From Streptomyces carminius (GTDB lineage: Bacteria; Actinomycetota; Actinomycetes; Streptomycetales; Streptomycetaceae), in NCBI RefSeq assembly GCF_002794255.1, contig NZ_PGGW01000067.1, forward strand, positions 310,001 to 374,000: a DNA stretch of 64,000 nt, in the 5' to 3' direction. The notes under the pieces are model-generated. The model searched no databases and had not been told where the DNA came from. It was given only the letters and a program-made list of their open reading frames with translations. The position numbers and the translations under genes were made by a program. Shown here piece by piece: positions 1-64,000 of the stretch. The stretch's first letter is position 1. Every line of letters starts with the position of its first letter.

Positions 1-2722
<2,722 letters not shown>

Positions 2723-2796
2723 GGCCCGGCCCGCGCCGGGGCGTACGGGTCCGGCCGCGGCCCGCCCTCTTCCGGGGACGGGCCGCCGCTGCTGGG

Positions 2797-3498
2797 ATGG
2801 GACGCGTGAACGAGTGGACACGCGAGGGACACGGCGGCACCGGAACCGGGGCGATCACCCCCGACGGCTGTGCGGTGGAGGTCTACACCCGCCTCCCCGC
2901 CGGCGACGAACCCGAGGTCGTCGCCTCGGCCGTCCCCGCCGGGGCGAGCCTGCTGGAACTGGGCTGCGGCGCGGGCCGGTTGACCCACCCGCTGCTGGAA
3001 CGCGGTTTCGCGGTGACGGCCGTCGACGAGTCGCCGGAGATGCTGGAGCACGTGCGCGGTGCCCGCACCGTCCGCTCGTCCATCGAGACGCTGGATCTCG
3101 GCGAGCGTTTCGACGTCGTCCTCCTGGCGTCCTTCCTGGTGCACGCGGGCGACGTCCGGGTGCGCGACGCGCTGCTGCGCGCCTGCCGGCGGCATGTCGC
3201 GGACGGGGGCTGCGTCCTGGTCCAGCGCGAGGGTGAGGACTGGCACGAGAGGGTGCCGCGGGAGCGGAGGGCCGGGGACGCCCTGATCCGGGTCGTCTCC
3301 GCCGGACCCGACGCGGACCCCGGGGTGTCGTCCATCCGCTGCGAGTACACCTTCCCGGACGGCACCTGGACCCAGACGTTCCGCTCGCGGCGGCTGAGCG
3401 GCGAGGAGTTCGGGCGGGCACTGGCCGGCGCGGGCCTCATCGCGGACGCCTACCTCACCGAGGACCGGACCTGGGTGCGGGCGCTGCCGGTGCGGTGA
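2797..3498 (+). CDS. Class I SAM-dependent methyltransferase
   Basis: A 233-residue cytosolic methyltransferase. Motif I (LLELGCGAGRLT, residues 52-63) binds SAM, VTAVDES follows as the acidic ribose-binding strand, and FDVVLLASFLVH is the motif IV region. The C-terminal part is small, typical of small-molecule methyltransferases, but the substrate cannot be told. GTG 2806 is an alternative start. It stands alone between GuaB1 and a permease, 74 bases after the former. Confidence 0.85.
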   Translation: MGRVNEWTREGHGGTGTGAITPDGCAVEVYTRLPAGDEPEVVASAVPAGASLLELGCGAGRLTHPLLERGFAVTAVDESPEMLEHVRGARTVRSSIETLDLGERFDVVLLASFLVHAGDVRVRDALLRACRRHVADGGCVLVQREGEDWHERVPRERRAGDALIRVVSAGPDADPGVSSIRCEYTFPDGTWTQTFRSRRLSGEEFGRALAGAGLIADAYLTEDRTWVRALPVR

Positions 3499-3605
3499 CG
3501 CGCGAGCGGGGCACCCGGACGGTCGCGGCGTCCGCGGGTGTCCGGTGTGCAAAGCTCTGGGTGAAATGCGAGACATGCGACCGACCCCGCGAGGAGCCGT
3601 CCGCG

Positions 3606-5057
3606 ATGGACCAGGGCACCGCGTCCCCCGCACCCGAGCCGCGTCCCCCGGCGGCCCGCTCCCGGCTGACCCGCCGCAAGCCCGTCGAGCTGTTCGCCGC
3701 CGACGGCGGCCGGGGAGAGGGCGGCGCGCTGCGGCGCTCGCTGGGGGTGTGGCAGCTGACGGCGATCAGCATCGGCGCGACGCTGGGCACCGGCATCTTC
3801 GTCGTCCTGGGCGAGGCCGTTCCCGAGGCGGGCCCGGCCGTGGTCCTCTCCTTCGCCCTGGCCGGGGTGACCGCCCTGTTCTCCGCCCTGTCCTACGCCG
3901 AACTGGCCGGCACCATCCCGGTCTCCGGCTCCGCCTACAGCTACACCTACGCGACCATGGGCGAACTGCTCGGCTGGGTCATCGGCTGGTGCCTGGTCCT
4001 GGAGTACGGGGTGTCGGTGGCCGCCGTCGCCGTGGGCTGGGGCGAGTACCTCAACGAACTGCTCGACGGCACCGTCGGCGCCACCCTCCCCGACGCGCTG
4101 GCCGCCCCGCCGGGTGAGGGCGGCCTCTTCAACCTCCCCGCCCTGCTGCTCGTCCTGCTGGCCACGGCCTTCCTGCTCGGCGGCGTCCGGGAGAGCGCCA
4201 CCGCCAACGCCGTGATGGTGGTGGTGAAAATCGCCGCGCTGCTGATGTTCTGCGCCGTCGCCGCCACCGGGGTGCGCGCCGGGAACTACACCCCGTTCAT
4301 GCCGCTGGGCCTGGCCGGGGTCAACGCGGCGGCCGCGACGCTGTTCTTCTCCTACATCGGCTTCGACGCCGCCTCCACGGCCGGCGAGGAGGCGAGGAAC
4401 GCCCGGCGCGATCTGCCGCGCGCCATCATCCTGTCGCTGGCCGTCGTCACCGTGCTGTACTGCCTGGTCGCCGCCGTCGCGGTGGGTGCCCTCGACTGGC
4501 GGGGGTTCACCGGCTCCGAGGCGGCTCTCGCCGGGATCCTCCAGCGCGTCACCGGCCAGGCATTCTGGTCGGTTCTGCTGTCCCTGGGGGCCGTCGTCGC
4601 CATCGCCAGTGTCGTCCTGGCCGTCCTGTACGGCCAGACCCGCATCCTGTTCGCGATGGCCCGGGACGGGCTGATTCCGAGGGTCTTCTCCCGGGTGCAC
4701 CCGCGTACCGGCGTCCCGCGCGCCAACACCCTGATCGTGGCCGTCTTCTGCGGTCTGCTGGCCGCGGTGATCCCGCTGGGCCGGCTCGCCGACGCCACCA
4801 GCATCGGCACGCTCTTCGCCTTCGCACTGGTCAACATCGCCGTCATCGTGCTGCGCCGCACCCGCCCGGACCTGCCCCGCGGCTTCCGGGTGCCGCTCTC
4901 CCCGCTGCTGCCCGCGCTCGGCCTCGCCTTCTGCGTCTGGACGATGGCCGGTCTGGACGCGGTCACCTGGACGGTCTTCGGCCTCTGGCTGGCCGCGGGC
5001 CTGGGGGTCTACCTCGGCTACGGCATCCGCCACTCCCGCCTCAACACCCTCGGCTGA
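3606..5057 (+). CDS. APC-family amino acid permease (cationic amino acid transporter type)
   Basis: A 483-residue membrane transporter with about 12 hydrophobic helices. The first helix carries the APC signature IGATLGTGIFVVLGEA (about residues 58-73), and FFSYIGFDAASTAGEEARN is the conserved stretch of helix 6. The cytoplasmic N-terminus is Pro/Arg-rich. ATG 3606 is preceded by GAGGAG at about 3590. The family imports amino acids by proton symport or exchange; the CAT-like sequence suggests basic amino acids but does not prove it. It ends just before a strong bidirectional terminator. Confidence 0.88.
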   Translation: MDQGTASPAPEPRPPAARSRLTRRKPVELFAADGGRGEGGALRRSLGVWQLTAISIGATLGTGIFVVLGEAVPEAGPAVVLSFALAGVTALFSALSYAELAGTIPVSGSAYSYTYATMGELLGWVIGWCLVLEYGVSVAAVAVGWGEYLNELLDGTVGATLPDALAAPPGEGGLFNLPALLLVLLATAFLLGGVRESATANAVMVVVKIAALLMFCAVAATGVRAGNYTPFMPLGLAGVNAAAATLFFSYIGFDAASTAGEEARNARRDLPRAIILSLAVVTVLYCLVAAVAVGALDWRGFTGSEAALAGILQRVTGQAFWSVLLSLGAVVAIASVVLAVLYGQTRILFAMARDGLIPRVFSRVHPRTGVPRANTLIVAVFCGLLAAVIPLGRLADATSIGTLFAFALVNIAVIVLRRTRPDLPRGFRVPLSPLLPALGLAFCVWTMAGLDAVTWTVFGLWLAAGLGVYLGYGIRHSRLNTLG

Positions 5058-5061
5058 GGGC

Positions 5062-5104
5062 GCGGGGTGCCGCGGACCGGTGCGGCCGGCCCGCGGCACC
5101 CCGC
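5062..5104. terminator. Bidirectional terminator between convergent genes
   Basis: A perfect 14-bp inverted repeat (GCGGGGTGCCGCGG at 5062-5075 against 5091-5104). The 15-base loop contains a smaller CCGG/CCGG pairing. It lies between the ends of the permease and the lipoprotein gene and can serve both strands. Confidence 0.8.
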
Positions 5105-5111
5105 ACCGTCC

Positions 5112-5636
5112 TCAGGTGCACTCGTCGGACTTGGCGACCTCTTCGGCGTAGGCGGCGATGAGCTTCTGCACCGCCGCCTCGTCGGGCGAGCCCGGTTCGT
5201 CGACCCGTACTGCCACGAAGAGGTCACCGTCGGTTTTCCGCGGTCGCGGACAAGCGACCTTCCCGACGGCCCCGGTGTCCGAGTAAATGTACTGGCCGTC
5301 TTCCGTCTCCTTGTCCCCGGGATCAATGTTGGGAACCACGGAGGCGAACTTGGCCAGCGAGGTCCCTTCCCTCCACCACTCGATGTTGAACGTGAGTACC
5401 TGCTCGTCGTCGACGTGGACGAGGCAGCGCTCCATCCCTTCCGTCCTGTCGGAGTGGGTCGTGGAGATTTCTTCCCCGGGCGGTAGGAGGGGTTCCAGAA
5501 AACCGGAGGAAACGGCTGTGCCGCACATGGCGGAGGGGATCTCGTAGTTCCTCTCCTGCGCCGAACAGGCGGCTGCGCCGAGGCTGATGATCAGTACTCC
5601 GAGCACTGGGGGCAGGAGCCGGGCTCCTGGTGACAT
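5112..5636 (-). CDS. Secreted lipoprotein, DUF3558-like
   Basis: A 174-residue protein with a lipoprotein signal: hydrophobic PPVLGVLIISLG followed by the lipobox LGAAAC, with Cys24 as the lipidation site. The mature part has three more Cys (CGTAV, RCLVHV, VACPRP) plus a final EC. Length and layout resemble the DUF3558 lipoproteins of actinomycetes, but the match is by eye. It is the last gene of a minus-strand trio with the WXG100-like and DUF6571-like genes, 75 bases after the latter, so it may be the surface partner of that system. Confidence 0.7.
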   Translation of the reverse strand: MSPGARLLPPVLGVLIISLGAAACSAQERNYEIPSAMCGTAVSSGFLEPLLPPGEEISTTHSDRTEGMERCLVHVDDEQVLTFNIEWWREGTSLAKFASVVPNIDPGDKETEDGQYIYSDTGAVGKVACPRPRKTDGDLFVAVRVDEPGSPDEAAVQKLIAAYAEEVAKSDECT

Positions 5637-5711
5637 GTTCTCTCCTGGAAATTTCGGTCCGGCCGACGCGATATTGGGACAGGAACGGAGTACCTGGGCC
5701 AGAGCAGAGTG

Positions 5712-7982
5712 CTAGGAGTTGGGAACCTCTGTTTCGAGTTCGTCCGCCATCCTGGAGACATTGACCGAGGCGTTGGTGAAACCGTCCTCGTTCCCGTACA
5801 GCACCCAGTCGGCCACCTGGTTCGCGTAGGGGGCGTTGTGCGCCTTGGCGGCCTCCATAGCGGCTACTTGACCGTGCTCGAGACTGTTCTGCCTGGCGAG
5901 CTCCCACCGTTCGCCCACCTTCTCCCCGGCGTCCTTGAGATTGTTCGGCTCGACCGCGCCGAAGATCTGCTCCAGGACGACGCTGCTGACCGTGCCGGCG
6001 GCTCCACCGGCCACGGCTCCGCCCACGGGTGTGGCGATGAAGCTCGTCCCCACACCGATTCCGGTGCCGACGACTCCGGAGATCGTGTTCTTCAGCTGGC
6101 CCATCGACTTCTGGTAGTCATCGTCCTTCTGGTGGGCCTCTCCCAGAACCGCTTCCTGGCGGCCGACGGCCAGGCTCCCGCTGATCTCGCCGGACCGGCG
6201 CGCGATCTCCTCGACCGTGCTCTGGGGGTTCTGCGGGTAACGCCTGTCCTCCGGGAGGTCGGGGTTCAGGTGATAGTCGAAGAGATTGGTCATGTAGGCC
6301 TTCTGGCCCATCTCGACCTTCGCGTACCCCTCCGGGTTCTGGCCCACGCTGACGAGGAAGCGTGTGACGTCGTTGTGGTCCAGATCGGCGGCGGCTCCGG
6401 CGACCGGGAACAGCAGGTTGGTGTTTCCGTGCTTGTCGTCGGCCGTGGCCCGGTTGATGTCGGGCAGGTACTCGGCCGCGATCTGGCCCAGGCTGTCGGA
6501 CAGGTAGCCGCGTTCGGTCAGGCGCTCGGGGTCGTCGGAGACGGAGTTGACGACGGCCTCCATCAGCCTCGCCTGCTCCGGGGTGTGCGGTGGGAGGTCC
6601 GCGGTGGGCTGCTCACCGGCCGGGTGGCCGGTCGTCGCGGCCTCCAGCGCCCAGCCGAGGGCGTTCTGCCCGGGGAAGGTCTTCTTCAGGTCGGAGTCGT
6701 ACTCCTGGGGCCACTTCCGCTCCTCGAAGAGGTACTGGAAGTTGGTCAGGCCGCGGTCGAAGTCGTGGTCCTCGTCCTTGGTGACGAAGGTGCCGTTGAG
6801 GAAGTCGGTGGCGGCCTCCGGGCTCCTGCCGAGCGCCATCATGTAACCGGTCATCGGGTCCGAACCCGTGTCGGTCCCCGTCCGGTTGAGGTAGCCGTCC
6901 CCGGGGAAGTGGCGCCAGCCCAGGGACGCGTCCCGGCCGTTGCCGCTGCGCTCCTTCTCGACGCGCACGAGCTCGTTGCCGTAGTCCTTGAGGAACTTGT
7001 CGTCGAAGTCCCCCCAGCGCATGAGGTTGCTCATGATCTGGACGCCCATGGCCCGGGGATTGTCCTTGGGCACGAACTCGCCGCCCAGACCCACCATGTC
7101 CCGCTCCCAGCGCTGCATGGCCGCGCTGTCGGACTGGGTGGCGTTGGCCAGGGTGAGACCGAGGTTCTCCTGCAGGCCGGCGAACTTGTCGCCCCGGGCG
7201 TGGGGGAGTTCCGAGTACGCGTACGGGTCGTTGATGCCCGCCCAGAACTCCAGGGTCTTCTGCGGACCGAGCGCCGTGGCGAACCGCTCGGCGAACAGGT
7301 CGTCGTCCTTGTACTTCTCCAGGGAGCCGTAGAGCTCGTCGAACTCCTTGGGGGAGAGGTTCTTGGGGTCCTTGGCGAGCGCGGCGGCCCGTTCGGCGGC
7401 CTTCATCGCCTCGGCGGCGGAGTCGCGGTCGGCGTAGGAGGCGCCGGAGAAGCCGTAGGGGGTCTGGTCGGCCAGGGCGCGCAGGGCCTTGGCGGCGCTG
7501 CTGTCGCTCTCGGTGGCCTTGGAGAGGATGGACTGGACCTCGTCGCGGAGGTTCTCGGCGTCCTGGGGTGTGTGGTCGGGTACCTCGGTGCCCTTGGCGG
7601 CGCGGTCGGGGTGGATGTTCATGGTGACGGTGAAGCCGCCGTCACCGGTGTCCCGTACCGTCAGGTTCTTGTCCAGGCCGCGCTCGATGGCGTTGTTGAG
7701 CTGTCGGCGGTACTCGACCAGTTCGTCGCGGGTGTCCTTGAGGATGTTGCGGATGGAGGAGGCCTGGGTGTGGGCGTCGCCGAACTCGCCGACGGTCTTG
7801 GCGATGAACTCCCGGGTCACCGTGGCGTTCTGTCCGGACCAGTCGGCCTTCTTGGCCTTGCCGTTCAGGTCGGACTCGGCGTCCTCCTGGAGGGTCTTGA
7901 GCTTGGTGACCATCTGAGACCAGTCGCCGATGGCGGTGTCCAGCGAGGAGAAGTTCGCGAAGCGCAGGGCGTCGAGGTCCAT
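5712..7982 (-). CDS. Large WXG100-like / DUF6571-type protein with glycine-zipper C-terminus
   Basis: A 756-residue protein. Residues 1-100 are helical and WXG-like (SLDTAIGDWSQMVTKL, KADWSGQNATVTREF). A long soluble middle follows (about 100-640), rich in charged residues. Near the C-terminus lies a hydrophobic Gly-rich stretch of about 40 residues (ISGVVGTGIGVGTSF, PVGGAVAGGAAG) resembling a glycine zipper. Streptomyces has many such proteins, called DUF6571 as far as I recall; their function is unknown, and export by a type VII system is an inference. The start shares one base (TGATG) with the stop of the upstream gene, showing translational coupling. Confidence 0.75.
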   Translation of the reverse strand: MDLDALRFANFSSLDTAIGDWSQMVTKLKTLQEDAESDLNGKAKKADWSGQNATVTREFIAKTVGEFGDAHTQASSIRNILKDTRDELVEYRRQLNNAIERGLDKNLTVRDTGDGGFTVTMNIHPDRAAKGTEVPDHTPQDAENLRDEVQSILSKATESDSSAAKALRALADQTPYGFSGASYADRDSAAEAMKAAERAAALAKDPKNLSPKEFDELYGSLEKYKDDDLFAERFATALGPQKTLEFWAGINDPYAYSELPHARGDKFAGLQENLGLTLANATQSDSAAMQRWERDMVGLGGEFVPKDNPRAMGVQIMSNLMRWGDFDDKFLKDYGNELVRVEKERSGNGRDASLGWRHFPGDGYLNRTGTDTGSDPMTGYMMALGRSPEAATDFLNGTFVTKDEDHDFDRGLTNFQYLFEERKWPQEYDSDLKKTFPGQNALGWALEAATTGHPAGEQPTADLPPHTPEQARLMEAVVNSVSDDPERLTERGYLSDSLGQIAAEYLPDINRATADDKHGNTNLLFPVAGAAADLDHNDVTRFLVSVGQNPEGYAKVEMGQKAYMTNLFDYHLNPDLPEDRRYPQNPQSTVEEIARRSGEISGSLAVGRQEAVLGEAHQKDDDYQKSMGQLKNTISGVVGTGIGVGTSFIATPVGGAVAGGAAGTVSSVVLEQIFGAVEPNNLKDAGEKVGERWELARQNSLEHGQVAAMEAAKAHNAPYANQVADWVLYGNEDGFTNASVNVSRMADELETEVPNS

Positions 7983-8437
7983 CAGCGCTGCGTCCTCTCG
8001 TCGAAGCCCTCGGTGAGTTGGGTGAGGCTGTTGAACACCCCGCTGATGTGCTGTTCGTCGTTGGCGTGGGCCTTGTCGCTGTACTCCAGGTGGTTGGAGA
8101 TGTGGGCGCAGGCGTCGGCCAGGGTGCGCAGCTGGTCCTTCCAGCGGGTGGTGACGTGGTCCAGCGCGCCGCCGATCTCGAAGTCCTTCTTCAGCGCCGC
8201 CGCGGCGGCGTAGCCGCTGGCCCGGGCGTGGTCGCCGTCCTTGACCAGCCGCCCGTGCAGGGTGAACGCCGCGTCGCCGATCGCCGCCAGGTCCTTCTGC
8301 TCCACCGTCAGGTCGCCGTGCGTGGCGCTGCCGCCACCCCCGCCTCCGCCACCGTCGTGCTGGTTCAGCCGCGTGCCCACGGCCTGCCGCTCCCCGGCGG
8401 CCGCCACCAACTGCTTCCATTCGTCGTCGAACGACAC
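7982..8437 (-). CDS. Small WXG100-like helical protein
   Basis: A 151-residue protein with an uninterrupted run of eight glycines (residues 30-37) linking an N-terminal helix (DDEWKQLVAAAGER) to a helical body ending in GVFNSLTQLTEGFDERTQR. Trp occurs in EWKQ and RWKD, but no strict WXG triplet is present. The GTG start at 8437 is preceded by GGGGGAG. It is translationally coupled to the DUF6571-like gene, which suggests that the two form a pair, as ESX-type partners do. No secretion genes lie nearby. Confidence 0.7.
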   Translation of the reverse strand: MSFDDEWKQLVAAAGERQAVGTRLNQHDGGGGGGGGSATHGDLTVEQKDLAAIGDAAFTLHGRLVKDGDHARASGYAAAAALKKDFEIGGALDHVTTRWKDQLRTLADACAHISNHLEYSDKAHANDEQHISGVFNSLTQLTEGFDERTQR

Positions 8438-8779
8438 GCGCTCTCCCCCGTGCTCCGAGCTTGCTCTTCCTGCGAGGGCACACGGTATAGAAACGGCGAC
8501 CGCCCGTGCCAGAGCCGTCCCGGGAAGGACCGTGCCGCCCGGCGGTGCCGCGGCCCGGGGCGGTGCGGGATGTCCGGTTCGCGGACCGTTTTCCGGGAGG
8601 GATGCCCGGAAAGCCGGGGAACGGGCTCCGCCGTCGGCCCGGTGGCCGGAATCCGTGATGATCGGGTGAGCGTCCGGTGAAGTACCCCGGACGCGGTGTG
8701 CTGTACTTCGCCGGGGGGACGCGCCGCGCGGTTCGCGGCGCCCCACGGACCGCCCGCGCACAGAAGTGGCCCATTCGCA
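8438..8779. other. Divergent promoter region
   Basis: A 342-base gap between the minus-strand trio and the AsnC gene. No protein-coding region is convincing. It holds a 12-bp inverted repeat with one mismatch (8674-8685 against 8703-8714), listed separately, and must contain promoters for both directions. Confidence 0.6.
8674..8714. promoter_or_regulatory. Inverted repeat upstream of the AsnC regulator
   Basis: CCGGTGAAGTAC (8674-8685) and GTACTTCGCCGG (8703-8714) are complementary in 11 of 12 positions, with an 17-base spacer. It lies 66-106 bases before the AsnC start and is a candidate autoregulatory operator. This is a sequence-based guess. Confidence 0.4.
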
Positions 8780-9235
8780 GTGCGACTGAACCAGCTCGAC
8801 GAACGCATCGTCCGCGCTCTCGCCGAGGACGCCCGCCGCTCCTACGCCGACATCGGCGCCGAGGTGGGACTGTCCGCGCCGGCGGTCAAACGGCGGGTGG
8901 ACCGGCTGCGCGAGCAGGGGGCGATCACCGGGTTCACCGTGCGGGTGGACCCGGCGGTGCTCGGCTGGGAGACCGAGGGCTTCATCGAGATGTACTGCCG
9001 CCACAAGACCTCCCCGGAGGACATCCGCCGCGGGCTGTCGCGCTACCCGGAGGTGGTCTCCGCCTCCACCGTGACCGGGGACGCGGACGCCGTCGTACAG
9101 GTCTTCGCCGCCGACATGCGGCACTTCGAGCGGGTGCTGGAGCGGATCGCGGGCGAGCCGTTCGTGGAGCGCACCAGATCGGTGCTCGTCCTCTCCCCGC
9201 TGGTGCGCCGCTACGGGGCGGGCCCGCCCGCCTGA
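8780..9235 (+). CDS. Lrp/AsnC-family transcriptional regulator
   Basis: A 151-residue feast/famine regulator. The N-terminal HTH is clear (LNQLDERIVRALAEDARRSY, then DIGAEVGLSAPAVKRRVDRL, to about residue 50). The RAM effector domain follows (GFTVRVDPAVLGWE; STVTGDADAVVQVFAADM). GTG 8780 gives the standard length. Such proteins form octamers or dimers and usually sense amino acids. It lies immediately upstream of the amidase and amine-oxidase genes on the same strand, so it probably regulates that pair in response to an amino acid; three repeats between the genes support this. Confidence 0.9.
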   Translation: MRLNQLDERIVRALAEDARRSYADIGAEVGLSAPAVKRRVDRLREQGAITGFTVRVDPAVLGWETEGFIEMYCRHKTSPEDIRRGLSRYPEVVSASTVTGDADAVVQVFAADMRHFERVLERIAGEPFVERTRSVLVLSPLVRRYGAGPPA

Positions 9236-9253
9236 CGGGCCGGAGGGGTTCGC

Positions 9254-9319
9254 GCAACGAATCGGCGCTCCCGGCGGGAAAGACGCAACGAATCGGCACC
9301 CGGTGTGCAACGAGTGCGC
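9254..9319. promoter_or_regulatory. Three spaced direct repeats, candidate AsnC operators
   Basis: GCAACGAATCGGC occurs exactly at 9254-9266 and 9285-9297, and a degenerate third copy GCAACGAGTGCGC at 9307-9319. The spacings of 31 and 22 bases are close to three and two helical turns, so all copies would lie on about the same face. They sit between the AsnC gene and the amidase gene. Multiple phased sites fit the way Lrp/AsnC proteins wrap DNA. No binding evidence exists. Confidence 0.6.
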
Positions 9320-9432
9320 CTTGTGAGGCCCCGGGGACGGCCGTACCGTCGAGTCGTCCCAGGTCAACACGTTCGTACCGGTGCTTCGGCGCGCCGGCGC
9401 ACAGGTACGGACGAACGAGTCGAAGAGGTGCC

Positions 9433-10245
9433 ATGACGCCGCTGCGCACCGCGCTGCTCCAGGGTCCCGGCGGTGTCCCCGGTTCCACCGCCCTGGCCCT
9501 GACGGCCCTCGACCGCGCCGCCGGCCGGGCCGCCGACGCGGGGGCCCGGCTGCTGGTCGCCGCCGAGCTGTACCTGACCGGCTACGTGATCGGCGGCCGG
9601 GTCGCGGAACTGGCCGAGCCCGCCGACGGGCCCGGCGCCGAGGCGGTGGCCCGGATCGCCGTCCGGCACGGTCTGGCCGTCGCCTACGGCTACCCCGAGC
9701 GCGACGGCCGCGGCCTGTACAACTCAGCCCAGTTGATCGGCCCCGACGGCGCGCGGCTGGCCAACTACCGCAAGACCCATCTGTACGGGGGCTTCGAGCA
9801 CGCCTGGTTCACGCCGGGCGGGACGCCGGTCGTCCAGGCCGAGTTCGACGGCCTCCGGATCGGACTGCTGATCTGCTACGACGTGGAGTTCCCCGAGACC
9901 GTCCGGGCCCACGCGCTGGCCGGGACGGAGCTGCTGCTGGTGCCCACCGCGCTGATGCGGCCCCACGAGACCGTCGCCCACGCGGTCGTCCCGGTCCGCG
10001 CCTTCGAGAGCCAGCTCCACATCGCCTACGCCAACCGCTGCGGTACCGAGGGCGAGGGCGGTGAGGCGCTCACCTTCACGGGGCTGAGCTGTCTGGCGGC
10101 CCCCGACGGCACGGTCCGTGCCCGTGCCGGAGCGGGGGAGGACCTGATCACCGCCGAGGTGGACCCGGGACTGCTGCGGGCGTCACGCGCGGCCAACCCG
10201 TATCTGCGCGACCGCCGCCCCGAGCTGTACACCTCTCTGACCTGA
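9433..10245 (+). CDS. Carbon-nitrogen hydrolase (nitrilase superfamily), probable aliphatic/aryl-acetamide amidase
   Basis: A 270-residue nitrilase-fold enzyme with the complete catalytic triad: Glu45 (AAELYLTGY), Lys114 (NYRKTHLYG) and Cys148 (LLICYDVEFPE). These enzymes hydrolyse C-N bonds of amides or nitriles via a thioester on Cys. ATG 9433 follows GAAGAGG. It precedes a flavoenzyme resembling tryptophan/phenylalanine 2-monooxygenase, which yields an amide, so hydrolysis of that amide (indole-3-acetamide or phenylacetamide) is a natural but unproven role. It could instead be a general omega-amidase. Confidence 0.85.
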   Translation: MTPLRTALLQGPGGVPGSTALALTALDRAAGRAADAGARLLVAAELYLTGYVIGGRVAELAEPADGPGAEAVARIAVRHGLAVAYGYPERDGRGLYNSAQLIGPDGARLANYRKTHLYGGFEHAWFTPGGTPVVQAEFDGLRIGLLICYDVEFPETVRAHALAGTELLLVPTALMRPHETVAHAVVPVRAFESQLHIAYANRCGTEGEGGEALTFTGLSCLAAPDGTVRARAGAGEDLITAEVDPGLLRASRAANPYLRDRRPELYTSLT

Positions 10246-10275
10246 GACCCGCCGGGCCCCGTCCGGGGACACCAC

Positions 10276-10306
10276 CCCCTCGTGACCCCTCGTGACCCCC
10301 TCGTAC
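10276..10306. repeat. Short tandem repeat between amidase and flavoenzyme genes
   Basis: CCCCTCGTGA is repeated at 10276-10285 and 10286-10295, with a near copy at 10297-10306. It lies in the 117-base spacer. Its role is unknown; it may simply be a slippage product. Confidence 0.5.
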
Positions 10307-10362
10307 CGCACCGGCCCGGGCCGATCCCCGGGCTGCCCGTACCACCGCAGGAGACGCCACCC

Positions 10363-12069
10363 ATGACCTCCACCGTGCCCACCGCCGTCCACGACGAGCG
10401 GCACGCCGAGGCCCGGAACGAGCCGCCCGTCACCATGTTCGGCCCGGACTTCCCGTTCGCCTACGACGACCACCTCGCCCACCCGGCCGGGCTCGGCCAG
10501 GTGCCCGCCACCGAGCACGGCACCGAGGTCGCGGTGATCGGCGGTGGCCTGTCGGGCATCGTCACCGCGTACGAGCTGATGAAGACGGGCCTGCGGCCGG
10601 TGGTGTACGAGGCCGACCGGATCGGCGGCCGGCTGCGCACCGTCGGCTTCGACGGCTGCGATCCGGAGCTGACCGCCGAACTGGGCGCGATGCGCTTCCC
10701 GCCGTCCTCCACCGCCTTCTGGCACTACGCCGACCTGGTGGGCCTGGAGACCAGGCCGTTCCCCAATCCGCTGTCCCCCCACACCCCCTCCACGGTGATC
10801 GACCTCAAGGGCGAGACCCACTACGCCCGCACCCCGGCGGACCTGCCGGAGGTCTACCGCCGGGTGATGGAGGCGTGGCACACCTGCCTGGAGGAGGGCG
10901 CCGACTTCTCGGCGATGCAGAAGGCCGTCCGCACCCGCGACGTACCGCGCATCCGGGAGATCTGGTCACGCCTGGTGGAACGGCTGGACAACCAGACCTT
11001 CTACGGCTTCCTGTGCGACTGTCCGGCGTTCGCCTCCTTCCGCCACCGGGAGATCTTCGGCCAGGTCGGCTTCGGCACCGGCGGCTGGGACACCGACTTC
11101 CCCAACTCCGTCCTGGAGATCCTGCGGGTGGTCTACACCGGTGCCGACGACGACCACCGCGGCATCGTCGGCGGCAGCCAGCAGCTCCCGCTGCGGCTGT
11201 GGGAGCACGAGCCCGACAAGCCGGTGCACTGGCCGCCGGGCACCTCGCTGAGCTCCCTGCACGGCGGCGAACCGCGCCCGGCCGTCACCCGGCTGCACCG
11301 CACGGCGGGCAACCGGATCACCGTCACCGACGCGTCCGGCGACATCCGCACCTACCGGGCGGCGGTCTTCACCGCCCAGTCCTGGATGCTTCTGTCGAAG
11401 ATCGACTGCTCCGACGACCTGCTGCCCATCGACCACTGGACGGCCGTCGAGCGCACCCACTACATGGAGTCCTCCAAGCTGTTCGTGCCGGTGGACCGGC
11501 CGTTCTGGCGGGAGCGGGACGAGCGCACCGGCCGGGACACGATGAGCATGACGCTCACCGACCGCATGACGCGCGGCACCTACCTGCTGGACGACGGGCC
11601 GGAGAGGCCGGCCGCGATCTGCCTCTCCTACACCTGGTGCGACGACTCCCTGAAGTGGCTGCCGCTCAGTCCCCGGGAACGGCTGGAGGTCATGCTCAAG
11701 TCGCTGGGGGAGATCTATCCGCATGTCGACATCCGCCGGCACATCACCGGCAACCCGGTCACCGTCTCCTGGGAGGACGAGCCGTACTTCATGGGCGCCT
11801 TCAAGGCGAACCTGCCGGGCCACTACCGCTACCAGCGGCGGCTGTTCACCCACTTCGTGCAGGACCGGCTCCCGGCGGACCGGCGGGGCCTGTTCCTGGC
11901 GGGCGACGACATCTCCTGGACGGCCGGCTGGGCCGAGGGAGCGGTGCAGACGGCGCTCAACGCGGTGTGGGGCGTGCTGCGCCACCTAGGCGGCGCCACC
12001 GATCCGGCCAACCCCGGGCCGGGCGACGTCTACGACGAGATCGCCCCGGTCGAGCTGCCGGAGGACTGA
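10363..12069 (+). CDS. Flavin monoamine oxidase, tryptophan/phenylalanine 2-monooxygenase-like
   Basis: A 568-residue FAD enzyme of the amine oxidase family. The Rossmann motif VAVIGGGLSGIVTAYELM (57-74) ends in Glu83, followed by GGRLRT (89-94) and the ELGAMRFPPSS block (106-116) that is typical of the Trp/Phe 2-monooxygenase and L-amino-acid oxidase branch. The C-terminal FAD motif is LFLAGDDISWTAGWAEGAVQTAL. Family members either oxidatively decarboxylate an aromatic amino acid to its amide or deaminate it. The amidase upstream favours the amide route. ATG 10363 follows CAGGAG. Its last 40 bases overlap the oppositely oriented LacI gene. Confidence 0.85.
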   Translation: MTSTVPTAVHDERHAEARNEPPVTMFGPDFPFAYDDHLAHPAGLGQVPATEHGTEVAVIGGGLSGIVTAYELMKTGLRPVVYEADRIGGRLRTVGFDGCDPELTAELGAMRFPPSSTAFWHYADLVGLETRPFPNPLSPHTPSTVIDLKGETHYARTPADLPEVYRRVMEAWHTCLEEGADFSAMQKAVRTRDVPRIREIWSRLVERLDNQTFYGFLCDCPAFASFRHREIFGQVGFGTGGWDTDFPNSVLEILRVVYTGADDDHRGIVGGSQQLPLRLWEHEPDKPVHWPPGTSLSSLHGGEPRPAVTRLHRTAGNRITVTDASGDIRTYRAAVFTAQSWMLLSKIDCSDDLLPIDHWTAVERTHYMESSKLFVPVDRPFWRERDERTGRDTMSMTLTDRMTRGTYLLDDGPERPAAICLSYTWCDDSLKWLPLSPRERLEVMLKSLGEIYPHVDIRRHITGNPVTVSWEDEPYFMGAFKANLPGHYRYQRRLFTHFVQDRLPADRRGLFLAGDDISWTAGWAEGAVQTALNAVWGVLRHLGGATDPANPGPGDVYDEIAPVELPED

Positions 12070-13154
12070 GCACCGGGGGACTGAGCGCCGGAGGACTGCG
12101 GCGGCACCACCGGGTCCGGTCCGGCCGCGGCCGCCACGCCGACCGTGCTCTCCCGGACGAGCAGCCGGTGGCCCGCCACCACCGCGGGCGCACCGGAGTC
12201 GCCGGAGCCGCCGGGAGCGCCGTCGATCCGGGCGGCCAGCAGCGCCACGGCCGACCGGGCCAGCGCCGCCTTGTCGGGGGAGACGGTGGTCAGCGTCGGA
12301 GTGCTGTAGCGGCCGTCCTCGATGTCGCCGAAGCCCGCCAGCGCCAGGTCCCGGGGCACCCGCAGCCCGGCGGACAGCGCGGCGCGCAGCGCGCCGAGCG
12401 CCAGCAGGTCGTCGAAGCACACCACCGCCTGCGGAGGTTCGTCCAGTTCCAGCAGCCGGCGCAGCACCGCGGCGCCCTCGGCGCGGCGGTACGTCCCGGT
12501 CGGCGGCACCAGGCGCGCGTCCTGGGGCAGCCCGGCGTCCCGCAGCGCCTGCCGGTGGCCGGCCAGCCGCCGCCGGGCGGCGCCGGGGCCACGGGGGCCC
12601 CGGGCGCCGATGACGCCGACCCGGGTGCGTCCCAGGGAGAGCAGGTGCCCGGTCGCCTCGTAGGCCGCCCGCCGGTCGTCGACGGCCACCTGGGGGACGG
12701 TGCCGCCCGGGACGCGCTCGCCGAGCAGCACCAGCGGGGTGGCGTCGGTGCGGTCGGCCAGTTCCCGCCGGCCGACGGTGACGGGGCAGAGGAGGAGCCC
12801 GTCGGCGAGCTGTGCCCCGGCGCCGCGGAGCACCTGGCGTTCGCGGTCGGCCCGGCCGCCGGTCTGGTCGATCAGCACGGTCCAGCCGTGCTCGGCGGCG
12901 GCCTCGGTGACGAGCCGGGCCAACTCGGCGAAGTACGGGTCGTCCAGGCCGGGCAGGACCAGGGCGACCACCCCGGTGCGGCCGCGGCGCAGACTGCGGG
13001 CGGACAGGTTCGGGCGGTAGCCCAGCTCGGCCAGGGCCCGCCGGACCTTCTCCCGGGTGTGCGGGGAGACCGGGGCGGAGCCGTTGACCACGTTGGAGAC
13101 GGTCTTGACCGACACCCCGGCCCGTGCGGCGACGTCCCTGAGGCTGACGCCCAT
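12030..13154 (-). CDS. LacI-family transcriptional regulator
   Basis: A 374-residue repressor. Residues 1-50 form the LacI HTH and hinge (SLRDVAARAGVSVKTVSNVVNG, SARSLRRGRTG). The periplasmic-binding-protein-like sugar domain follows to about residue 335 (VVALVLPGLDDPYFAELARLV; VCFDDLLALGALRAA). The tail beyond that is Ser/Gly/Gln-rich with repeats of SSGAQSPGAQ and is probably disordered; it is encoded partly within the antisense overlap with the flavoenzyme gene. ATG 13154 follows GGGGAAGGGAAG. Its target is not evident. Confidence 0.88.
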   Translation of the reverse strand: MGVSLRDVAARAGVSVKTVSNVVNGSAPVSPHTREKVRRALAELGYRPNLSARSLRRGRTGVVALVLPGLDDPYFAELARLVTEAAAEHGWTVLIDQTGGRADRERQVLRGAGAQLADGLLLCPVTVGRRELADRTDATPLVLLGERVPGGTVPQVAVDDRRAAYEATGHLLSLGRTRVGVIGARGPRGPGAARRRLAGHRQALRDAGLPQDARLVPPTGTYRRAEGAAVLRRLLELDEPPQAVVCFDDLLALGALRAALSAGLRVPRDLALAGFGDIEDGRYSTPTLTTVSPDKAALARSAVALLAARIDGAPGGSGDSGAPAVVAGHRLLVRESTVGVAAAAGPDPVVPPQSSGAQSPGAQSSGSSTGAISS

Positions 13155-13305
13155 GCGCTTCCCTTCCCCACCGGCACCCGCCGGGTGCCCCCTTCGCCGA
13201 GCGGTACGGCCACCCTGGCACACCGGCGCGGGCGGTACACGGGCGGCGCGGAGACGGTGTACGGGCCCGCGAAGCGGCCGCGCGGGCCCGTACGGGCAGC
13301 GGTGC

Positions 13306-14040
13306 TCAGCCCGTACGGGGCGCCGGGCGGCTCTCCAGCGGGGTGAGCAGGAAGCGGCCCACCAGGCCCAGCCCGGTGTCCAGCCGGCGGGCGAACTCCC
13401 CGGCGGGCCCGGCCGGTCCGGCTGGTCCGGCGGACGGTTCGGGCAGGCGCCGCAGGGACCACAGCAGCCGTACCGCCGACCAGGCCGCCTCCCGGGCTCC
13501 CTCCACGCGCCAGCCGCAGACCAGATGGGTGAGCGGGTCGGTGACGTCCAGTGGTCCGGCGCCGGGGGCCGGTTCCTCGCACACCCGCTCCGCCAGACCG
13601 GCGAGCACGTCCCCGATCCGCTCGAAGGCGCCCCGCAGCGCCTCCGGCGCGCAGCCGCGGGCCTCGGCGGCGTCCACCACGGCCAGCGGCAGGTCGTGCC
13701 CGAGGCACGCGTTCAGCCCGGCCAGCGCGAACTGCACCGGGCGCACCCCGGGGTGGTGGCGGGTCAGGAGCAGCGGGCGCCAGCAGGCGGGGACGGGCTC
13801 ACCGGCGGCGGCGCGGTCGAGGGCGGCCAGATAACGCCGGGCCAGGTCCGCCACCAGGTCGGCGGCCGGATCCGCCGCGGTCCGCGGACGGGGGAGCGGG
13901 TCGCCGGCCGGCCGCCGCCGCAGTGCCAGCGCCGCCGCCAGGCAGATCCCGCCGAAGACCGCGACCCCGTCGTGCGGCGGGAGCCCCGCCTCCAGCGCGT
14001 GCAGCCGCGCGATCGCCGTGTCGTGCCGTGCCGTCGTCAT
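13306..14040 (-). CDS. DUF5995-family protein
   Basis: A 244-residue soluble protein resembling the actinobacterial DUF5995 family (IARLHALEAGLPPHDGVAVFGGICLAAA at the start; WRPLLLTRHHPGVRPVQFALAGLNACLGHDLPLAVV in the middle). The His/Asn/His-Asp pattern in HHPGVRP and NACLGHDLP hints at a metal or haem site, but no function is established. A Gly-Pro-Ala repeat (PAGPAGPAG) lies near residue 215. It diverges from the SnoaL-NmrA-TetR operon, and the palindromes between them may control both. Confidence 0.7.
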   Translation of the reverse strand: MTTARHDTAIARLHALEAGLPPHDGVAVFGGICLAAALALRRRPAGDPLPRPRTAADPAADLVADLARRYLAALDRAAAGEPVPACWRPLLLTRHHPGVRPVQFALAGLNACLGHDLPLAVVDAAEARGCAPEALRGAFERIGDVLAGLAERVCEEPAPGAGPLDVTDPLTHLVCGWRVEGAREAAWSAVRLLWSLRRLPEPSAGPAGPAGPAGEFARRLDTGLGLVGRFLLTPLESRPAPRTG

Positions 14041-14148
14041 GTGCGTACGGTCGCAGGCCCGCGCGGGCGGGGGAAGGCATGCCGGGAACTCCGCCCTGAT
14101 CGGGTGTCCCCCGGACGGGCCGCCGGGGGCGACGCTTGACCGTGGCCG

Positions 14149-14194
14149 GGACGGTACCGTACCGTCCATACATGGGGCCGGTACGGTACCGTCC
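14149..14194. promoter_or_regulatory. Double palindromic operator in the divergent promoter
   Basis: GGACGGTACCGTACCGTCC (14149-14167) is a perfect 19-bp palindrome around its centre base, and GGTACGGTACCGTCC (14180-14194) repeats its right part. The core ACGGTACCGT recurs at 14151-14160 and 14183-14192, 32 bases apart (three turns). The second copy ends 16 bases before the SnoaL start. It probably binds the TetR protein encoded at the end of the operon. Confidence 0.7.
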
Positions 14195-14210
14195 CGACGA
14201 GAGGAGACCG

Positions 14211-14681
14211 GTGGACACGACAGACCACGACGCCCGGCGGCGGCGCGCCCATGAACTGGTGGACCGGTTGCAGGACCGCCTGCTCGCACACGACATGACC
14301 GGGTTCGCCGGGCTGTGGGCGCCCGACGGCACGGCGGACTTCCCCTTCGCCCCGCCCGGCTGGCCCCGGCCGCGCGGCCGGGAGGAGATCCGCGCCTACG
14401 TGGCCGGCTACAACGAGCTCGTCCTCCCGCGCGAGATCGTCCACCAGACCCGCCACGAGACCGGCGACCCCGACACGCTCGTCCTGGAGTGGGGGGTGGC
14501 CGGGACGGTGACGGCCACCGGCGCCCCGTACCGCCTCGACTACGTGGTGGTGATCACCTGCGGCGCGGAGGGCGTGGTGTCCTACCGCGACTACTGGAGC
14601 CCGTCGGCCGTGGAGCGGGCGCTGGGCGGGCCGATGGAGCCGGCCGCCTTCGGCGGAGCGGCGCAGGGGAGCCCCGCGTGA
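14211..14681 (+). CDS. SnoaL-like / NTF2-fold protein
   Basis: A 156-residue NTF2-fold protein (ARRRRAHELVDRLQDRLLAH, GFAGLWAPDGTADFPF, YNELVLPREIVHQTRHET, YRDYWSP). The family includes ketosteroid isomerases, dehydratases and small cyclases; no substrate is evident. GTG 14211 was chosen because GAGGAG precedes it at normal spacing and the palindromic operator would otherwise be inside the gene. Its stop overlaps the NmrA start by four bases (GTGA), so the two are co-translated. Confidence 0.8.
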   Translation: MDTTDHDARRRRAHELVDRLQDRLLAHDMTGFAGLWAPDGTADFPFAPPGWPRPRGREEIRAYVAGYNELVLPREIVHQTRHETGDPDTLVLEWGVAGTVTATGAPYRLDYVVVITCGAEGVVSYRDYWSPSAVERALGGPMEPAAFGGAAQGSPA

Positions 14682-15628
14682 GCGTCGCACGGCGCGGGGA
14701 CGGCGGTGGGAGGATCCTGGTGACCGGGGCCTCCGGCAACACCGGCGCCCCGCTCACCGCCCTCCTGGCGGACCGGGGAGCGCCGGTGCGCACGGCCACC
14801 CGGCGCACGGTCCCGCCCGGTGGCGGTGAGCACGTCCGCTTCGACTGGGCGGACCCGGCCACCCACGCCCCGGCGCTGGCGGGCGCCGACCGCGTCTACC
14901 TGGTGGCACCGGTGGCGACGGCCGACCCCGCGGCCCTGGTGGAGCCGTTCCTGGCGGCGGCGGTCCGCGCGGGGGTACGCCATGTAGTGCTGCTGAGCTC
15001 CTCGGCGATCGCGGCCGGCGACCCGGGACTGGGTGAGGTGGAGGCGCTGGTGCGCTCGGCCGTGCCGCGGTGGGCGGTGCTCAAGCCGTCCTGGTTCATG
15101 CAGAACCTCACCGGTGCCCACCCCCTCGCCGAGGGCGTCCGCGCCACCGGCGAACTCGTCACCGCCACCGGTGACGGGCGGCTGGCCCTCGTCGACGCCC
15201 GGGACATCGCCGCGGTGGCGGCGGCCCTGCTGCTCGGCGGCGGAGACGGCGGGGACTGCGGGGACGGCGGGGACGGCGCCGGGCGGGAGAGCGCCGAGTA
15301 CCTCGTCACCGGGCCCGAGCCGCTGAGTTACGCGGATGCCGCGGCCCTGCTGACGGAGGTGACCGGCACCCCCGTCCGGCACGTCGGCGTCACGGCCGGG
15401 GAACTGGCCGCCCGGCTGACCGCGGCCGGGTTTCCCCCCGATTTCGCCGAGGTCCTGGCCGGCCTGGACACCCTCGTCCGGGACGGGAGGCAGGACTTCA
15501 CCGCCGACACCGTCGAACGGCTCACCGGGCGCCCGCCCCGCTCCCTGCGCGCGTTCCTCACCGAGCACCGGGACCGCCTGGTGGTACCGGTGCGGCAGGC
15601 GAGCGCCGCCGCACCGCCCCGCGGTTAG
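14678..15628 (+). CDS. NmrA-family NAD(P)-binding protein
   Basis: A 316-residue atypical short-chain-dehydrogenase-fold protein. The nucleotide motif ILVTGASGNTGAPLTALL (residues 9-26) is intact; PSWFMQNL and YLVTGPEPLSYADAAALL are family hallmarks. NmrA-like proteins are quinone or nitrogen-metabolite redox sensors or NAD(P)H-quinone reductases. An acidic Gly-rich insert (GGGDGGDCGDGGDGAG, about residues 187-203), encoded by an imperfect GGCGGGGAC repeat, is unusual. It is coupled to the SnoaL gene and followed by the TetR gene, which probably represses the set. Confidence 0.82.
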   Translation: MSVARRGDGGGRILVTGASGNTGAPLTALLADRGAPVRTATRRTVPPGGGEHVRFDWADPATHAPALAGADRVYLVAPVATADPAALVEPFLAAAVRAGVRHVVLLSSSAIAAGDPGLGEVEALVRSAVPRWAVLKPSWFMQNLTGAHPLAEGVRATGELVTATGDGRLALVDARDIAAVAAALLLGGGDGGDCGDGGDGAGRESAEYLVTGPEPLSYADAAALLTEVTGTPVRHVGVTAGELAARLTAAGFPPDFAEVLAGLDTLVRDGRQDFTADTVERLTGRPPRSLRAFLTEHRDRLVVPVRQASAAAPPRG

Positions 15629-15639
15629 GGTGGGGCGCC

Positions 15640-16251
15640 ATGCACAGCGGAACACGCAGGAAGCCCAGCGGGGCGGCCGTCCTGAGACCCGAACTCACCG
15701 AGGCGATCGTGGAGATCGCCCTCGGTGAACTCGCGGAGAAGGGCTACGGGCGGATGTCCATGGAAGCTGTCGCCCGGCGCGCGGGAGTCGGCAAGAGCGC
15801 CCTGTACCGCCGCTGGCCGTCCAAGCAGGCGCTGGCCGTCGACGCGGTGGCCCGGATCAGCGTCCCGCTCGCCGAGACCCCCGACACCGGCTCCCTGCGC
15901 GGGGACGTACGGGCGATGCTGGAGGCGCTGCTGTCCTGGCTGGACGACCCCCGGTTGGGCGGGATCCTCACCGACCTGATGGCCGAGGCCCGGCGGAACG
16001 GGGCGCTGGCCCGGGCGCTGGCGGAGCGGGTCGGCGAACCCCGGCGGGCCCGGGGCGAGGCCCTGCTGGACCGGGCCGCCGCCCGGGGCGAGGTGCCCGC
16101 CGGCCTCGACCGGGAGATCGTCCTCGACCTGATCCCCGGGGCGCTCTTCTGGCATCTGGGGGCACGCCGGCAGCCCGTCACGGCGGACTATCTGGACCGG
16201 CTGGCGGACACGCTCGTCACCGCACTGACCGCCGGGCGGGCCGGCGCCTGA
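15640..16251 (+). CDS. TetR/AcrR-family regulator
   Basis: A 203-residue repressor with the HTH at about residues 18-64 (AIVEIALGELAEKGYGRMSM, EAVARRAGVGKSALYRRWPSKQAL). The C-terminal half (TetR_C family) ends DRLADTLVTALT. It starts 11 bases after the NmrA stop, so it is the third gene of the operon and probably represses it through the ACGGTACCGT palindromes. Its ligand is unknown. Confidence 0.88.
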   Translation: MHSGTRRKPSGAAVLRPELTEAIVEIALGELAEKGYGRMSMEAVARRAGVGKSALYRRWPSKQALAVDAVARISVPLAETPDTGSLRGDVRAMLEALLSWLDDPRLGGILTDLMAEARRNGALARALAERVGEPRRARGEALLDRAAARGEVPAGLDREIVLDLIPGALFWHLGARRQPVTADYLDRLADTLVTALTAGRAGA

Positions 16252-16284
16252 CCGGGCGGCGGGGCACACCGCCCCGCCGCCCGG
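16252..16284 (+). terminator. Terminator of the SnoaL-NmrA-TetR operon
   Basis: A perfect 14-bp stem (CCGGGCGGCGGGGC at 16252-16265 with 16271-16284) with a 5-base loop, beginning right after the tetR stop codon. Confidence 0.8.
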
Positions 16285-16324
16285 CCCGCCGCCGTGCCGG
16301 GCACCGCCAGGAGTTGTCGTCACG

Positions 16325-16531
16325 GGCCTGGTGTCCACCCAGTCCCTGGAACAGGGGGCGCTGCCGCAGCTGCGCGCCGCGACCGATCCGGACGTGCGGG
16401 GCGGGCGGTTCTTCGGCCCCGCCCGGCTGTGGGAGACGCGGGGGCCGGTCGGGGGCCCGTCTCAGCAAGGAGGCGGCCGGAATGGCCCGCCGCGGGTCGC
16501 GGTGATCACGACAGGGGCTCTGTCGCGGTGA
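16325..16531 (+). pseudogene. C-terminal remnant of a short-chain dehydrogenase
   Basis: The frame reads STQSLEQGALPQLRAATDPD, then VRGGRFFGP and LWETRGPVGGPS. This matches the characteristic C-terminus of protochlorophyllide-reductase-like SDR oxidoreductases (QSPEQGALPQLYAATAPDVRGG-type). The catalytic core and Rossmann fold are absent, so it is a fragment. It lies at the left edge of a lower-G+C patch, suggesting that the rest was lost when that patch arrived or was rearranged. Family assignment is from memory of the motif. Confidence 0.6.
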
Positions 16532-16623
16532 ATCCGGCATCGACCGCGGCGGCGCCGAGGCACGGTGAGGGGACAGAAAGAGCGGGTGCTCAGGCGGTGA
16601 GAAACCCTGGACTGCCGGGGCGA

Positions 16624-17514
16624 TCAACTGGCGGACTTCTCCCGCGGTGGTCTCTGACGCAGTGGGTCCGCTGCTGGAGGGGTACCGAAGGTGCGCTTGT
16701 AGTCGCGGCTGAACTGTGACGGACTTGCGTAGCCGACAGCCATCGCGATTCGTGAGATGCTCTCGCTCTCGCCTGCGAGAAGTCGGCGGGCTTCGTGCAG
16801 GCGGAGTCGCTTGTGGTATTCCGCCGGTGTGGTCCCGGTGGCGGCCTTGAAGTGCCGGTGGAACGAGGTGACGCTCATTTCTGCAAGGTTCGCCAGGGTT
16901 CCGATGCCGACCGGCGTATCGATATGGTGACGCATCCATTCGGTCGAGCGTCTGATCCGCTGCAGCACTCCGTCGACATTGATGAGTTGAAGCAGTGAGT
17001 TCCCGTGTGGACTCGTCAGCACGCGATACGTGATCTCACGCTTCAGGCCGCCCGCGAGGATTTTCGCGTCCATGGGTGAATCGAGCAGTTGCAACAGCCT
17101 GAGCATCGGGTCGAGGACTGCCTCAGGCAGCGGACGCACCGAGACCGCCTGTGTCTCTGTCCCGGGCAGCAGTCGCGTGTTCGTCGCGAGATCGACGAGC
17201 ATGGCGAGGTCCAGTGGCAGTTCGACCGCCAGGTACGGCTTCGTCTCGTCCGCCTCGGTCACGTGAGTCAGTGCCGGCAGGTCCATGTACGCAATGACCA
17301 GGTCACCGTTGCCGTAGTCGATGACCCGGTCATCGAGGATGACGTGCTTCCTGCCCTGGAACACCAGATACAGCATCGGCTCGAACACGATGGGAACCGG
17401 GGTGCCCGGGGAGCGGCTGAGGTACAACCGGATGCCGTCGGCCGACGATCGGGGTTCGGACTCGATGGCGTGTCGCGCGATCAACGCCCTGATGCTCTCC
17501 AGCGTTCCTGCCAT
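16624..17514 (-). CDS. AraC-family transcriptional regulator
   Basis: A 296-residue regulator. The N-terminal AraC_N cupin-like domain (VPIVFEPMLYLVFQGRKHVI, DLVIAYMDLPALTHVTEA) covers about 1-175, and two HTHs lie at the C-terminus (GIGTLANLAEMSVTSFHRHF; SISRIAMAVGYASPSQFSRDY). ATG 17514 follows GGAGG. Its G+C is visibly lower than the surroundings (about 60%). It diverges from the alpha/beta hydrolase gene, an arrangement common for such regulators and their targets, so it probably controls that hydrolase and perhaps the vanished SDR. Confidence 0.88.
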   Translation of the reverse strand: MAGTLESIRALIARHAIESEPRSSADGIRLYLSRSPGTPVPIVFEPMLYLVFQGRKHVILDDRVIDYGNGDLVIAYMDLPALTHVTEADETKPYLAVELPLDLAMLVDLATNTRLLPGTETQAVSVRPLPEAVLDPMLRLLQLLDSPMDAKILAGGLKREITYRVLTSPHGNSLLQLINVDGVLQRIRRSTEWMRHHIDTPVGIGTLANLAEMSVTSFHRHFKAATGTTPAEYHKRLRLHEARRLLAGESESISRIAMAVGYASPSQFSRDYKRTFGTPPAADPLRQRPPREKSAS

Positions 17515-17801
17515 ACGTCCTCCAGCGTAGTGGGCGCGGGAGCAGCGTAGTCGACGTGCGAACACAGTCGTATCGGCCGACGGAGAAGGGTGCCGTCGGC
17601 AAGTGGCAGGATCTGGCACGGGACGGGGAACCACAGACATTCTTCCAGTATTCCTACGCACATAGGCTGTGGTCATCAGGTGTCAGCGGTCGGCATACGC
17701 GAGTCGAATCCTGATGCAAGGTGATTTCACTCGCACTCGGTGATTCCCTCGGTGTCTGCCGGCCCTCGTCAGTCCTTCTGTAGCCATCTCTGGAGATTTG
17801 C

Positions 17802-18758
17802 ATGTCTGGGAACAACAAGACGGTCGGCGACGGCGCTCTTGATGCACAGGTCGACGCCGCACTCGACGCATTTGCGCGCGGCCTTGCTTTTTCGGCGCGA
17901 TCGCCACTGCTGGGGACGCCCGCGGACGCTGGCCTCCAGTTCGACGATGTCACTTTCCCCTCGGCCGACGGCGTGCCTCTCGAAGGCTGGTTCATCCCGT
18001 GCCCCGGCTCCGGCAAATTGATCATCTGCTCGCACCCGTTCGGCTTCTCCCGCTACGGCTTCCCGGCACACCTCGAACCATGGAAGTCCGCTTGGGGGGA
18101 AGGGCTGGGGAACGATTTCGAAGTCAACTTCATGCCGGACTACAAGATCCTGCATGACAACGGCTACAACGTGCTGACGTACGATTTCCGCAACTGTGGA
18201 CTGAGCGCGGCAGCAAACGGAGGACTGGCGTCGAACGCCCGGTTCGAATCCCGTGACGTGCTTGGATCGCTGGCCTACGTGCGCTCACGCCCCGAGCTGG
18301 CGCGCATGACGCTCGGTCTGTTCAGCCGCTGCATGGGCGCCCACGCTACTTTCGTGGCGATGGAACTCGACCCCGCCGCCTTCGCGGACGTGCGCGCCTT
18401 GGTCGCGCCCCTGCTTCTCTCGCCGACGGTCATCCTCGAGCAGCAGCTCGAGCGTGCCGGACTCGCAGGATACGCCGCTGAAGTCGATCGCCGGTTCCGG
18501 CGGATCACGAGTGCCCTGCTGGCAGAAGGCAGCCCGGTCAAGTCGGCTCCCGCGGTCACGGTGCCGACTCTGACTTACGGTGTCCACGACGATCCGCTGG
18601 TTCGTCCCTCGGACCTCGAAAGCATCTTCGAGGCGATCGGCGCAAAGGAAAAGGACATGTTCTGGATCCACGACACTACTGCCCGGTGGGACGGCTATCT
18701 GTGGTTCCAGCGCCGTCCGGAGCGAATCCTGGAGTGGTTCGAGAACCACATGCGCTGA
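17802..18758 (+). CDS. Alpha/beta hydrolase with a Cys nucleophile
   Basis: A 318-residue alpha/beta-hydrolase-fold protein. LIICSHPFGFSRYGFP resembles the oxyanion-hole strand. The nucleophile elbow reads LGLFSRCMGAHA, with Cys177 where most relatives have Ser, as in dienelactone hydrolases. The acid is probably within GVHDDPLVRPSD. The His of the triad is uncertain: IHDTTARWDGYLWF is the likely place. ATG 17802 follows GGAG. G+C is lower than the flanks, suggesting transfer together with the divergent AraC gene. The substrate is unknown. Confidence 0.75.
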   Translation: MSGNNKTVGDGALDAQVDAALDAFARGLAFSARSPLLGTPADAGLQFDDVTFPSADGVPLEGWFIPCPGSGKLIICSHPFGFSRYGFPAHLEPWKSAWGEGLGNDFEVNFMPDYKILHDNGYNVLTYDFRNCGLSAAANGGLASNARFESRDVLGSLAYVRSRPELARMTLGLFSRCMGAHATFVAMELDPAAFADVRALVAPLLLSPTVILEQQLERAGLAGYAAEVDRRFRRITSALLAEGSPVKSAPAVTVPTLTYGVHDDPLVRPSDLESIFEAIGAKEKDMFWIHDTTARWDGYLWFQRRPERILEWFENHMR

Positions 18759-19327
18759 CAACTCCCCGGACCGGTGGAGGCGTACCTGGCAGGTGATGTC
18801 ACTTCTCGGTTCCGGCACGGATCTGGGGGAGCGGTCATACGCGCCGCGGCCTCTCCTCACGGCCGAACACGGGACGACGCTTCGACGCACAGTGGAAATC
18901 AGCAGCTCCACCAGCGTGTCGGTGATCTCCCGTTCGTGCAGCAGCACCGCCGGCAACGTCACCTGCAGCGGTACCGTCCACGTCCGCAGGTGGGAAGGCG
19001 ACTGCACCGCGGCCCACGCCCGCCGGGCGGCCAGGATGTCCGGGCCGCGGACGACGTCCGCACCGCCATCGACCGTGGGGGAGGAGCGCGCCACCGCCGC
19101 GGCGAAGTCCCCAGGAGCGGCGGCACCTGATGCCGATGGCCACGGTGAGTACCACGGGACCTACCGGCGCACCCTCGACGTCGGCCACCCCGTCCTCACC
19201 GTTCTCGACACCGACCCGGGCACCGTCGCCGAGCAGTTGCACGCCAACCTGGGCCACGCCCACGAGTACCGTCAGGGCCGGGCCGGACAGACGCTCGGTC
19301 TGGCCGCCGACGCCTGACACAGCACGA
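18759..19327. other. Degenerate region after the hydrolase
   Basis: No intact gene is supported. On the minus strand a stretch resembles part of a Tn3-family transposase (listed separately). On the plus strand a frame ends at 19317 with VGHPVLTVLDTDPGTVAEQL, which I do not recognise. The region looks like the debris of old insertions. Confidence 0.5.
18882..19150 (-). pseudogene. Fragment resembling Tn3-family transposase
   Basis: The minus-strand frame contains VVRGPDILAARRAWAAVQ, LRTWTVPLQVTLPAVLL and HEREITDTLVELLISTVRR. The last stretch resembles the Tn3-family TnpA segment in which a basic loop is followed by ..EITDxLVELLI..; there is no start, no DDE core and no C-terminus. The identification is by eye. 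A second piece that looks like the C-terminus of such a protein is at 19415-19650, in an order that does not fit a simple truncation. Confidence 0.45.
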
Positions 19328-19372
19328 GAAGCGGCGCCCGAAGCCACCTCAGGTGGCTTCGGGCGCCGCTTC
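19328..19372. terminator. Very long perfect hairpin
   Basis: A 22-base arm (GAAGCGGCGCCCGAAGCCAC plus CT, 19328-19349) is exactly complementary to 19351-19372 with a single central C. A real loop would open a few pairs. It follows the plus-strand frame ending at 19317 and could also stop minus-strand transcription from the permease side. Confidence 0.75.
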
Positions 19373-19414
19373 GCCTGTACGGCCCGTGCTCACGCGAGGA
19401 GGCTCGCGGTCGAC

Positions 19415-19650
19415 TCAAGCGGCCTGGTGGGGGGCGGCGGCGGTGAGGTCCCGCTCGCGCAGCGGGGTGAGGTCGACGTCGGGTCCCGGGCCGTACGCCT
19501 CGGGCCGCATGCCGAATTCGTGGGTGCCGTACTCGCCGAACCGATTGACGTGCTCGGCCGGGTACGGCGAGGTGTGCGTCAGGTCTTCCGGGTCAAGGCC
19601 CGTCACCCTCTCGTCCCTGCTGATGTGGGCGTGACACTTGACGACAACTC
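19415..19650 (-). pseudogene. C-terminal-like fragment of a Tn3-family transposase
   Basis: The minus frame reads GLDPEDLTHTSPYPAEHVNR, then FGEYGTHEFGMRPEAY and VDLTPLRERDL before its stop. The pattern ..DLxxxSPYxxEHVxRFGEY.. recalls the C-terminal end of some actinobacterial Tn3-type transposases. It directly abuts the stop of the permease gene and has no start of its own. The assignment is tentative. Confidence 0.45.
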
Positions 19651-21084
19651 CTAGGGCTTCGCGGCACCCTTCCCGTCCCCGCCGTCCCCGTCGCCGTCGT
19701 CCGCGCCGGTGACGGCCTCGCCGTAGGAGGAGGTGCCCTCGTCCAGCAGCGGCTCCTGCTCGCGCAGGTGCGCCGGGGCCAGCGCCCGCAGCGCGTGGTA
19801 GCCGGTGAGGACCACGAGGGTGCCCAGCGCGATGCCGTTCAGCTCGAAGCTGTCGGTGATCTCCAGTGTGACCCCGCCGACGCCGATGATGACGCCCGCC
19901 GCGACCGGCACCAGGTTCAGCGGATTGCGCAGGTCCACGTTGCCCGCCAGCCAGATCTGCGCACCCAGCAGGCCGATCATGCCGTAGAGGATCACGGTGA
20001 TCCCGCCGAGCACGCCCCCGGGGATCGCGGCGATCACCGCGCCGAACTTCGGGCACAGCCCGAACAGCACCGCGAAGCAGGCGGCGGCCCAGTAGGCGGC
20101 GGTGGAGTAGACGCGGGTCGCGGCCATCACGCCGATGTTCTCGGAGTACGTGGTGGTGGCCGGGCCGCCGACCGCGGTGGACAGCACGGTGGCCGCGCCG
20201 TCGGCGCCGATCGCGGTGCCCAGTTCGTCGTCCAGCGGGTCGCCGGTCATCTCGCCGACGGCCTTCACATGGCCGGCGTTCTCGGCGATCAGCGCGATCA
20301 CCACCGGCAGCGCCACCAGGATCGCCGACCACTGGAACGCGGGAGCGTGCAGGGAGGGCAGCCCGACCCAGTCCGCCTCGCCCACCGCCGACAGGTCCAG
20401 CCGCCAGTGGTCGACCGCCTCGCCGCCGCCCACCGGGGAGTGGATCCTCCCGAAGAGGCGGTCCAGCAGCCAGGAGACGGCGTAGCCGAAGACCAGTCCC
20501 AGGAAGATCGCGACCCGGGACCAGAAGCCGCGCAGCGCCACCACGGCCAGCCCGGTGAAGAGCATGGTCAGCAGTGCCGTCCACTGGTCCTGCGGCCAGT
20601 ACGTGGAGGCGGTCACCGGGGCCAGGTTGAAGCCGATCAGCATCACCACCGCGCCGGTGACCACCGGCGGCATCACGGCGTGGATGACCCGGGCCCCGAA
20701 CCGCCGTACCACGAAGCCGGCCGCCGCCAGGACCACGCCGACGACCAGCAGCGCCCCGGTGATCGTCGCGCTGTCGCCGCCCGACGCCCGGATGGCCGCC
20801 GCGACCCCGACGAAGGAGAGGCTGGAGCCCAGGTAGCTGGGCACCCGGCCGCGCGTCATCAGCAGGAATACCATGGTGGCGACGCCGGACATCATGATCG
20901 CCAGATTCGGGTCCAGGCCCATGAGCACCGGCGCCACGAAGGTGGCACCGAACATGGCCACCACGTGCTGGGCGCCCAGCCCGGCCGTCCGCGGCCACGA
21001 CAGCCGCTCGTCGGGCCGTACGACGGCGCCGGGCGCGGGCGTGCGCCCGTCGCCGTGCAGGGTCCAGCGCAGACCGAGGCCCAT
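19651..21084 (-). CDS. NCS2 uracil-xanthine permease
   Basis: A 477-residue transporter with about 12-14 hydrophobic segments. GAQHVVAMFGATFVAPVLMG opens the first core helix; NAGHVKAVGEMTG and the NCS2 signature region GGPATTTYSENIGVMAATRV (about residues 300-319) carry the substrate-contacting residues. The family imports uracil, xanthine or uric acid by proton symport. The cytoplasmic tail is Asp/Gly-rich. It lies 97 bases downstream of the TetR gene on the same strand. A purine-nitrogen uptake role would fit the neighbouring urea/allophanate genes. Confidence 0.88.
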   Translation of the reverse strand: MGLGLRWTLHGDGRTPAPGAVVRPDERLSWPRTAGLGAQHVVAMFGATFVAPVLMGLDPNLAIMMSGVATMVFLLMTRGRVPSYLGSSLSFVGVAAAIRASGGDSATITGALLVVGVVLAAAGFVVRRFGARVIHAVMPPVVTGAVVMLIGFNLAPVTASTYWPQDQWTALLTMLFTGLAVVALRGFWSRVAIFLGLVFGYAVSWLLDRLFGRIHSPVGGGEAVDHWRLDLSAVGEADWVGLPSLHAPAFQWSAILVALPVVIALIAENAGHVKAVGEMTGDPLDDELGTAIGADGAATVLSTAVGGPATTTYSENIGVMAATRVYSTAAYWAAACFAVLFGLCPKFGAVIAAIPGGVLGGITVILYGMIGLLGAQIWLAGNVDLRNPLNLVPVAAGVIIGVGGVTLEITDSFELNGIALGTLVVLTGYHALRALAPAHLREQEPLLDEGTSSYGEAVTGADDGDGDGGDGKGAAKP

Positions 21085-21181
21085 GGCCGGTGCTCCGTTT
21101 CATGCGGGGAAGCGCTCGGATGTGCGAGCGGAATCGATCGGTCCACATGTTAGAGGAGGCGTCCGGGAGCCCCGGGGGCGC

Positions 21182-21880
21182 TCAGCTCTCCGGCGGCCCG
21201 GCCGGTCCGACCGCGGCCAGCAGCTCCCGGCCCCCGGCCGCCGCGCCCGCGGTCTCCTCCCCGGGGCAGCCGGCCACTCGCAGCACCGCGTCGGCGCTGG
21301 CGGCCGCGTGCGCTGCCACGTCCAGGCCGGGATCGTCCCGGCGGACCAGGATCGCGCTCTCGACCAGACCGAAGACCAGTCTCGTGTGCACCGGACCGGG
21401 GCGGCCGGCCTCGGCCAGTGCCGTCCGGTAGGCGTCCCGCAGCTCCCGGCGCAGCGCGCGGAACGGGGCGAACGGCTCCCCGGCCGTCTCCGGCAGCAGG
21501 TACAGCGTGCCGAGGTTGTGCCGGACACCGCACAGCAGCGCGGTGTCCGCGTGGGCCAGCGCCCACAGCCGGGCCCACGGGCCGGTCCCGTCCCCGCCGT
21601 CGGCGGCGTACCGCCGCAGCGCGTGCGCCGTTCGCAGGGAGGGCCGCACGGTGGACTCCAGCAGGACGGCGAGCAGGTCCTCCTTGCCGCCGAACCAGTG
21701 GTACAGCGATGCCTGCCGCAACCCGGCCCGCTCGGCTATCGCCCGGGTGCTGGTCGCGGTGTAGCCCCGGGTGGTGAACAGCTCCGCGGCCGCCTCCAGC
21801 AACTCCTGGCGAGGACTCAGACCGGTACGGGAGGGGCCGGACGCGCGGGGGCGTCCAACGGGGCGGGTGGCGGCAACCAT
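21182..21880 (-). CDS. TetR/AcrR-family regulator
   Basis: A 232-residue repressor. The HTH is at about residues 23-70 (RQELLEAAAELFTTRGYTAT, STRAIAERAGLRQASLYHWF). The C-terminal ligand domain contains HADTALLCGVRHNLGTLYLLPET, common in TetR proteins beside urea amidolyase or purine genes. ATG 21880 starts directly at the edge of the truncated urea carboxylase reading frame, so no normal divergent promoter remains. It probably regulated the permease and the urea-degradation genes. Confidence 0.85.
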   Translation of the reverse strand: MVAATRPVGRPRASGPSRTGLSPRQELLEAAAELFTTRGYTATSTRAIAERAGLRQASLYHWFGGKEDLLAVLLESTVRPSLRTAHALRRYAADGGDGTGPWARLWALAHADTALLCGVRHNLGTLYLLPETAGEPFAPFRALRRELRDAYRTALAEAGRPGPVHTRLVFGLVESAILVRRDDPGLDVAAHAAASADAVLRVAGCPGEETAGAAAGGRELLAAVGPAGPPES

Positions 21881-22179
21881 GGGCCGAGGCCGGCGAGTTC
21901 GACCGGCAGGACGTCCCCGACACCGGCCCGGCCGCCCCCGCCGACCGGATCGAGGTGCCGCCGGGCGCGGCGGCCGTCGAGGCACCCTTCACCGCCGCCG
22001 TGTGGCGGCTGGACGTCAAGGCGGGGGACCGGGTGCGGGCCGGGGACCCGCTGCTGGCCGTGGAGGCGATGAAGATGGAGACGGTCCTTGCCGCACCCCG
22101 GGACGGCGAGGTGCTCGCCGTGGCCGCCGCGGTCGGCGACCAGGTGCAGCCCGGCACCCCGCTGGTGGTGATCGTGTGA
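21877..22179 (+). pseudogene. Biotinyl C-terminus of a truncated urea carboxylase
   Basis: The open frame reads PWAEAGEFDRQDVPD and then a complete biotinyl domain (VEAPFTAAVWRLDVKAGDRV; EAMKMETVLAAPRDGEVLAV) ending VVIV. The biotin-accepting Lys is in EAMKME. Urea carboxylase is normally about 1200 residues with biotin carboxylase and carboxyltransferase domains; all are missing here. The stop overlaps the allophanate hydrolase start by four bases, exactly as in intact urea amidolyase operons. GTG 21955 could start a 74-residue stand-alone carrier, but a deletion remnant is likelier. Confidence 0.75.
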
Positions 22180-23671
22180 CGGCCACCGGAAACGCTCCCC
22201 GGACCCGGAACGGGCCGGACCCGGTGGCGCGGGTCCGCCGCGCCTACACCCGCATCGCCGAGGTGGACCGCCCCGAGGTGTGGATCGACCTGCGCCCGGC
22301 CGCCGAGGTGGAGGCGGAGGCCGCCGCGGTCGCCGACCGGCTCGCGGCGGAGGAGGAGCTGCCGCTGGCGGGGAAACTGCTGGCGGTCAAGGGCAACATC
22401 GACGTGGCCGGGCTGCCCACCACCGCCGGCTGCCCCGCCTACGCGTACCTCCCCGGCCAGGACGCCGTGGCGGTGGCCCGGCTGCGCGCCGCCGGGGCCG
22501 TCGTGCTGGGCACCACCAACCTGGACCAGTTCGCCACCGGCCTGGTGGGGACCCGCAGCCCCTACGGCGCGGTGCGCGCCGCGCCGCTGCCCGACAGGAT
22601 CTCCGGCGGTTCCAGCTCCGGGTCCGCGGTGGCCGTCGCGCTCGGCATCGCCGACCTGGCACTGGGTACCGACACGGCCGGATCGGGGCGGGTGCCCGCG
22701 GCGTTCAACGGCATCGTCGGCATCAAGCCGACCCGGGGGCTGGTACCGGTGCGCGGTGCCGTACCCGCGTGCCGCTCCCTGGACTGTGTGACGGTCTTCG
22801 CCCGCACCCTGGACGAGGCGGTGCTCGCCGCCCGGACCATGGCCGGCCCGGACGAGGCGGACCCGCTGTCCCGCACGCCTCCGCCCGGTCCGCCCGGCCC
22901 CGCCACGGACCGGCCACTCCGGATCGGTTTGCCGCCCGTGGGACTGCTGGGGCCGCTGGCCCCCGGCTGGGCGGCGGCGTTCACCGCCACCGCCGAGCAC
23001 CTGCGCCGGGCGGGCGCCGACCTGGTGGAGACGGACCCCGAACCGTTCCTGGCCGCCGCCCGGCTGCTGTACGAGGGCGCCTTCGTCGCCGAGCGCTACG
23101 CGGCCGTGGGGGACTTCGTCGCCGCCCGCCCGGAGGAGGTCGACCCGGTGGTGGCCGCCATCGTCCTGGCCGCCCGCGACCTGCCCGCCCACCGGCTCTT
23201 CCGGGACGCCGAGGTCCTGGACGCCGCCCGGGCGGCGGTCCGCCGCCTGTTCGCCGGGGTGGACGCCGTACTGCTGCCCACCACCACCCGCCATCCGGCC
23301 TTCGCGGAGGTGGCGGCCGACCCCGCCGGCGTCAACAGCGACCTGGGCAGGTTCACCAACGGTGCCAACCTGCTGGACCTGTGCGCGCTGGCGGTACCGT
23401 CCCCGGTTCCGATGCCCGGCGGACCGGCCGGCGGGCCGCCGCTGGGGGTGATGCTGTACGCCCCGGCCTTCCACGACGACCTGCTCGCCGAGGCGGCCCG
23501 GCTGCTCGCCCCGTCCCGCGGCCGGGCACCTGCCCCGGGCGGGCACCTCCGGCTGGCCGTCGTCGGCGCCCATCTGTCCGGCCAGCCGCTGAACCACCAC
23601 CTCACCGAGGCCGGCGGGCGGTTGCTGCGCACCACCGCCACGGCACCGCGCTACCGGGTTTATTCGCTGTG

Positions 23672-23691
23672 CACCGGGTTTCAGCCCGGTG
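23672..23691. repeat. Left-end subterminal hairpin of the IS
   Basis: CACCGGG (23672-23678) pairs with CCCGGTG (23685-23691) across a TTTCAG loop, 17 bases inside the left boundary. TnpA of this family recognises such hairpins on single-stranded DNA. Confidence 0.7.
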
Positions 23692-23720
23692 GTGAAGCGA
23701 GTCTTTGGTCCGCTCTGATC

Positions 23721-24211
23721 TCAGCTGTGTGCATGGATCTGCGTTGTTCGCCTCGGCCCGGGTCGGAGCGGGCGGTTGTGCTGTTCGATGTACTGCTTCA
23801 CGGTGCTGAGCGGCGCACCGCCGACCGACCCGGCGGCGTGCGAGCCGGACCACAGGCGCTGTGCCCGCCAGTAGTGGCGGACGAGGTCGGGGGACTCTCC
23901 CCTCTGGTCTTTCGGCCGGGTGGTGCCCCCAGGCGGAGGCTGCGCGAGGACACGCTTTTGAGGGAGTTCACCAGCCTGGATACGGCGACTTTCGGCGGGC
24001 GGTTCACGAGCAGGTGGACGTGGTGGGCCTCGCCGGTGAACTCGGCCGGCTCGGCCTCGAAGTCCCCGCGTGCGGCGCGCATGGTCTTCTCGCAGCGTGT
24101 CAGGTGCCGGTTGGCGACGACACAGTGCCGGTACTTTGTCACGACAACCACGTGGGCGTGCAGGCGGAAGACGCAGTGACGGCCTGAACGGATGTTCTCG
24201 TCGACGCTCAT
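23721..24211 (-). pseudogene. tnpA: IS200-type Y1 transposase tnpA, frameshifted
   Basis: The first frame (24211 down to about 23935) gives the N-terminal HUH part: HVVVVTKYRHCVVANRHLTR and the metal-binding HVHLLV, then VSRLVNSLKSVSSRSLR. The rest (DLVRHYWRAQRLWSG, SVGGAPLSTVKQYIEQHN with the catalytic Tyr) is in another frame. Between them lies about 43 bases (23890-23933) that relatives lack. The HUH and Tyr are therefore on separate frames and no functional TnpA is expected, unless a programmed shift occurs, which seems unlikely. Confidence 0.8.
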
Positions 24212-24236
24212 GGGCCACCTGCGTAGCGTGATCGGT

Positions 24237-25445
24237 GTGCAGCTTCGGTACCGTTTTCGCCTGTATCCGGGCGCCGGTCAGCGCGCCGCGTTGGCGAGGG
24301 CGTTCGGGTGCGTGCGGGTGGTCTACAACGATGCGCTGCGGGCTCGGGAGACCGCCCGCGGCCAGGGGGTGCCGTTCCCGAAGACCGGGGAGTTGTCCAA
24401 GCGGCTGATCACTGAGGCGAAGAAGACCCCGGAGCGGGCCTGGCTGGGCGAGGTGTCGGCGGTGGTCCTCCAGCAGTCCCTGAGGGACTTGGACACCGCG
24501 TACCGGAACTTTTTCGACGGCCTCAAGGGCAAGCGCCCGCGGATGGGTGCACCGAGGTACAAGTCCCGCAAGGACACCCGGCAAGCCATCCGGTTCACCG
24601 TGAACGCCCGCTGGTCGATCACCCCGGGGCACAAGCTGCGTCTGCCGAAGATCGGCGACGTCACGGTGAAGTGGTCCCGCGCTCTGCCGTCGCTGCCGTC
24701 CACGGTGACCGTGGTCAAGGACAGCGCGGGCCGGTACTTCGCGAGCTTCGTCGTGGAGACCGGGCCCGGGGAAGTCCTGCCCAAGGTGCCGCCCGAGCTG
24801 GGCATCGATCTCGGGCTCGGGCACTTCGCGGTCCTCTCCGACGGCACGAAGATCGACAGCCCGCGCTTCCTGCGCCGGGCCGAGAAGCGCCTGAAGAAGG
24901 CGCAGCGCGCCCTCTCCCGCAAGGAGAAGGGATCCCGCAGCCGGGACAAGGCCCGGGTCCGCGTCGCACGGGCGCACGCCCGTGTCGCGGACGCGCGCCG
25001 CGAGTTCCACCACCGGCTCTCCACCAAGCTGATCCGCGAGAACCAAGCGGTGGCCGTGGAGGACCTGGCGGTAAAGGGACTTGCGCGTACACGCCTGGCC
25101 GAGTCCGTGCACGACGCCGGATGGTCGGCGTTCGTGAGCATGCTGGAGTACAAGGCCGCCCGGTACGGGCGCACCTTCATCCGGATCGGCCGTTTCGAGC
25201 CCACCTCTCAGGTGTGCTCGCAGTGCGGCGTCCAGGACGGCCCCAAACCCCTGCATGTCCGGGTGTGGACCTGCCCGGCGTGCGGGGCCGTCCTGGACCG
25301 GGACATCAACGCGGCGGTCAACGTCGCCAAGGCGGCCGGACTGGCCGTGTCAGCCTGTCGAGCGCAGGTAAGACCAGGACTCCTCCCGGCACCGCGCGGC
25401 GAAGCAGGAACCCACTCGACACCGCAGCCACAGACGGCGCGATAG
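24237..25445 (+). CDS. tnpB: TnpB RNA-guided endonuclease of the IS200/IS605 element
   Basis: A 402-residue TnpB. The RuvC-like site is complete: Asp191 (GIDLGLGHFAVLSDG), Glu275 (VAVEDLAVKGL) and the DRDINAA motif (354-360). The zinc ribbon has four Cys: 327 and 330 (CSQC), 346 and 349 (CPAC). The N-terminal part (YRFRLYPGAGQRAALARAFG) is the typical wedge/REC start. GTG 24237 was chosen because the sequence from QLRYRFRLYP matches family N-termini. Family knowledge: it cuts DNA next to the element's target motif guided by an RNA from the element's right end. It probably retains activity although tnpA is broken. Confidence 0.9.
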   Translation: MQLRYRFRLYPGAGQRAALARAFGCVRVVYNDALRARETARGQGVPFPKTGELSKRLITEAKKTPERAWLGEVSAVVLQQSLRDLDTAYRNFFDGLKGKRPRMGAPRYKSRKDTRQAIRFTVNARWSITPGHKLRLPKIGDVTVKWSRALPSLPSTVTVVKDSAGRYFASFVVETGPGEVLPKVPPELGIDLGLGHFAVLSDGTKIDSPRFLRRAEKRLKKAQRALSRKEKGSRSRDKARVRVARAHARVADARREFHHRLSTKLIRENQAVAVEDLAVKGLARTRLAESVHDAGWSAFVSMLEYKAARYGRTFIRIGRFEPTSQVCSQCGVQDGPKPLHVRVWTCPACGAVLDRDINAAVNVAKAAGLAVSACRAQVRPGLLPAPRGEAGTHSTPQPQTAR

Positions 25446-25483
25446 GCGGGAATCGCCGTCCTTCAGGACGGCGAGGATGTCAA
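25330..25483 (+). ncRNA. Predicted omega (reRNA) scaffold at the IS right end
   Basis: In related elements the guide RNA scaffold overlaps the 3' end of tnpB and ends at the right boundary, with the guide taken from the flank. Here that places the scaffold across the last part of tnpB and the hairpin at 25454-25473, and the guide in the bases from 25484 on. The exact 5' end cannot be read from sequence. Confidence 0.5.
25454..25473 (+). repeat. Right-end subterminal hairpin of the IS
   Basis: CGCCGTCCT pairs with AGGACGGCG across a TC loop, 10 bases inside the right end. It is followed by AGGATGTCAA, the usual end of actinobacterial elements of this type. Confidence 0.75.
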
Positions 25484-25779
25484 CGCATGCACCTGCTGGC
25501 GACCGATCCGCCCAAGCCGGGGCTGCGCCGGGTGGCGACCGGCGGCGCGGCGGTGGAGGCGGAGGTGTGGGAGCTGCCCGCGGGGGCTCTCGGCCGCCTG
25601 GTCGCCGCGTTGCCGCCGCCGATGGCGGTCGGACCGGTGGAACTGGGCGACGGCGAGCGGGTGCCGGGCTTCCTGTGCGAACCCCTCGCCCTGGCCGGTG
25701 CGCCGGACATCACCGCCCACGGCGGCTGGCGCGGCTGTCTGACGGCCGGCGCGGATCCGGGCACCCCCGGGGACGGGCT

Positions 25780-27051
25780 CTAGGGACCGGGGGCGGACGG
25801 CTGCCCGGCCGCGTCCGGCGCCGGACGCGGCGGACCGGCCCGTTCCGTCCGCAGCACTCCCGCCCCCGGCACCAGCCCGCACAGCAGCACGGTGATCAGG
25901 GCGAAGGAGACCGGCAGGGAGGTGAACTCGGCGATCCAGCCGACCGCCGCCGGGGCCGCCAGTCCCGAGGCGTACGCCAGGGTCGCCACTCCCGCGATGG
26001 CCTGTCCCGGCGCGCCGGACGCGGTGCGGCCCGCCGCCGCGAAGCACAGCGGCACCACCACCGCGATCCCGGTGCCGATCAGCGCGAAGCCCGCCACCGC
26101 CGCCGCCGGTTCGTGCGCGGCGACCACCAGGAGCCCGCCGGAGGCGGCCAGCACCCCGCTGATGCGTACGGTGCGCACCGGTCCGAGCCGGCTCACGACG
26201 GCGTCCCCGGCCAGCCGGGCGACGGCCATGGTGCAGGCGAAAGCCGTGTACGCGCCGGCCGCCAGGCCCGGCGAGGCGTCCGTGACGTCCCGCAGGTAGA
26301 TCCCGGCCCAGTCCATCGAGGCGCCCTCGGCGAAGACCGCGAAGAAGCCGATCAGTCCCACGGCCAGCACCCCGCGGCCGGGCAGCGCGAAGTGCGGCGG
26401 TGCCTGGAGGCCCGGCTCGGCCCGCACGTCCGGTGTCCGGCCGGCCGCGACCGCGCCGATCACCGCCAGCACCGGGACGGTCAGGGTGAGATGGATCCGG
26501 GCGTCCACCGCGAAGTGCGCGGCGAGCGCTCCCACCCCGCCGCCGACCAGCGTGCCGACGCTCCACATCCCGTGCAGCCCGGACATCACCGACCGGCCCA
26601 TGCGCTCCTCGACCTGCACCGCCTGGGCGTTCATCGCCACGTCCGAGATGCCCAGCCCCGCCCCGTACAGCAGGAGCGCGCCGCACAGCCAGACCGGCCC
26701 GGGCGCCGCGGCGGGCAGGGCGAGCCCGGCGCAGCACAGGACGATCAGCAGCCGCAGCGCGCCGCGCGGTCCGTGCCGGTGGGCCAGCCGCGCGGCCAGG
26801 GGCATCGAGGCGGCGGCTCCGACCGTGGCGAAGACCAGGGCCACGCCGAGTGGGCCGGTGCCCAGTTCCAGCTGGTCCCGTATCCAGGGGATGCGGGTGG
26901 CGAAGCCGCCGGCGACCGCGCCGTGGACGGTGAAGACCACGGCCACGGCGCGCCGTGCGCGCGCCGCCTCCGTCCGGGGCTCCTTCCGGGAGTCCGTCCG
27001 GCCCCCGGCCCGGTCCCGCCCGTCTGTGCCGTCGTGTCCGCGCACACCCAT
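25780..27051 (-). CDS. MFS transporter
   Basis: A 423-residue major facilitator with about 12 helices. GGFATRIPWIRDQLELG is loop 1-2 of this YbjJ-like subgroup; ISDVAMNAQAVQVEERMGRS and GLHGMWSVGTLVGG are characteristic. The substrate is unknown; relatives are putative sugar or drug exporters. The first 30 residues are charged and probably cytoplasmic. It is very similar along its whole length to the gene at 27169-28368, so the pair arose by tandem duplication. Its stop overlaps the stop of the convergent allophanate hydrolase remnant. Confidence 0.85.
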   Translation of the reverse strand: MGVRGHDGTDGRDRAGGRTDSRKEPRTEAARARRAVAVVFTVHGAVAGGFATRIPWIRDQLELGTGPLGVALVFATVGAAASMPLAARLAHRHGPRGALRLLIVLCCAGLALPAAAPGPVWLCGALLLYGAGLGISDVAMNAQAVQVEERMGRSVMSGLHGMWSVGTLVGGGVGALAAHFAVDARIHLTLTVPVLAVIGAVAAGRTPDVRAEPGLQAPPHFALPGRGVLAVGLIGFFAVFAEGASMDWAGIYLRDVTDASPGLAAGAYTAFACTMAVARLAGDAVVSRLGPVRTVRISGVLAASGGLLVVAAHEPAAAVAGFALIGTGIAVVVPLCFAAAGRTASGAPGQAIAGVATLAYASGLAAPAAVGWIAEFTSLPVSFALITVLLCGLVPGAGVLRTERAGPPRPAPDAAGQPSAPGP

Positions 27052-27168
27052 CCCCTTGTCTCCGGGTCTCCCCGGGCCCGTTCCGTCCGGTGGTTCGGTG
27101 GTTCGGTGGTGCCGTACCGCCCGGTGCGGTCCTGCCCGGGCCGCACCGCGGCGCCGGCGGCGCCGTCC

Positions 27169-28368
27169 TCAGTCCTTCCGCAGCCCGGCCCGCACCTCCG
27201 GGCCGCTGCGGGCGACGACTCCGCCGCGGCCCGGGGCGCCCAGCACCCCGGCGGCCAGGACGAGAACGACCGTACCCGCGGTGACCAGGCCGAACGCCGC
27301 GCGCAGCGAGGCGAGTTCGGCGACGGTGCCGATGAGGGTCGGGGCGATCAGCCCGGTGGTGTAGGTGATGGTGGCGACCCCGGCGATGGCCTGGCCGGGC
27401 GCCGGGCCGCTGTGCCCGGCCGCGGCGAAGCACAGCGGTACCACCACGGCGATCCCGATGCCCAGCAGCGCGAAGCCGGCGACGCCCGCCACCGGGCCGG
27501 GGGCGGCGACCACCAGGAGTCCGCCGGCGGTGGCCAGTACCCCGCTGGTCCGTACGGTGCGGACCGGTCCGAGGCGGCGTACGACGGCGTCCCCGGCCAG
27601 CCGGGCGGCGGCCATGGTGCAGGCGAAGGCGGTGAAGCTGGCGGCGGCGACCGTGGCCGAGGCCCCGGTGACCTCCCTGAGGTAGATGCCGGACCAGTCC
27701 ATCGAGGCGCCCTCGGCGACCACCGCGCACATGCCCACCACCCCGACGAGCAGTGCCGAGCGCGGCGGCAGCGCGAAGCGCGGCGGAGCCTCCTCGTCCG
27801 GCGCCGGGCGCACGTCCAGCAGTCCGCGGCAGGCCGCCGGCGCGGCGGCGGCCAGGACGGCTGCGGCCAGGGCCAGATGGATCCGGGCGTCCAGACCGAG
27901 GTGGACCGCGCCCACCCCCACCGCCGAGCCGAGCAGGGCGCCGACGCTCCACATCCCGTGCAGCCCGGACATGATCGAGCGCCCGTAGCGCCGCTCCACC
28001 TCCACGCCCTGGGCGTTCATCGCCACGTCGGCCATCCCGGCGGTGGCGCCGAAGACGAACAGCGCGGCGCACAGCGCCACCGGATGAGGGGCCAGGGCGG
28101 GCAGGGCGAGCGCGGCGCACCACAGGACGAGCAGGACACGGGTGGCGGCCCGGGTGCCCAGCCGGTGCACGACGCGCCCGGCCAGCGGCATGGCGAGTGA
28201 GGCGCCGATGGCGGGAAAGGCCAGGGCGAGCCCCAACTGCCCCGCGCTGAGATCGAGTTGCTCCCGTATCCAGGGGATGCGGGTGGCGAAGCCGCCGGCG
28301 ACCGCGCCGTGCAGGGTGAACACCGCGGCGGTCGAACGCCGGGCGCGGCGTGTCGAGGAGATCGGCAT
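27169..28368 (-). CDS. MFS transporter (paralogue of the downstream gene)
   Basis: A 399-residue major facilitator. Signature stretches match its neighbour almost word for word: GGFATRIPWIREQLDLS, MADVAMNAQGVEVERRYGRS, GLHGMWSVGALLG, GASMDWSGIYLREVTGAS. It lies nearest the divergent ROK regulator, with a perfect 23-bp palindrome between them, so it is probably the first gene of a ROK-controlled transporter operon, with the 25780-27051 gene 117 bases downstream. Confidence 0.87.
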   Translation of the reverse strand: MPISSTRRARRSTAAVFTLHGAVAGGFATRIPWIREQLDLSAGQLGLALAFPAIGASLAMPLAGRVVHRLGTRAATRVLLVLWCAALALPALAPHPVALCAALFVFGATAGMADVAMNAQGVEVERRYGRSIMSGLHGMWSVGALLGSAVGVGAVHLGLDARIHLALAAAVLAAAAPAACRGLLDVRPAPDEEAPPRFALPPRSALLVGVVGMCAVVAEGASMDWSGIYLREVTGASATVAAASFTAFACTMAAARLAGDAVVRRLGPVRTVRTSGVLATAGGLLVVAAPGPVAGVAGFALLGIGIAVVVPLCFAAAGHSGPAPGQAIAGVATITYTTGLIAPTLIGTVAELASLRAAFGLVTAGTVVLVLAAGVLGAPGRGGVVARSGPEVRAGLRKD

Positions 28369-28377
28369 GCCCGTAAA

Positions 28378-28400
28378 CTATCAGGCAGCCTGCCTGATAG
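28378..28400. promoter_or_regulatory. Perfect 23-bp palindromic operator
   Basis: CTATCAGGCAG (28378-28388) and CTGCCTGATAG (28390-28400) are exact complements around a single C. It sits in the 59-base gap between the divergent MFS and ROK starts. A second small palindrome, GATAC-AGA-GTATC (28400-28412), follows. It is probably the binding site of the adjacent ROK regulator and overlaps both promoters. Confidence 0.8.
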
Positions 28401-28427
28401 ATACAGAGTATCTGCGAGGATTCCGCC

Positions 28428-29693
28428 ATGACTTCCGCGCGCACCGCATCGCCCCGTACGGCCCGGGCCATCAACGACCGGATCGCGCTGGAGCTGCTGG
28501 TGGCGCACGGCCCCCTGACGGCCGCCCGGCTCAAGGAGCTGACCGGCCTGTCCCGGCCCAGCGTCGCCGACCTGCTGCAGCGGCTGGCCGACGACGGACT
28601 GGTCCGGGTCGTCGGGGAGGCGGGCGAGACCCGCCGGGGCCCCAACGCGCGGCTGTACGGTCTGGTCGCCGACCGCGCCCATGTCGCGGCCGTCGACGTC
28701 CGCACCGGCACCGTCTCCTTCGCCCTGGCCGACCTCGCCGGGAACACCGTCCGCCAGACCGTCCTGGCCCTGGAGGGCGGTGAGGGCGGCCAGGGCGGTG
28801 AGGGTGGTGAGGCCGGCCGGGACGGTGGTGAGGGCGGGGACGGCGCGGACCCGGTGGCCCGGACGGTGGCCGCGCTGCGGCAGGCGCTGCGCGACAGCGG
28901 CGCCGCCGCGCCGCACACGATCGCCGTCGGCGCCCCCGGCATGATCGACCCGGCCACCGGCGCCCTCGGCCGCAGCACCGCCCTGCCCGCCTGGCACGCC
29001 CGCGTCCCGGCCGCCCTCCGGGACGGGCTGGGCGTACCGGTGCTGCTGGAGAACGAGGTGAACCTGGCGGGCATCGCCGAGCACCGGCTCGGCGCGGCAC
29101 GTGGCCGCGACACCTTCGTCCTTCTCTGGCTGGGGCACAGCGTGGGCGCCGCCGTCGTCCTGGACGGCGCGCTGCGCCGCGGCGCGTCCGGCGGCACGGG
29201 CGAGATCGGCTTCCTGCCGGTGCCCGGCGCCGACTGGCCGCCGTCGGCCACCGTCTGCGACGGGGGCTTCCACTCCCTGGCCGGCAGTGCGGCGGTGTGC
29301 GAACTGGCCCGCGCGCACGGCCTCGACACCCCGCCGTACGACCCCACGGACGGCGCCCGCGCCGCGGAGACGGTGGTACGGGCCGCGACGACGGGTGCGG
29401 CGGGCAGCGGCGGGGAGGCGTTCCTGGATGCCCTGGCCGAACGGATCGCGGTGGGCGCCGCCGCGGTCACCTCCGTGCTCGACCCCGGCTGCGTGGTACT
29501 CGGCGGCGAGGTGGGCCGGGCCGGGGGGGAGGCGCTCGCGGCCCGGGTGGCCGACCGGCTGGCCGCAGTGTCCCCGCTGGCCACCGAGGTGCTGTGCGGC
29601 ACGGTCGAGGGCAGCCCGGTGCTCGGCGGAGGCCTGGTCACGGCCCTGGACGCGGCGCGCGCCGATCTGTTCGAGCCCGCCCGCCGGGCCTGA
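28428..29693 (+). CDS. ROK-family transcriptional regulator
   Basis: A 421-residue protein: winged HTH at about residues 12-62 (INDRIALELLVAHGPLTAAR, LKELTGLSRPSVADLLQRL), then an actin-like ROK kinase fold (AVDVRTGTVSFALADLAGN; LLENEVNLAGIAEHRLGAAR; GGTGEIGFLP). It lacks the canonical zinc-binding CxCGxxGC motif; only GFLPVPGADWPPSATVCDGG stands there, so effector or metal binding may differ. Residues about 116-140 are a Gly/Glu repeat (EGGEGGQGGEGGEAG) encoded by a GGCGGTGAG minisatellite. It probably represses the divergent MFS genes through the 23-bp palindrome. Confidence 0.88.
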   Translation: MTSARTASPRTARAINDRIALELLVAHGPLTAARLKELTGLSRPSVADLLQRLADDGLVRVVGEAGETRRGPNARLYGLVADRAHVAAVDVRTGTVSFALADLAGNTVRQTVLALEGGEGGQGGEGGEAGRDGGEGGDGADPVARTVAALRQALRDSGAAAPHTIAVGAPGMIDPATGALGRSTALPAWHARVPAALRDGLGVPVLLENEVNLAGIAEHRLGAARGRDTFVLLWLGHSVGAAVVLDGALRRGASGGTGEIGFLPVPGADWPPSATVCDGGFHSLAGSAAVCELARAHGLDTPPYDPTDGARAAETVVRAATTGAAGSGGEAFLDALAERIAVGAAAVTSVLDPGCVVLGGEVGRAGGEALAARVADRLAAVSPLATEVLCGTVEGSPVLGGGLVTALDAARADLFEPARRA

Positions 29694-29805
29694 CCGCCGG
29701 CCCGGCCGCGGCGGGTGGCCGGGCGGGCACTGTGAGCCGGCGCATACGTCCCCGCCCGCGCCGCCCGTACGGGGCATGGCACACTGGTGCCGTACCAACG
29801 TCAAG

Positions 29806-29930
29806 CGCACTCCGGGGTCGGTGAAAGTCCGAACCGGCGGTTACAGTCCGCGACCCGGCCGCTGCCAGCGGCCGGTTGACCAGGTGAAACTCCTGGACCG
29901 ACGGTTAAAGTCCGGATGGGAGGCAGTGCG
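29806..29930 (+). ncRNA. FMN riboswitch (RFN element)
   Basis: The RFN core is fully recognisable: CTCCGGGGTCGGTGAAAGTC with AACCGGCGG near the 5' end, then GACCAGGTGAAACTCCTGGA, CCGACGGTTAAAGTCCGGAT and GGGAGGCAGTGCG. The outer helix CGCAC (29806-29810) pairs with GTGCG (29926-29930). FMN binding shuts off expression in this class. A possible downstream structure uses GGAGC (29942-29946) with GCTCC around 29972. It controls the rib operon that begins at 30094 or 30652. Confidence 0.97.
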
Positions 29931-30093
29931 CGGCGGGCCGTGGAGCGGCCGGTACGCCGCCGTCGGCGGAAGCTCCGCGCACACCCTTGAGGGCGCGCGG
30001 GACACCCCGGCACCGGCGTTCCGCCCACCCGCGGAGCCGTCCGGTCATTCCGTACCGCCCCGGAGTCCGTGCCCGAAGAGGCAGGAGGACCCG

Positions 30094-30651
30094 GTGGCCA
30101 CCGCAGCCGCAGCGCCCATCGCGCGAGAGCGCGAACGCGATGCCGCGCGCCGTGCCGTCGCCCCCGCGCCCCATGCCCTCGGCGCCACCGGCCCCGCCAC
30201 CGGCGCCACCGGCCCCGACGCCGGCGCCACCGTCCCCGCCACCGCCACCGGCGCCGACGCCGGCGCCGAGGGTCTGCCCGGTCCCGCCACCGTGCGGTCG
30301 GCCGGGGCCGCCGAGACGCCGTCCACGCCGCGCGCCGCCGACGGCCGCGGTCCGGACGCGGGCACCCCGCCCACCGGGCCGCACGCCCGCGGTGTGCGGC
30401 CGGCGGGCGGACCCGCCCCCGGCGGGGCCCTCGTCGCCGCCGGTGCCGCGGACCGGGCCACCGCCCGTCTCGCCCCCGTCCCGCCCGGCACCGGGCCCGC
30501 CGTGCCGGGCGCCGCCGGAATCACCACCACCGCCGGCGCGTTGCGCCTGACGGTCACCGGCACCGAGCGCATCGGGCCCGGTCCACGCGCCGACGCCGTA
30601 CCCGCCGGGCCCCCGCCCGTATCCGCACCCGCCGTCCCCGAGGAGTCCTGA
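30094..30651 (+). CDS. Ala/Pro/Gly/Thr-rich reading frame between FMN riboswitch and ribE
   Basis: An open frame of 185 codons starting at GTG 30094 after GGAGGAC. The product is almost all Ala, Pro, Gly, Thr and Asp (for example GATGPATGATGPDAGA), apart from a charged start (ARERERDAARR) and a final EES. It is likely disordered with no domain I recognise. Third positions are strongly G/C. Its TGA abuts the ribE GTG directly, and GAGGAG, the ribE ribosome site, is inside its last codons, so its translation would be coupled to ribE. It may be a genuine leader protein or a long non-coding leader that happens to be open. Confidence 0.5.
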   Translation: MATAAAAPIARERERDAARRAVAPAPHALGATGPATGATGPDAGATVPATATGADAGAEGLPGPATVRSAGAAETPSTPRAADGRGPDAGTPPTGPHARGVRPAGGPAPGGALVAAGAADRATARLAPVPPGTGPAVPGAAGITTTAGALRLTVTGTERIGPGPRADAVPAGPPPVSAPAVPEES

Positions 30652-31299
30652 GTGTTCACCGGAATCGTCGAAGAACTGGGCGAGGTCGTAGCCGTCGAGG
30701 AACTGGCCGACGCGGCCCGCTTCCGGCTGCGCGGCCCGGTCGTCACCGAAGGCGCGAAGCACGGTGACTCGATCGCCGTCAACGGCGTCTGCCTGACCGT
30801 CGTGGACACCTCCGGCGGCGAGTTCACCGCCGACGTCATGGCCGAGACGCTGGAGCGTTCCGGCCTCGGCGCGCTCACCGCCGGCGACCGGGTCAACCTG
30901 GAGCGCCCCATGGCGCTCGGCGGCAGGCTGGGCGGCCACCTCGTCCAGGGACATGTGGACGGCACCGGCACCATCACCGGGCGCGTCCCCGGCGACAACT
31001 GGGAGATCGTCAGGATCTCCCTCCCGGAACGGCTGACGCGGTACGTGGTCGAGAAGGGGTCGATCACGGTGGACGGCGTCAGCCTGACCGTCGTCGAGGC
31101 GGGGGAGGAGGACTTCACCGTCAGCCTCATCCCCACCACCCTGGCCATGACCACCCTGGGCGTGAAGAAGCCCGGTGACCCGGTCAACCTGGAGGTCGAC
31201 GTCCTGGCCAAGTACGTCGAGCGGCTCCTCGCCCGCGGTGCCGTCCCCGCCCCCGCCCCCGCCGCCGGGCCCGACCTGCCCGCCGGAGCCGTGCGGTGA
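30652..31299 (+). CDS. ribE: Riboflavin synthase (alpha chain)
   Basis: A 215-residue cytosolic enzyme that dismutates two 6,7-dimethyl-8-ribityllumazine molecules to riboflavin. The start [12 protein letters not shown] is the family hallmark, and two lumazine-binding repeats are seen (about 1-90 and 98-188, the second opening [17 protein letters not shown]). The last 20 residues are an Ala/Pro tail ([13 protein letters not shown]). It is called ribB in Streptomyces papers. It is the first enzyme gene after the FMN riboswitch and overlaps ribM by four bases. Confidence 0.95.
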
Positions 31300-32011
31300 G
31301 TGCCGTGGACTGGCTCGACGGCACCCTCAACGGCACCGCCTTCACGGCCTTCGGGCAGCAGGTGCCGTGGTCCGACATGGTCGGCAACCTCATGGGGCTG
31401 CTCGCCCTGGCGCTCGGCTGGCGCCGGTCCATCTGGACCTGGCCCGCCCAACTGCTGGCCGGGCTCATCCTCGTGGCCGCCTACGCCTCCGCCCAGCTCT
31501 CCGGCGGTGTCGGCAAGCAACTGCTGGTCATCGGCGTCGCGGTGTGGGGCTGGTACCAGTGGCGCCGGTCCGGCGGCGCCCCGGACAGCACGGCCGGGAA
31601 CACCGGCACGGACACCGGCACCGGCACGGAAAACGACGGCCGGATCGCCGTGCGCTTCGCCACCTGGCGCGAGCGCCTGTGGCTGCTGGGCGGCACGGCC
31701 GCCGGCACCGCCGCCGTCGGCTCACTGTTCGTCCTCGTCCCCGAGCTGTCCTGGAACCCCTGGCCCGACGCGTACATCTTCACCGGCACCCTGGCCGCGA
31801 TGGTCGCCCAGGCCCGTGGACTGGTGGAGTTCTGGTTCGCCTGGCTGCTGGTGGACCTGGTCGGCGTCCCGCTCGCCTTCAGCAGCGGTCTGGCCTTCTC
31901 CGGCCTGGTCTACGTCATCTACTTCGTCCTCGTCCTGTGGGGGCTGCGCGACTGGTGGCTGCGCTCCCGCACCGGAAAGGCGAGCGACCCCGCTCTGGAA
32001 GGAGCCACGGC

Positions 32012-32015
<4 letters not shown>
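31296..32015 (+). CDS. ribM: RibM-type riboflavin transporter (PnuC-like)
   Basis: A 239-residue membrane protein with about six to seven helices of the PnuC fold ([39 protein letters not shown]). A hydrophilic linker of Gly/Thr/Asp ([19 protein letters not shown]) splits the two halves. In Streptomyces the gene at this operon position, ribM, encodes a facilitator that imports riboflavin or roseoflavin. GTG 31296 overlaps ribE and the stop overlaps ribBA, four bases each, so all are co-translated. Confidence 0.9.
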
Positions 32016-33331
<1,316 letters not shown>

Positions 33332-33410
33332 CCCGCCCGCCCCCGCAACCCCGCAACCCACATCCACATCCCGTATCCGTATATCCGTGACGCACCGCAC
33401 GAGGAGCAAT

Positions 33411-33917
33411 GTGAGCGGCAAGGGCGCACCCGAACTGACCGTCAGGAACTGCAAGGACCTGCGCGTGGCCGTGATCGCCGCGCAGTGGCACGAACGGGTG
33501 ATGGACGGCCTGCTCGACGGCGCCCGGCGAGCGCTGGGCGAGGTGGGCATCGACGAACCCACCGTGCTGCGCGTCCCGGGCAGCTTCGAGCTGCCCGTCG
33601 CAGCCAAGGTGCTGGCCGCGCGCGGCTACGACGCGGTCGTCGCCCTCGGCGTCGTCGTCCGCGGCGGCACCCCGCACTTCGACTACGTCTGCCAGGGCGT
33701 CACCACCGGCCTCACCCAGGTGTCCGTCGAGACCGGGGTGCCCGTCGGTTTCGGCGTGCTGACCTGCGACACCGAGGAGCAGGCACTGGACCGCGCGGGG
33801 CTGCCCGGCTCGGCCGAGGACAAGGGGCACGAGGCGGCCACCGCCGCCGTGGCGACGGCCGCGGTCCTGCGCACCGTGGCCGAGCCCTGGCGCCGGGCGG
33901 GGGCGTCCGGCGGCTAG
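33411..33917 (+). CDS. ribH: 6,7-dimethyl-8-ribityllumazine synthase
   Basis: A 168-residue lumazine synthase. It has the aryl-binding [20 protein letters not shown], the loop [15 protein letters not shown] and [19 protein letters not shown] with the catalytic His. It joins the DHBP synthase and GTP cyclohydrolase products into lumazine, used by riboflavin synthase; such proteins form 60-mers or pentamers. GTG 33411 follows GAGGAGCAAT. It ends the rib operon, 12 bases before hisE. Confidence 0.95.
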
Positions 33918-33929
33918 GGTAGGAACACC

Positions 33930-34202
33930 ATGGCGAACAAGACATTCGAGGAGCTGTTCGGCGAGCTCCAGCACAAGGCCGCCACCGGCGACCCCGCCAC
34001 CTCCCGCACCGCCGAACTGGTGGCCGCCGGTGTCCACACCATCGGCAAGAAGGTCGTCGAGGAGGCCGCCGAGGTGTGGATGGCCGCCGAGCACGAGGGC
34101 GCCGACCGCACCGCGGAGGAGATCTCCCAACTGCTCTACCACCTCCAGGTGATGATGGTCGCGCGGGGGATCGGCCTGGACGACGTATACGCTCACCTCT
34201 AA
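33930..34202 (+). CDS. hisE: Phosphoribosyl-ATP pyrophosphatase
   Basis: A 90-residue all-helical MazG-like enzyme that removes pyrophosphate from PR-ATP, step two of histidine synthesis. The acidic helix [16 protein letters not shown] and [19 protein letters not shown] bind Mg2+. It lies between ribH and hisG, the standard actinobacterial order, and may be transcribed with either neighbour. Confidence 0.95.
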
Positions 34203-34277
34203 CGGGGGCGCGCCCGGCGCCCCCAGCCCACCGGCCGGCAGCCCCGGCCCCACGAGAACGCGAAGGAAGACCGACCC

Positions 34278-35126
34278 ATGCTGCGCATCGCCGTCCCCAA
34301 CAAGGGTTCACTGTCCGAGCCTGCGTCGGCGATGCTCCATGAGGCGGGTTACAAACAGCGCAAGGACCGCCGCGAACTGGTCCTGGTGGACGGCGACAAC
34401 GAGGTCGAGTTCTTCTTCCTGCGCCCCCGCGACATCGCCGTCTACGTGGGCTCCGGAAAGCTCGACATCGGCATCACCGGCCGCGACCTGCTGCTGGACT
34501 CCGGCGCCGCCGCCGAGGAGATCCTCCGCCTCGGCTTCGCCGCCTCCACCTTCCGCTACGCCACCCGCCCCGGCACCGCGCGGGAGGTCGGCGAGTTCGG
34601 CGGCATGACCATCGCCACCTCCTTCCCCGGCCTGGTCGCCAAGCACCTGGCCGACAACGGGGTGGACGCCTCCGTCGTCCGTCTCGACGGCGCCGTCGAG
34701 ACCGCCATCCAGCTCGGCGTCGCCGAGATCATCGCCGATGTCGTGGAGACCGGCACCACCCTGCGCAACGCCGGGCTGGAGATCATCGGCGAGCCGATCC
34801 TGGAGTCCGAGGCCGTCGTCGTCCGGCGCACCGGCGCACCCGCCGACGATCCCAAGGTGCGGCAGTTCCTCCGCCGCATGCAGGGCGTCCTGGTGGCCCG
34901 GCGCTACGTGATGATGGACTACGACATCCGCGCCGAGAAGGTCGAGCAGGCCGTGGCCCTCACCCCCGGCCTGGAGTCGCCCACCATCTCGCCGCTGCAC
35001 CACGAGGGCTGGGTCGCGGTGCGCTCCATGGTCCCCGCCAGGGACGCCCAGCGGATCATGGACGATCTGTACGACCTGGGCGCCCGGGCGATCCTGACCA
35101 CCGGCATCCACGCCTGCCGGCTCTGA
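34278..35126 (+). CDS. hisG: ATP phosphoribosyltransferase (long form)
   Basis: A 282-residue enzyme starting histidine synthesis from ATP and PRPP. The start LRIAVPNKGSLSEPASAML, GITGRDLLLDSGA and the PRPP loop DVVETGTTLRNAGLEII are typical. The C-terminal ACT-like domain (about 210-282) that gives histidine feedback inhibition is present, so no HisZ is needed. It starts 75 bases after hisE, with GAAGGAAGA before ATG 34278. Confidence 0.95.
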   Translation: MLRIAVPNKGSLSEPASAMLHEAGYKQRKDRRELVLVDGDNEVEFFFLRPRDIAVYVGSGKLDIGITGRDLLLDSGAAAEEILRLGFAASTFRYATRPGTAREVGEFGGMTIATSFPGLVAKHLADNGVDASVVRLDGAVETAIQLGVAEIIADVVETGTTLRNAGLEIIGEPILESEAVVVRRTGAPADDPKVRQFLRRMQGVLVARRYVMMDYDIRAEKVEQAVALTPGLESPTISPLHHEGWVAVRSMVPARDAQRIMDDLYDLGARAILTTGIHACRL

Positions 35127-35161
35127 GCCCGGTACATCCCGCACCCACGGAGAGCCGCCCC

Positions 35162-35635
35162 GTGCCCGCACCCGCTCCCGAACCCGGCACCGACCCCGTA
35201 CCCGGGCTGCCGGTGGTCTTCCGGCCCACCCGCACCCGGATCGTCCTGCTGACGGTCGGCGTCGCGATCCTGGCCACCCTGACCACGATCGCGTTCCTGC
35301 TGGAGACGGCCGGGGCCGCGGAGCGGGCGAGCTTCGTCCTCACCGGTCTGCTGTTCTTCGCCGTCCTCCTCCTGCTCGCCCGCCCGAAGGTGGTCGCGGA
35401 CACCGGCGGGGTCACGGTCGTCAACCTCACCACCGTCCGTCACCTGGAATGGGCGGAGATCATCCGGGTGAACCTCCGGCCCGGCGATCCCTGGGTCCTC
35501 CTCGACCTCTCCGACGGCACGACCCTGCCCGCCATGGGCATCCAGCCCGGTGTCGCCAGGGGGCAGGCCGTCCGGGACGCGAAGGCGCTGCGCGCGCTGG
35601 CCGAGCGCCACGGCACGGGCCGGGCGGACGGCTGA
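35162..35635 (+). CDS. PH-domain-containing membrane protein
   Basis: A 157-residue protein with two adjacent helices (RIVLLTVGVAILATLTTIAF and FVLTGLLFFAVLLLLARP, residues about 24-78) and a bacterial PH-like domain (GVTVVNLTTVRHLEWAEII, DPWVLLDLSDGTTLPAMGIQ). Such proteins are common next to hisG in Streptomyces; their function is unknown. GTG 35162 follows ACGGAGAG. The Pro-rich N-terminus is probably cytoplasmic. Confidence 0.8.
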   Translation: MPAPAPEPGTDPVPGLPVVFRPTRTRIVLLTVGVAILATLTTIAFLLETAGAAERASFVLTGLLFFAVLLLLARPKVVADTGGVTVVNLTTVRHLEWAEIIRVNLRPGDPWVLLDLSDGTTLPAMGIQPGVARGQAVRDAKALRALAERHGTGRADG

Positions 35636-35636
35636 G

Positions 35637-35674
35637 GCCGTCCGGGGCCGTCCGGGGCCGTCCGGGGCCGTCCG
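35637..35674. repeat. Tandem decanucleotide repeat
   Basis: GGGGCCGTCC is repeated nearly four times with period 10 just after the PH-protein stop and before the stop of the convergent AAA gene. It is too short to form a strong hairpin and has no obvious role. Confidence 0.6.
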
Positions 35675-35699
35675 TCCCGATCGACGCTCTCGTCGGCCG

Positions 35700-37649
35700 T
35701 CAGCCGAACGGCGGAGGCTCGTGCCGGGGCCCGGCCGGCCCCCGGCCGGACAGCACCTCGCCGTACGCCTGCATGAGGTCCGGCAGCCGCAGCGTCGCCA
35801 GCTCCTCCCGGGAGGGCGGGCCCGGGCAGGCGGCCAGCCGCAGGTCGCGGTAGGCGCAGGACTTCTCGTACAGCGTGCGCAGGAAGCGGCCGTTGCCCAG
35901 TTCGTCGATCCAGCCCTGGTCCACCACATGACCGCTGATGCTGCGCAGCTCCTCCAGTGCCTCCTCGTCCCACCGGTCGCCGTTCTCGGCCGCCAGCACC
36001 TCGCCGATGGCGGTCAGCTCCAGCGGACGGTAGCTGGGGAAGTCCACCCGGGTGGTGAAGCGGGAGCCGAGGCCGGGGTTGACGGCCAGCAGCCGGTCCA
36101 TGCCCTCCGGATAGCCCGCCAGGATCACCACCAGCCGGTCCCGGTTGTCCTCGGCGCGCTTGAGCAGCACCTGGAGCGCCTCGTCGCCGTAGGCGTCGCC
36201 CTTGCCGTAGCCGGTGTTGGACAGGCTGTACGCCTCGTCCACGAACAGCACCCCGCCCAGCGCCGAGTCGATCAGCTCGTTCGCCTTCACCGCCGTCTGG
36301 CCCAGGAACTCGCCCACCAGATCGGCCCGCTGGGCCTCCACCAGGTGGTCGCCGCCCAGCAGGCCCAGCGCGTAGAACACCCTCCCGAGGATCCGGGCGA
36401 CGGTCGTCTTCCCCGTCCCCGAGGGGCCGGAGAAGACGAAGTGCCGCTTGGGCGGCTGGACCGGGAGCCCCTGCTCGGTGCGGAGCCGCGCCATGTGCAG
36501 CTGCGCGGACAGCGCCCGCACCTGCCGCTTGACCGGCTCCAGGCCGACCATGCGCTCCAGCTCCTCCATCGCGCGGGCCAGCAGTTCCTGATCGGCCGGC
36601 CCACTGGGGAAGCGTCCGGGCGCCCGCCGGCCGGCGGAGCCCGCCGACCGCTCCCTTTCGCCGCCGGCCGTCACCGGCACCGGCGGCACCGGTGCGGAAC
36701 CCGCCGCGCCGGGCCGCGGGCCGTCGCCGGCCGGGGCGGCGCCCTCCGCGCCGTCGGTGAGCACTCCGGTGCCGGCCGGCGGGCCCGTGAGGTCCGGGCC
36801 GCCGTCCGCGACCGCCACGGTGGTGACCGGCCCCGGCGCGTCACCCAGCCCGTCGCCGAGCCCGTCGCTCTCGGCGATGGCGGTCAGCCGGGCGGAGGTG
36901 TCCATGAACGCCGGGTCCACCCGGTACACCGCCCGGTACAGCGGCAGTGCCGCCGCGCTGCGCCCGGTGCCCTCCCGGGCCCGGGCCAGCCAGTAGCGCA
37001 GTTCCTTGCGCTGCGGCTGCTCGCTGCGGCAGCGCATCAGCGCGGCGGCCAGCAGCGGCTCGGCCTGGCCGTACATCTCCAGCCGCACCCGGGCCATCCC
37101 CGCGAACAGACTCGCCTCGATGCCCAGCAGCGGGTCGTCCACCAGCGGATCGGTGTGCCGCACCAGCAGCTCCCAGTCCTTGGCGAGGTAGGCGCGGCAG
37201 GCGTGCAGGAAGCGCACCTGGGGATCGGTCTCCACCGGCGGGCACTCGGCCAGGGCCCGGTCCAGCTCGGCGACGTGGCGGCCGTCCAGCCAGTGCGAGG
37301 CGTGCGCCAGCAGCAGGTCGCGCCCGCTCTCCAGCACCGGCTGCACCCACCAGCCCAGCCAGTACCAGGAGTTCAGCGGCTGCCCGTGGCGGGCCCGCTG
37401 CTCGCCGAAGCGGTCGCGGTGCTCGTACATGCGCAGCAGGGCGGTGGCGGTGTCCACGCGCAGGGCGTGCAGGCCCAGCCAGGCGTCGGCCATGCCCGGG
37501 TCGAGCCGTACGGCGGTACGGAACTCCTCCTCGGCGTGGACGTAGCCGCCCATGGTGTACGCGTCGACGCCGCGCAGCCAGGCCAGGTCGGCAGGGGCAT
37601 ACGGACCACCCCGGGTGTCCTGCGTGCCGTAGTCCATCACGTCCCCCAC
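35700..37649 (-). CDS. AAA-family ATPase with N-terminal TPR-like region (CbxX/CfqX, EccA-like)
   Basis: A 649-residue protein. Residues 1-250 form helical TPR-like repeats (DLAWLRGVDAYTMGGYVHAE, WLGLHALRVDTATALLRMYE). A Pro/Gly/Ala linker (about 255-335) leads to an AAA domain: Walker A GPSGTGKTTVARILG, Walker B LFVDEAYSL, sensor LVVILAGYPEG. The layout matches EccA and the CbxX branch that act as chaperones. EccA serves type VII secretion, and the two WXG100-like proteins at 5.7-8.4 kb are possible but distant clients. GTG 37649 was chosen; ATG 37637 also has a good ribosome site. Confidence 0.85.
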   Translation of the reverse strand: MGDVMDYGTQDTRGGPYAPADLAWLRGVDAYTMGGYVHAEEEFRTAVRLDPGMADAWLGLHALRVDTATALLRMYEHRDRFGEQRARHGQPLNSWYWLGWWVQPVLESGRDLLLAHASHWLDGRHVAELDRALAECPPVETDPQVRFLHACRAYLAKDWELLVRHTDPLVDDPLLGIEASLFAGMARVRLEMYGQAEPLLAAALMRCRSEQPQRKELRYWLARAREGTGRSAAALPLYRAVYRVDPAFMDTSARLTAIAESDGLGDGLGDAPGPVTTVAVADGGPDLTGPPAGTGVLTDGAEGAAPAGDGPRPGAAGSAPVPPVPVTAGGERERSAGSAGRRAPGRFPSGPADQELLARAMEELERMVGLEPVKRQVRALSAQLHMARLRTEQGLPVQPPKRHFVFSGPSGTGKTTVARILGRVFYALGLLGGDHLVEAQRADLVGEFLGQTAVKANELIDSALGGVLFVDEAYSLSNTGYGKGDAYGDEALQVLLKRAEDNRDRLVVILAGYPEGMDRLLAVNPGLGSRFTTRVDFPSYRPLELTAIGEVLAAENGDRWDEEALEELRSISGHVVDQGWIDELGNGRFLRTLYEKSCAYRDLRLAACPGPPSREELATLRLPDLMQAYGEVLSGRGPAGPRHEPPPFG

Positions 37650-38098
37650 GAAACATCCCCCGGTGGTCTGTGCCGGGCGGTCGGATCACCCGGCGGCGGT
37701 GGTGCTCAACTGGTCGGCTGCGGACGGAAGTTGCCACGGGCAACCGGGGAAGTCCCCGGAAAGCCGCGGCATTTGGCATGGTACCCGGGGCGCGGGGCCG
37801 GCCGTAGACGGCGTATGAGCAGGCCAGCGGGGGAGAGTGGACGAGGGAAGGCGTCCTGCGTGCCGAAGAGGTCACTGCGGGTGACCGGGCGCCGGGGGTG
37901 CGCGGGCAGAACGAAGCCCCCGATCACGGGGGAACAACCGGGGGCTTCGTGTAGTGAACGACCCTTCCAGGCCGTTCAGGGAGAACGTAGAACCTGGGCG
38001 GGGCGCCGGTCAAGCCGGTGGGGCGGAACACGCCCGTGAGCATGGCGGCGGTGCGTACGGCTGACGGTCCGTCACGGTGCGTACCGGTGCGGAGGCGT
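37650..38098. other. Intergenic region with hairpin element
   Basis: A 449-base gap between the AAA gene start and the end of the kinase gene, both on the minus strand. No protein-coding region is convincing. It holds the promoter of the AAA gene and the hairpin element at 37911-37950. Confidence 0.55.
37911..37950. terminator. Strong hairpin with a competing inner pairing
   Basis: ACGAAGCCCCCG (37911-37922) pairs exactly with CGGGGGCTTCGT (37939-37950). The CCCCCG can instead pair with CGGGGG at 37927-37932. A further weak hairpin (TGAACG with CGTTCA) follows. It may terminate kinase transcription or belong to a small RNA; the alternative pairings recall an attenuator. Confidence 0.6.
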
Positions 38099-38701
38099 TC
38101 ACGTCCGTCCCCGCGGCCCCGGCAGCAGTTCGAATCCGCCGGGCCGCTGCTGCACCAGGTGATCGGCGTACGGACGGGAGGGATCGGCGGCGAAGTGCCG
38201 CAGCTCCGCGCGCTCCCAGCCGTCCCAGAACCCCGCCAGCGCGGGCCCGTCCCGGCGCCGTCCACGTGCCCAGGACTCCCCGGGCGGCAGCTCCATCCAC
38301 AGCAGGCGGACCAGCTGGGGGCGCAGGGCGCGGCGCCCCGCGCCCACCCCTTCCACCAGCACCACGGGCGCGGGCGGCAGGACGCGCTCCCCGGTGAACA
38401 CCCGGCGCTCCCAGTCGTACACCCGGTGGCGGGCCGGCTCCCCGCGCGAGAACGGCGCGAGAACCTGCTCCAGGACCCGCCCGGTCCACTCGAAGAGGGC
38501 GCCGTGACTGGCCAGGTCGTCCAGATGGAGCACCGGCGCCCCGCCCAGCTCCCCGGCCAGCCGCCCGGCGAACGTGCTCTTGCCGGACCCGGCGTGCCCG
38601 TCCACCGCGACCAGCCGCACCGGGCCGCACGACGGCGGCAGCGCGCGCAGCCGCCGGGCCAGGGCGGCGGGAGTGCCCAGGGCACCGGAGCCGGGTCTCA
38701 C
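38099..38701 (-). CDS. Uridine kinase-like P-loop protein
   Basis: A 200-residue P-loop kinase-like protein. Walker A is VAVDGHAGSGKSTFAGRLAG (about residues 26-45), then a catalytic Asp pair in VLHLDDLASHG and VVLVEGVGAGRR. The layout matches uridine kinase/phosphoribulokinase-like proteins, with the C-terminal WARGRRRDGPALAGFWDGWE typical of a Streptomyces group of unknown substrate. GTG 38701 was chosen because the family starts near here; the upstream extension is low-complexity. Confidence 0.75.
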   Translation of the reverse strand: MRPGSGALGTPAALARRLRALPPSCGPVRLVAVDGHAGSGKSTFAGRLAGELGGAPVLHLDDLASHGALFEWTGRVLEQVLAPFSRGEPARHRVYDWERRVFTGERVLPPAPVVLVEGVGAGRRALRPQLVRLLWMELPPGESWARGRRRDGPALAGFWDGWERAELRHFAADPSRPYADHLVQQRPGGFELLPGPRGRT

Positions 38702-38865
38702 CCCGACAGCGTACGGCCGCCCGCCCACCCCGGCGGCCGGGGCCGGCGGCGGCCTGCTCCGTTCGGACCGTGCCGCTGGCCCGGGCCCCGCGGCGGCGGC
38801 AGGATTGTGGACGCGCGCCGACCACGCGCACACACCGACCGCCGAAGGACCGGGGGCCCGCCGCC

Positions 38866-40248
38866 ATGACCGCCAGCAGACCCGCCACCCGCCGCACCGT
38901 GCTCGCCGCCGCCCTCGCCGCGGCGGCGACCGCGGCCCCCCTGAGCGCCCCGACCGCCGCCTCGTCCGCCGCCGTGCCGTCCGGAGCCCGCTCCGCCCGT
39001 CCGTCCGGCGGCTCCACCGTGGACTACCGCGCCTGGACCTCCCTGTCCGACTGGCGCACCGGCACCGGGGAGGGCACCCGGCCGGTGGCCGGCCCGCGCC
39101 CCGGCCTCACGCTCGCCGCCCCCGTGGGAACCACCGACCACACCGACCCCCACACCGGCCGCACCGCCCCCTGGGAATACGCCGTGTGGACCTCCCCCGC
39201 GCACACCCTGCCGGTGCCCGCGGGCGAGCTGGTCGCCTCCTGGAACGCGCACACCCCCGCCGGCACCTGGATCCGGATCGAACTGCGCGGCACCTACACC
39301 GACGGCACCCACACCCCCTGGTACACCATGGGCGTCTGGGCCTTTGGTGACGCCGACATCCGCCGCGCCTCCGTGGACGGCCAGAGCGACGGCGTCTCCA
39401 CCGTCCGGACCGACACCCTCACGGTCGACGACACCTCCGCCGGCCCGCGGCTGGCCGCCTACCGGCTGCGCGTCACCCTCCTCCGCACCCCGGGTGCCGA
39501 CATCGCACCCACCGTCTGGCGCCTGGGCGCCATGGGCTCCGACGTCCCCGGCCGCTTCGAGGTTCCGCCCTCCGTGCCGGGTGTGGCCACGGGCGTCGAA
39601 CTGGACGTCCCCCGCTACTCGCAGAACGTCCACATCGGCCGCTACCCCGAGTACGACAACGGCGGCGAGGCCTGGTGCAGCCCCACCTCCACCCAGATGA
39701 TCGTCGAGTACTGGGGGCGCGGGCCCACCGCCGAGGACCTGGCCTGGGTGCGGCCCGGCTACTCCGACCCCCAGGTCTGCCACGCCGCCCGCCACACCTA
39801 CGACCACCAGTACGCCGGCTGCGGCAACTGGCCGTTCAACACCGCCTACGCTGCCACCTACCGCGGCATGCAGGGCCTCGTCACCCGGCTGGACTCCCTC
39901 ACCGACGCCGAACGCCTGATCCGCGCGGGCATCCCGCTGATCACCTCCCAGTCCTTCCTGGCCGCCGAGCTCGACGGCGCGGGCTACGGGACGGCGGGCC
40001 ACCTGATGACCGTCATCGGCTTCACGGCGGACGGCGACGTCATCGCCAACGACCCGGCGGCCGACAGCAACGCGGCCGTCCGCCGCGTCTACAAGCGGAG
40101 GCAGTTCGAGAACATCTGGTTGCGCACCAGGCGCTACAACGAGAAAGGCCAGGTCAGAAGCGGCACGGGAGGCATCTGCTACGTGGTCTTCCCCGTGAAG
40201 CCGGCACCGAGTCAGCACCGCGTCCTGCGATCGCTGAGCATCCGCTGA
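38866..40248 (+). CDS. Secreted C39-like peptidase (Tat substrate)
   Basis: A 460-residue exported protein. The N-terminus RPATRRTVLAAALAAAATAA is a twin-arginine signal. Residues about 50-235 form a beta-rich domain (WIRIELRGTYTDGTHTPWYT). The C39-type papain-fold domain follows: Cys in GGEAWCSPTSTQMIVEYWG, His in AGHLMTVIGF and Asp in IANDPAADS. Cys-rich HTYDHQYAGCGNW is inside it. It is probably an extracellular cysteine peptidase or amidase; the substrate is unknown. Confidence 0.85.
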   Translation: MTASRPATRRTVLAAALAAAATAAPLSAPTAASSAAVPSGARSARPSGGSTVDYRAWTSLSDWRTGTGEGTRPVAGPRPGLTLAAPVGTTDHTDPHTGRTAPWEYAVWTSPAHTLPVPAGELVASWNAHTPAGTWIRIELRGTYTDGTHTPWYTMGVWAFGDADIRRASVDGQSDGVSTVRTDTLTVDDTSAGPRLAAYRLRVTLLRTPGADIAPTVWRLGAMGSDVPGRFEVPPSVPGVATGVELDVPRYSQNVHIGRYPEYDNGGEAWCSPTSTQMIVEYWGRGPTAEDLAWVRPGYSDPQVCHAARHTYDHQYAGCGNWPFNTAYAATYRGMQGLVTRLDSLTDAERLIRAGIPLITSQSFLAAELDGAGYGTAGHLMTVIGFTADGDVIANDPAADSNAAVRRVYKRRQFENIWLRTRRYNEKGQVRSGTGGICYVVFPVKPAPSQHRVLRSLSIR

Positions 40249-40379
40249 CCTTCTGAGACACCCACCACCACCGCCCCCGGGGACCTGAGGGCCGGTGCCC
40301 GCCGCCGTCCCGGACCGGTCACGGGCCGCCGCCGGTGTGCCGCTCGACACATGGCGGAACCTCCCGCGGCCGCGGAGAC

Positions 40380-40402
40380 TCCTACCGCCCGGGGCGGTAG
40401 GA
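40380..40402 (+). terminator. Terminator-like hairpin after the C39-like gene
   Basis: TCCTACCGCC (40380-40389) pairs perfectly with GGCGGTAGGA (40393-40402) around CGG. It is 131 bases after the peptidase stop and 67 before the next start. Confidence 0.6.
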
Positions 40403-40468
40403 ACGGGCGCCGCCCGTGCCCGCCCCGGCCCGTGCCGAGCGGGTCACCGGTCCGACGGGGATGTCGAA

Positions 40469-41467
40469 GTGCTGATCTACGTGCTGGCTGCTGTAGCGCT
40501 GCTTCTTTTCGTCATCGGTGTGGCGACCGATCTGCGGCGGTTCAGCAACGCCGTCTTCCTGGGACTCTCCCTGGCCCTGCCGGGAGTGGGCCTCGTCGCC
40601 GAGTTCGTCGAGGCGTCCCCCGAGCCGTACTTCACTCCCGTCGCGCTGTCCTTCCTGGCGCTGCTGACCCTCGCCGTCCTCCTGCTGCTCTGCTATCTGC
40701 TGGCCAACGGCGTGCAGATGCTCCGCAGAGAAGGCATGCGCCCGGGGAACGTGCTCCCGCTGCTGGCCGGCCTCTGCGTCCTCGCCGTCGTCGGACTGCT
40801 GCTCCTGGTGATCACCGGGCAGTCGGAGATCCTGGCGGTCGTCTTCGGCCTCACGGCCCTGGTGACCGTCTACTTCGTGTTCCTGTTCACCTGCTTCGTG
40901 GTGTACGGGTCCCTCTACGGACGGCTGAGGGTTCGGGGCGACCTGGACTACGTGGTCGTGCTCGGGTCCGGGCTGGTCGAGGGGAACCGGGTGCCGCCGC
41001 TGCTGGCCGGCCGGCTGGACAGGGCGCGCGCCGTGTACGAGGCGCAGGCGGCCCGCGGGAACGCGCCGGTGCTGATCACCTCCGGCGGCCAGGGCCCGGA
41101 CGAGGACCTCCCCGAGGCGCACGCGATGGCCGCCTACCTGACCGACCGGGGCCTGCCCGCCGAGCACGTCCTGCGGGAGGACGCCTCCCGTACCACCGAG
41201 GAGAACCTCCGCAACAGCAGGGCCATCATGGAGGGGGCCAGGGCCGACTACCGCTGCGCGGTGGTGACCAGCAACTTCCACGTCTTCCGCGCCGCGATCC
41301 TCGCCCGGGCCACGGGCGTACGGGGGCAGGTGCTCGGCTCGCCCACGGCCAGGTACTTCTGGCTCAGCGCCACGCTCAGGGAGTTCGCCGCGGTCATCCT
41401 CTCGGACAAGGCGGTCAACGCCGCCGCCTGTCTGCTGCTCGCCCAGCAGTTCCTGGTGGCGCTCTGA
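40469..41467 (+). CDS. Membrane protein with YdcF/SanA (DUF218) domain
   Basis: A 332-residue protein. About five hydrophobic helices occupy residues 1-150 (LIYVLAAVALLLFVIGVATD; LLLLVITGQSEILAVVFGL). The DUF218 domain follows (DYVVVLGSGLVEGNRVPPLL, LITSGGQGPDEDLPEAHAM, TTEENLRNSRAIM, VVTSNFHVFRAAI). The family is linked to envelope integrity or cyclic-enterobacterial-antigen-like glycan control; its reaction is uncertain. GTG 40469 follows GGGGAT; the frame is open further upstream without membrane character. Confidence 0.85.
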   Translation: MLIYVLAAVALLLFVIGVATDLRRFSNAVFLGLSLALPGVGLVAEFVEASPEPYFTPVALSFLALLTLAVLLLLCYLLANGVQMLRREGMRPGNVLPLLAGLCVLAVVGLLLLVITGQSEILAVVFGLTALVTVYFVFLFTCFVVYGSLYGRLRVRGDLDYVVVLGSGLVEGNRVPPLLAGRLDRARAVYEAQAARGNAPVLITSGGQGPDEDLPEAHAMAAYLTDRGLPAEHVLREDASRTTEENLRNSRAIMEGARADYRCAVVTSNFHVFRAAILARATGVRGQVLGSPTARYFWLSATLREFAAVILSDKAVNAAACLLLAQQFLVAL

Positions 41468-41486
41468 CGGAAGGTGCCCGCCCACG

Positions 41487-41511
41487 GGAGGGGGCGCCCT
41501 CCGCCCCCTCC
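41487..41511. terminator. Terminator between convergent genes
   Basis: GGAGGGGGCG (41487-41496) pairs perfectly with CGCCCCCTCC (41502-41511), loop CCCTC, 20 bases after the YdcF-like stop. Confidence 0.7.
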
Positions 41512-41694
41512 GGACCGTGCGTCCGTTCACCTTCTCGGAAAACCGTGCCAAGCGGCACAACCGCAGACGCAGCCGTGGGCGGTACGCCCGCCCGGGGCAA
41601 AACCAGCACGGCCGGGCGTGGCGGCGGTCTCCCGCGGTGCGTCGACCACTTCGGGCCGCGCCGGGAGACCTTCCCGACAGGGAGGTCGATGCCC

Positions 41695-42480
41695 TCACCC
41701 GCCACCGCCGATTGGCGGCCTCCGGCCCGGGGCGGCGCCGGGGGCACCCGGGCGGGACGGAGCGGACGGGGTGGAGGAGCTGGTTCTCCCGCCGTCCGCT
41801 GTATGCCGAAGCGCGCGGTCGCACGCCCGGAGGGTGCCGCGGTGCACCGCGCGGGCGATGCGGGCTCCCCACCGGGAACGGGGGCCCGCGAACGGTTCGG
41901 CCGCCCGGCCGGGAAGCGGGTGCGGGGCGGCGACGCACACGGCGTCGGTGGGGGTGCCGGAGGCGTCGATTCCGGCGTCCCGCAGGGCCTGCACCTTGGC
42001 CTCGGTCGCGGTGGCGACGGCGTTGACCAGCGCGGCGTCGGAGAGCGGGACGGGGACGGACACCACGATGTTGATCGTCCCGGCGGGTGGTGCCCCGGTG
42101 TGTGCGGGGGCCGGGTCGGCGGCCCAGCCGCGCACCCCGATTCCGGCGGTCACCAGTGCCTCCACCCCCTCGTCCGAGGCCCGGCAGCGGTCGCGGACCG
42201 GGGCGGCCGTCATCAGTCCGACCCCGGGCCCCGACACTCCGGCACGGGCGGCCAGCCCGGCCAGGTGTGCCGCGGGGTCCAGCCGCCGGTAGCCGGGCGG
42301 CACCTGCGCGTTGAGCACCCAGCCGCGTTCGCCGAGGCCGCCGCCCAGCAGGGCGCTGGAGATCATGCGGCGGCCTCCTCCGGGGACCCACAGCAACAGG
42401 GGCCAGTCGCCGCCGGTTTCGGTGCGCGACAGCAGCGGGAGGTCGCCCAGATCGGACAGGCCGGAGAGGGTGAGCGGCAT
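41695..42480 (-). CDS. cbiZ: Adenosylcobinamide amidohydrolase
   Basis: A 261-residue CbiZ-family enzyme (RRMISSALLGGGLGERGWVL; VGLMTAAPVRDRC; INIVVSVPVPLSDAALVNAV; TPTDAVCVAAP). CbiZ cuts the aminopropanol side chain of salvaged adenosylcobinamide, letting it re-enter B12 synthesis as cobyric acid. It stands alone here, without other cob genes and without a cobalamin riboswitch that I can see upstream. The C-terminal 60 residues are Arg/Ser/Gly-rich and poorly conserved. ATG 42480 is supported by the family start. Confidence 0.85.
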   Translation of the reverse strand: MPLTLSGLSDLGDLPLLSRTETGGDWPLLLWVPGGGRRMISSALLGGGLGERGWVLNAQVPPGYRRLDPAAHLAGLAARAGVSGPGVGLMTAAPVRDRCRASDEGVEALVTAGIGVRGWAADPAPAHTGAPPAGTINIVVSVPVPLSDAALVNAVATATEAKVQALRDAGIDASGTPTDAVCVAAPHPLPGRAAEPFAGPRSRWGARIARAVHRGTLRACDRALRHTADGGRTSSSTPSAPSRPGAPGAAPGRRPPIGGGG

Positions 42481-42857
42481 TGCCGCACTCTAGCCACGTC
42501 CTGGAAGGAGCCCGCCGCCGCCCCGTCCTTCGGGTGCCGGGGCCGGCCGGGGGAGCACACCCGGTGCCGGGCCGGCGAAGGCTCGCCCCGCTCACCGCCC
42601 CGGGAAGCGCTCCGTCCGGTCACTGCCGGGCGGCGCTCCCGTGCCGTGTCGGCCGAGAACCCGGGCAGGACCGACCGCGGGTGGCCTCCGGTCGGGGGTG
42701 CCCCCGGCGCCAGGATGCCTCACCGCCGGGCGGGGCTTCGCCGACGCGGCATTCGGCGCTCGGCGCTCGGCACTCGGCGCCCGTGCCCCGGACCTGCGCG
42801 GCGGGCGGGAGGGGCGGGAGGTGGCCGGCTGTCCGGTGCCCCGGTGTGGCCCGAACG
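42481..42857. other. Intergenic region, no gene seen
   Basis: No convincing gene. A short imperfect tandem repeat based on CGGCGCTCGG/CACTCGG lies near 42750-42780. The promoter of cbiZ should be at the left side. Confidence 0.5.
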
Positions 42858-42894
42858 GCGCGGCCCCGCCCCGGAGACCGGGACGGGGCCGCGC
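42858..42894 (-). terminator. Terminator of the SGNH lipase gene
   Basis: A 17-bp stem (42858-42874 with 42878-42894) with one G-U wobble when read on the minus strand and a 3-base loop, 74 bases after the lipase stop. Confidence 0.75.
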
Positions 42895-42967
42895 GGGTCA
42901 TGGCTCACGCGGTAGGAGGCGGCCGGGCGCTGCGGGGACGGGCGGGTGCGCCCGTCCCACCGCTGCC

Positions 42968-43873
42968 TCACGGCTGCCGCAGCGCCTCGGCGGTGTGCAG
43001 GGCGACGAAGAAGTGCCCCAGGACGTTGGGGTGCGCGGACAGGTCGCCGACCGGCATCAGGGGCTCGTACCACCGCTTGTCCTGCGGCCGGCACATGTCG
43101 TGCCCCTCCGACACCTTGTAGGCGTCGACGTAGACGGCCCCGGCTTCGCGGGCCTCCTCGGCGAGCATGGTGTTCAGCTTCCTGGTGGTGGCGTCCAGGT
43201 AGGTCACGTCGCCCTTGGCCAGGGGCACGGTGGAGGGGTCGCAGATGTCGCCCTCGGCGGGGAACAGCGCGGGGTAGCCGACCAGGGCGACGCGCGCGCC
43301 GGGGCTGCGCCGGTCGATGTCGGTGAGCATCGAGTCGATGCGGTCCCGCAGCGTGGCGATGCCCGTCTCCAGCTGGTCGGCGCCGCCGCTGGTGAGCTGG
43401 TCGCGGCAGGGGCTGCCCGCGCGGTCGCCCAGCCCGGCGATGACGCACTGCTGCAGGACGCGGGTGAAGCCGAGGTCGTTGCCGCCGATGGTGACGCTGA
43501 CCAGGTCGGTCTCCTCGGTCAGGGCGTCGAGCTGCGGGGCGGCCGCGGTGCTCTGCGTGTTCCACAGGTCCCGGGTGGTGGCGCCGCTGCAGCTGACGTC
43601 CTTGAACTCGACGTCCAGGCCGACGGCGTGCTCGAGGGCGGCGGCGGTGATGCCGGGGTAGTTGGACCGGGAGCGTCCGCAGGCCTCGTCCGCCTCGGGG
43701 GTGATGCCCGGGCCGGAGGCGTAGGAGTCGCCCAGGGCGACGTACTGGACGGGGGAGCCGGCGGCGATGGCCGGAAGTGTCCCGGCGGAGAGCAGGGACG
43801 CCGAGGCGGCGAGCACCGCGGCCGTGGCCGCGGTGCGTCTGGTCGCCGTCGTGCGGCGCTTGGAACGGGTCAT
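42968..43873 (-). CDS. Secreted SGNH/GDSL lipase
   Basis: A 301-residue extracellular esterase. Basic n-region RSKRRTTATRR and hydrophobic TAAVLAASASLLSAG form a signal peptide, cleaved near AIAAGS. Block I is ALGDSYASGPG with nucleophile Ser50, block III is TIGGNDLGF, and block V is LSAHPNVLGH with the catalytic His. Cys pairs (EACGRS/VSCSG, QQCV/PCRD, DICD/DMCR) match the three disulfides of Streptomyces GDSL lipases. ATG 43873 gives the usual N-terminus. Confidence 0.92.
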   Translation of the reverse strand: MTRSKRRTTATRRTAATAAVLAASASLLSAGTLPAIAAGSPVQYVALGDSYASGPGITPEADEACGRSRSNYPGITAAALEHAVGLDVEFKDVSCSGATTRDLWNTQSTAAAPQLDALTEETDLVSVTIGGNDLGFTRVLQQCVIAGLGDRAGSPCRDQLTSGGADQLETGIATLRDRIDSMLTDIDRRSPGARVALVGYPALFPAEGDICDPSTVPLAKGDVTYLDATTRKLNTMLAEEAREAGAVYVDAYKVSEGHDMCRPQDKRWYEPLMPVGDLSAHPNVLGHFFVALHTAEALRQP

Positions 43874-44217
43874 GTCGTCTCCGTCGCAGAGTGGTCGGTC
43901 GCGCGGGGCGCGGCGCGCCCGGCCGGGAAGATCACCTCCGACGTCCGCGCGTTCCACGATCCCCGCACCGAAGTGCCGTGGGACACGGCTCAGTTGGCGG
44001 GCAGGCCGGACACGGCGGGTGGCCGGGACGTGCCGGGTGAACCGGCACGTCCCGGCCACCCGGGCCGGTCCGGGCGCCGGGGCGCGGCTCCCGGCTCTCC
44101 CCGGCCGGGCGGAAACCGCTGTTCCGGACGGGTTTTCAAGAACCGGGAGAATTCCTCGGTTTGGATCTCCCGAGCATGGCAATGCGGTTCTGTGAAGACG
44201 ACAGAAGGGAACCGAAA

Positions 44218-44490
44218 ATGGGCATCATCGCGTGGATTCTGATAGGTCTTCTCGCCGGGCTGATCGCCAAGGCGATCATGCCGGGCAAGGACCCCGGCGG
44301 TCTCCTCGTCACCACGCTGCTCGGTATCGTCGGTGGTCTTCTCGGCGGTTTCCTCGGAAAGGTGGTTTTCGGCGTCGACTCGATCGACGGATTCTTCGAA
44401 CTGTCCACCTGGATCGCCGCCATCATCGGCTCGGTCATCGTTCTCGCCGTCTACCGTGCGGTGACCGGACGCAGCCGCGCCCACGCCTGA
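44218..44490 (+). CDS. GlsB/YeaQ/YmgE-family stress-response membrane protein
   Basis: A 90-residue protein with three hydrophobic helices (IIAWILIGLLAGLIAKAIMP, VTTLLGIVGGLLGGFLGK, TWIAAIIGSVIVLAVYRAV) and the family hallmark GKDPGGLLVTTLLGIVGG. Such transglycosylase-associated membrane proteins are induced by stress; their role is unclear. ATG 44218 was chosen because the upstream codons are not family-like. Confidence 0.88.
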   Translation: MGIIAWILIGLLAGLIAKAIMPGKDPGGLLVTTLLGIVGGLLGGFLGKVVFGVDSIDGFFELSTWIAAIIGSVIVLAVYRAVTGRSRAHA

Positions 44491-44627
44491 CCCGGACTCC
44501 GGGCACGCGGTGCTGCCCGGCAGGCGGGCCTGACCCCGCGGCAGCCAACCGACCGGCGGCGTTACCGTCACCGGCGTCTGCGGAACGCCGCCGCCGGTCC
44601 GTTCCGCGCACGGTACAGGTCCCACCG

Positions 44628-44665
44628 CCCCCGGTGGTCCGCTCCACTGAGCGGACCACCGGGGG
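44628..44665 (+). terminator. Terminator after the GlsB-like gene
   Basis: A perfect 17-bp stem (CCCCCGGTGGTCCGCTC at 44628-44644 with 44649-44665), loop CACT, 137 bases downstream of the stop. Confidence 0.75.
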
Positions 44666-44781
44666 CCGCGTGTGTCACGGTGCGGAAAACCGCCCGGTGC
44701 TCTCCGCCGGGGCGGGCGTCCCGGTTCGCGGGCAGCGGGCGGAGAAAACGGACAGCGGGTGGAAGGAGAGAGGAGGGGGGG

Positions 44782-44856
44782 ATGGAATTCTGCTTACCGG
44801 TGCCGGGGATTTCGGCGCCCAAGGCGGGGAATTACCGGCCCGGTGAAGGGCGGTGA
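44782..44856 (+). CDS. Possible 24-residue small ORF with a TTA codon
   Basis: ATG 44782 is preceded by the very strong site GGAGGGGGG and opens a 24-codon frame reading MEFCLPVPGISAPKAGNYRP. The fifth codon (44794-44796) is TTA, rare in this genome type. Nothing downstream on this strand is close enough to be led by it. It could be a small peptide, a leader or chance. Confidence 0.3.
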   Translation: MEFCLPVPGISAPKAGNYRPGEGR

Positions 44857-44990
44857 GTTCCCTGCTGTTCCAGTGGGGTCCGGCAGTTCGCGGAACCGGG
44901 CCCCCGACCGGTGGAACCCGCTCCCGGGCCGGTGTGTCACAGAGGCGGCATTGACGGTCGCCCGCCGTCGCCGCACAGCCTCCGAGGCGC

Positions 44991-45290
44991 TCATGCGTAC
45001 GAAAACCGCCCGCACCGTCCGCAGGTCCGTCCCAGCCACGGCACGGCGACCCGCTGCCCGGCGGCCAGGTGGGTGACTCCCGCGCCGAGCCGCTCGACGA
45101 TCCCGACGCCCTCGTGTCCGGGGACGAACGGGGGTTCGGGCTTGACGGGCCAGTCGCCGTTCGCGGCGTGGATGTCGGTGTGGCACAGCCCGGAGGCCTC
45201 CACACGGACGCTGACCTGTCCGGGACCGGAGTCGGGGCGTTCCTCGATCACCAGGGGTTCGCCGAGGGCCCGGACGACTGCTGCCTTCAT
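44991..45290 (-). pseudogene. N-terminal stub of a zinc alcohol dehydrogenase
   Basis: 99 codons: [20 protein letters not shown], then [20 protein letters not shown] and [17 protein letters not shown], ending [10 protein letters not shown]. The first half matches AdhP/AdhA-type enzymes: the catalytic zinc Cys (GLCHTD) and the His-Glu of GHEG are present. The structural zinc site breaks off after CGRCG, and the whole nucleotide-binding domain is gone. A good ribosome site (GAGGAG) remains, so the stub may still be translated, but it cannot be an enzyme. Confidence 0.8.
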
Positions 45291-45472
45291 GCCTGTTCAC
45301 TCCTCGCGGGGTTCCCGGGACTTCCGGGATTGCGCGCCGTCCGCCGCCGGACGGTAAGGATGGTGCTCGGTTCGGTACGGCTGTCGTACGACCGCGGTCA
45401 CGGGACCGCCACAGGTGGTGGGCCGGGGCCGGGACGGTCGCCCTGGTCCGGCCCCAGCACGTCTTCCGCCTG

Positions 45473-45685
45473 TCAGCGGAGCCAGCCGTGGCGCTTGACC
45501 AGCGGCAGTGCCTCCCAGGTGCGGCCGGCGCCGTAGGCGGCCAGGGCGACAGTGGCGTCGGTGGTGGTGCCGGTCTCCTGGCCGGCCGCGGCACGGGCAC
45601 CGGCCGCCGGGGCGGCGGCCCTCGTCCGGCGCCACGAGGGCAGGTGGAGTCCGGGACGGTGGTGAGAGTGACCCTGCACGGCCAT
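45473..45685 (-). CDS. Small basic hypothetical protein
   Basis: A 70-residue frame (GHSHHRPGLHLPSWRRTRAA ... ALAAYGAGRTWEALPLVKRH). ATG 45685 has a strong ribosome site, GGAAGGGAG, at proper distance. It is His- and Arg-rich near the start. No family was recognised; the Shine-Dalgarno is the main argument for it. Confidence 0.45.
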   Translation of the reverse strand: MAVQGHSHHRPGLHLPSWRRTRAAAPAAGARAAAGQETGTTTDATVALAAYGAGRTWEALPLVKRHGWLR

Positions 45686-45801
45686 GACGTGCTCCCTTCC
45701 AGAAGCTTCGGACCGGCTGTCCGTCGCATGACCACCATCCCGCCCGCGGCGGGTCCGGCGCCGGTGCCGAAGGGCCGCCAGGGGCGGGGCCGGTCGGCCC
45801 T

Positions 45802-45831
45802 GTTCCCCGGGACCGGTGGGTCCCGGGGAAC
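45802..45831 (-). terminator. Terminator downstream of the peptidoglycan-binding gene
   Basis: GTTCCCCGGGACC (45802-45814) pairs perfectly with GGTCCCGGGGAAC (45819-45831), loop GGTG, 78 bases past the stop at 45909. Confidence 0.7.
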
Positions 45832-45908
45832 TCCCCCGTGCCGTTCCGCCGTGCGACCGTACACGCGGCGGGGCCGGTCTTTACGCGGGCCGGGTCCTCC
45901 GCACCGGT

Positions 45909-46355
45909 CTAGAGCGAGTTGGCGAGCCGCTTGAACGCCGCCTGGGTCCCCGAACCGGCGATCCCGTCGATGGCGCCGGTGTAGCCGTAGTGGGCCTTCA
46001 TCCAGCGCTGCAGCGCCTTCACCGTGTTGGGCCCGACGATCCCGTCGATGGCGTCGTTGTAGCTCCAGCTCTGCTTGAGGTAGCGCTGCATCGCCTTCCA
46101 GCTGTTGGTGCCGAGCTGCCCGTCGATGGCGCCGGTGTAGCCGTAGCTGCTCTTCAGCACCCGCTGGATCTTCCTGGCCTGTGTGGTGTTCAGGCCGAGG
46201 TTGACCACCGCGAGCGGTGCGATGGCCTGAGAGCCCACCGCAGGCTGCGCGGCCGCCGCAGGGGCCGCAGTGGCGGCGCCCGCTGCCGCCAGGCTCCCGA
46301 CGGTGATTCCGGCGGCAGCGGTGATGCCGACAAACGTCCTCGTCAAGGTTCGCAT
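45909..46355 (-). CDS. Secreted peptidoglycan-binding repeat protein
   Basis: A 148-residue exoprotein. The signal peptide is RTLTRTFVGITAAAGITVGS with cleavage near ATAAPA. The mature part consists of peptidoglycan-binding-type repeats: KIQRVLKSSYGYTGAIDGQL, AMQRYLKQSWSYNDAIDGIV and ALQRWMKAHYGYTGAIDGIA, period about 36 residues. No catalytic domain is present, so it may be a wall-bound decoy, lectin-like factor or partner of an enzyme. It diverges from the HTH pair, whose first member ends in the same kind of domain, suggesting a shared regulatory role. Confidence 0.82.
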   Translation of the reverse strand: MRTLTRTFVGITAAAGITVGSLAAAGAATAAPAAAAQPAVGSQAIAPLAVVNLGLNTTQARKIQRVLKSSYGYTGAIDGQLGTNSWKAMQRYLKQSWSYNDAIDGIVGPNTVKALQRWMKAHYGYTGAIDGIAGSGTQAAFKRLANSL

Positions 46356-46634
46356 TCGTTTCCCTTTCAGTGGGCGAAGCCGACCGCACCGGCCGGCTCG
46401 GGAACGAGACTGCGGGGCGGGGACAAGGGGCCGCAACGGCGGCCGGAGAAGTGACGTAACCATGGGACGTCCCATGCGGTGACCTGCTGGGACTTGATGC
46501 GACAAGTCGGTGCGGCGGGACGGGAAGGGGCGGGCGGCGGCCGGTCGTGCACGAGCGAGGACCGCGGTTGCTGGTGCACAATGCAACGGGGGAACGGGAC
46601 TTGGACCAAGAGCCGCGAACGCGTCTGGGGGAAC

Positions 46635-47456
46635 ATGCCGCGTTGGAGAGAGCTGCCCGCCGAACTGGATTCGAGCGTCCGCCGGTTGGTGGTGCGCCTG
46701 CGTGGGCTGAAGGACCACAGCGGTTTGAGTACACGGCAGTTGACCGCGAAGACGGGGTACAGCGCGAAGTCCTGGGAGCGGTATCTGAGCGGCAGATCGC
46801 TGCCGCCCCGGGAAGCCGTCGAGGCGATGGCCCGGGTCTGCGGTGAGGACCCGGTACGGCTGCTCGCGCTGCACGAGGTCGCCGCCGAGGCGTGGAGAGC
46901 CGGACGCACGGGCGTGTCCGCGACGGGGGCGGCCGAGGAGGCCGGGGCGGAGGCCCCGTCTGCCGGGACCGGGACCGGGGCCGGGGCCGACGGGGAACGG
47001 CCGCACGGGCCGCCCCCGTCGCGCATCGCGCTGGTGGCGGCGGGGGTGGTGGTCCTGGTGCTGGCCGTCTCGTCGGCGGTCCTGCTGTTCGTACGGTCCA
47101 CGGGCGGCGACGGCAGGGCGGGAGCGGATCGCTCCGCCACCGCGGCGGTACCGGGACCGGCGTCGAGCCCGGCGGCCGGGTACACCTGCCGGGTGGAGCG
47201 CGTCGACGGCCGCTGGTATGCGGGCAACAGCCGTACCCGGGACGCCATCGTGGCGTACGGACACGCCGGGCCGGAGGTGGCGGAGGTGCAGTGCCTGCTG
47301 CGCCGGGCCGGCATCGAGCCGGGGGACATCGACGGGATCTACGGTCCGCTGACGCAGCGCGCCGTCGAACGTGCGCAGAAGCGGGACGGTCTGGTCGTGG
47401 ACGGCATCGTCGGGCCGCACACCTGGAAGGCCCTGCGGGGGTGGTCCCGGGGATGA
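46635..47456 (+). CDS. Membrane-tethered HTH protein with peptidoglycan-binding domain
   Basis: A 273-residue protein combining a cytoplasmic XRE-like HTH (about 12-75: RRLVVRLRGLKDHSGLSTRQ, TAKTGYSAKSWERYLSGRSL), a Gly/Ala linker, one membrane helix (IALVAAGVVVLVLAVSSAVL, about 130-150) and an outside peptidoglycan-binding domain (VAEVQCLLRRAGIEPGDIDG, VVDGIVGPHTWKAL). ATG 46635 follows GGGGGAA. The layout suggests a one-component sensor linking wall state to transcription. It overlaps the next gene by four bases and diverges from the PG-binding exoprotein gene, a plausible target. Confidence 0.82.
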   Translation: MPRWRELPAELDSSVRRLVVRLRGLKDHSGLSTRQLTAKTGYSAKSWERYLSGRSLPPREAVEAMARVCGEDPVRLLALHEVAAEAWRAGRTGVSATGAAEEAGAEAPSAGTGTGAGADGERPHGPPPSRIALVAAGVVVLVLAVSSAVLLFVRSTGGDGRAGADRSATAAVPGPASSPAAGYTCRVERVDGRWYAGNSRTRDAIVAYGHAGPEVAEVQCLLRRAGIEPGDIDGIYGPLTQRAVERAQKRDGLVVDGIVGPHTWKALRGWSRG

Positions 47457-48433
47457 CGCGTGCCTCGCGGCCGCCGCTGCCGCCGGAACGTGCCCGGCTG
47501 GTCGCCGTACTGCGGGAGTTGAAGGAGCGTACCGGTCTGAGTCTGGCGGGCCTGGCGGAGCGGACCACGTACAGCAAGTCCTCCTGGGACCGCTGTCTCA
47601 ACGGCAGGGTGCTGCCGCCGCGGCAGGCGGTACGGGACCTGTGCCGTCTCGCCGGGGAACCGGAGGGGCGGTGTCTGGCCCTGTGGGAGATCGCGGAGGC
47701 GGAGTGGAGCGGGCGTGCGGCGGGGGCGGCGCCCGCGTCCGCGGATGCGGGCACACCGGGGCAGCCGCCGTCCCCGGCACCGTCCCCGGCGCCGTCCCCG
47801 GACCGGCAGGAGACCACGCCTGCCGGTGACCGGCACGGTCACCGGGGTGCGGTGGTTCGCCGGGGTGCGGTGGCAGTGGTGGTGCTCGCGTCGGTGTGCG
47901 CCGTGGCTCTCGGGGGCGTGGTGGCCCTGTTCCTGTCGCCGGGCCGGGACGGCGGATCGCGGTTCCCGCCCCCGCCCGCTTCCGGGCCCTACTGCCGGGG
48001 AGCCGGCTGCGAGGGCAGGGACCCGATAAGCATGGTCTGTGCCGCCGGGCCGGACACCCTCGCCTCGTACCGTACCGCCACCGGAGCCCGGATGGAGGTG
48101 CGCTACAGCCGGGAGTGCGGGACCGGTTGGGCCCGGGCGTGGGGTACGGGTGTCGGCGACCGGATCGAGGTGTCCGCGGACGGCCGTACCCACAGTGCCG
48201 AGGTCGTGGACGAGCTCGACGCGGAGGCGTATGTCTACACCGCCATGGCCGCGATCCGTCCCGGAAGCGTCGTCCGGGCCTGCTTCCGGCCCGCGGCGGG
48301 CGGGGAGACGGAGTGTTTCGACGGTGCTGCGGTCCGGGGCACGGGCGGCGGGGAGAGGGCCCGCGCCTCGTACCGCGCCGCGCCGTGGCGCGGCGGCCTG
48401 GTGCCGTCGCGCCACGACGCGGTGTTCCGGTGA
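47453..48433 (+). CDS. Membrane-tethered HTH protein with DUF2690 domain
   Basis: A 326-residue paralogue of the previous protein: XRE-like HTH (about 15-75: RELKERTGLSLAGLAERTTY, SWDRCLNGRVLPPRQAV), Pro/Ser linker, one membrane helix (VAVVVLASVCAVALGGVVAL) and an outside DUF2690 domain (CRGAGCEGRDPISMVCA, VRYSRECGTGWARAWG) with Cys pairs. ATG 47453 overlaps the upstream stop (ATGA). The two may act together as a wall- or redox-sensing pair. The final stretch ends 16 bases before the convergent xylanase stop. Confidence 0.8.
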   Translation: MTRASRPPLPPERARLVAVLRELKERTGLSLAGLAERTTYSKSSWDRCLNGRVLPPRQAVRDLCRLAGEPEGRCLALWEIAEAEWSGRAAGAAPASADAGTPGQPPSPAPSPAPSPDRQETTPAGDRHGHRGAVVRRGAVAVVVLASVCAVALGGVVALFLSPGRDGGSRFPPPPASGPYCRGAGCEGRDPISMVCAAGPDTLASYRTATGARMEVRYSRECGTGWARAWGTGVGDRIEVSADGRTHSAEVVDELDAEAYVYTAMAAIRPGSVVRACFRPAAGGETECFDGAAVRGTGGGERARASYRAAPWRGGLVPSRHDAVFR

Positions 48434-48449
48434 GTCGGGGACGACCCGG

Positions 48450-49166
48450 TCAGCTCATGTTGATGTTGGAGTTGCCGCTGCTCTGGTAGCCCTCGGTCGC
48501 CATGATCATGTAGTAGTTGAAGCTGCCCATCCGCAGCCCGGCCCGGCTCCACGCGTCGAAGTGGTTGCCGGTGGTGATGGTGCCGCCGGTCTTCTTCTGC
48601 TGCCGGACGCTCCAGTACTGGTCGAAGGTCCTGCCGTCGCCCTCGATGGAGGGGGCGTTGTACCGGGTCGTCTTGTAGATGTCGTACGTGCCGCCGTCGC
48701 TGCTGACCGTGCCCCGGTGCTCGCCCGTGGGCCGGTAGGTGCCCCAGTTGTCGACGATGTAGTACTCGACGAGCGGGTTCGCCGTCCACCCGTACAGGCA
48801 CAGGTACGCGTTGCCGGACGGGTTGAAGCTGCCGGAGTAGTGCACTGTCCGGCGGCTTCCGTTGCTCCAGCCCTTGCCGATGACGAAGTTGCCGGTGTTG
48901 CGCCACGAGGTGCTGTAGTTGCCGCCGTTCCCCAGGGTCGCGGAGACCGTTCCGGGGGCGTCGGTCCAGAACGAGAAGAAGTACCCGCTGTGGTGGCCGG
49001 TCTGGTTCGAGGTGATGGTCTGGGCGTGGGCGGTGCCGGCGGTCGGCAGTATCAGGCCGGAGGTGGCCACCGCCAGGGCGCCGGCGCGGCCGATGAAGCC
49101 CCTGCGGCTGAGGCCGCCGGGGGTGGGGACGCCGTTGTCGGGGGTGGGAGCGCCGTTCATGTGCAT
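48450..49166 (-). CDS. Endo-1,4-beta-xylanase, glycoside hydrolase family 11
   Basis: A 238-residue secreted xylanase. A Tat signal ([19 protein letters not shown]) ends near AHAQT. The mature 190 residues are a GH11 jelly roll: nucleophile Glu134 ([12 protein letters not shown]), acid/base Glu225 ([12 protein letters not shown]), and Asn93 in NFVIGKGW. No carbohydrate-binding module follows, unlike some Streptomyces XlnB-type enzymes. ATG 49166 has the ideal site GGAGG. It cuts xylan outside the cell. Confidence 0.94.
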
Positions 49167-49394
49167 GCTTCCTCCATGCGAAGACTGGCCGGGGGCCAGG
49201 CAGCGTGATACGACCCGGTGGGGATGCCGGCGGCCGGGAGGCGGCCACCGTGTGCCGGCGCCGTATCAGCGACGGTGGGGGGATGTCGGTCGTCGTGCGC
49301 TCGACGGCCGGAGAGCCGGGACACTGTGGGGTGTTCCGGACCGACAGGAGGGCTGTCGATGCCGATAGTGTTGGTCCGGCCCGTTGAGTTGTCA

Positions 49395-49423
49395 ACAGTT
49401 CCCGGAAGCATTACGGGAACTGT
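49395..49423. promoter_or_regulatory. Inverted repeat ACAGTTCCCG-N9-CGGGAACTGT
   Basis: A perfect 10-bp inverted repeat (49395-49404 with 49414-49423) with a GAAGCATTA spacer. The shape suits an operator better than a terminator, as there is no gene ending beside it. It lies 229 bases upstream of the xylanase start on the minus strand. Confidence 0.5.
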
Positions 49424-49579
49424 GCTGTCATCAGGGATTTACACAGGAAGACGTTGCTGCTGGTCAGCGGTCATCTTCGACTGATCACTTCGGAATCCGT
49501 TTGCTGGAAGCAGCAGTTCCGGGACCGATGGCCGGGTCAACGTTGTCGAAACTTTCGGAGATGTTCCGATCATGACGGC

Positions 49580-49598
49580 GGGGCGGGGCGGGGCGGGG
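49580..49598 (+). repeat. Perfect G-quadruplex-type run
   Basis: Four GGGG tracts are separated by single C residues (GGGGCGGGGCGGGGCGGGG). This is an ideal parallel G-quadruplex motif on the plus strand, just upstream of a terminator-like hairpin and past the stop of the minus-strand gene at 49675. Confidence 0.65.
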
Positions 49599-49610
49599 TC
49601 GGCCGGTGGC

Positions 49611-49641
49611 GGGCGGCCCCCGGGGCCGTCGGGGGCCGCCC
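49611..49641 (-). terminator. Terminator of the 49675-50334 gene
   Basis: GGGCGGCCCCCG (49611-49622) pairs perfectly with CGGGGGCCGCCC (49630-49641), 34 bases past the stop codon. Confidence 0.7.
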
Positions 49642-49674
49642 CGTGTCTCCTCCGGGCGCGGACCGGACCGGGGT

Positions 49675-50334
49675 TCAGCCGCTCCGGGGCGGCACGGGGG
49701 GATTCCGCCGGGCCGCCAGCGCGGCCTCGAGGTCGGCCTCGACACGGGCCAGATCGGCCGGACCGTAGTAACTGCCGACGCGCACCAGTTCCCGGTAGAC
49801 GTCCACCGCCCGGGAACCGCGCTCACGGACCTGGCCCTCGGAACGGAGACCGCCGTCGCACACGGCTTCGAGCCGTACGCAGCGGATCCAGGCGTCGGCC
49901 GCCCGGGCGATGGCGTCCTCCACCTCCTCCCCGGTCGGCCGGCGGGGTGTTCCGTCCGGGCGGACGGCGGGGCGGTCCGTGGCGCCGTCCGGTGCCCGCC
50001 CGGCCGCGAGCGCCTCGGCGACCCTCCCCGGCCGTGCCCGGGCCGGGTCGTGGCGGTCGAAGAGCCGCCATGCGCGCCGGGCCGTCTCCAGGGCGGCGTG
50101 CACACGGCCCAGCGCCTCGAGTGCCTCGGCACGGGCGTAGTACAGCGCGGCCAGCCGCTGTTCGTCCCGCGGGTCGCCGTCCGCCGCCGCGACGGCCCGG
50201 TCGATCCGGGCCTCGGCGCGTTCGCTGAGCCTGAGGGCCTTGTGCCACCGCCCGGACTCGATCTCGACCATGCTGCGCAGGAACAGCCGGTCCGCGGACC
50301 GGCGGTACGCGCGGCCCGCCGACTTCCTCCACAC
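49675..50334 (-). CDS. Helical (TPR-like) hypothetical protein
   Basis: A 219-residue soluble protein rich in Arg, Ala and Glu. The N-terminal half looks like helical TPR-type repeats (YRRSADRLFLRSMVEIESGR, RLAALYYARAEALEALGRVH). A Pro/Arg-rich linker separates a second helical part (VDVYRELVRVGSYYGPADLA). GTG 50334 follows GGAGGAGG. No family was recognised. Such proteins often scaffold regulators; nothing here says which. Confidence 0.65.
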   Translation of the reverse strand: MWRKSAGRAYRRSADRLFLRSMVEIESGRWHKALRLSERAEARIDRAVAAADGDPRDEQRLAALYYARAEALEALGRVHAALETARRAWRLFDRHDPARARPGRVAEALAAGRAPDGATDRPAVRPDGTPRRPTGEEVEDAIARAADAWIRCVRLEAVCDGGLRSEGQVRERGSRAVDVYRELVRVGSYYGPADLARVEADLEAALAARRNPPVPPRSG

Positions 50335-50962
50335 CGTCAGGCCTCCTCCGGTCCCTCGGCCCGGCGGACGTGGTGCCCGGCCGGGTAGGTGCCGAATCTA
50401 CTGCGTGCGGGAGGGCGGGGTGCCGGTTCCGGCCTCCGGAGGCCCCGGCGGGCGGTACCCGCCGGACCGGGTGTCCGGGGCGGGAGACGCCATCCGGCCG
50501 GCGATTCCGGAGTAACCGGTAGGCTTTTCCCGGTGAATTCTCCGGCCGCGGGTTACGGCGGTCCGTCGCGTCCGCCACCGTTTCCGGGGCATTGCTCGAA
50601 TCGCCATTTGTTATGGCCGCGTCAAAGGCGTATTGCGTGGCGATCTCGCGGTCGGCCGAATGCTCCCCGGTGGGAGCGGGCCGGTGGATGCCGGAGGGGG
50701 GAAATGAGACGGTATGGGAGTGTATGACCGGCTGTTCGGCGCCTGGTGAACCGGATAAGCGGAAGGGGTTGTAGCGAAACCAGCGTTGGTGTATACACGT
50801 CAAGTGTATGAGGGGGCCAGGGTCAAGGACTGGGACCGCCTTCGACGAGTTGTGGCCTCGCACGTCTTCCGACTGTCTCCGACGTAATCGGTAGGCGAAC
50901 GGCTTCATGTCTACGCCATGGCTATTCCTGTCGATTGCGCGTGTTCTCCTGGAGGACCCCGA
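50335..50962. other. Long divergent intergenic region
   Basis: 628 bases without a supported gene. G+C drops in 50580-50930. It contains the palindrome GTGTATACAC at 50789-50798 followed by GTCAAGTGTAT. It should hold the promoter of the secreted protein at 50963, probably a regulated one. Confidence 0.55.
50789..50798. promoter_or_regulatory. Palindrome GTGTATACAC
   Basis: A perfect 10-bp A/T-containing palindrome with a partial repeat (GTGTAT) 7 bases on. In this G+C background it is conspicuous. It lies 165 bases before the secreted protein start and may be an operator or a -10 region. Confidence 0.4.
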
Positions 50963-52330
50963 ATGCATTTCCACCGTTACCGGTCCCGGCTGTGGGCAGC
51001 CACGACCGCGGCAGCCGCCGCGTGCCTGGCGGTGACCACGCTCACCGCACCCGCCGCCAACGCCGAACCGGCGGACAACCCCGCGTGGGGCAAGGAGTTA
51101 CCGCCGACCGACGCACCCACCAGCCGGGCCTACGACCTGATCGTCGAGAACAGCGACAAGGGGTACGCGCCGCGCGGCGGCGAGTGCTCCAAGGAGGTCC
51201 ACGCCCGGTACTGGGCGTACGGGCCCGACGGCAAGGTCTACCCGACCTGGCACCCGCCGAAGGACCCCAGCGGGTGCACCTTCGGCCACGAGCACGGTGA
51301 CGATCCCCGCCAGTCCGAGCTGTTCTCCGCGGTCGACTGGCCGACCTTCGGCTACACCGCCGAGGTGCAGCGGGACTCCAGTCCCGAGTACAGCCACCGC
51401 CACGAGGACCACGTCGGGCACAAGGTCATGGTCGTCAACAACGACCCGGTGAGGGAGGGCGACGACGGCACCAGCGTCTTCCCGCCGACGAACGGCAGGA
51501 TCCTGGCGACCTGCGACGTGCTGCTGAAGTTCCACCAGGGCACCCACTCCGCGGACGCGTTCACCAACAACGTCCACGAGCTGATCTACAACAACCGGTG
51601 CACCGGCAGCAACAACGGGCAGACCACCGAGGCCAGGTACACCGCGCTGATCCCGCTCGGGCGTCCGGGCGGCTTCGGCGGGACCGACTGCCCCGGCCCG
51701 TTCCTCGGCGCGGGGTTCAAGCAGGTCGGCACCGCGGAGCCGGCGGACTCGCCCTCGGACACGAAGTCGCTCGGCCGGCTGATCACCGACGCGAGCTGTG
51801 TGCAGGCGATCAGGGAGGGCAAGACCCACTTCGAGCCCCTGACGGGTACGTATGTGCCGTTCGGTGACACCGACCTGCACGAGTTCTGGTTCGCCGACGT
51901 GACGGTGAGCACCTCGCAGCTGAACTTCAACATCGCTCCGCTGTTCTACGTGCTCAACCCCAGCCGGTACTTCGACTCCGGCAAGCCGGGCAACATCGGC
52001 CGCCAGGTCGATCTCTGCTACGACGTGAACGTCCAGGGTCAGTACTGTGACCAGGTGCGCCGGCAGGGCGGTCAGCGGATCGCGTGGGACGACGTGCGTT
52101 CGCCGTTCAACGGCGGTCTGCGCCAGTTCCGCCCGGGCAACTTCACGGTGCGCAACAGCGGCCCGACCACCGTCTACACCGACGTGTACGGCCGTAACGC
52201 CTCGACCCAGCCGTTCGAGGGCTCCATCAAGCAGTACTTCTCCGGCAACTCCTCGAACCCGCTCTACGTCCGGGGCACCACGAAGGACTGGGCCGCCAAC
52301 CCGTCCGACCGGATCCACGCGCCGAACTGA
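50963..52330 (+). CDS. Secreted His-rich hypothetical protein with an early TTA codon
   Basis: A 455-residue exoprotein. The signal is RSRLWAATTAAAAACLAVTT with cleavage near ANAEP. His clusters (FGHEHGDDPRQS, EYSHRHEDHVGHKVMVVNND, KFHQGTHSAD) suggest metal binding, and Cys residues occur in apparent pairs. The C-terminal part (FNGGLRQFRPGNFTVRNSG) looks beta-rich. Homologues are known to me only as hypothetical secreted proteins. ATG 50963 follows GGAGGA. Codon 46 (51098-51100) is TTA, so translation should depend on the bldA tRNA. Confidence 0.8.
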   Translation: MHFHRYRSRLWAATTAAAAACLAVTTLTAPAANAEPADNPAWGKELPPTDAPTSRAYDLIVENSDKGYAPRGGECSKEVHARYWAYGPDGKVYPTWHPPKDPSGCTFGHEHGDDPRQSELFSAVDWPTFGYTAEVQRDSSPEYSHRHEDHVGHKVMVVNNDPVREGDDGTSVFPPTNGRILATCDVLLKFHQGTHSADAFTNNVHELIYNNRCTGSNNGQTTEARYTALIPLGRPGGFGGTDCPGPFLGAGFKQVGTAEPADSPSDTKSLGRLITDASCVQAIREGKTHFEPLTGTYVPFGDTDLHEFWFADVTVSTSQLNFNIAPLFYVLNPSRYFDSGKPGNIGRQVDLCYDVNVQGQYCDQVRRQGGQRIAWDDVRSPFNGGLRQFRPGNFTVRNSGPTTVYTDVYGRNASTQPFEGSIKQYFSGNSSNPLYVRGTTKDWAANPSDRIHAPN

Positions 52331-52347
52331 TTCCTCCTTCCGGCAGG

Positions 52348-52379
52348 GGGCCCGCAGCGGAGGTGTCCGCTGCGGGCCC
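52348..52379 (+). terminator. Terminator of the secreted His-rich protein gene
   Basis: GGGCCCGCAGCGG (52348-52360) pairs perfectly with CCGCTGCGGGCCC (52367-52379), 18 bases after the stop. Confidence 0.8.
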
Positions 52380-52380
52380 T

Positions 52381-53069
52381 CGCCCTGTCCCGCGGCGTCC
52401 GGCCGCGAGCCGCCGACGGCCCCGCGCCGGTCCCCGCCGGGCCCGGTACGGGGCCTCTCGCCGCGCCCCGGCCGGTGCCGCGGGGCCAGGGCCGGCGCCG
52501 GTCCGGGAGGGGGTGACCCGGCGGCGTGCGGCGGAGCGGCGGCCGCCCGAAGGTCCCGCGGGTGTCACGGGAATGACCGGTCTCAGTCCTTCAGTATCGG
52601 AAAAGTTCCGGTAAACATTGAGGGAGTGTTGGTCGGGTCCGCTGTCGCCCGGTGCTGGACCGAGCGTTTCCCGGCTTGTCAATGTGTGTCCTGAGCTGGG
52701 AGTCGCGGAAGGGAAGGGGCGATCCGACAGATCGCTTCCGTCTCCGAAAAGTTCCGGGGGAACGTATCGGGCAAGCGACAGTTCCGGTCAACGGGCGGCT
52801 CCTTCGGCCGGGGCTGTGAACGAGTCCGCTCACATACCGGCTGAGCTGCCCCGACGGTCCGTGAGGGAGGGGCGTGCCACTCCGCGCGCCTCCCGGCCTT
52901 CCGGCTGTGACCTGGTGATTCACATAAGTGACGATCGGCCGGAAGTGAATGGCGGTGGTGGTGGGGCCACATTTACCGTCGTGTTAACCACCAGGCCAGC
53001 ACTGGTTCACCGCACGTGCACGAAATGAACGCGGCGGGCTCCCCCCACAACCGCTGGAAGGACTACCAC
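52381..53069. other. Long intergenic region before the DUF4956-VTC-CotH operon
   Basis: 689 bases without a supported gene. The right half (52570-53000) is lower in G+C and contains repeated AGTTCCGG motifs (52604, 52751, 52782). It should hold the operon promoter. Confidence 0.55.
52599..52794. promoter_or_regulatory. Repeated AGTTCCGG motifs upstream of the operon
   Basis: GGAAAAGTTCCGGTAAAC at 52599-52616, CGAAAAGTTCCGGGGG at 52745-52760 and ACAGTTCCGGTCAAC at 52780-52794 share AGTTCCGG. The first two also share GAAAAGTTCCGG, and the first and third share AGTTCCGGT-AAC. They are candidate binding sites for an unknown regulator. Confidence 0.4.
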
Positions 53070-53705
53070 ATGGCGCAACTCGCCTTATTCCTGAGCGACA
53101 TCGCGGCAGTCAGCCTCCTGGTGTTCGGTTTGTACTTCCCACGCCACCGCAGGAAAGACCTGGTGGTGGCCTACCTCGGGGTGAACGTCGGGGTGCTCGC
53201 GGTGGCCAGCGCGCTGAGTTCGGGGAAGACCGGTGCCGGAATCGGACTTGGCATGGCCCTGTTCGGCGTGCTGTCGATCATCCGGCTGCGTTCGACCGAA
53301 CTGGACCAGCACGAGGTCGCCTACTACTTCTCCGCTCTGGCACTGGGCCTGCTCGGCGGTATGCAGACCACCGAGGTGTGGCGCTCGGCCGTGCTGATGG
53401 GGCTGATCGTGGCGGTGCTCTTCGTGGGCGACCACCCGCGGATGATGCGCAACCACCGCCGCCAGGTGATGGTGCTGGACACCGCGCTGCCCGACCACAC
53501 CGCGCTGGTGGCGTACCTGGAGCAGACCCTGGGAGCCCGGGTCCACTCGGCCGTCGTGCAGCGGGTCGACCTGGTCAACGACACCACCTTGGTGGACGTG
53601 CGCTACCGCTGCGCCCCCGGGCCGCACGCCAAGAACGCCAACACCGCCGCGCACGCCGAGCCGGCCGCCCCCGGCGGCACCACCCCGGTGGCGGTGAGGC
53701 CGTGA
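53070..53705 (+). CDS. DUF4956 membrane protein
   Basis: A 211-residue protein with about four helices (ALFLSDIAAVSLLVFGLYFP, VVAYLGVNVGVLAVASALSS, YYFSALALGLLGGM, SAVLMGLIVAVLFVGDH) and a soluble C-terminal domain. The conserved FGVLSIIRLRSTELDQHEVAYYF is the DUF4956 hallmark. ATG 53070 follows GGAAGGA. Codon 6 (53085-53087) is TTA. It overlaps the VTC gene by four bases. In many bacteria this family travels with VTC and CotH proteins; it is presumably the membrane anchor or channel of that set, an inference. Confidence 0.87.
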   Translation: MAQLALFLSDIAAVSLLVFGLYFPRHRRKDLVVAYLGVNVGVLAVASALSSGKTGAGIGLGMALFGVLSIIRLRSTELDQHEVAYYFSALALGLLGGMQTTEVWRSAVLMGLIVAVLFVGDHPRMMRNHRRQVMVLDTALPDHTALVAYLEQTLGARVHSAVVQRVDLVNDTTLVDVRYRCAPGPHAKNANTAAHAEPAAPGGTTPVAVRP

Positions 53706-54589
53706 GCGCCGGGAACCTGGGCGCCGCGCTGGAGGAACTCCGGCCGATCGGGCTGGAGGAACTCATCGCGTGCGCGTCGCTGCAGACCCGGGTGGACCGC
53801 AAGTACGTACTGCCGGCCGACGTGGCGGAGGAGCTGCTGGGCCGGCTGCCGTCCGGCACCCGGGTCCTGGACATCGACGGCGACCGCAGCTTCGCCTACC
53901 GGTCGCTGTACTTCGACACCCCCGAACTGACCAGCTACCTGCTGACCGCCCACCGGCGCCGCCGCCGGTTCAAGATACGCACCCGCCTCTACGAGCAGTC
54001 CGGTGACTGCTGGCTGGAGGTGAAGGTCCGCGGCAACCGCGGCAGCACCGTCAAGCAGCGCCTGCCCTACGAACCGCGGGACTGGAACACGCTGGGACCG
54101 GGGCGCGACTTCGTCGACGAGATCCTGGCGGAGAACCGCATCGCCGGAAGCCCGCTGTTCGACTACGTCCCCACGCTGACCACCCGGTACCACCGCACGA
54201 CCCTCCACCTTCCGGACACCAACAGCCGGGTCACCATCGACACCGGACTGACCTGGGTGGACGGCGACCGGGAGATGTGCCTGCCGGACACGGTGATCGT
54301 GGAGACCAAGACCGGTTCCACGGCCTCGCACGTCGACCGGCTGCTGTGGCGCAGCCGGTACCGGCCCAGCCGTATCTCCAAGTACGCGACCGGCCTCGCC
54401 GCGCTGCGTCCGCACCTGCCCGACGGGCCCTGGCGGCGCACCCTGCGCCGGCACTTCCCGCCGGACCTCCCGCGGACCGCGCCGGACGCCGGGCCCCGGA
54501 GGGCCGAGGTGCCGGTCACCGGTTCCCCGGACGTGGCGCCCGTGTGCCCGCCACTCCAGGAGCGGCTCGACGCGGTGATGTCCCGCTAG
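53702..54589 (+). CDS. VTC-domain polyphosphate polymerase family protein
   Basis: A 295-residue protein of the triphosphate-tunnel (VTC/CYTH) superfamily. The expected basic and acidic tunnel residues are seen: RVDRKYVLP, YRSLYFDTPEL, RRRRFKIRTRLYE, CWLEVKVRGNRG, VIVETKTGS and the final SKYATGLAAL. Yeast Vtc4 makes polyphosphate from ATP with this domain; bacterial members beside DUF4956 and CotH are not characterised as far as I know. No membrane helix is present, so it is probably cytoplasmic, attached to the DUF4956 protein. GTG 53702 overlaps the upstream stop. Confidence 0.87.
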   Translation: MSAGNLGAALEELRPIGLEELIACASLQTRVDRKYVLPADVAEELLGRLPSGTRVLDIDGDRSFAYRSLYFDTPELTSYLLTAHRRRRRFKIRTRLYEQSGDCWLEVKVRGNRGSTVKQRLPYEPRDWNTLGPGRDFVDEILAENRIAGSPLFDYVPTLTTRYHRTTLHLPDTNSRVTIDTGLTWVDGDREMCLPDTVIVETKTGSTASHVDRLLWRSRYRPSRISKYATGLAALRPHLPDGPWRRTLRRHFPPDLPRTAPDAGPRRAEVPVTGSPDVAPVCPPLQERLDAVMSR

Positions 54590-54706
54590 CGGCCCGCCCG
54601 CAGAACAGACCGCACGCGACTCTCGTTCGACGTGCCGGCAACAGCAGTTCCGTGGCAGTCCGACCGCGTCTGCCTTCATCGTGTTACGGATCGAGGTGCA
54701 ACTCCA

Positions 54707-56518
54707 GTGCACAGAAAAAGGATGAGCGTGGTGGGCTTACTCACCGCGCTGACCGTCGGAGTGACGGGCAGCGCGGCGGTGTACGGTGCCCCCGCGCCGT
54801 CGTCGGCCAAGACCGGAACCGCCGGGCAGACGACGACCGGGACGAGTGACGGGGAGGCCGGGGCCAAGGCCGCGAAGGACGCCGCGGCCATCCGGCAGCA
54901 GCAGGACGAACTGGCCGGGGACATCGACTTCTCGGTGCCCAGCGGCACCTTCCAGGGCCAGGTGTCGGTCACCCTGAGTACCTCCGTGGCGAACGCGCAG
55001 ATCCGGTACACCACCGACGGGACGCTGCCGACGGCCTCCTCCGCGCTGTATTCCGGGGCGCTGAACCTGACCGCCACCACCCAGCTGCGCGCCCAGGCGT
55101 TCGTGAACGGCGCCGCCAGCGGCGAGCCGGGCACGGCCATCTACCTCGCCCGCGCCGCCAACGCCACCACCGCCCACGACCTGCCGGTGCTGGTGCTGGA
55201 CGACTACGGCGCCGGGAAGCCCGGCCGGGACTGGGTGGACACGGCGGCCATGCTGATGGAACCGCAGGGCGGTACCACCTCGCTCGGCGCGACGCCCACA
55301 CTGGCCACCCGGGCCGCCTTCCATCTGCGCGGGCAGTCCTCGTCGAACTTCGAGAAGGCCCCGTACCGGCTGGAGCTGCGGGACAACCAGGACGACGACG
55401 CCGACTACCCGATGCTGGGCATGCCGGCCGAGTCCGACTGGGTGCTGCGCGGACCGTTCCCGGACAAGTCCCTGGTCCGTGACGCCTTCGCCTACACCCT
55501 GGGCCAGGAGCTGGGGCTGAAGGCCCCGCGCCACCGGTTCGTCGAGGTGTACACCAACCTGGACGGCGGCACGCTGGGATCCGAGGACTATCAGGGCGTC
55601 TACCTGCTCGACGAGACCATCAAGAACCAGAAGGACCGGCTGGACCTGAAGCAGCTCGACGAGGAGGACACCAGCCTCCCGGAGATCAGCGGCGGCTACA
55701 TCTTCAAGTTCGACGCCTTCGCGGCCGAGGAACCCAAGCTGGTGTGCACCGGCGCGGCCGCCACCTGCTGGAACGACCTGGAGGTCGTGGACCCGGAGCC
55801 GCTCAACTCCCAGCAGCAGCAGTGGCTGACCCAGTACGTCCAGAAGTTCCACGACTCGCTGCGCAGCGCCAACCCCTCCGACCCGCAGACCGGCTACCCG
55901 GCGTACATCGACGTCGACTCCTTCGTCAACCAGATCATCCTCAACGAGCTGGCCCGCCAGGGAGACGGCTACATCCGCAGCCAGTACTTCCACAAGGACC
56001 GGGACGGGAAGATCTTCACCGGCCCGCTGTGGGACTACGACATCGGCTTCGGAGCCGTCCCCGGGGCCGACGCGATCGAGGGCTGGCAGTTCCGGCCGTT
56101 CTCGTTCCCCGGCATGCCGCCCACCACCGACTGGTTCCTGCGGCTGATGGAACAGCCGGAGTTCCAGCAGCGGGTCAGGACGCGGTGGCAGGAACTGCGC
56201 CAGGGCGTGCTCTCCGACGCGCAGCTGCGGGCGCGGGTCAGCCGGCTGGCCTCGCCGCTGACCAACGCAGCGCAGCGGAACTTCACCAAGTGGCCCAACC
56301 TCAACAGCCGCATGGTCGGCGGGTTCCAGACCAAGACCTCCCAGACCTGGCAGCAGCAGCTGACGATCCTGCAGGACTGGCTGGTGCAGCGGGCCGCCTG
56401 GATCGACTCCTCCGGGTGGGACCCCAGCATCAACCCCAACCCGGGATGGCCGCCGCAGCCCGGCAAGGAGGAACTGCTCAAGGTCATGCCGGACCTCAAG
56501 GGGCGCGAACTGTCCTGA
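54707..56518 (+). CDS. Secreted CotH kinase-like protein 1 (TTA-containing)
   Basis: A 603-residue exported protein. The signal is HRKRMSVVGLLTALTVGVTG with cleavage near YGAPA. A chitobiase-C-like beta domain follows (DIDFSVPSGTFQGQVSVTLS, IRYTTDGTLPTASSALYSG), then the CotH domain: FHLRGQSSSNFEKAPYRLEL, DWVLRGPFPDKSLVRDAFAY, DYQGVYLLDETIKNQKDRL, and the metal-binding GPLWDYDIGFG. CotH of Bacillus phosphorylates spore coat proteins. GTG 54707 was chosen by analogy with the paralogue; ATG 54722 is possible. Codon 11 (54737-54739) is TTA. It is 117 bases after the VTC gene. Confidence 0.87.
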   Translation: MHRKRMSVVGLLTALTVGVTGSAAVYGAPAPSSAKTGTAGQTTTGTSDGEAGAKAAKDAAAIRQQQDELAGDIDFSVPSGTFQGQVSVTLSTSVANAQIRYTTDGTLPTASSALYSGALNLTATTQLRAQAFVNGAASGEPGTAIYLARAANATTAHDLPVLVLDDYGAGKPGRDWVDTAAMLMEPQGGTTSLGATPTLATRAAFHLRGQSSSNFEKAPYRLELRDNQDDDADYPMLGMPAESDWVLRGPFPDKSLVRDAFAYTLGQELGLKAPRHRFVEVYTNLDGGTLGSEDYQGVYLLDETIKNQKDRLDLKQLDEEDTSLPEISGGYIFKFDAFAAEEPKLVCTGAAATCWNDLEVVDPEPLNSQQQQWLTQYVQKFHDSLRSANPSDPQTGYPAYIDVDSFVNQIILNELARQGDGYIRSQYFHKDRDGKIFTGPLWDYDIGFGAVPGADAIEGWQFRPFSFPGMPPTTDWFLRLMEQPEFQQRVRTRWQELRQGVLSDAQLRARVSRLASPLTNAAQRNFTKWPNLNSRMVGGFQTKTSQTWQQQLTILQDWLVQRAAWIDSSGWDPSINPNPGWPPQPGKEELLKVMPDLKGRELS

Positions 56519-56680
56519 GCCGGGGCCGGCGGCCCGTCCGCCGCGCACCGGCCGTACGCCGGGCCGGCCCGTCCCACCGGGCCGGCCCGGCGCCGGTCTT
56601 TCCGGCCCGGCGCTCCCGCCGGCTCCTTCCTTTTTCCAGCCGCTCCTTCCTCCGTCCTCCTCACCGATTGGGGTACCGCC

Positions 56681-58372
56681 GTGGTGCGCAGGAGAAGAAC
56701 GAACGCGGTGGGCTTGCTCACCGCACTGGTCATCGTCATGACGGGCAGTGCGGCGGCGCACGGCGCCCCCGTGCCGCCGGGCCCGGCCGCGACCGCCGAA
56801 CGGACCGGGCAGAGCACCGTGCGGGACACCGGGAAGGAGGAGAGCGGAAACCAGCTGACCGGGGACATCGACTTCTCGGTGCCCAGCGGCACCTTCCAGG
56901 ACGAGCTGACGGTGGCACTGGGCACCTCCGTGTCCGGCGCCGAGATCCGGTACACCACCGACGGGACGCTGCCCACGGCCTCCTCGCCCCTGTACTCCGG
57001 GGCGCTGGACCTGACCGCCACCACCCAGTTGCGCGCCCAGGCCTTCGTGAACGGCGCGGCCGGCGGCGAGCCGGGCACGGCGCTGTACGTCGCCCGCTCG
57101 TTCGATGCCGCGCACGATCTGCCGCTGCTGGTCATGGACGCGTACGGCGCGGGCAAGCCCGGCCGCGAGTACGCGGACGCCGCCGCACTGCTGATGGAAC
57201 CGGAGTCCGGCACCGCCTCGCTCTCCACCGCCCCCGCGCTGGCCACCCGGGCCGGATTCCATCTGCGCGGGCAGTCCTCGGCCATGTTCGAGAAGGCCCC
57301 GTACCGGCTGGAGTGGTGGGACAACCACGACGAGGACGCCGACCACCCCGTGCTGGGCATGCCGGCCGACTCCGACTGGGTGCTGCGCGGACCGTTCGCG
57401 GACAAGTCCCTGATCCGCACCGCGCTCATGTACGAGCTGGGCCGGAAGACGGGCATGCGGGTACCGCGCCACCGGTTCGTCGAGGTGTACCTGAACTCGG
57501 ACGGCGGCCCGCTGGAGGCCGCCGACTACCAGGGCGTCTACATGATCACCGAGACCATCAAGAACCAGAAGGACCGGCTGGACCTGAAGGAGCTCGGCGA
57601 GGAGGACATCAGCGAACCGGCCGTCACAGGCGGTTACATCTTCAAGTTCGAGTGGTTCGCCGCCGAGGAGCCGACCCTGACGTGCACCGGGGAGGCCGCC
57701 ACCTGCTGGCGCGACCTGGAGGTCGCCGAACCCTCACAGCTCCGGCCCGAGCAGGAGGAGTGGCTGACCGGGTACGTCCAGAAGTTCCACGACTCGCTGC
57801 GCGGCGCGTCCCCGTCAGATCCGCAGACCGGCTATCCGGCTTACATCGACGTCGACTCGTTCGTCGACCAGGTCATCCTCAACGAGCTGAGCCGCGAGAT
57901 GGACGCCTACATCCGCAGCCAGTACTTCCACAAGGACCGGGAGGGGAAGATCTTCGCCGGGCCGCTGTGGGACTACAACCTCACCTTCGGCACCGGCGGG
58001 TACTTCGGGAACCAACTGGTCGAGGGCTGGCAGTTTGAGCAGACCCGGCAGTCGCCCGCCAACGACTGGTTCATCCGGCTGATGGACGACCCGTCGTTCG
58101 TCCAGCGGGTCGACGAGCGCTGGCGGGAGCTGCGCGCGGGCGCCCTGTCCGACGGCTCCCTGACGGCCCTGGTCGACGGGCTGGCCGCGCCGCTGACCGA
58201 CGCCGCCGGGCGCAACTTCACCAGGTGGCCCAACCTCGGCAGCCGCATGGTCGGCCCGTTCGTCACCCCGACCGCCGACACCTGGCAGGGGCAGGTGGAC
58301 CAGCTGCGCGACTGGATGCTGCGGCGCGCCGCCTGGCTGGACTCCTCCGGCTGGCGGCCCGACGCGGGCTGA
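56681..58372 (+). CDS. Secreted CotH kinase-like protein 2
   Basis: A 563-residue paralogue of the previous protein with the same order: signal (RRRRTNAVGLLTALVIVMTG), chitobiase-C-like domain (IRYTTDGTLPTASSPLYSG) and CotH domain (FHLRGQSSAMFEKAPYRLEW, DWVLRGPFADKSLIRTALMY, DYQGVYMITETIKNQKDRL). The metal motif reads GPLWDYNLTFG, with Asn where the first copy has Asp. The leucine codon that is TTA in copy 1 is TTG here, so bldA dependence differs. The pair clearly arose by tandem duplication. GTG 56681 or GTG 56684 may start it. Confidence 0.86.
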   Translation: MVRRRRTNAVGLLTALVIVMTGSAAAHGAPVPPGPAATAERTGQSTVRDTGKEESGNQLTGDIDFSVPSGTFQDELTVALGTSVSGAEIRYTTDGTLPTASSPLYSGALDLTATTQLRAQAFVNGAAGGEPGTALYVARSFDAAHDLPLLVMDAYGAGKPGREYADAAALLMEPESGTASLSTAPALATRAGFHLRGQSSAMFEKAPYRLEWWDNHDEDADHPVLGMPADSDWVLRGPFADKSLIRTALMYELGRKTGMRVPRHRFVEVYLNSDGGPLEAADYQGVYMITETIKNQKDRLDLKELGEEDISEPAVTGGYIFKFEWFAAEEPTLTCTGEAATCWRDLEVAEPSQLRPEQEEWLTGYVQKFHDSLRGASPSDPQTGYPAYIDVDSFVDQVILNELSREMDAYIRSQYFHKDREGKIFAGPLWDYNLTFGTGGYFGNQLVEGWQFEQTRQSPANDWFIRLMDDPSFVQRVDERWRELRAGALSDGSLTALVDGLAAPLTDAAGRNFTRWPNLGSRMVGPFVTPTADTWQGQVDQLRDWMLRRAAWLDSSGWRPDAG

Positions 58373-58389
58373 GGACCGGAGACCCGGAC

Positions 58390-58430
58390 CCCGGCCGGCC
58401 GTCCCCGGACAACGGGGACGGCCGGCCGGG
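58390..58430. terminator. Bidirectional terminator after CotH 2
   Basis: A perfect 18-bp stem (CCCGGCCGGCCGTCCCCG at 58390-58407 with 58413-58430), loop GACAA, between the convergent CotH 2 and peptidase-like genes. Confidence 0.85.
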
Positions 58431-58462
58431 CATCCGCCCGGATCAGCGGTGATCCGCCCGGG

Positions 58463-59770
58463 TCAGCGCGGTGCGTCCGCGGCGGCCCCGACCACCTCCC
58501 GCACCTGGGCGGTGATGTCGAGCCGGTTGCGGACGAACACCTCGTCGGTGATCTCCCCGGTGTCCGGGAAGGTGTTGCCCGGGCCGAACTCCAGGACGGG
58601 GGTGTGCAGATGGCCGCCCGGCAGGGCCGGGTCCAGCGCGTCGCGCAGCAGGGTGGCCCGGTAGGCGATCTCGTTGGAGAGGTAGTCGCCGCCCGAGCCC
58701 TCCCGGGCGGTCGAACCCGGGGTGGGTCCGTCGGGCCGCGGTACGGGGGTGGTGGCGCCCGCCGGGATCTCCCTCACGAACGTGTTGTCGAACACCGGGA
58801 ACGGGCCGGTGCCGGCCTCGATGATCCGCCGGTACGGGAGCGTGGTCACCGTCCACTGCGGCTGCGGGTCGACGGTGGGCACGTCGCCGGGTACGGGGAC
58901 GGTGCCGGTGTCCGACTCCCGGACGTTGTCCAGTGCGCCGCCGCGCCAGGCCCCGTTGAAGCGCTCCAGGTCGAACTGGCCGGGCCGGCCCTGGCTGACG
59001 GTGAGGAACAGGTCCGCCTGCCGCGGGCCGGGCGTGAAGTGCGGCAGCAGCGTCCGCTCCACCGTTCCCTCGGCGAAGTCCGCCCAGCGCACCGGGAAGA
59101 CGGCGGTCTCCACGCGGACCGGGCCCGAGGGGGTGGTGAGCACGGTGCCGTCCAGGGCGAGCGCGGCGGCTCCCGACGGGTTGCTCCGGCGGATGTCGCC
59201 GTCGAGCTGGAAGGGGTCGAAGCCGGTGACCACGGCGCGCCGCACACCGTCGTCCGCGGGGAAGTCCAGGGAGTCCTGGCCCCGGGAGGCGCGCTCGAGC
59301 CGGGCGAGGAGGTCCGCTCGTCCGGCCGCGTCCAGCGGGAACGCCGGCTGCCACTGGCGGACCGCCCTGGTCATGCCGAGCCGGGCCCAGTACAGCGGCC
59401 GGTCGTCGTCCGGGCTCAGCTCCGCCGCCTGGTCACCGCGTCCCTGTGCCCGGTCCACGGCGCGCCGCCACAGTTCCCGTCCGGCGCGGCCGGCCAGCTC
59501 CCGGGCCTCCTCCGCGGTGGCCGTGTCCGCCAGGGCGCGGGCGAACTCCGGCGCCACGTCGTCGAATCCGGCGCGCCGCAGGATCTCGCCCGGTACCGGG
59601 CCCGCCGACAGCCGCGCCTCCTCGACGGTGGGTTCGGCGGCGGCGCCGGAGGCGGCCGGAGCGGCTGAGGCGGTGGGAAAGGTGAGGGCGCAGGCGAGCA
59701 GGACGGTGCTCAGGGCGTACAGGCGGGTGCGCGTACGTGGTCCGGTACGTGGTTCGGTGGGGGGTCTCAC
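58463..59770 (-). CDS. Secreted pyroglutamyl-peptidase-like protein
   Basis: A 435-residue exported protein. The signal is RTRLYALSTVLLACALTFPT with cleavage near ASAAP. Residues about 150-430 resemble the pyrrolidone carboxyl peptidase (C15) fold (AVVTGFDPFQLDGDIRRSNP, VETAVFPVRWADFAEGTVER, SNEIAYRATLL). The usual catalytic Cys motif (CNxxxY) reads SNEIAY here, so Ser replaces Cys; the His region is also unclear (GGHLHTPVLE). It may be inactive or use Ser. Streptomyces has such proteins annotated as pyroglutamyl peptidase. GTG 59770 follows GGAAGGA. Confidence 0.8.
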   Translation of the reverse strand: MRPPTEPRTGPRTRTRLYALSTVLLACALTFPTASAAPAASGAAAEPTVEEARLSAGPVPGEILRRAGFDDVAPEFARALADTATAEEARELAGRAGRELWRRAVDRAQGRGDQAAELSPDDDRPLYWARLGMTRAVRQWQPAFPLDAAGRADLLARLERASRGQDSLDFPADDGVRRAVVTGFDPFQLDGDIRRSNPSGAAALALDGTVLTTPSGPVRVETAVFPVRWADFAEGTVERTLLPHFTPGPRQADLFLTVSQGRPGQFDLERFNGAWRGGALDNVRESDTGTVPVPGDVPTVDPQPQWTVTTLPYRRIIEAGTGPFPVFDNTFVREIPAGATTPVPRPDGPTPGSTAREGSGGDYLSNEIAYRATLLRDALDPALPGGHLHTPVLEFGPGNTFPDTGEITDEVFVRNRLDITAQVREVVGAAADAPR

Positions 59771-60369
59771 GGGGTCCTTCCGTTCGGTCGGTGCCCGGCC
59801 GGTCGCCGAGGCGACTGTACGAGCATGCTGACCGGTCACCGGGACGGTTCCAAGAGGCACCCGGGCACCCGGGCGGGAAGGCGGTACGGACCGCTCAGCG
59901 ACCCGCCGGGCCACCGGGCGCGGATCCGGTGCCGGACACCCGGCGCCCGACGCGGCGGCGGACCCCGGTGCGCCGGGCCGGGGCGGGGGAGACGGCGGCA
60001 CGGGTACGCACGGGTACCGAGTACCGGGGCCGTCGGCCGGGGCCGGCCGCTTTCGGCGGAACCCCAGGTCCCGGGAGTACGGTGGGAGACAGGAGCCGGA
60101 CGCGCGCCGACGCCGAGGAGGTGCCGTCGATGCCCGAAGCAGCTCCCGAAACGATGCCCGGCACGTCGTCCGGGCGCCCCGCCCCCCGGGCCGGGAGTGC
60201 GCCCGGTCCCGGCCCGCACCCCCGTCGAAGACCTCCCGCGGCGCCGGTCCCCGGGGCCACGGATCAGGTCCGGCCCTGTCCGGCCCGCTTCCGGTCCCGG
60301 CGCCCCGCGCACCCGGCGCCGCACCGGCACTCCGCACACCCACGGCAGGATCACGACAGGGAGCAGACG
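59771..60369. other. Intergenic region before DUF1876
   Basis: 599 bases. A frame in phase with DUF1876 is open from an ATG at 60130 (PEAAPETMPGTSSGRPAPRA) but is Pro/Arg-rich and not family-like, so it is left out. GGGGCCGTCGGCCGGGGCC near 60022-60040 is a possible regulator site. Nothing else is seen. Confidence 0.5.
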
Positions 60370-60627
60370 ATGCCCCGGCACACCCAGGACTGGGAGGTCG
60401 GCCTCCACCTCTTCGAGGACGGAACGACGACGAAGGCGCACGCGGTACTGGACATCGGGAACACGGCGGTCACCGGACAGGGCACCGCGCGGCGCAACCC
60501 GCACGACAGGGACATACCGGAGATCGGTGACGAGCTCGCGGCGGGACGGGCGATGAACGACCTGGCCCACAAGCTGCTGAGCATCGCGCGGACCGACATC
60601 GAGGGCATCTCCCGCCCCGGCCCCTGA
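60370..60627 (+). CDS. DUF1876-family protein (dormancy/stress associated)
   Basis: An 85-residue protein: WEVGLHLFEDGTTTKAHAVL, GTARRNPHDRDIPEIGDELA and ALNDLAHKLL-like MNDLAHKLLSIARTDIEG. This is the DUF1876 fold, resembling a small double-stranded-RNA-binding-like alpha/beta domain. Relatives in mycobacteria and Streptomyces belong to hypoxia/dormancy regulons. ATG 60370 follows GGGAGCA. The DosS-like kinase 520 bases downstream fits this. Confidence 0.88.
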   Translation: MPRHTQDWEVGLHLFEDGTTTKAHAVLDIGNTAVTGQGTARRNPHDRDIPEIGDELAAGRAMNDLAHKLLSIARTDIEGISRPGP

Positions 60628-61147
60628 CCCGACCGGACCGGACCCGGCCCACACCGTCCGGGCCCCGGACGTACCGCACCGGCCCGCGAGCGGCGGCCGG
60701 GTGCGCGGAGCCGGGGCGGCGGTTCGGACCCGCCGCCCCGGCTCCCGGTGTCCACGCCCCTCCCGGGTGCACGACCCGTGAACGATGTCGGGGAGGACCC
60801 CCCGCTTCTCGCGGGTCCTGATTGCGCGGTGCGCGGTTTCTCCCCGCTTCTCCGCGTCTCTCGTACCGGTCCTCCCCGGTGACTCCAGCAAACCCGAACG
60901 CGTCCGTCCGGCACAGGGTCGACGGTCCCGGCCGACGGGACCGAACGGCCCGGGCCGTCCCGGGCCGGGGACGGGTGCCGGGCCGGAACGCAGACCGGGG
61001 CATTCCGGCCGGGGCGCCCCGTCGCGGCGCCGTCACCGCCCGCGATCATGCCCCTCAGCAGGGAATTCCGTCCTTCGCGGGGCAGCGGAGCCGTGCGGCG
61101 AACGGCTACCGTGGGAGCGTCGACGAGCCGACCGAGGGACAGGTGGC
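60628..61147. other. Intergenic region before the histidine kinase
   Basis: 520 bases without a supported gene. It contains GGGACCGAACGGCCC at 60937-60951, a candidate DevR/OsdR-like box, listed separately. The kinase promoter should be here. Confidence 0.55.
60937..60951. promoter_or_regulatory. Candidate DevR/OsdR-like box
   Basis: GGGACCGAACGGCCC is an imperfect palindrome resembling the GGGAC..GTCCC-type boxes bound by DevR-type regulators. A related GGGACCATCGGCAC stands, on the minus strand, upstream of the nitroreductase (63908-63921). The assignment is a guess from similarity of the two and the gene context. Confidence 0.4.
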
Positions 61148-62857
61148 ATGGGGAGCGAGAGAGACGCGGGGCGGCTGCCCCGGCTCCAGCTGGACGAGCT
61201 GCTGGACGAGCTGCAGGCCCGGGTCGACGCCGTGCGCGGTACCCGGGACCGGGTGCACAGCCTGCTCGAGGCCGTGATGTCGGTCGGCAGGGAACTCGAC
61301 CTGCCCAGCGCCCTCCAGCGCATCGTGGAGGCCGCCGTGGTGCTGGTGGACGCCGAGTACGGCGCCCTGGGCGTGATCGGCGGGGACGGCAGGCTCTCCC
61401 AGTTCATCCCGGTGGGCCTGGAGGAGGAGCAGATCAGGGCCATCGGCCCGCTGCCGACGGGCCACGGCCTGCTGGGCGAGCTGATCCGCCACCCGGAGCC
61501 GCTGCGGGTGCCCGACCTGGCGGAGCATCCGGGCTCCTCCGGCTTCCCGCCGCACCACCCGCCGATGCGCACCTTCCTCGGCGTGCCGATCCGGGTGCGC
61601 GAGGAGGTCTTCGGGAACCTCTACCTGACCGAGAAGCGGGGCGGCCGGGAGTTCGACGCCGAGGACGAGGCGGTGCTGTCCACCCTGGCCGTGGCGGCGG
61701 GGGTGGCCATCGAGAACGCCCGCCTGTACGAGGAGTCCCGCAACCGGCAGCGCTGGCTGGAGGCGAACGCGGAGATCACCGCGGAGCTGCTCTCCGGGGA
61801 GGGCGAGCGGCCGGTCCTGGAGCTGATCGTCGACCGGGCGCGCCGTATCCTCGCCGCCGATCTGGGGGTGCTGGCCCTGCCCCTGGACGGCACCGACAAC
61901 CTTCAGGTGGCGCTGGCGCTGGGAGAGCGCAGCGACGCGTTCCGCGGGCTGGTGCTGCCCCGTGAGGGGTCGTTCATGGGAGCGGCCGTGACCGCCGGCG
62001 AGTCGCTCACCAGCGCCGACATCGCCACCGACCCCCGGATCACGGCGGGTACGGAGCGCTGGAAGGGCATGGGGCCGGCGGTGGCGGTTCCCATGGGTGC
62101 CGAGGGAGCGCACGGCGCGCTGCTGCTGGTGCGCCGGGAGGGGCAGGCCGCGTTCTCCGGGACGGAGACGGCACCGCTGCTGTCGTTCGCCGCGCAGGCC
62201 GCGGTCGCGATGGAGCTGGCGGAGCGGCGGCAGGCCGCCGAGCAGGTCGCGCTGCTGGAGGACCGGGACCGCATCGCCCGCGATCTGCACGACCTGGCCA
62301 TCCAGCGGCTCTTCGCCACGGGGATGACACTGCAGAGCGCGGTGCGTTTCGTCCAGCACGAGGAGGCGAGCGAGCGGCTGCTGCGGGCCGTGGACGACCT
62401 GGACGAGACGATCAAGATCATCAGATCGACGATCTTCGGGCTGCGCAGCCACGGCACCGGTCCGGCCGGGCACGGACTGCGGGTACGGGTGGCGAAGGTG
62501 GTGGAGGACGCGGTGCGGAACCTGGGCTTCACCCCGGCGCTGCGCATGGAAGGGCTGCTGGACACCGACGTGCCGCCGCCCGTCGCGGACCACCTGGTCG
62601 CGGTACTGGCGGAGGCGCTGTCCAACGTGGCGCGGCACGCGCGGGCCACGGCGGCCGAGGTCTCCCTCACGGTCGGGTCCGGCACCCTGACCGCGGTCGT
62701 GGGCGACAACGGGGTGGGCATCCCCGAGGGAGGCCGCCGCAGCGGTCTGCGGAACCTCGCGGAGCGGGCCGCGAAGCTCGGCGGCGAGCTGCTGGTCGAG
62801 GCACCCGAGGGCCGGGGCAGCCGGCTGACCTGGCGGGTGCCGCTGGGCCGGGGCTGA
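61148..62857 (+). CDS. DosS/DevS-like GAF-GAF sensor histidine kinase
   Basis: A 569-residue cytosolic kinase without membrane helices. GAF 1 (about 52-195) contains GFPPHHPPMRTFLGVPIRVR with the His pair at the position of the haem-binding His of mycobacterial DosS, and EEVFGNLYLTEKRGG. GAF 2 spans about 218-360. The HisKA_3 motif RDRIARDLHDLAIQRLFATG carries phospho-acceptor His381, and the ATPase has EALSNVARHARA and GDNGVGIPEG. It probably senses oxygen, NO or redox state and phosphorylates a DevR-type regulator, which is not in this window. ATG 61148 was chosen from the family start. Confidence 0.92.
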   Translation: MGSERDAGRLPRLQLDELLDELQARVDAVRGTRDRVHSLLEAVMSVGRELDLPSALQRIVEAAVVLVDAEYGALGVIGGDGRLSQFIPVGLEEEQIRAIGPLPTGHGLLGELIRHPEPLRVPDLAEHPGSSGFPPHHPPMRTFLGVPIRVREEVFGNLYLTEKRGGREFDAEDEAVLSTLAVAAGVAIENARLYEESRNRQRWLEANAEITAELLSGEGERPVLELIVDRARRILAADLGVLALPLDGTDNLQVALALGERSDAFRGLVLPREGSFMGAAVTAGESLTSADIATDPRITAGTERWKGMGPAVAVPMGAEGAHGALLLVRREGQAAFSGTETAPLLSFAAQAAVAMELAERRQAAEQVALLEDRDRIARDLHDLAIQRLFATGMTLQSAVRFVQHEEASERLLRAVDDLDETIKIIRSTIFGLRSHGTGPAGHGLRVRVAKVVEDAVRNLGFTPALRMEGLLDTDVPPPVADHLVAVLAEALSNVARHARATAAEVSLTVGSGTLTAVVGDNGVGIPEGGRRSGLRNLAERAAKLGGELLVEAPEGRGSRLTWRVPLGRG

Positions 62858-62875
62858 CCCTCCCGCCCCGCCGGG

Positions 62876-63850
62876 TCAGGGACCGGTCTCCAGTACCTCC
62901 CGGGCCGAACGGCGCGGGGTGGCGGGCCCCTCGGGGCCGTAGCCGAGGCGGATGAGCAACTGGACGTGACGGGGACGGCCGGCGCCCTCGCCCAGCGCGG
63001 CGCGCAGGTCGGGCCACTCCAGGGCCTGGTGCAGCAGAGTGGTCCGCACCGAGCGCGCGGTGGCGGCCAGCAGGACGTGCTCCAGCGCCTGGCCCGCGCG
63101 CAGCCAGTCCGCCCGCCGGTCGTGGGCGGTGGCGAGGACGGCGACGGTGGGGCGCGGCTCGAAGCGGACCGGCGGCCCGCAGGCCGCGCCCACTCCGGAG
63201 AAGTCCCGCAGGGGCAGCCGTCCGCCGGCGTCCCGCCGGCCGACCACGGAGCCGGGCAGCCCGTCGGAGGCGCCCTCGCGCAGCCAGGCACGGCCCTCCG
63301 CGCGCCGCTCGGCGGTCTCGGCGTTGCGGCGTTCGGCCTGGCCGGTCAGCCTCAGCAGGCGGGTGGTCTCCGCAACCGTGGGGAACCACAGCGAGGCGCC
63401 CTCCACCCGGGCGGCCTCGACCAGTTCCGCGGTCGTCCCGGGCGGCAGCGGATGCCCGGAGAACGGGAAGTGGCTGCTGTGCCGCCGCCACAGGGCGTCG
63501 TACAGCCCGGGGCGGTGGCGGCGGCTCACGCACACCCCGCGGGCGAGGAGGACGGTGGCCAGCAGATCGGGTTCGGCGGGGGAGGGCAGCGTCCGTACGA
63601 CGGGTTCCCAGCCGGTGTGGGCCGCGGCCACCCGCAGGTTGAACAGGGCGGCACCGACCGAGATGTGCAGGGCCCGGCCCACCGGGTCGGCGTGCCGCAG
63701 GGCACGCCCGGCGACCGCCCGCACCTGGAGGGTGGCGGTGTCGGGGTCCAGCCGGTAGTGCCAGGGCTGGGTGTTGTGGATGGACGGTGCGGCCACGGCG
63801 GCGGAGACGAGCTTCTCCAGGGCCGTCGCGTCCAGTGTGGTGGGCGGCAT
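62876..63850 (-). CDS. Acg-family FMN-binding nitroreductase
   Basis: A 324-residue protein of the Acg/nitroreductase family: AAVAAPSIHNTQPWHYRLDP (FMN-binding start), VGAALFNLRVAAAHTGW and AGQALEHVLLAATARSVRTT. Acg proteins are cap-swapped nitroreductase-like FMN proteins, often in DosR-type dormancy regulons; they may store or shield flavin rather than reduce nitro compounds. ATG 63850 follows GGAGGAAAG. It is convergent with the DosS-like kinase, 18 bases apart, supporting a shared stress role. Confidence 0.9.
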   Translation of the reverse strand: MPPTTLDATALEKLVSAAVAAPSIHNTQPWHYRLDPDTATLQVRAVAGRALRHADPVGRALHISVGAALFNLRVAAAHTGWEPVVRTLPSPAEPDLLATVLLARGVCVSRRHRPGLYDALWRRHSSHFPFSGHPLPPGTTAELVEAARVEGASLWFPTVAETTRLLRLTGQAERRNAETAERRAEGRAWLREGASDGLPGSVVGRRDAGGRLPLRDFSGVGAACGPPVRFEPRPTVAVLATAHDRRADWLRAGQALEHVLLAATARSVRTTLLHQALEWPDLRAALGEGAGRPRHVQLLIRLGYGPEGPATPRRSAREVLETGP

Positions 63851-64000
63851 GGGCTTTCCTCCCGGTCCGGCTGCCACCAGCCTGCCGCCCGGGTCCCGTG
63901 CCGGGGAGTGCCGATGGTCCCGGCGGCCGTGCCGACCGGGCCATGCCCCGTCCTGCGCGCGGTCCGCCCGCCGGGAATGCCGCCCGCGCGGAGGAGCTTC
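63851..64000. other. Right-edge region upstream of the nitroreductase
   Basis: No gene is supported in the last 150 bases. It should hold the nitroreductase promoter; the box-like GTGCCGATGGTCCC lies at 63908-63921. Confidence 0.5.

Follow-up and report, generated by a model that had tools for sequence, protein, structure and literature searches.

The operon described here lies in the window, that is, the whole 64-kb stretch of DNA analysed, and encodes a DUF4956 membrane protein, a VTC-type tunnel-fold protein and two secreted CotH kinase-like proteins, followed by a hairpin (Table 1). All these elements, first listed in an earlier note made from the sequence alone, were found again in the same places, and the chitobiase-C-like domains mentioned there correspond to N-terminal CHB_HEX_C_1 (PF13290) domains in both CotH proteins. 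The DUF4956 and VTC genes overlap by 4 bases (GTGA); the open frame of CotH 1 extends from 54632, with the GTG at 54707 being the likelier start. The proposed terminator holds in part: a perfect 18-bp hairpin follows the last gene, but a consensus scan for T-run terminators yielded 2 sites against 2.3 expected, neither of them 3' of that gene. Given the hairpin between both cotH genes, the last gene may have partly separate transcription. The block conserved upstream of the operon is invariant in 10 of its 16 columns across the eight Streptomyces-type loci.

Table 1. Features of the operon and of its flanks (positions in the window)
Feature	Position	Strand	Basis
Conserved upstream block CGGAAGTGAATGGCGG	52940..52955	+	Aligned upstream regions, 8 Streptomyces-type loci including the window
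Predicted PHO box, five 11-nt direct repeat units	52972..53026	+	Period, permutation and control tests
DUF4956 membrane protein	53070..53705	+	PF16316, E 3.2e-59; hydropathy; AlphaFold2 model
VTC-type tunnel-fold protein, putative polyphosphate polymerase	53702..54589	+	PF09359, E 8.7e-29; VTC4 profile match, E 6.5e-21
Secreted CotH kinase-like protein 1	54707..56518	+	PF08757, E 3e-67; signal peptide
CHB_HEX_C_1 domain of CotH 1	54938..55126	+	PF13290, E 6.1e-19
Hairpin between both cotH genes	56558..56591	+	14-bp stem; folded stretch, z -4.4
Secreted CotH kinase-like protein 2	56681..58372	+	PF08757, E 3.4e-67; signal peptide
CHB_HEX_C_1 domain of CotH 2	56882..57058	+	PF13290, E 2.6e-17
Perfect 18-bp hairpin between convergent genes, probable terminator	58390..58430	.	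RNA folding, z -6.35

Domains and conserved residues of the encoded proteins

The VTC protein scores 101.2 bits against PF09359 (cut-off 23), and 13 of the 14 active-site residues of VTC4 that were checked, which we take to be catalytic, align with it and are kept. In alignment A7, which comprises 19 sequences from five phyla (A4, A5, A6 and A8 have 36, 21, 33 and 25 rows, all chosen for spread), K200, R264, R266, E279, K281, K294 and R361, and likewise R373, D377, E426, K428, S457 and K458, are invariant; the exception, K455, is an arginine in the window protein and varies across the alignment. The active site is thus intact against yeast VTC4, which upholds the assignment to the polyphosphate-polymerase type and suggests a polyphosphate-making activity. 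All 10 solved structural relatives that were found are VTC subunits. Eukaryotic VTC subunits combine SPX and membrane helices in one chain, whereas a profile search of the window protein found the VTC domain alone, without SPX, and its hydropathy profile gives no sign of a membrane helix (highest 19-residue value, 0.79).

The DUF4956 protein contains hydrophobic helices, four by hydropathy and five in the AlphaFold2 model (mean pLDDT 71.8), in which the C-terminal domain has a beta-alpha-beta-beta arrangement. Foldseek found nothing at E<=0.001, and the Z scores from VIA-align were middling (best 7.0, to acyl-CoA dehydrogenases), so that neither search lends structural support to a channel or speaks for or against MgtC or another fold. 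There is a weak, sub-threshold resemblance to MgtC (PF02308), which matches three of six DUF4956 proteins, at best with 25.2 bits and E 2.2e-5 (cut-off 31.4), and does not match P0001; no MgtC gene was found in the window genome. Another DUF4956 protein, SIR_1592, has been interpreted in print as MgtC plus ACT (PMC12345266).

Both CotH proteins carry PF08757 and an evident N-terminal signal peptide by a simple hydropathy rule (rather than SignalP), a rule passed by 39 of 41 CotH proteins and, among the Cthe_2159 proteins, by 18 of the 27 testable; of the 11 misses, 10 look signal-bearing by eye, and the remaining one (L134) is fragmentary. The active-site aspartates of Bacillus CotH, D228 and D251, find weakly matching counterparts (E 0.01) in D445 and D468 of CotH 1, and both of the latter are invariant in the 21 sequences of alignment A5. 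In the same alignment, CotH 2 is 67% identical to CotH 1, with asparagine at the further aspartate of the WDYD motif (WDYN). The shared domain and the two aspartates, weakly aligned but kept in both window proteins, are consistent with the kinase-like nature attributed to these proteins previously. CBM2, present in all seven CotH orthologues scanned (picked for long C-terminal tails), is absent from both window proteins by profile search.

A fixed gene pair with an exchangeable secreted partner

DUF4956 and VTC form a fixed pair. Among 149 sampled actinobacterial genomes, the two families are held by the identical 16 and are adjacent at 17 of 17 loci, and CotH occurs in 13 of these 16 genomes versus none of the other 133 (a Fisher test was run on this co-occurrence, ignoring kinship). 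CotH is encoded on the same contig, about 3 kb or less from the pair, in 11 of the 13; in G108 and G147, both fragmented assemblies, it is on a different contig. All 16 pair-bearing genomes have CotH or Cthe_2159; G012, which lacks the pair, gives a partial match to Cthe_2159. The set is patchy in the window's genus because the other three genomes of that genus in the sample (G023, G107 and G128) lack all three families. B. subtilis, a member of the control set, encodes CotH but neither VTC nor DUF4956.

In a second phylum (that of G195; 101 genomes), VTC and DUF4956 were each found in 8 genomes, 7 of them common to both, and were adjacent in all of these 7 except G260; DUF4956 occurs alone in G292 and a weak VTC match alone in G276. 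CotH is present in 4 of the 101 genomes, each time no more than 1 kb from DUF4956, and G202, G207 and G260 have the pair without CotH. We further compared 80 named loci, the top scorers among 553 or more relatives, which therefore lean to window-like actinobacteria and some of which (for example, L103) stop at contig ends. DUF4956 is directly followed by VTC at 75 of them, and at 72 of these a start codon stands where a 4-base overlap would place it; at the other five it has no adjoining VTC, and adjoins CotH in two cases and Cthe_2159 in one. The co-occurrence survey suggested in the earlier note thus finds the families genuinely linked, beyond chance, rather than apart as often as together, and this includes CotH, but the pair occurs without CotH in 3 of the 16 genomes and at 39 of the 80 loci.

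The secreted third gene is exchangeable: it is cotH at 41 of the 80 loci, a Cthe_2159 gene at 32, neither at 7 and both at none. On a quickly searched tree, whose branch support comes from SH-aLRT alone (75 rows including the window, four without a partner label; L126, which has VTC in two frames, was omitted along with the five VTC-less loci), the partner changes at least six times, three of these changes being forced by starred branches. A Cthe_2159-type locus does not equate to a CotH-free genome, given that CotH is present somewhere in 35 of the 46 locus genomes searched. In other phyla, the pair has neighbours of phosphate-transport and phosphatase type; it lies beside a phytase-like protein in all three alphaproteobacterial plasmid records examined, one of which also has a PHO4-type phosphate transporter nearby.

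The earlier note considered a bacterial pathway joining VTC and CotH to be undescribed, which is wrong because the group is in print as a set of accessory genes of Pel clusters, cotH-PPP-DUF4956(-DUF4832), adjoining pelDEADAFG in streptococci and clostridia, with a variant in bifidobacteria (PMC7112168). In Streptococcus intermedius, deletion of cotH or DUF4956 alters aggregation and Pel level, no effect of the VTC deletion is reported, and the authors did not locate the arrangement outside the Pel locus (PMC12345266). Contrary to the latter statement, it does exist elsewhere. PelG scored over the cut-off in none of 57 carriers (52 genomes and 5 plasmid records, the latter uninformative on the chromosome; L073 was outside the search), with weak partial matches below the cut-off in three, and had no match in the window genome (G000), so that membership of the window operon in a Pel system was rejected. 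What is new, beyond the published Pel link, is that the module stands alone in these carriers, together with the fixed pair, the swapped partner, the kept VTC4 residues and the predicted PHO box.

Predicted phosphate control

The predicted PHO box (consensus from PMC4415409) consists of units with the cores TTTACCG, GTTAACC, GGCCAGC, GTTCACC and GTGCACG and is the sole site of such strength within the window. The score peaks at a repeat period of 11 only, and none of 150 permuted units matched the real one, the best (13.74 versus 14.09) being the real unit shifted by one base. Scores of at least 15 were obtained ahead of 27 of 81 pairs versus 4 of 474 control genes. A forward-strand score of 15 was reached in only 25 of the 81 upstream regions, many of these from near relatives, and a reverse-strand score of 15 in 4. 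Across the 1.21 Mb scanned, the 300 bp before DUF4956 hold all 5 sites scoring at least 18, 8 of the 11 scoring at least 17 and 15 of the 19 scoring at least 16. Ahead of alphaproteobacterial pairs, an E. coli-type PHO box stood well above shuffles in one of three records (L157, reverse strand).

By its upstream box of 11-nt direct repeats, the operon appears to belong to the Pho regulon, and it is probably switched by the phosphate sensor of the cell, a tie to phosphate control that is independent of the domain names. The phosphate theme of the earlier note gains from this predicted box and from the phosphate-transport and phosphatase-type neighbours in other phyla. The word "CotH" is absent from the main text of PMC7866108, and our literature search did not find "CotH" and "Pho regulon" together in one paper.

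Possible function and relation to known systems

The explanation we prefer, and to which we give about an even chance, is an envelope phosphate module that stands alone under PhoP control, with VTC and DUF4956 making polyphosphate and the secreted partner acting outside. The cytosolic VTC-type polymerase, translationally coupled to DUF4956, would use ATP to build polyphosphate at the membrane. In yeast, the membrane part of the VTC complex passes the polyphosphate chain across the membrane and, by analogy, DUF4956 would be the membrane partner of VTC and might pass the chain outward. The secreted partner, that is, two CotH kinases here and a Cthe_2159-type or phytase-like protein in relatives, would then act on the product or on an outer surface glycan, and expression would follow the phosphate supply via PhoP, as the statistics of the predicted site suggest. 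Counting against this explanation are the VTC deletion without a reported effect in S. intermedius, the VTC-less DUF4956 loci, the pair members found apart in some second-phylum genomes, the partial Cthe_2159 match in G012 and the B. subtilis CotH outside any pair, the lack of structural support for DUF4956 as a channel, the modest share of upstream regions with a forward-strand PHO box score of 15 and, if PhoP activates the operon, the cost of polyphosphate synthesis in phosphate starvation.

According to the earlier note, VTC and DUF4956 make or move a phosphate polymer or donor which the CotH pair uses on wall or coat proteins. The gene linkage, the VTC site and the CotH aspartates agree with this proposal in part; the VTC deletion without a reported effect, unlike that of cotH, weighs against the donor idea, as do the five VTC-less loci. 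With regard to the substrate, a surface glycan is indicated at least as strongly by the partners' carbohydrate-binding domains (CBM2, Cthe_2159). We consider it quite improbable that polyphosphate pumped out under PhoP control serves secreted CotH as the donor instead of ATP, for transfer onto surface glycans or glycan-bound proteins. If true, this would explain kinase action where ATP is absent and why, in the samples of 149 and 101 genomes, CotH is confined to those with the pair, and it would fit B. subtilis CotH, which acts inside the mother cell and does without the pair.

Among the alternatives to the envelope phosphate module, a possible but rather unlikely one is that, as proposed for Pel clusters, its role is to tune or decorate an exopolysaccharide made by a synthase, the phosphate chemistry serving the glycan, for example, with CotH as a kinase of the glycan or of a matrix protein. 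The adjacency to pel genes, the mutant phenotypes, the GT2/chitin-synthase-like gene and HEAT protein alongside in L056 and C. perfringens, the location inside a glycosyltransferase cluster in Pseudobutyrivibrio, the CBM2 domains of the long-tailed CotH orthologues and the alternative partner Cthe_2159 all argue for this role. It does not predict a PHO box, however, and is at odds with the PelG result and with the CBM2-less window proteins; furthermore, at 81 loci (simple gene caller), recurrent glycan-synthase neighbours were not found beyond 5 genera, nor was any neighbour cluster outside the four families of the module in more than 5.

Unlikely, too, is a cytosolic phosphate gauge, with DUF4956 (MgtC-like, ACT-like) and VTC as an intracellular sensor or buffer of polyphosphate or ATP and the secreted protein co-regulated but using another donor. 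This would accord with the sub-threshold MgtC similarity, the published reading of SIR_1592, the predicted PHO box and the contrast between the VTC and cotH deletions. The secreted partner, however, accompanies the pair in all 16 actinobacterial genomes and is swapped, not lost, at most of the 80 loci, which speaks for a shared surface job. Finally, a VTC domain acting as a tunnel-fold triphosphatase or polyphosphate-binding regulator, with no polymerase activity, is quite improbable: the fold does include triphosphatases and the literature searched gave no activity measurement for any bacterial member, but the VTC4 active-site residues are invariant across five phyla and the solved relatives are uniformly VTC subunits.

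If the envelope phosphate module is the right explanation, the VTC-type polymerase, best known from eukaryotes, would lie at the centre of a surface system that bacteria of several phyla possess and whose secreted partner can be exchanged, and secreted CotH kinases and Cthe_2159 proteins would join phosphate biology. The feeding of an extracellular kinase would become testable in an ordinary Streptomyces, with the predicted PHO box as an immediate handle for experiments.

Among the closest known systems are the Pel accessory genes, including SIR_1592-1594 of S. intermedius, in which, as in the window, cotH, VTC and DUF4956 are contiguous, CotH is secreted and DUF4956 has membrane helices and, according to PMC12345266, an ACT-like C-terminal domain; the window operon differs in standing alone without pel genes, in starting with DUF4956, in its two CotH proteins with CHB_HEX_C_1 domains and in the predicted PHO box. 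The yeast VTC complex (VTC4, PDB 3g3q) shares the tunnel-fold catalytic domain and the active-site residues except K455, but neither SPX nor membrane helices were found in the window protein, and a protein of another family, DUF4956, supplies the membrane part. The Bacillus CotH kinase (PDB 5jd9) has the CotH domain and the two aspartates, aligned weakly (E 0.01), whereas the window proteins add a signal peptide and the CHB_HEX_C_1 domain, and the B. subtilis genome is without VTC or DUF4956. In NELoc-2 of Clostridium perfringens (PMC2879425), VTC, CotH, HEAT and GT2 "chitin synthase" proteins are encoded together, and the "tubulin/FtsZ" membrane proteins adjoining VTC are probably DUF4956, but this is part of a bigger wall/polysaccharide locus outside actinobacteria. 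The upstream site, with its GTTCACC-type direct repeats in 11-nt units, resembles those of the Streptomyces Pho regulon, in which PHO boxes are likewise known for a further polyphosphate gene, ppk (PMC4415409, PMC7866108).

Co-occurrence of DUF4956, VTC and CotH

The survey of DUF4956 (PF16316), VTC (PF09359) and CotH co-occurrence proposed in the earlier note revealed strong linkage in both samples, of 149 and 101 genomes, and the co-occurrence of the three families is real. DUF4956 was found in 16 of the 149 actinobacterial genomes and VTC in the same 16, the two genes being adjacent (hereafter, the pair) at all 17 loci of this sample. CotH was present in 13 of the 16 pair-bearing genomes vs none of the remaining 133, and in the three pair genomes lacking CotH, the third gene encoded a Cthe_2159 protein (PF14262). 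Cthe_2159 matches were detected in 6 of the 149 genomes, 5 of them with the pair; genome G012 contains a partial match and no pair. Among the 101 genomes of the second phylum (that of the centre genome G195, Thermomicrobiales; Chloroflexota in GTDB), VTC and DUF4956 were each detected in 8, with 7 in common and adjacency in 6 of these 7, and CotH in 4, each within 1 kb of DUF4956. Fisher tests, which ignore kinship, were still extreme without the two centre genomes. The 14 named control genomes gave matches to both DUF4956 and VTC in Bacteroides ihuae, Corynebacterium glutamicum and Methanosarcina acetivorans and to neither in the rest; CotH was found in C. glutamicum, M. acetivorans and B. 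subtilis, the last of which lacks the pair families. In genome G099 (loci L012 and L022), both DUF4956 and VTC contain an in-frame stop, reflecting either a decaying pair or sequencing errors.

Operon layout and the exchangeable secreted partner

The gene order and overlap originally described for this operon are present, with the families assigned by Pfam (E-values from 8.7e-29 to 3e-67). The host genome comprises 7.2 Mb in 71 contigs, and the closest counterparts of its pair proteins belong to Streptomyces megasporus and other Streptomyces. Both CotH proteins were claimed to be secreted and to carry chitobiase-C-like domains, and indeed each starts with a signal peptide (by a simple rule) and contains a CHB_HEX_C_1 domain preceding the CotH domain, whereas no CBM2 was identified in either by Pfam. 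VTC has no membrane helix by hydropathy. An 18-bp hairpin (z -6.35) ends the operon ahead of a convergent frame, and a weaker one lies between the two cotH genes. The protein cluster of the nearby xylanase recurs close to other copies of the pair (6 loci in 3 genera, including the window).

Features of the operon region (window positions)
Feature	Position	Family or character
GH11 xylanase	48450-49166	PF00457
Second conserved upstream block	52940-52955	CGGAAGTGAATGGCGG; separate from PHO repeats
Predicted PHO box	52972-53026	Upstream of DUF4956; GTTCACC-type repeats, 11-base units
DUF4956	53070-53705	PF16316
VTC	53702-54589	PF09359; 4-base overlap with DUF4956
CotH 1	54632-56518 (likelier start 54707)	PF08757
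CotH 2	56681-58372	PF08757

Among the 80 best-scoring of at least 553 related loci, VTC directly follows DUF4956 at 75, of which 72 have a start codon positioned for the 4-base overlap, and the secreted third gene encodes CotH at 41, Cthe_2159 at 32, neither at 7 and both at none. The secreted partner is exchangeable: a quick tree built from 75 pairs shows at least 6 changes of partner, 3 of them forced by starred branches, and Paractinoplanes toevensis has two pairs, one with each partner kind (L113, L114). CotH is encoded somewhere in 35 of the 46 locus genomes searched, so both partners can coexist within one genome. All 7 CotH orthologues scanned, which were selected for long C-terminal tails (two from Micromonospora and one each from Microbispora, Actinosynnema, Streptomyces, Jidongwangia and Cellulomonas), contain a CBM2 cellulose-binding domain. 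In Deinococcus taeanensis, Planococcus and Pseudobutyrivibrio, the pair accompanies CotH in the order VTC then DUF4956. Plasmid records of Aminobacter, Shinella and Nitratireductor bear a phytase-like annotation on the third or fourth gene (PF13449 in Aminobacter and Nitratireductor), with a PHO4-family phosphate transporter in between in Nitratireductor, and in Deinococcus sp. QL22, genes for acid phosphatase and phosphonate transport lie beside the pair.

Several loci show further variation. DUF4956 occurs without VTC nearby at L127, L140, L141, L118 and L148, with CotH or Cthe_2159 adjoining in three; DUF4956 may be a closer partner of the secreted protein than VTC. In two actinobacterial CotH loci, Asp-rich proteins with DY/DGVTDY repeats and a signal-like start adjoin VTC (L057:9324-10235, matching RsgI_M, and L058:10664-11752); these are candidate substrates or binding partners. 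At L059:10380-14126, the pair adjoins one large protein that contains two CotH stretches, and L068:9689-13381 is similar in appearance. Proteins of 754 and 689 amino acids, without any Pfam family, are encoded between CotH and a HEAT protein in two phyla (L056:5671-7935 and L158:8182-10251, respectively).

Predicted phosphate control

The repeats upstream of DUF4956 have the form of the S. coelicolor PHO box (PMC4415409), and no other site in the 64-kb window is as strong. Across the 81 pair upstream regions, the repeat score peaks at period 11 only, and none of 150 permuted units equalled the PHO unit. Scores of at least 15 were obtained for 27 of the 81, whereas only 4 of 474 upstream regions of control genes at these loci scored as high. 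Most of the signal is on the coding strand (25 of 81 vs 4 of 81 on the opposite strand), and it occurs in 17 of 42 CotH-type and 7 of 32 Cthe_2159-type loci spread over six named families. Among 1,208,994 bases scanned, all 5 sites scoring at least 18, 8 of 11 at 17 or more and 15 of 19 at 16 or more fall within 300 bp upstream of DUF4956, a stretch that accounts for 1% of positions; of the three sites of at least 17 elsewhere, one is just ahead of a Cthe_2159 domain in L101. All these counts are inflated by near relatives. PhoP might either activate or repress the operon; the position of the predicted box appears to resemble that at activated promoters. Some confirmed PHO boxes precede genes without an obvious phosphate response, according to PMC4415409. 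PHO boxes precede ppk (PMC7866108), so that the Pho regulon already has one example of a polyphosphate gene. In addition to domain names, regulation through the predicted PHO box now supports the phosphate link.

In the second conserved upstream block, 10 of 16 columns are invariant among 8 aligned Streptomyces-type regions. At the Nitratireductor locus L157, three reverse-strand CTGTCAT-type repeats ahead of the pair, within ~60 bp of the DUF4956 start (18 of 21 matches, equalled by 0 of 300 shuffles) represent, judging from sequence, a possible alphaproteobacterial PhoB box.

Enzymes, target and known systems

Yeast VTC4 is matched (E 6.5e-21) by a profile built from 19 VTC proteins of five phyla, in all of which 13 catalytic residues of VTC4 (K200, R264, R266, E279, K281, K294, R361, R373, D377, E426, K428, S457 and K458) are invariant; VTC4 K455 is not conserved. 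The alignment of the CotH profile with the solved Bacillus CotH (5jd9) is weak (E 0.01); in it, the two active-site aspartates of the Bacillus protein, D228 and D251, fall on invariant D445 and D468 of CotH 1. In CotH 2, Asn replaces the further Asp of WDYD. The DUF4956 model (mean pLDDT 71.8) consists of five long helices and a beta-alpha-beta-beta domain, without a confident match to any solved fold. Sub-threshold MgtC similarity was detected in 3 of 6 DUF4956 proteins, with none for the window protein; SIR_1592 is interpreted as MgtC plus ACT in PMC12345266.

The earlier note hypothesized that VTC would make a donor used by CotH outside the cell. That CotH depends on the pair in the sampled genomes supports this chain, but the chain is weakened by the five VTC-less loci and by the Streptococcus intermedius VTC mutant. 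In PMC12345266, aggregation and Pel production persist in all S. intermedius mutants with these genes deleted; loss of the DUF4956 gene or cotH reduces aggregation by more than half in 10% artificial sputum medium, and the Pel level rises in the DUF4956-gene mutant and falls in the cotH mutant, with no such effect reported there for the VTC deletion. Because the partners are carbohydrate-binding, the target is no less likely to be a surface glycan than a coat protein.

Searches of open-access journal papers yielded no paper combining "CotH" and "Pho regulon" and no description of the module as a stand-alone unit. According to PMC7112168, streptococci and clostridia carry cotH together with poly-phosphate polymerase, DUF4956 and DUF4832 genes as one contiguous group adjoining pelDEADAFG, with a variant of this group in bifidobacteria, and the authors of PMC12345266 sought the arrangement outside the Pel locus without success. 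All 57 pair carriers searched here (52 genomes and 5 plasmid records) are without PelG above the cut-off. The gene set of L056 resembles that of C. perfringens NELoc-2, with VTC, CotH, HEAT and GT2 genes (PMC2879425).
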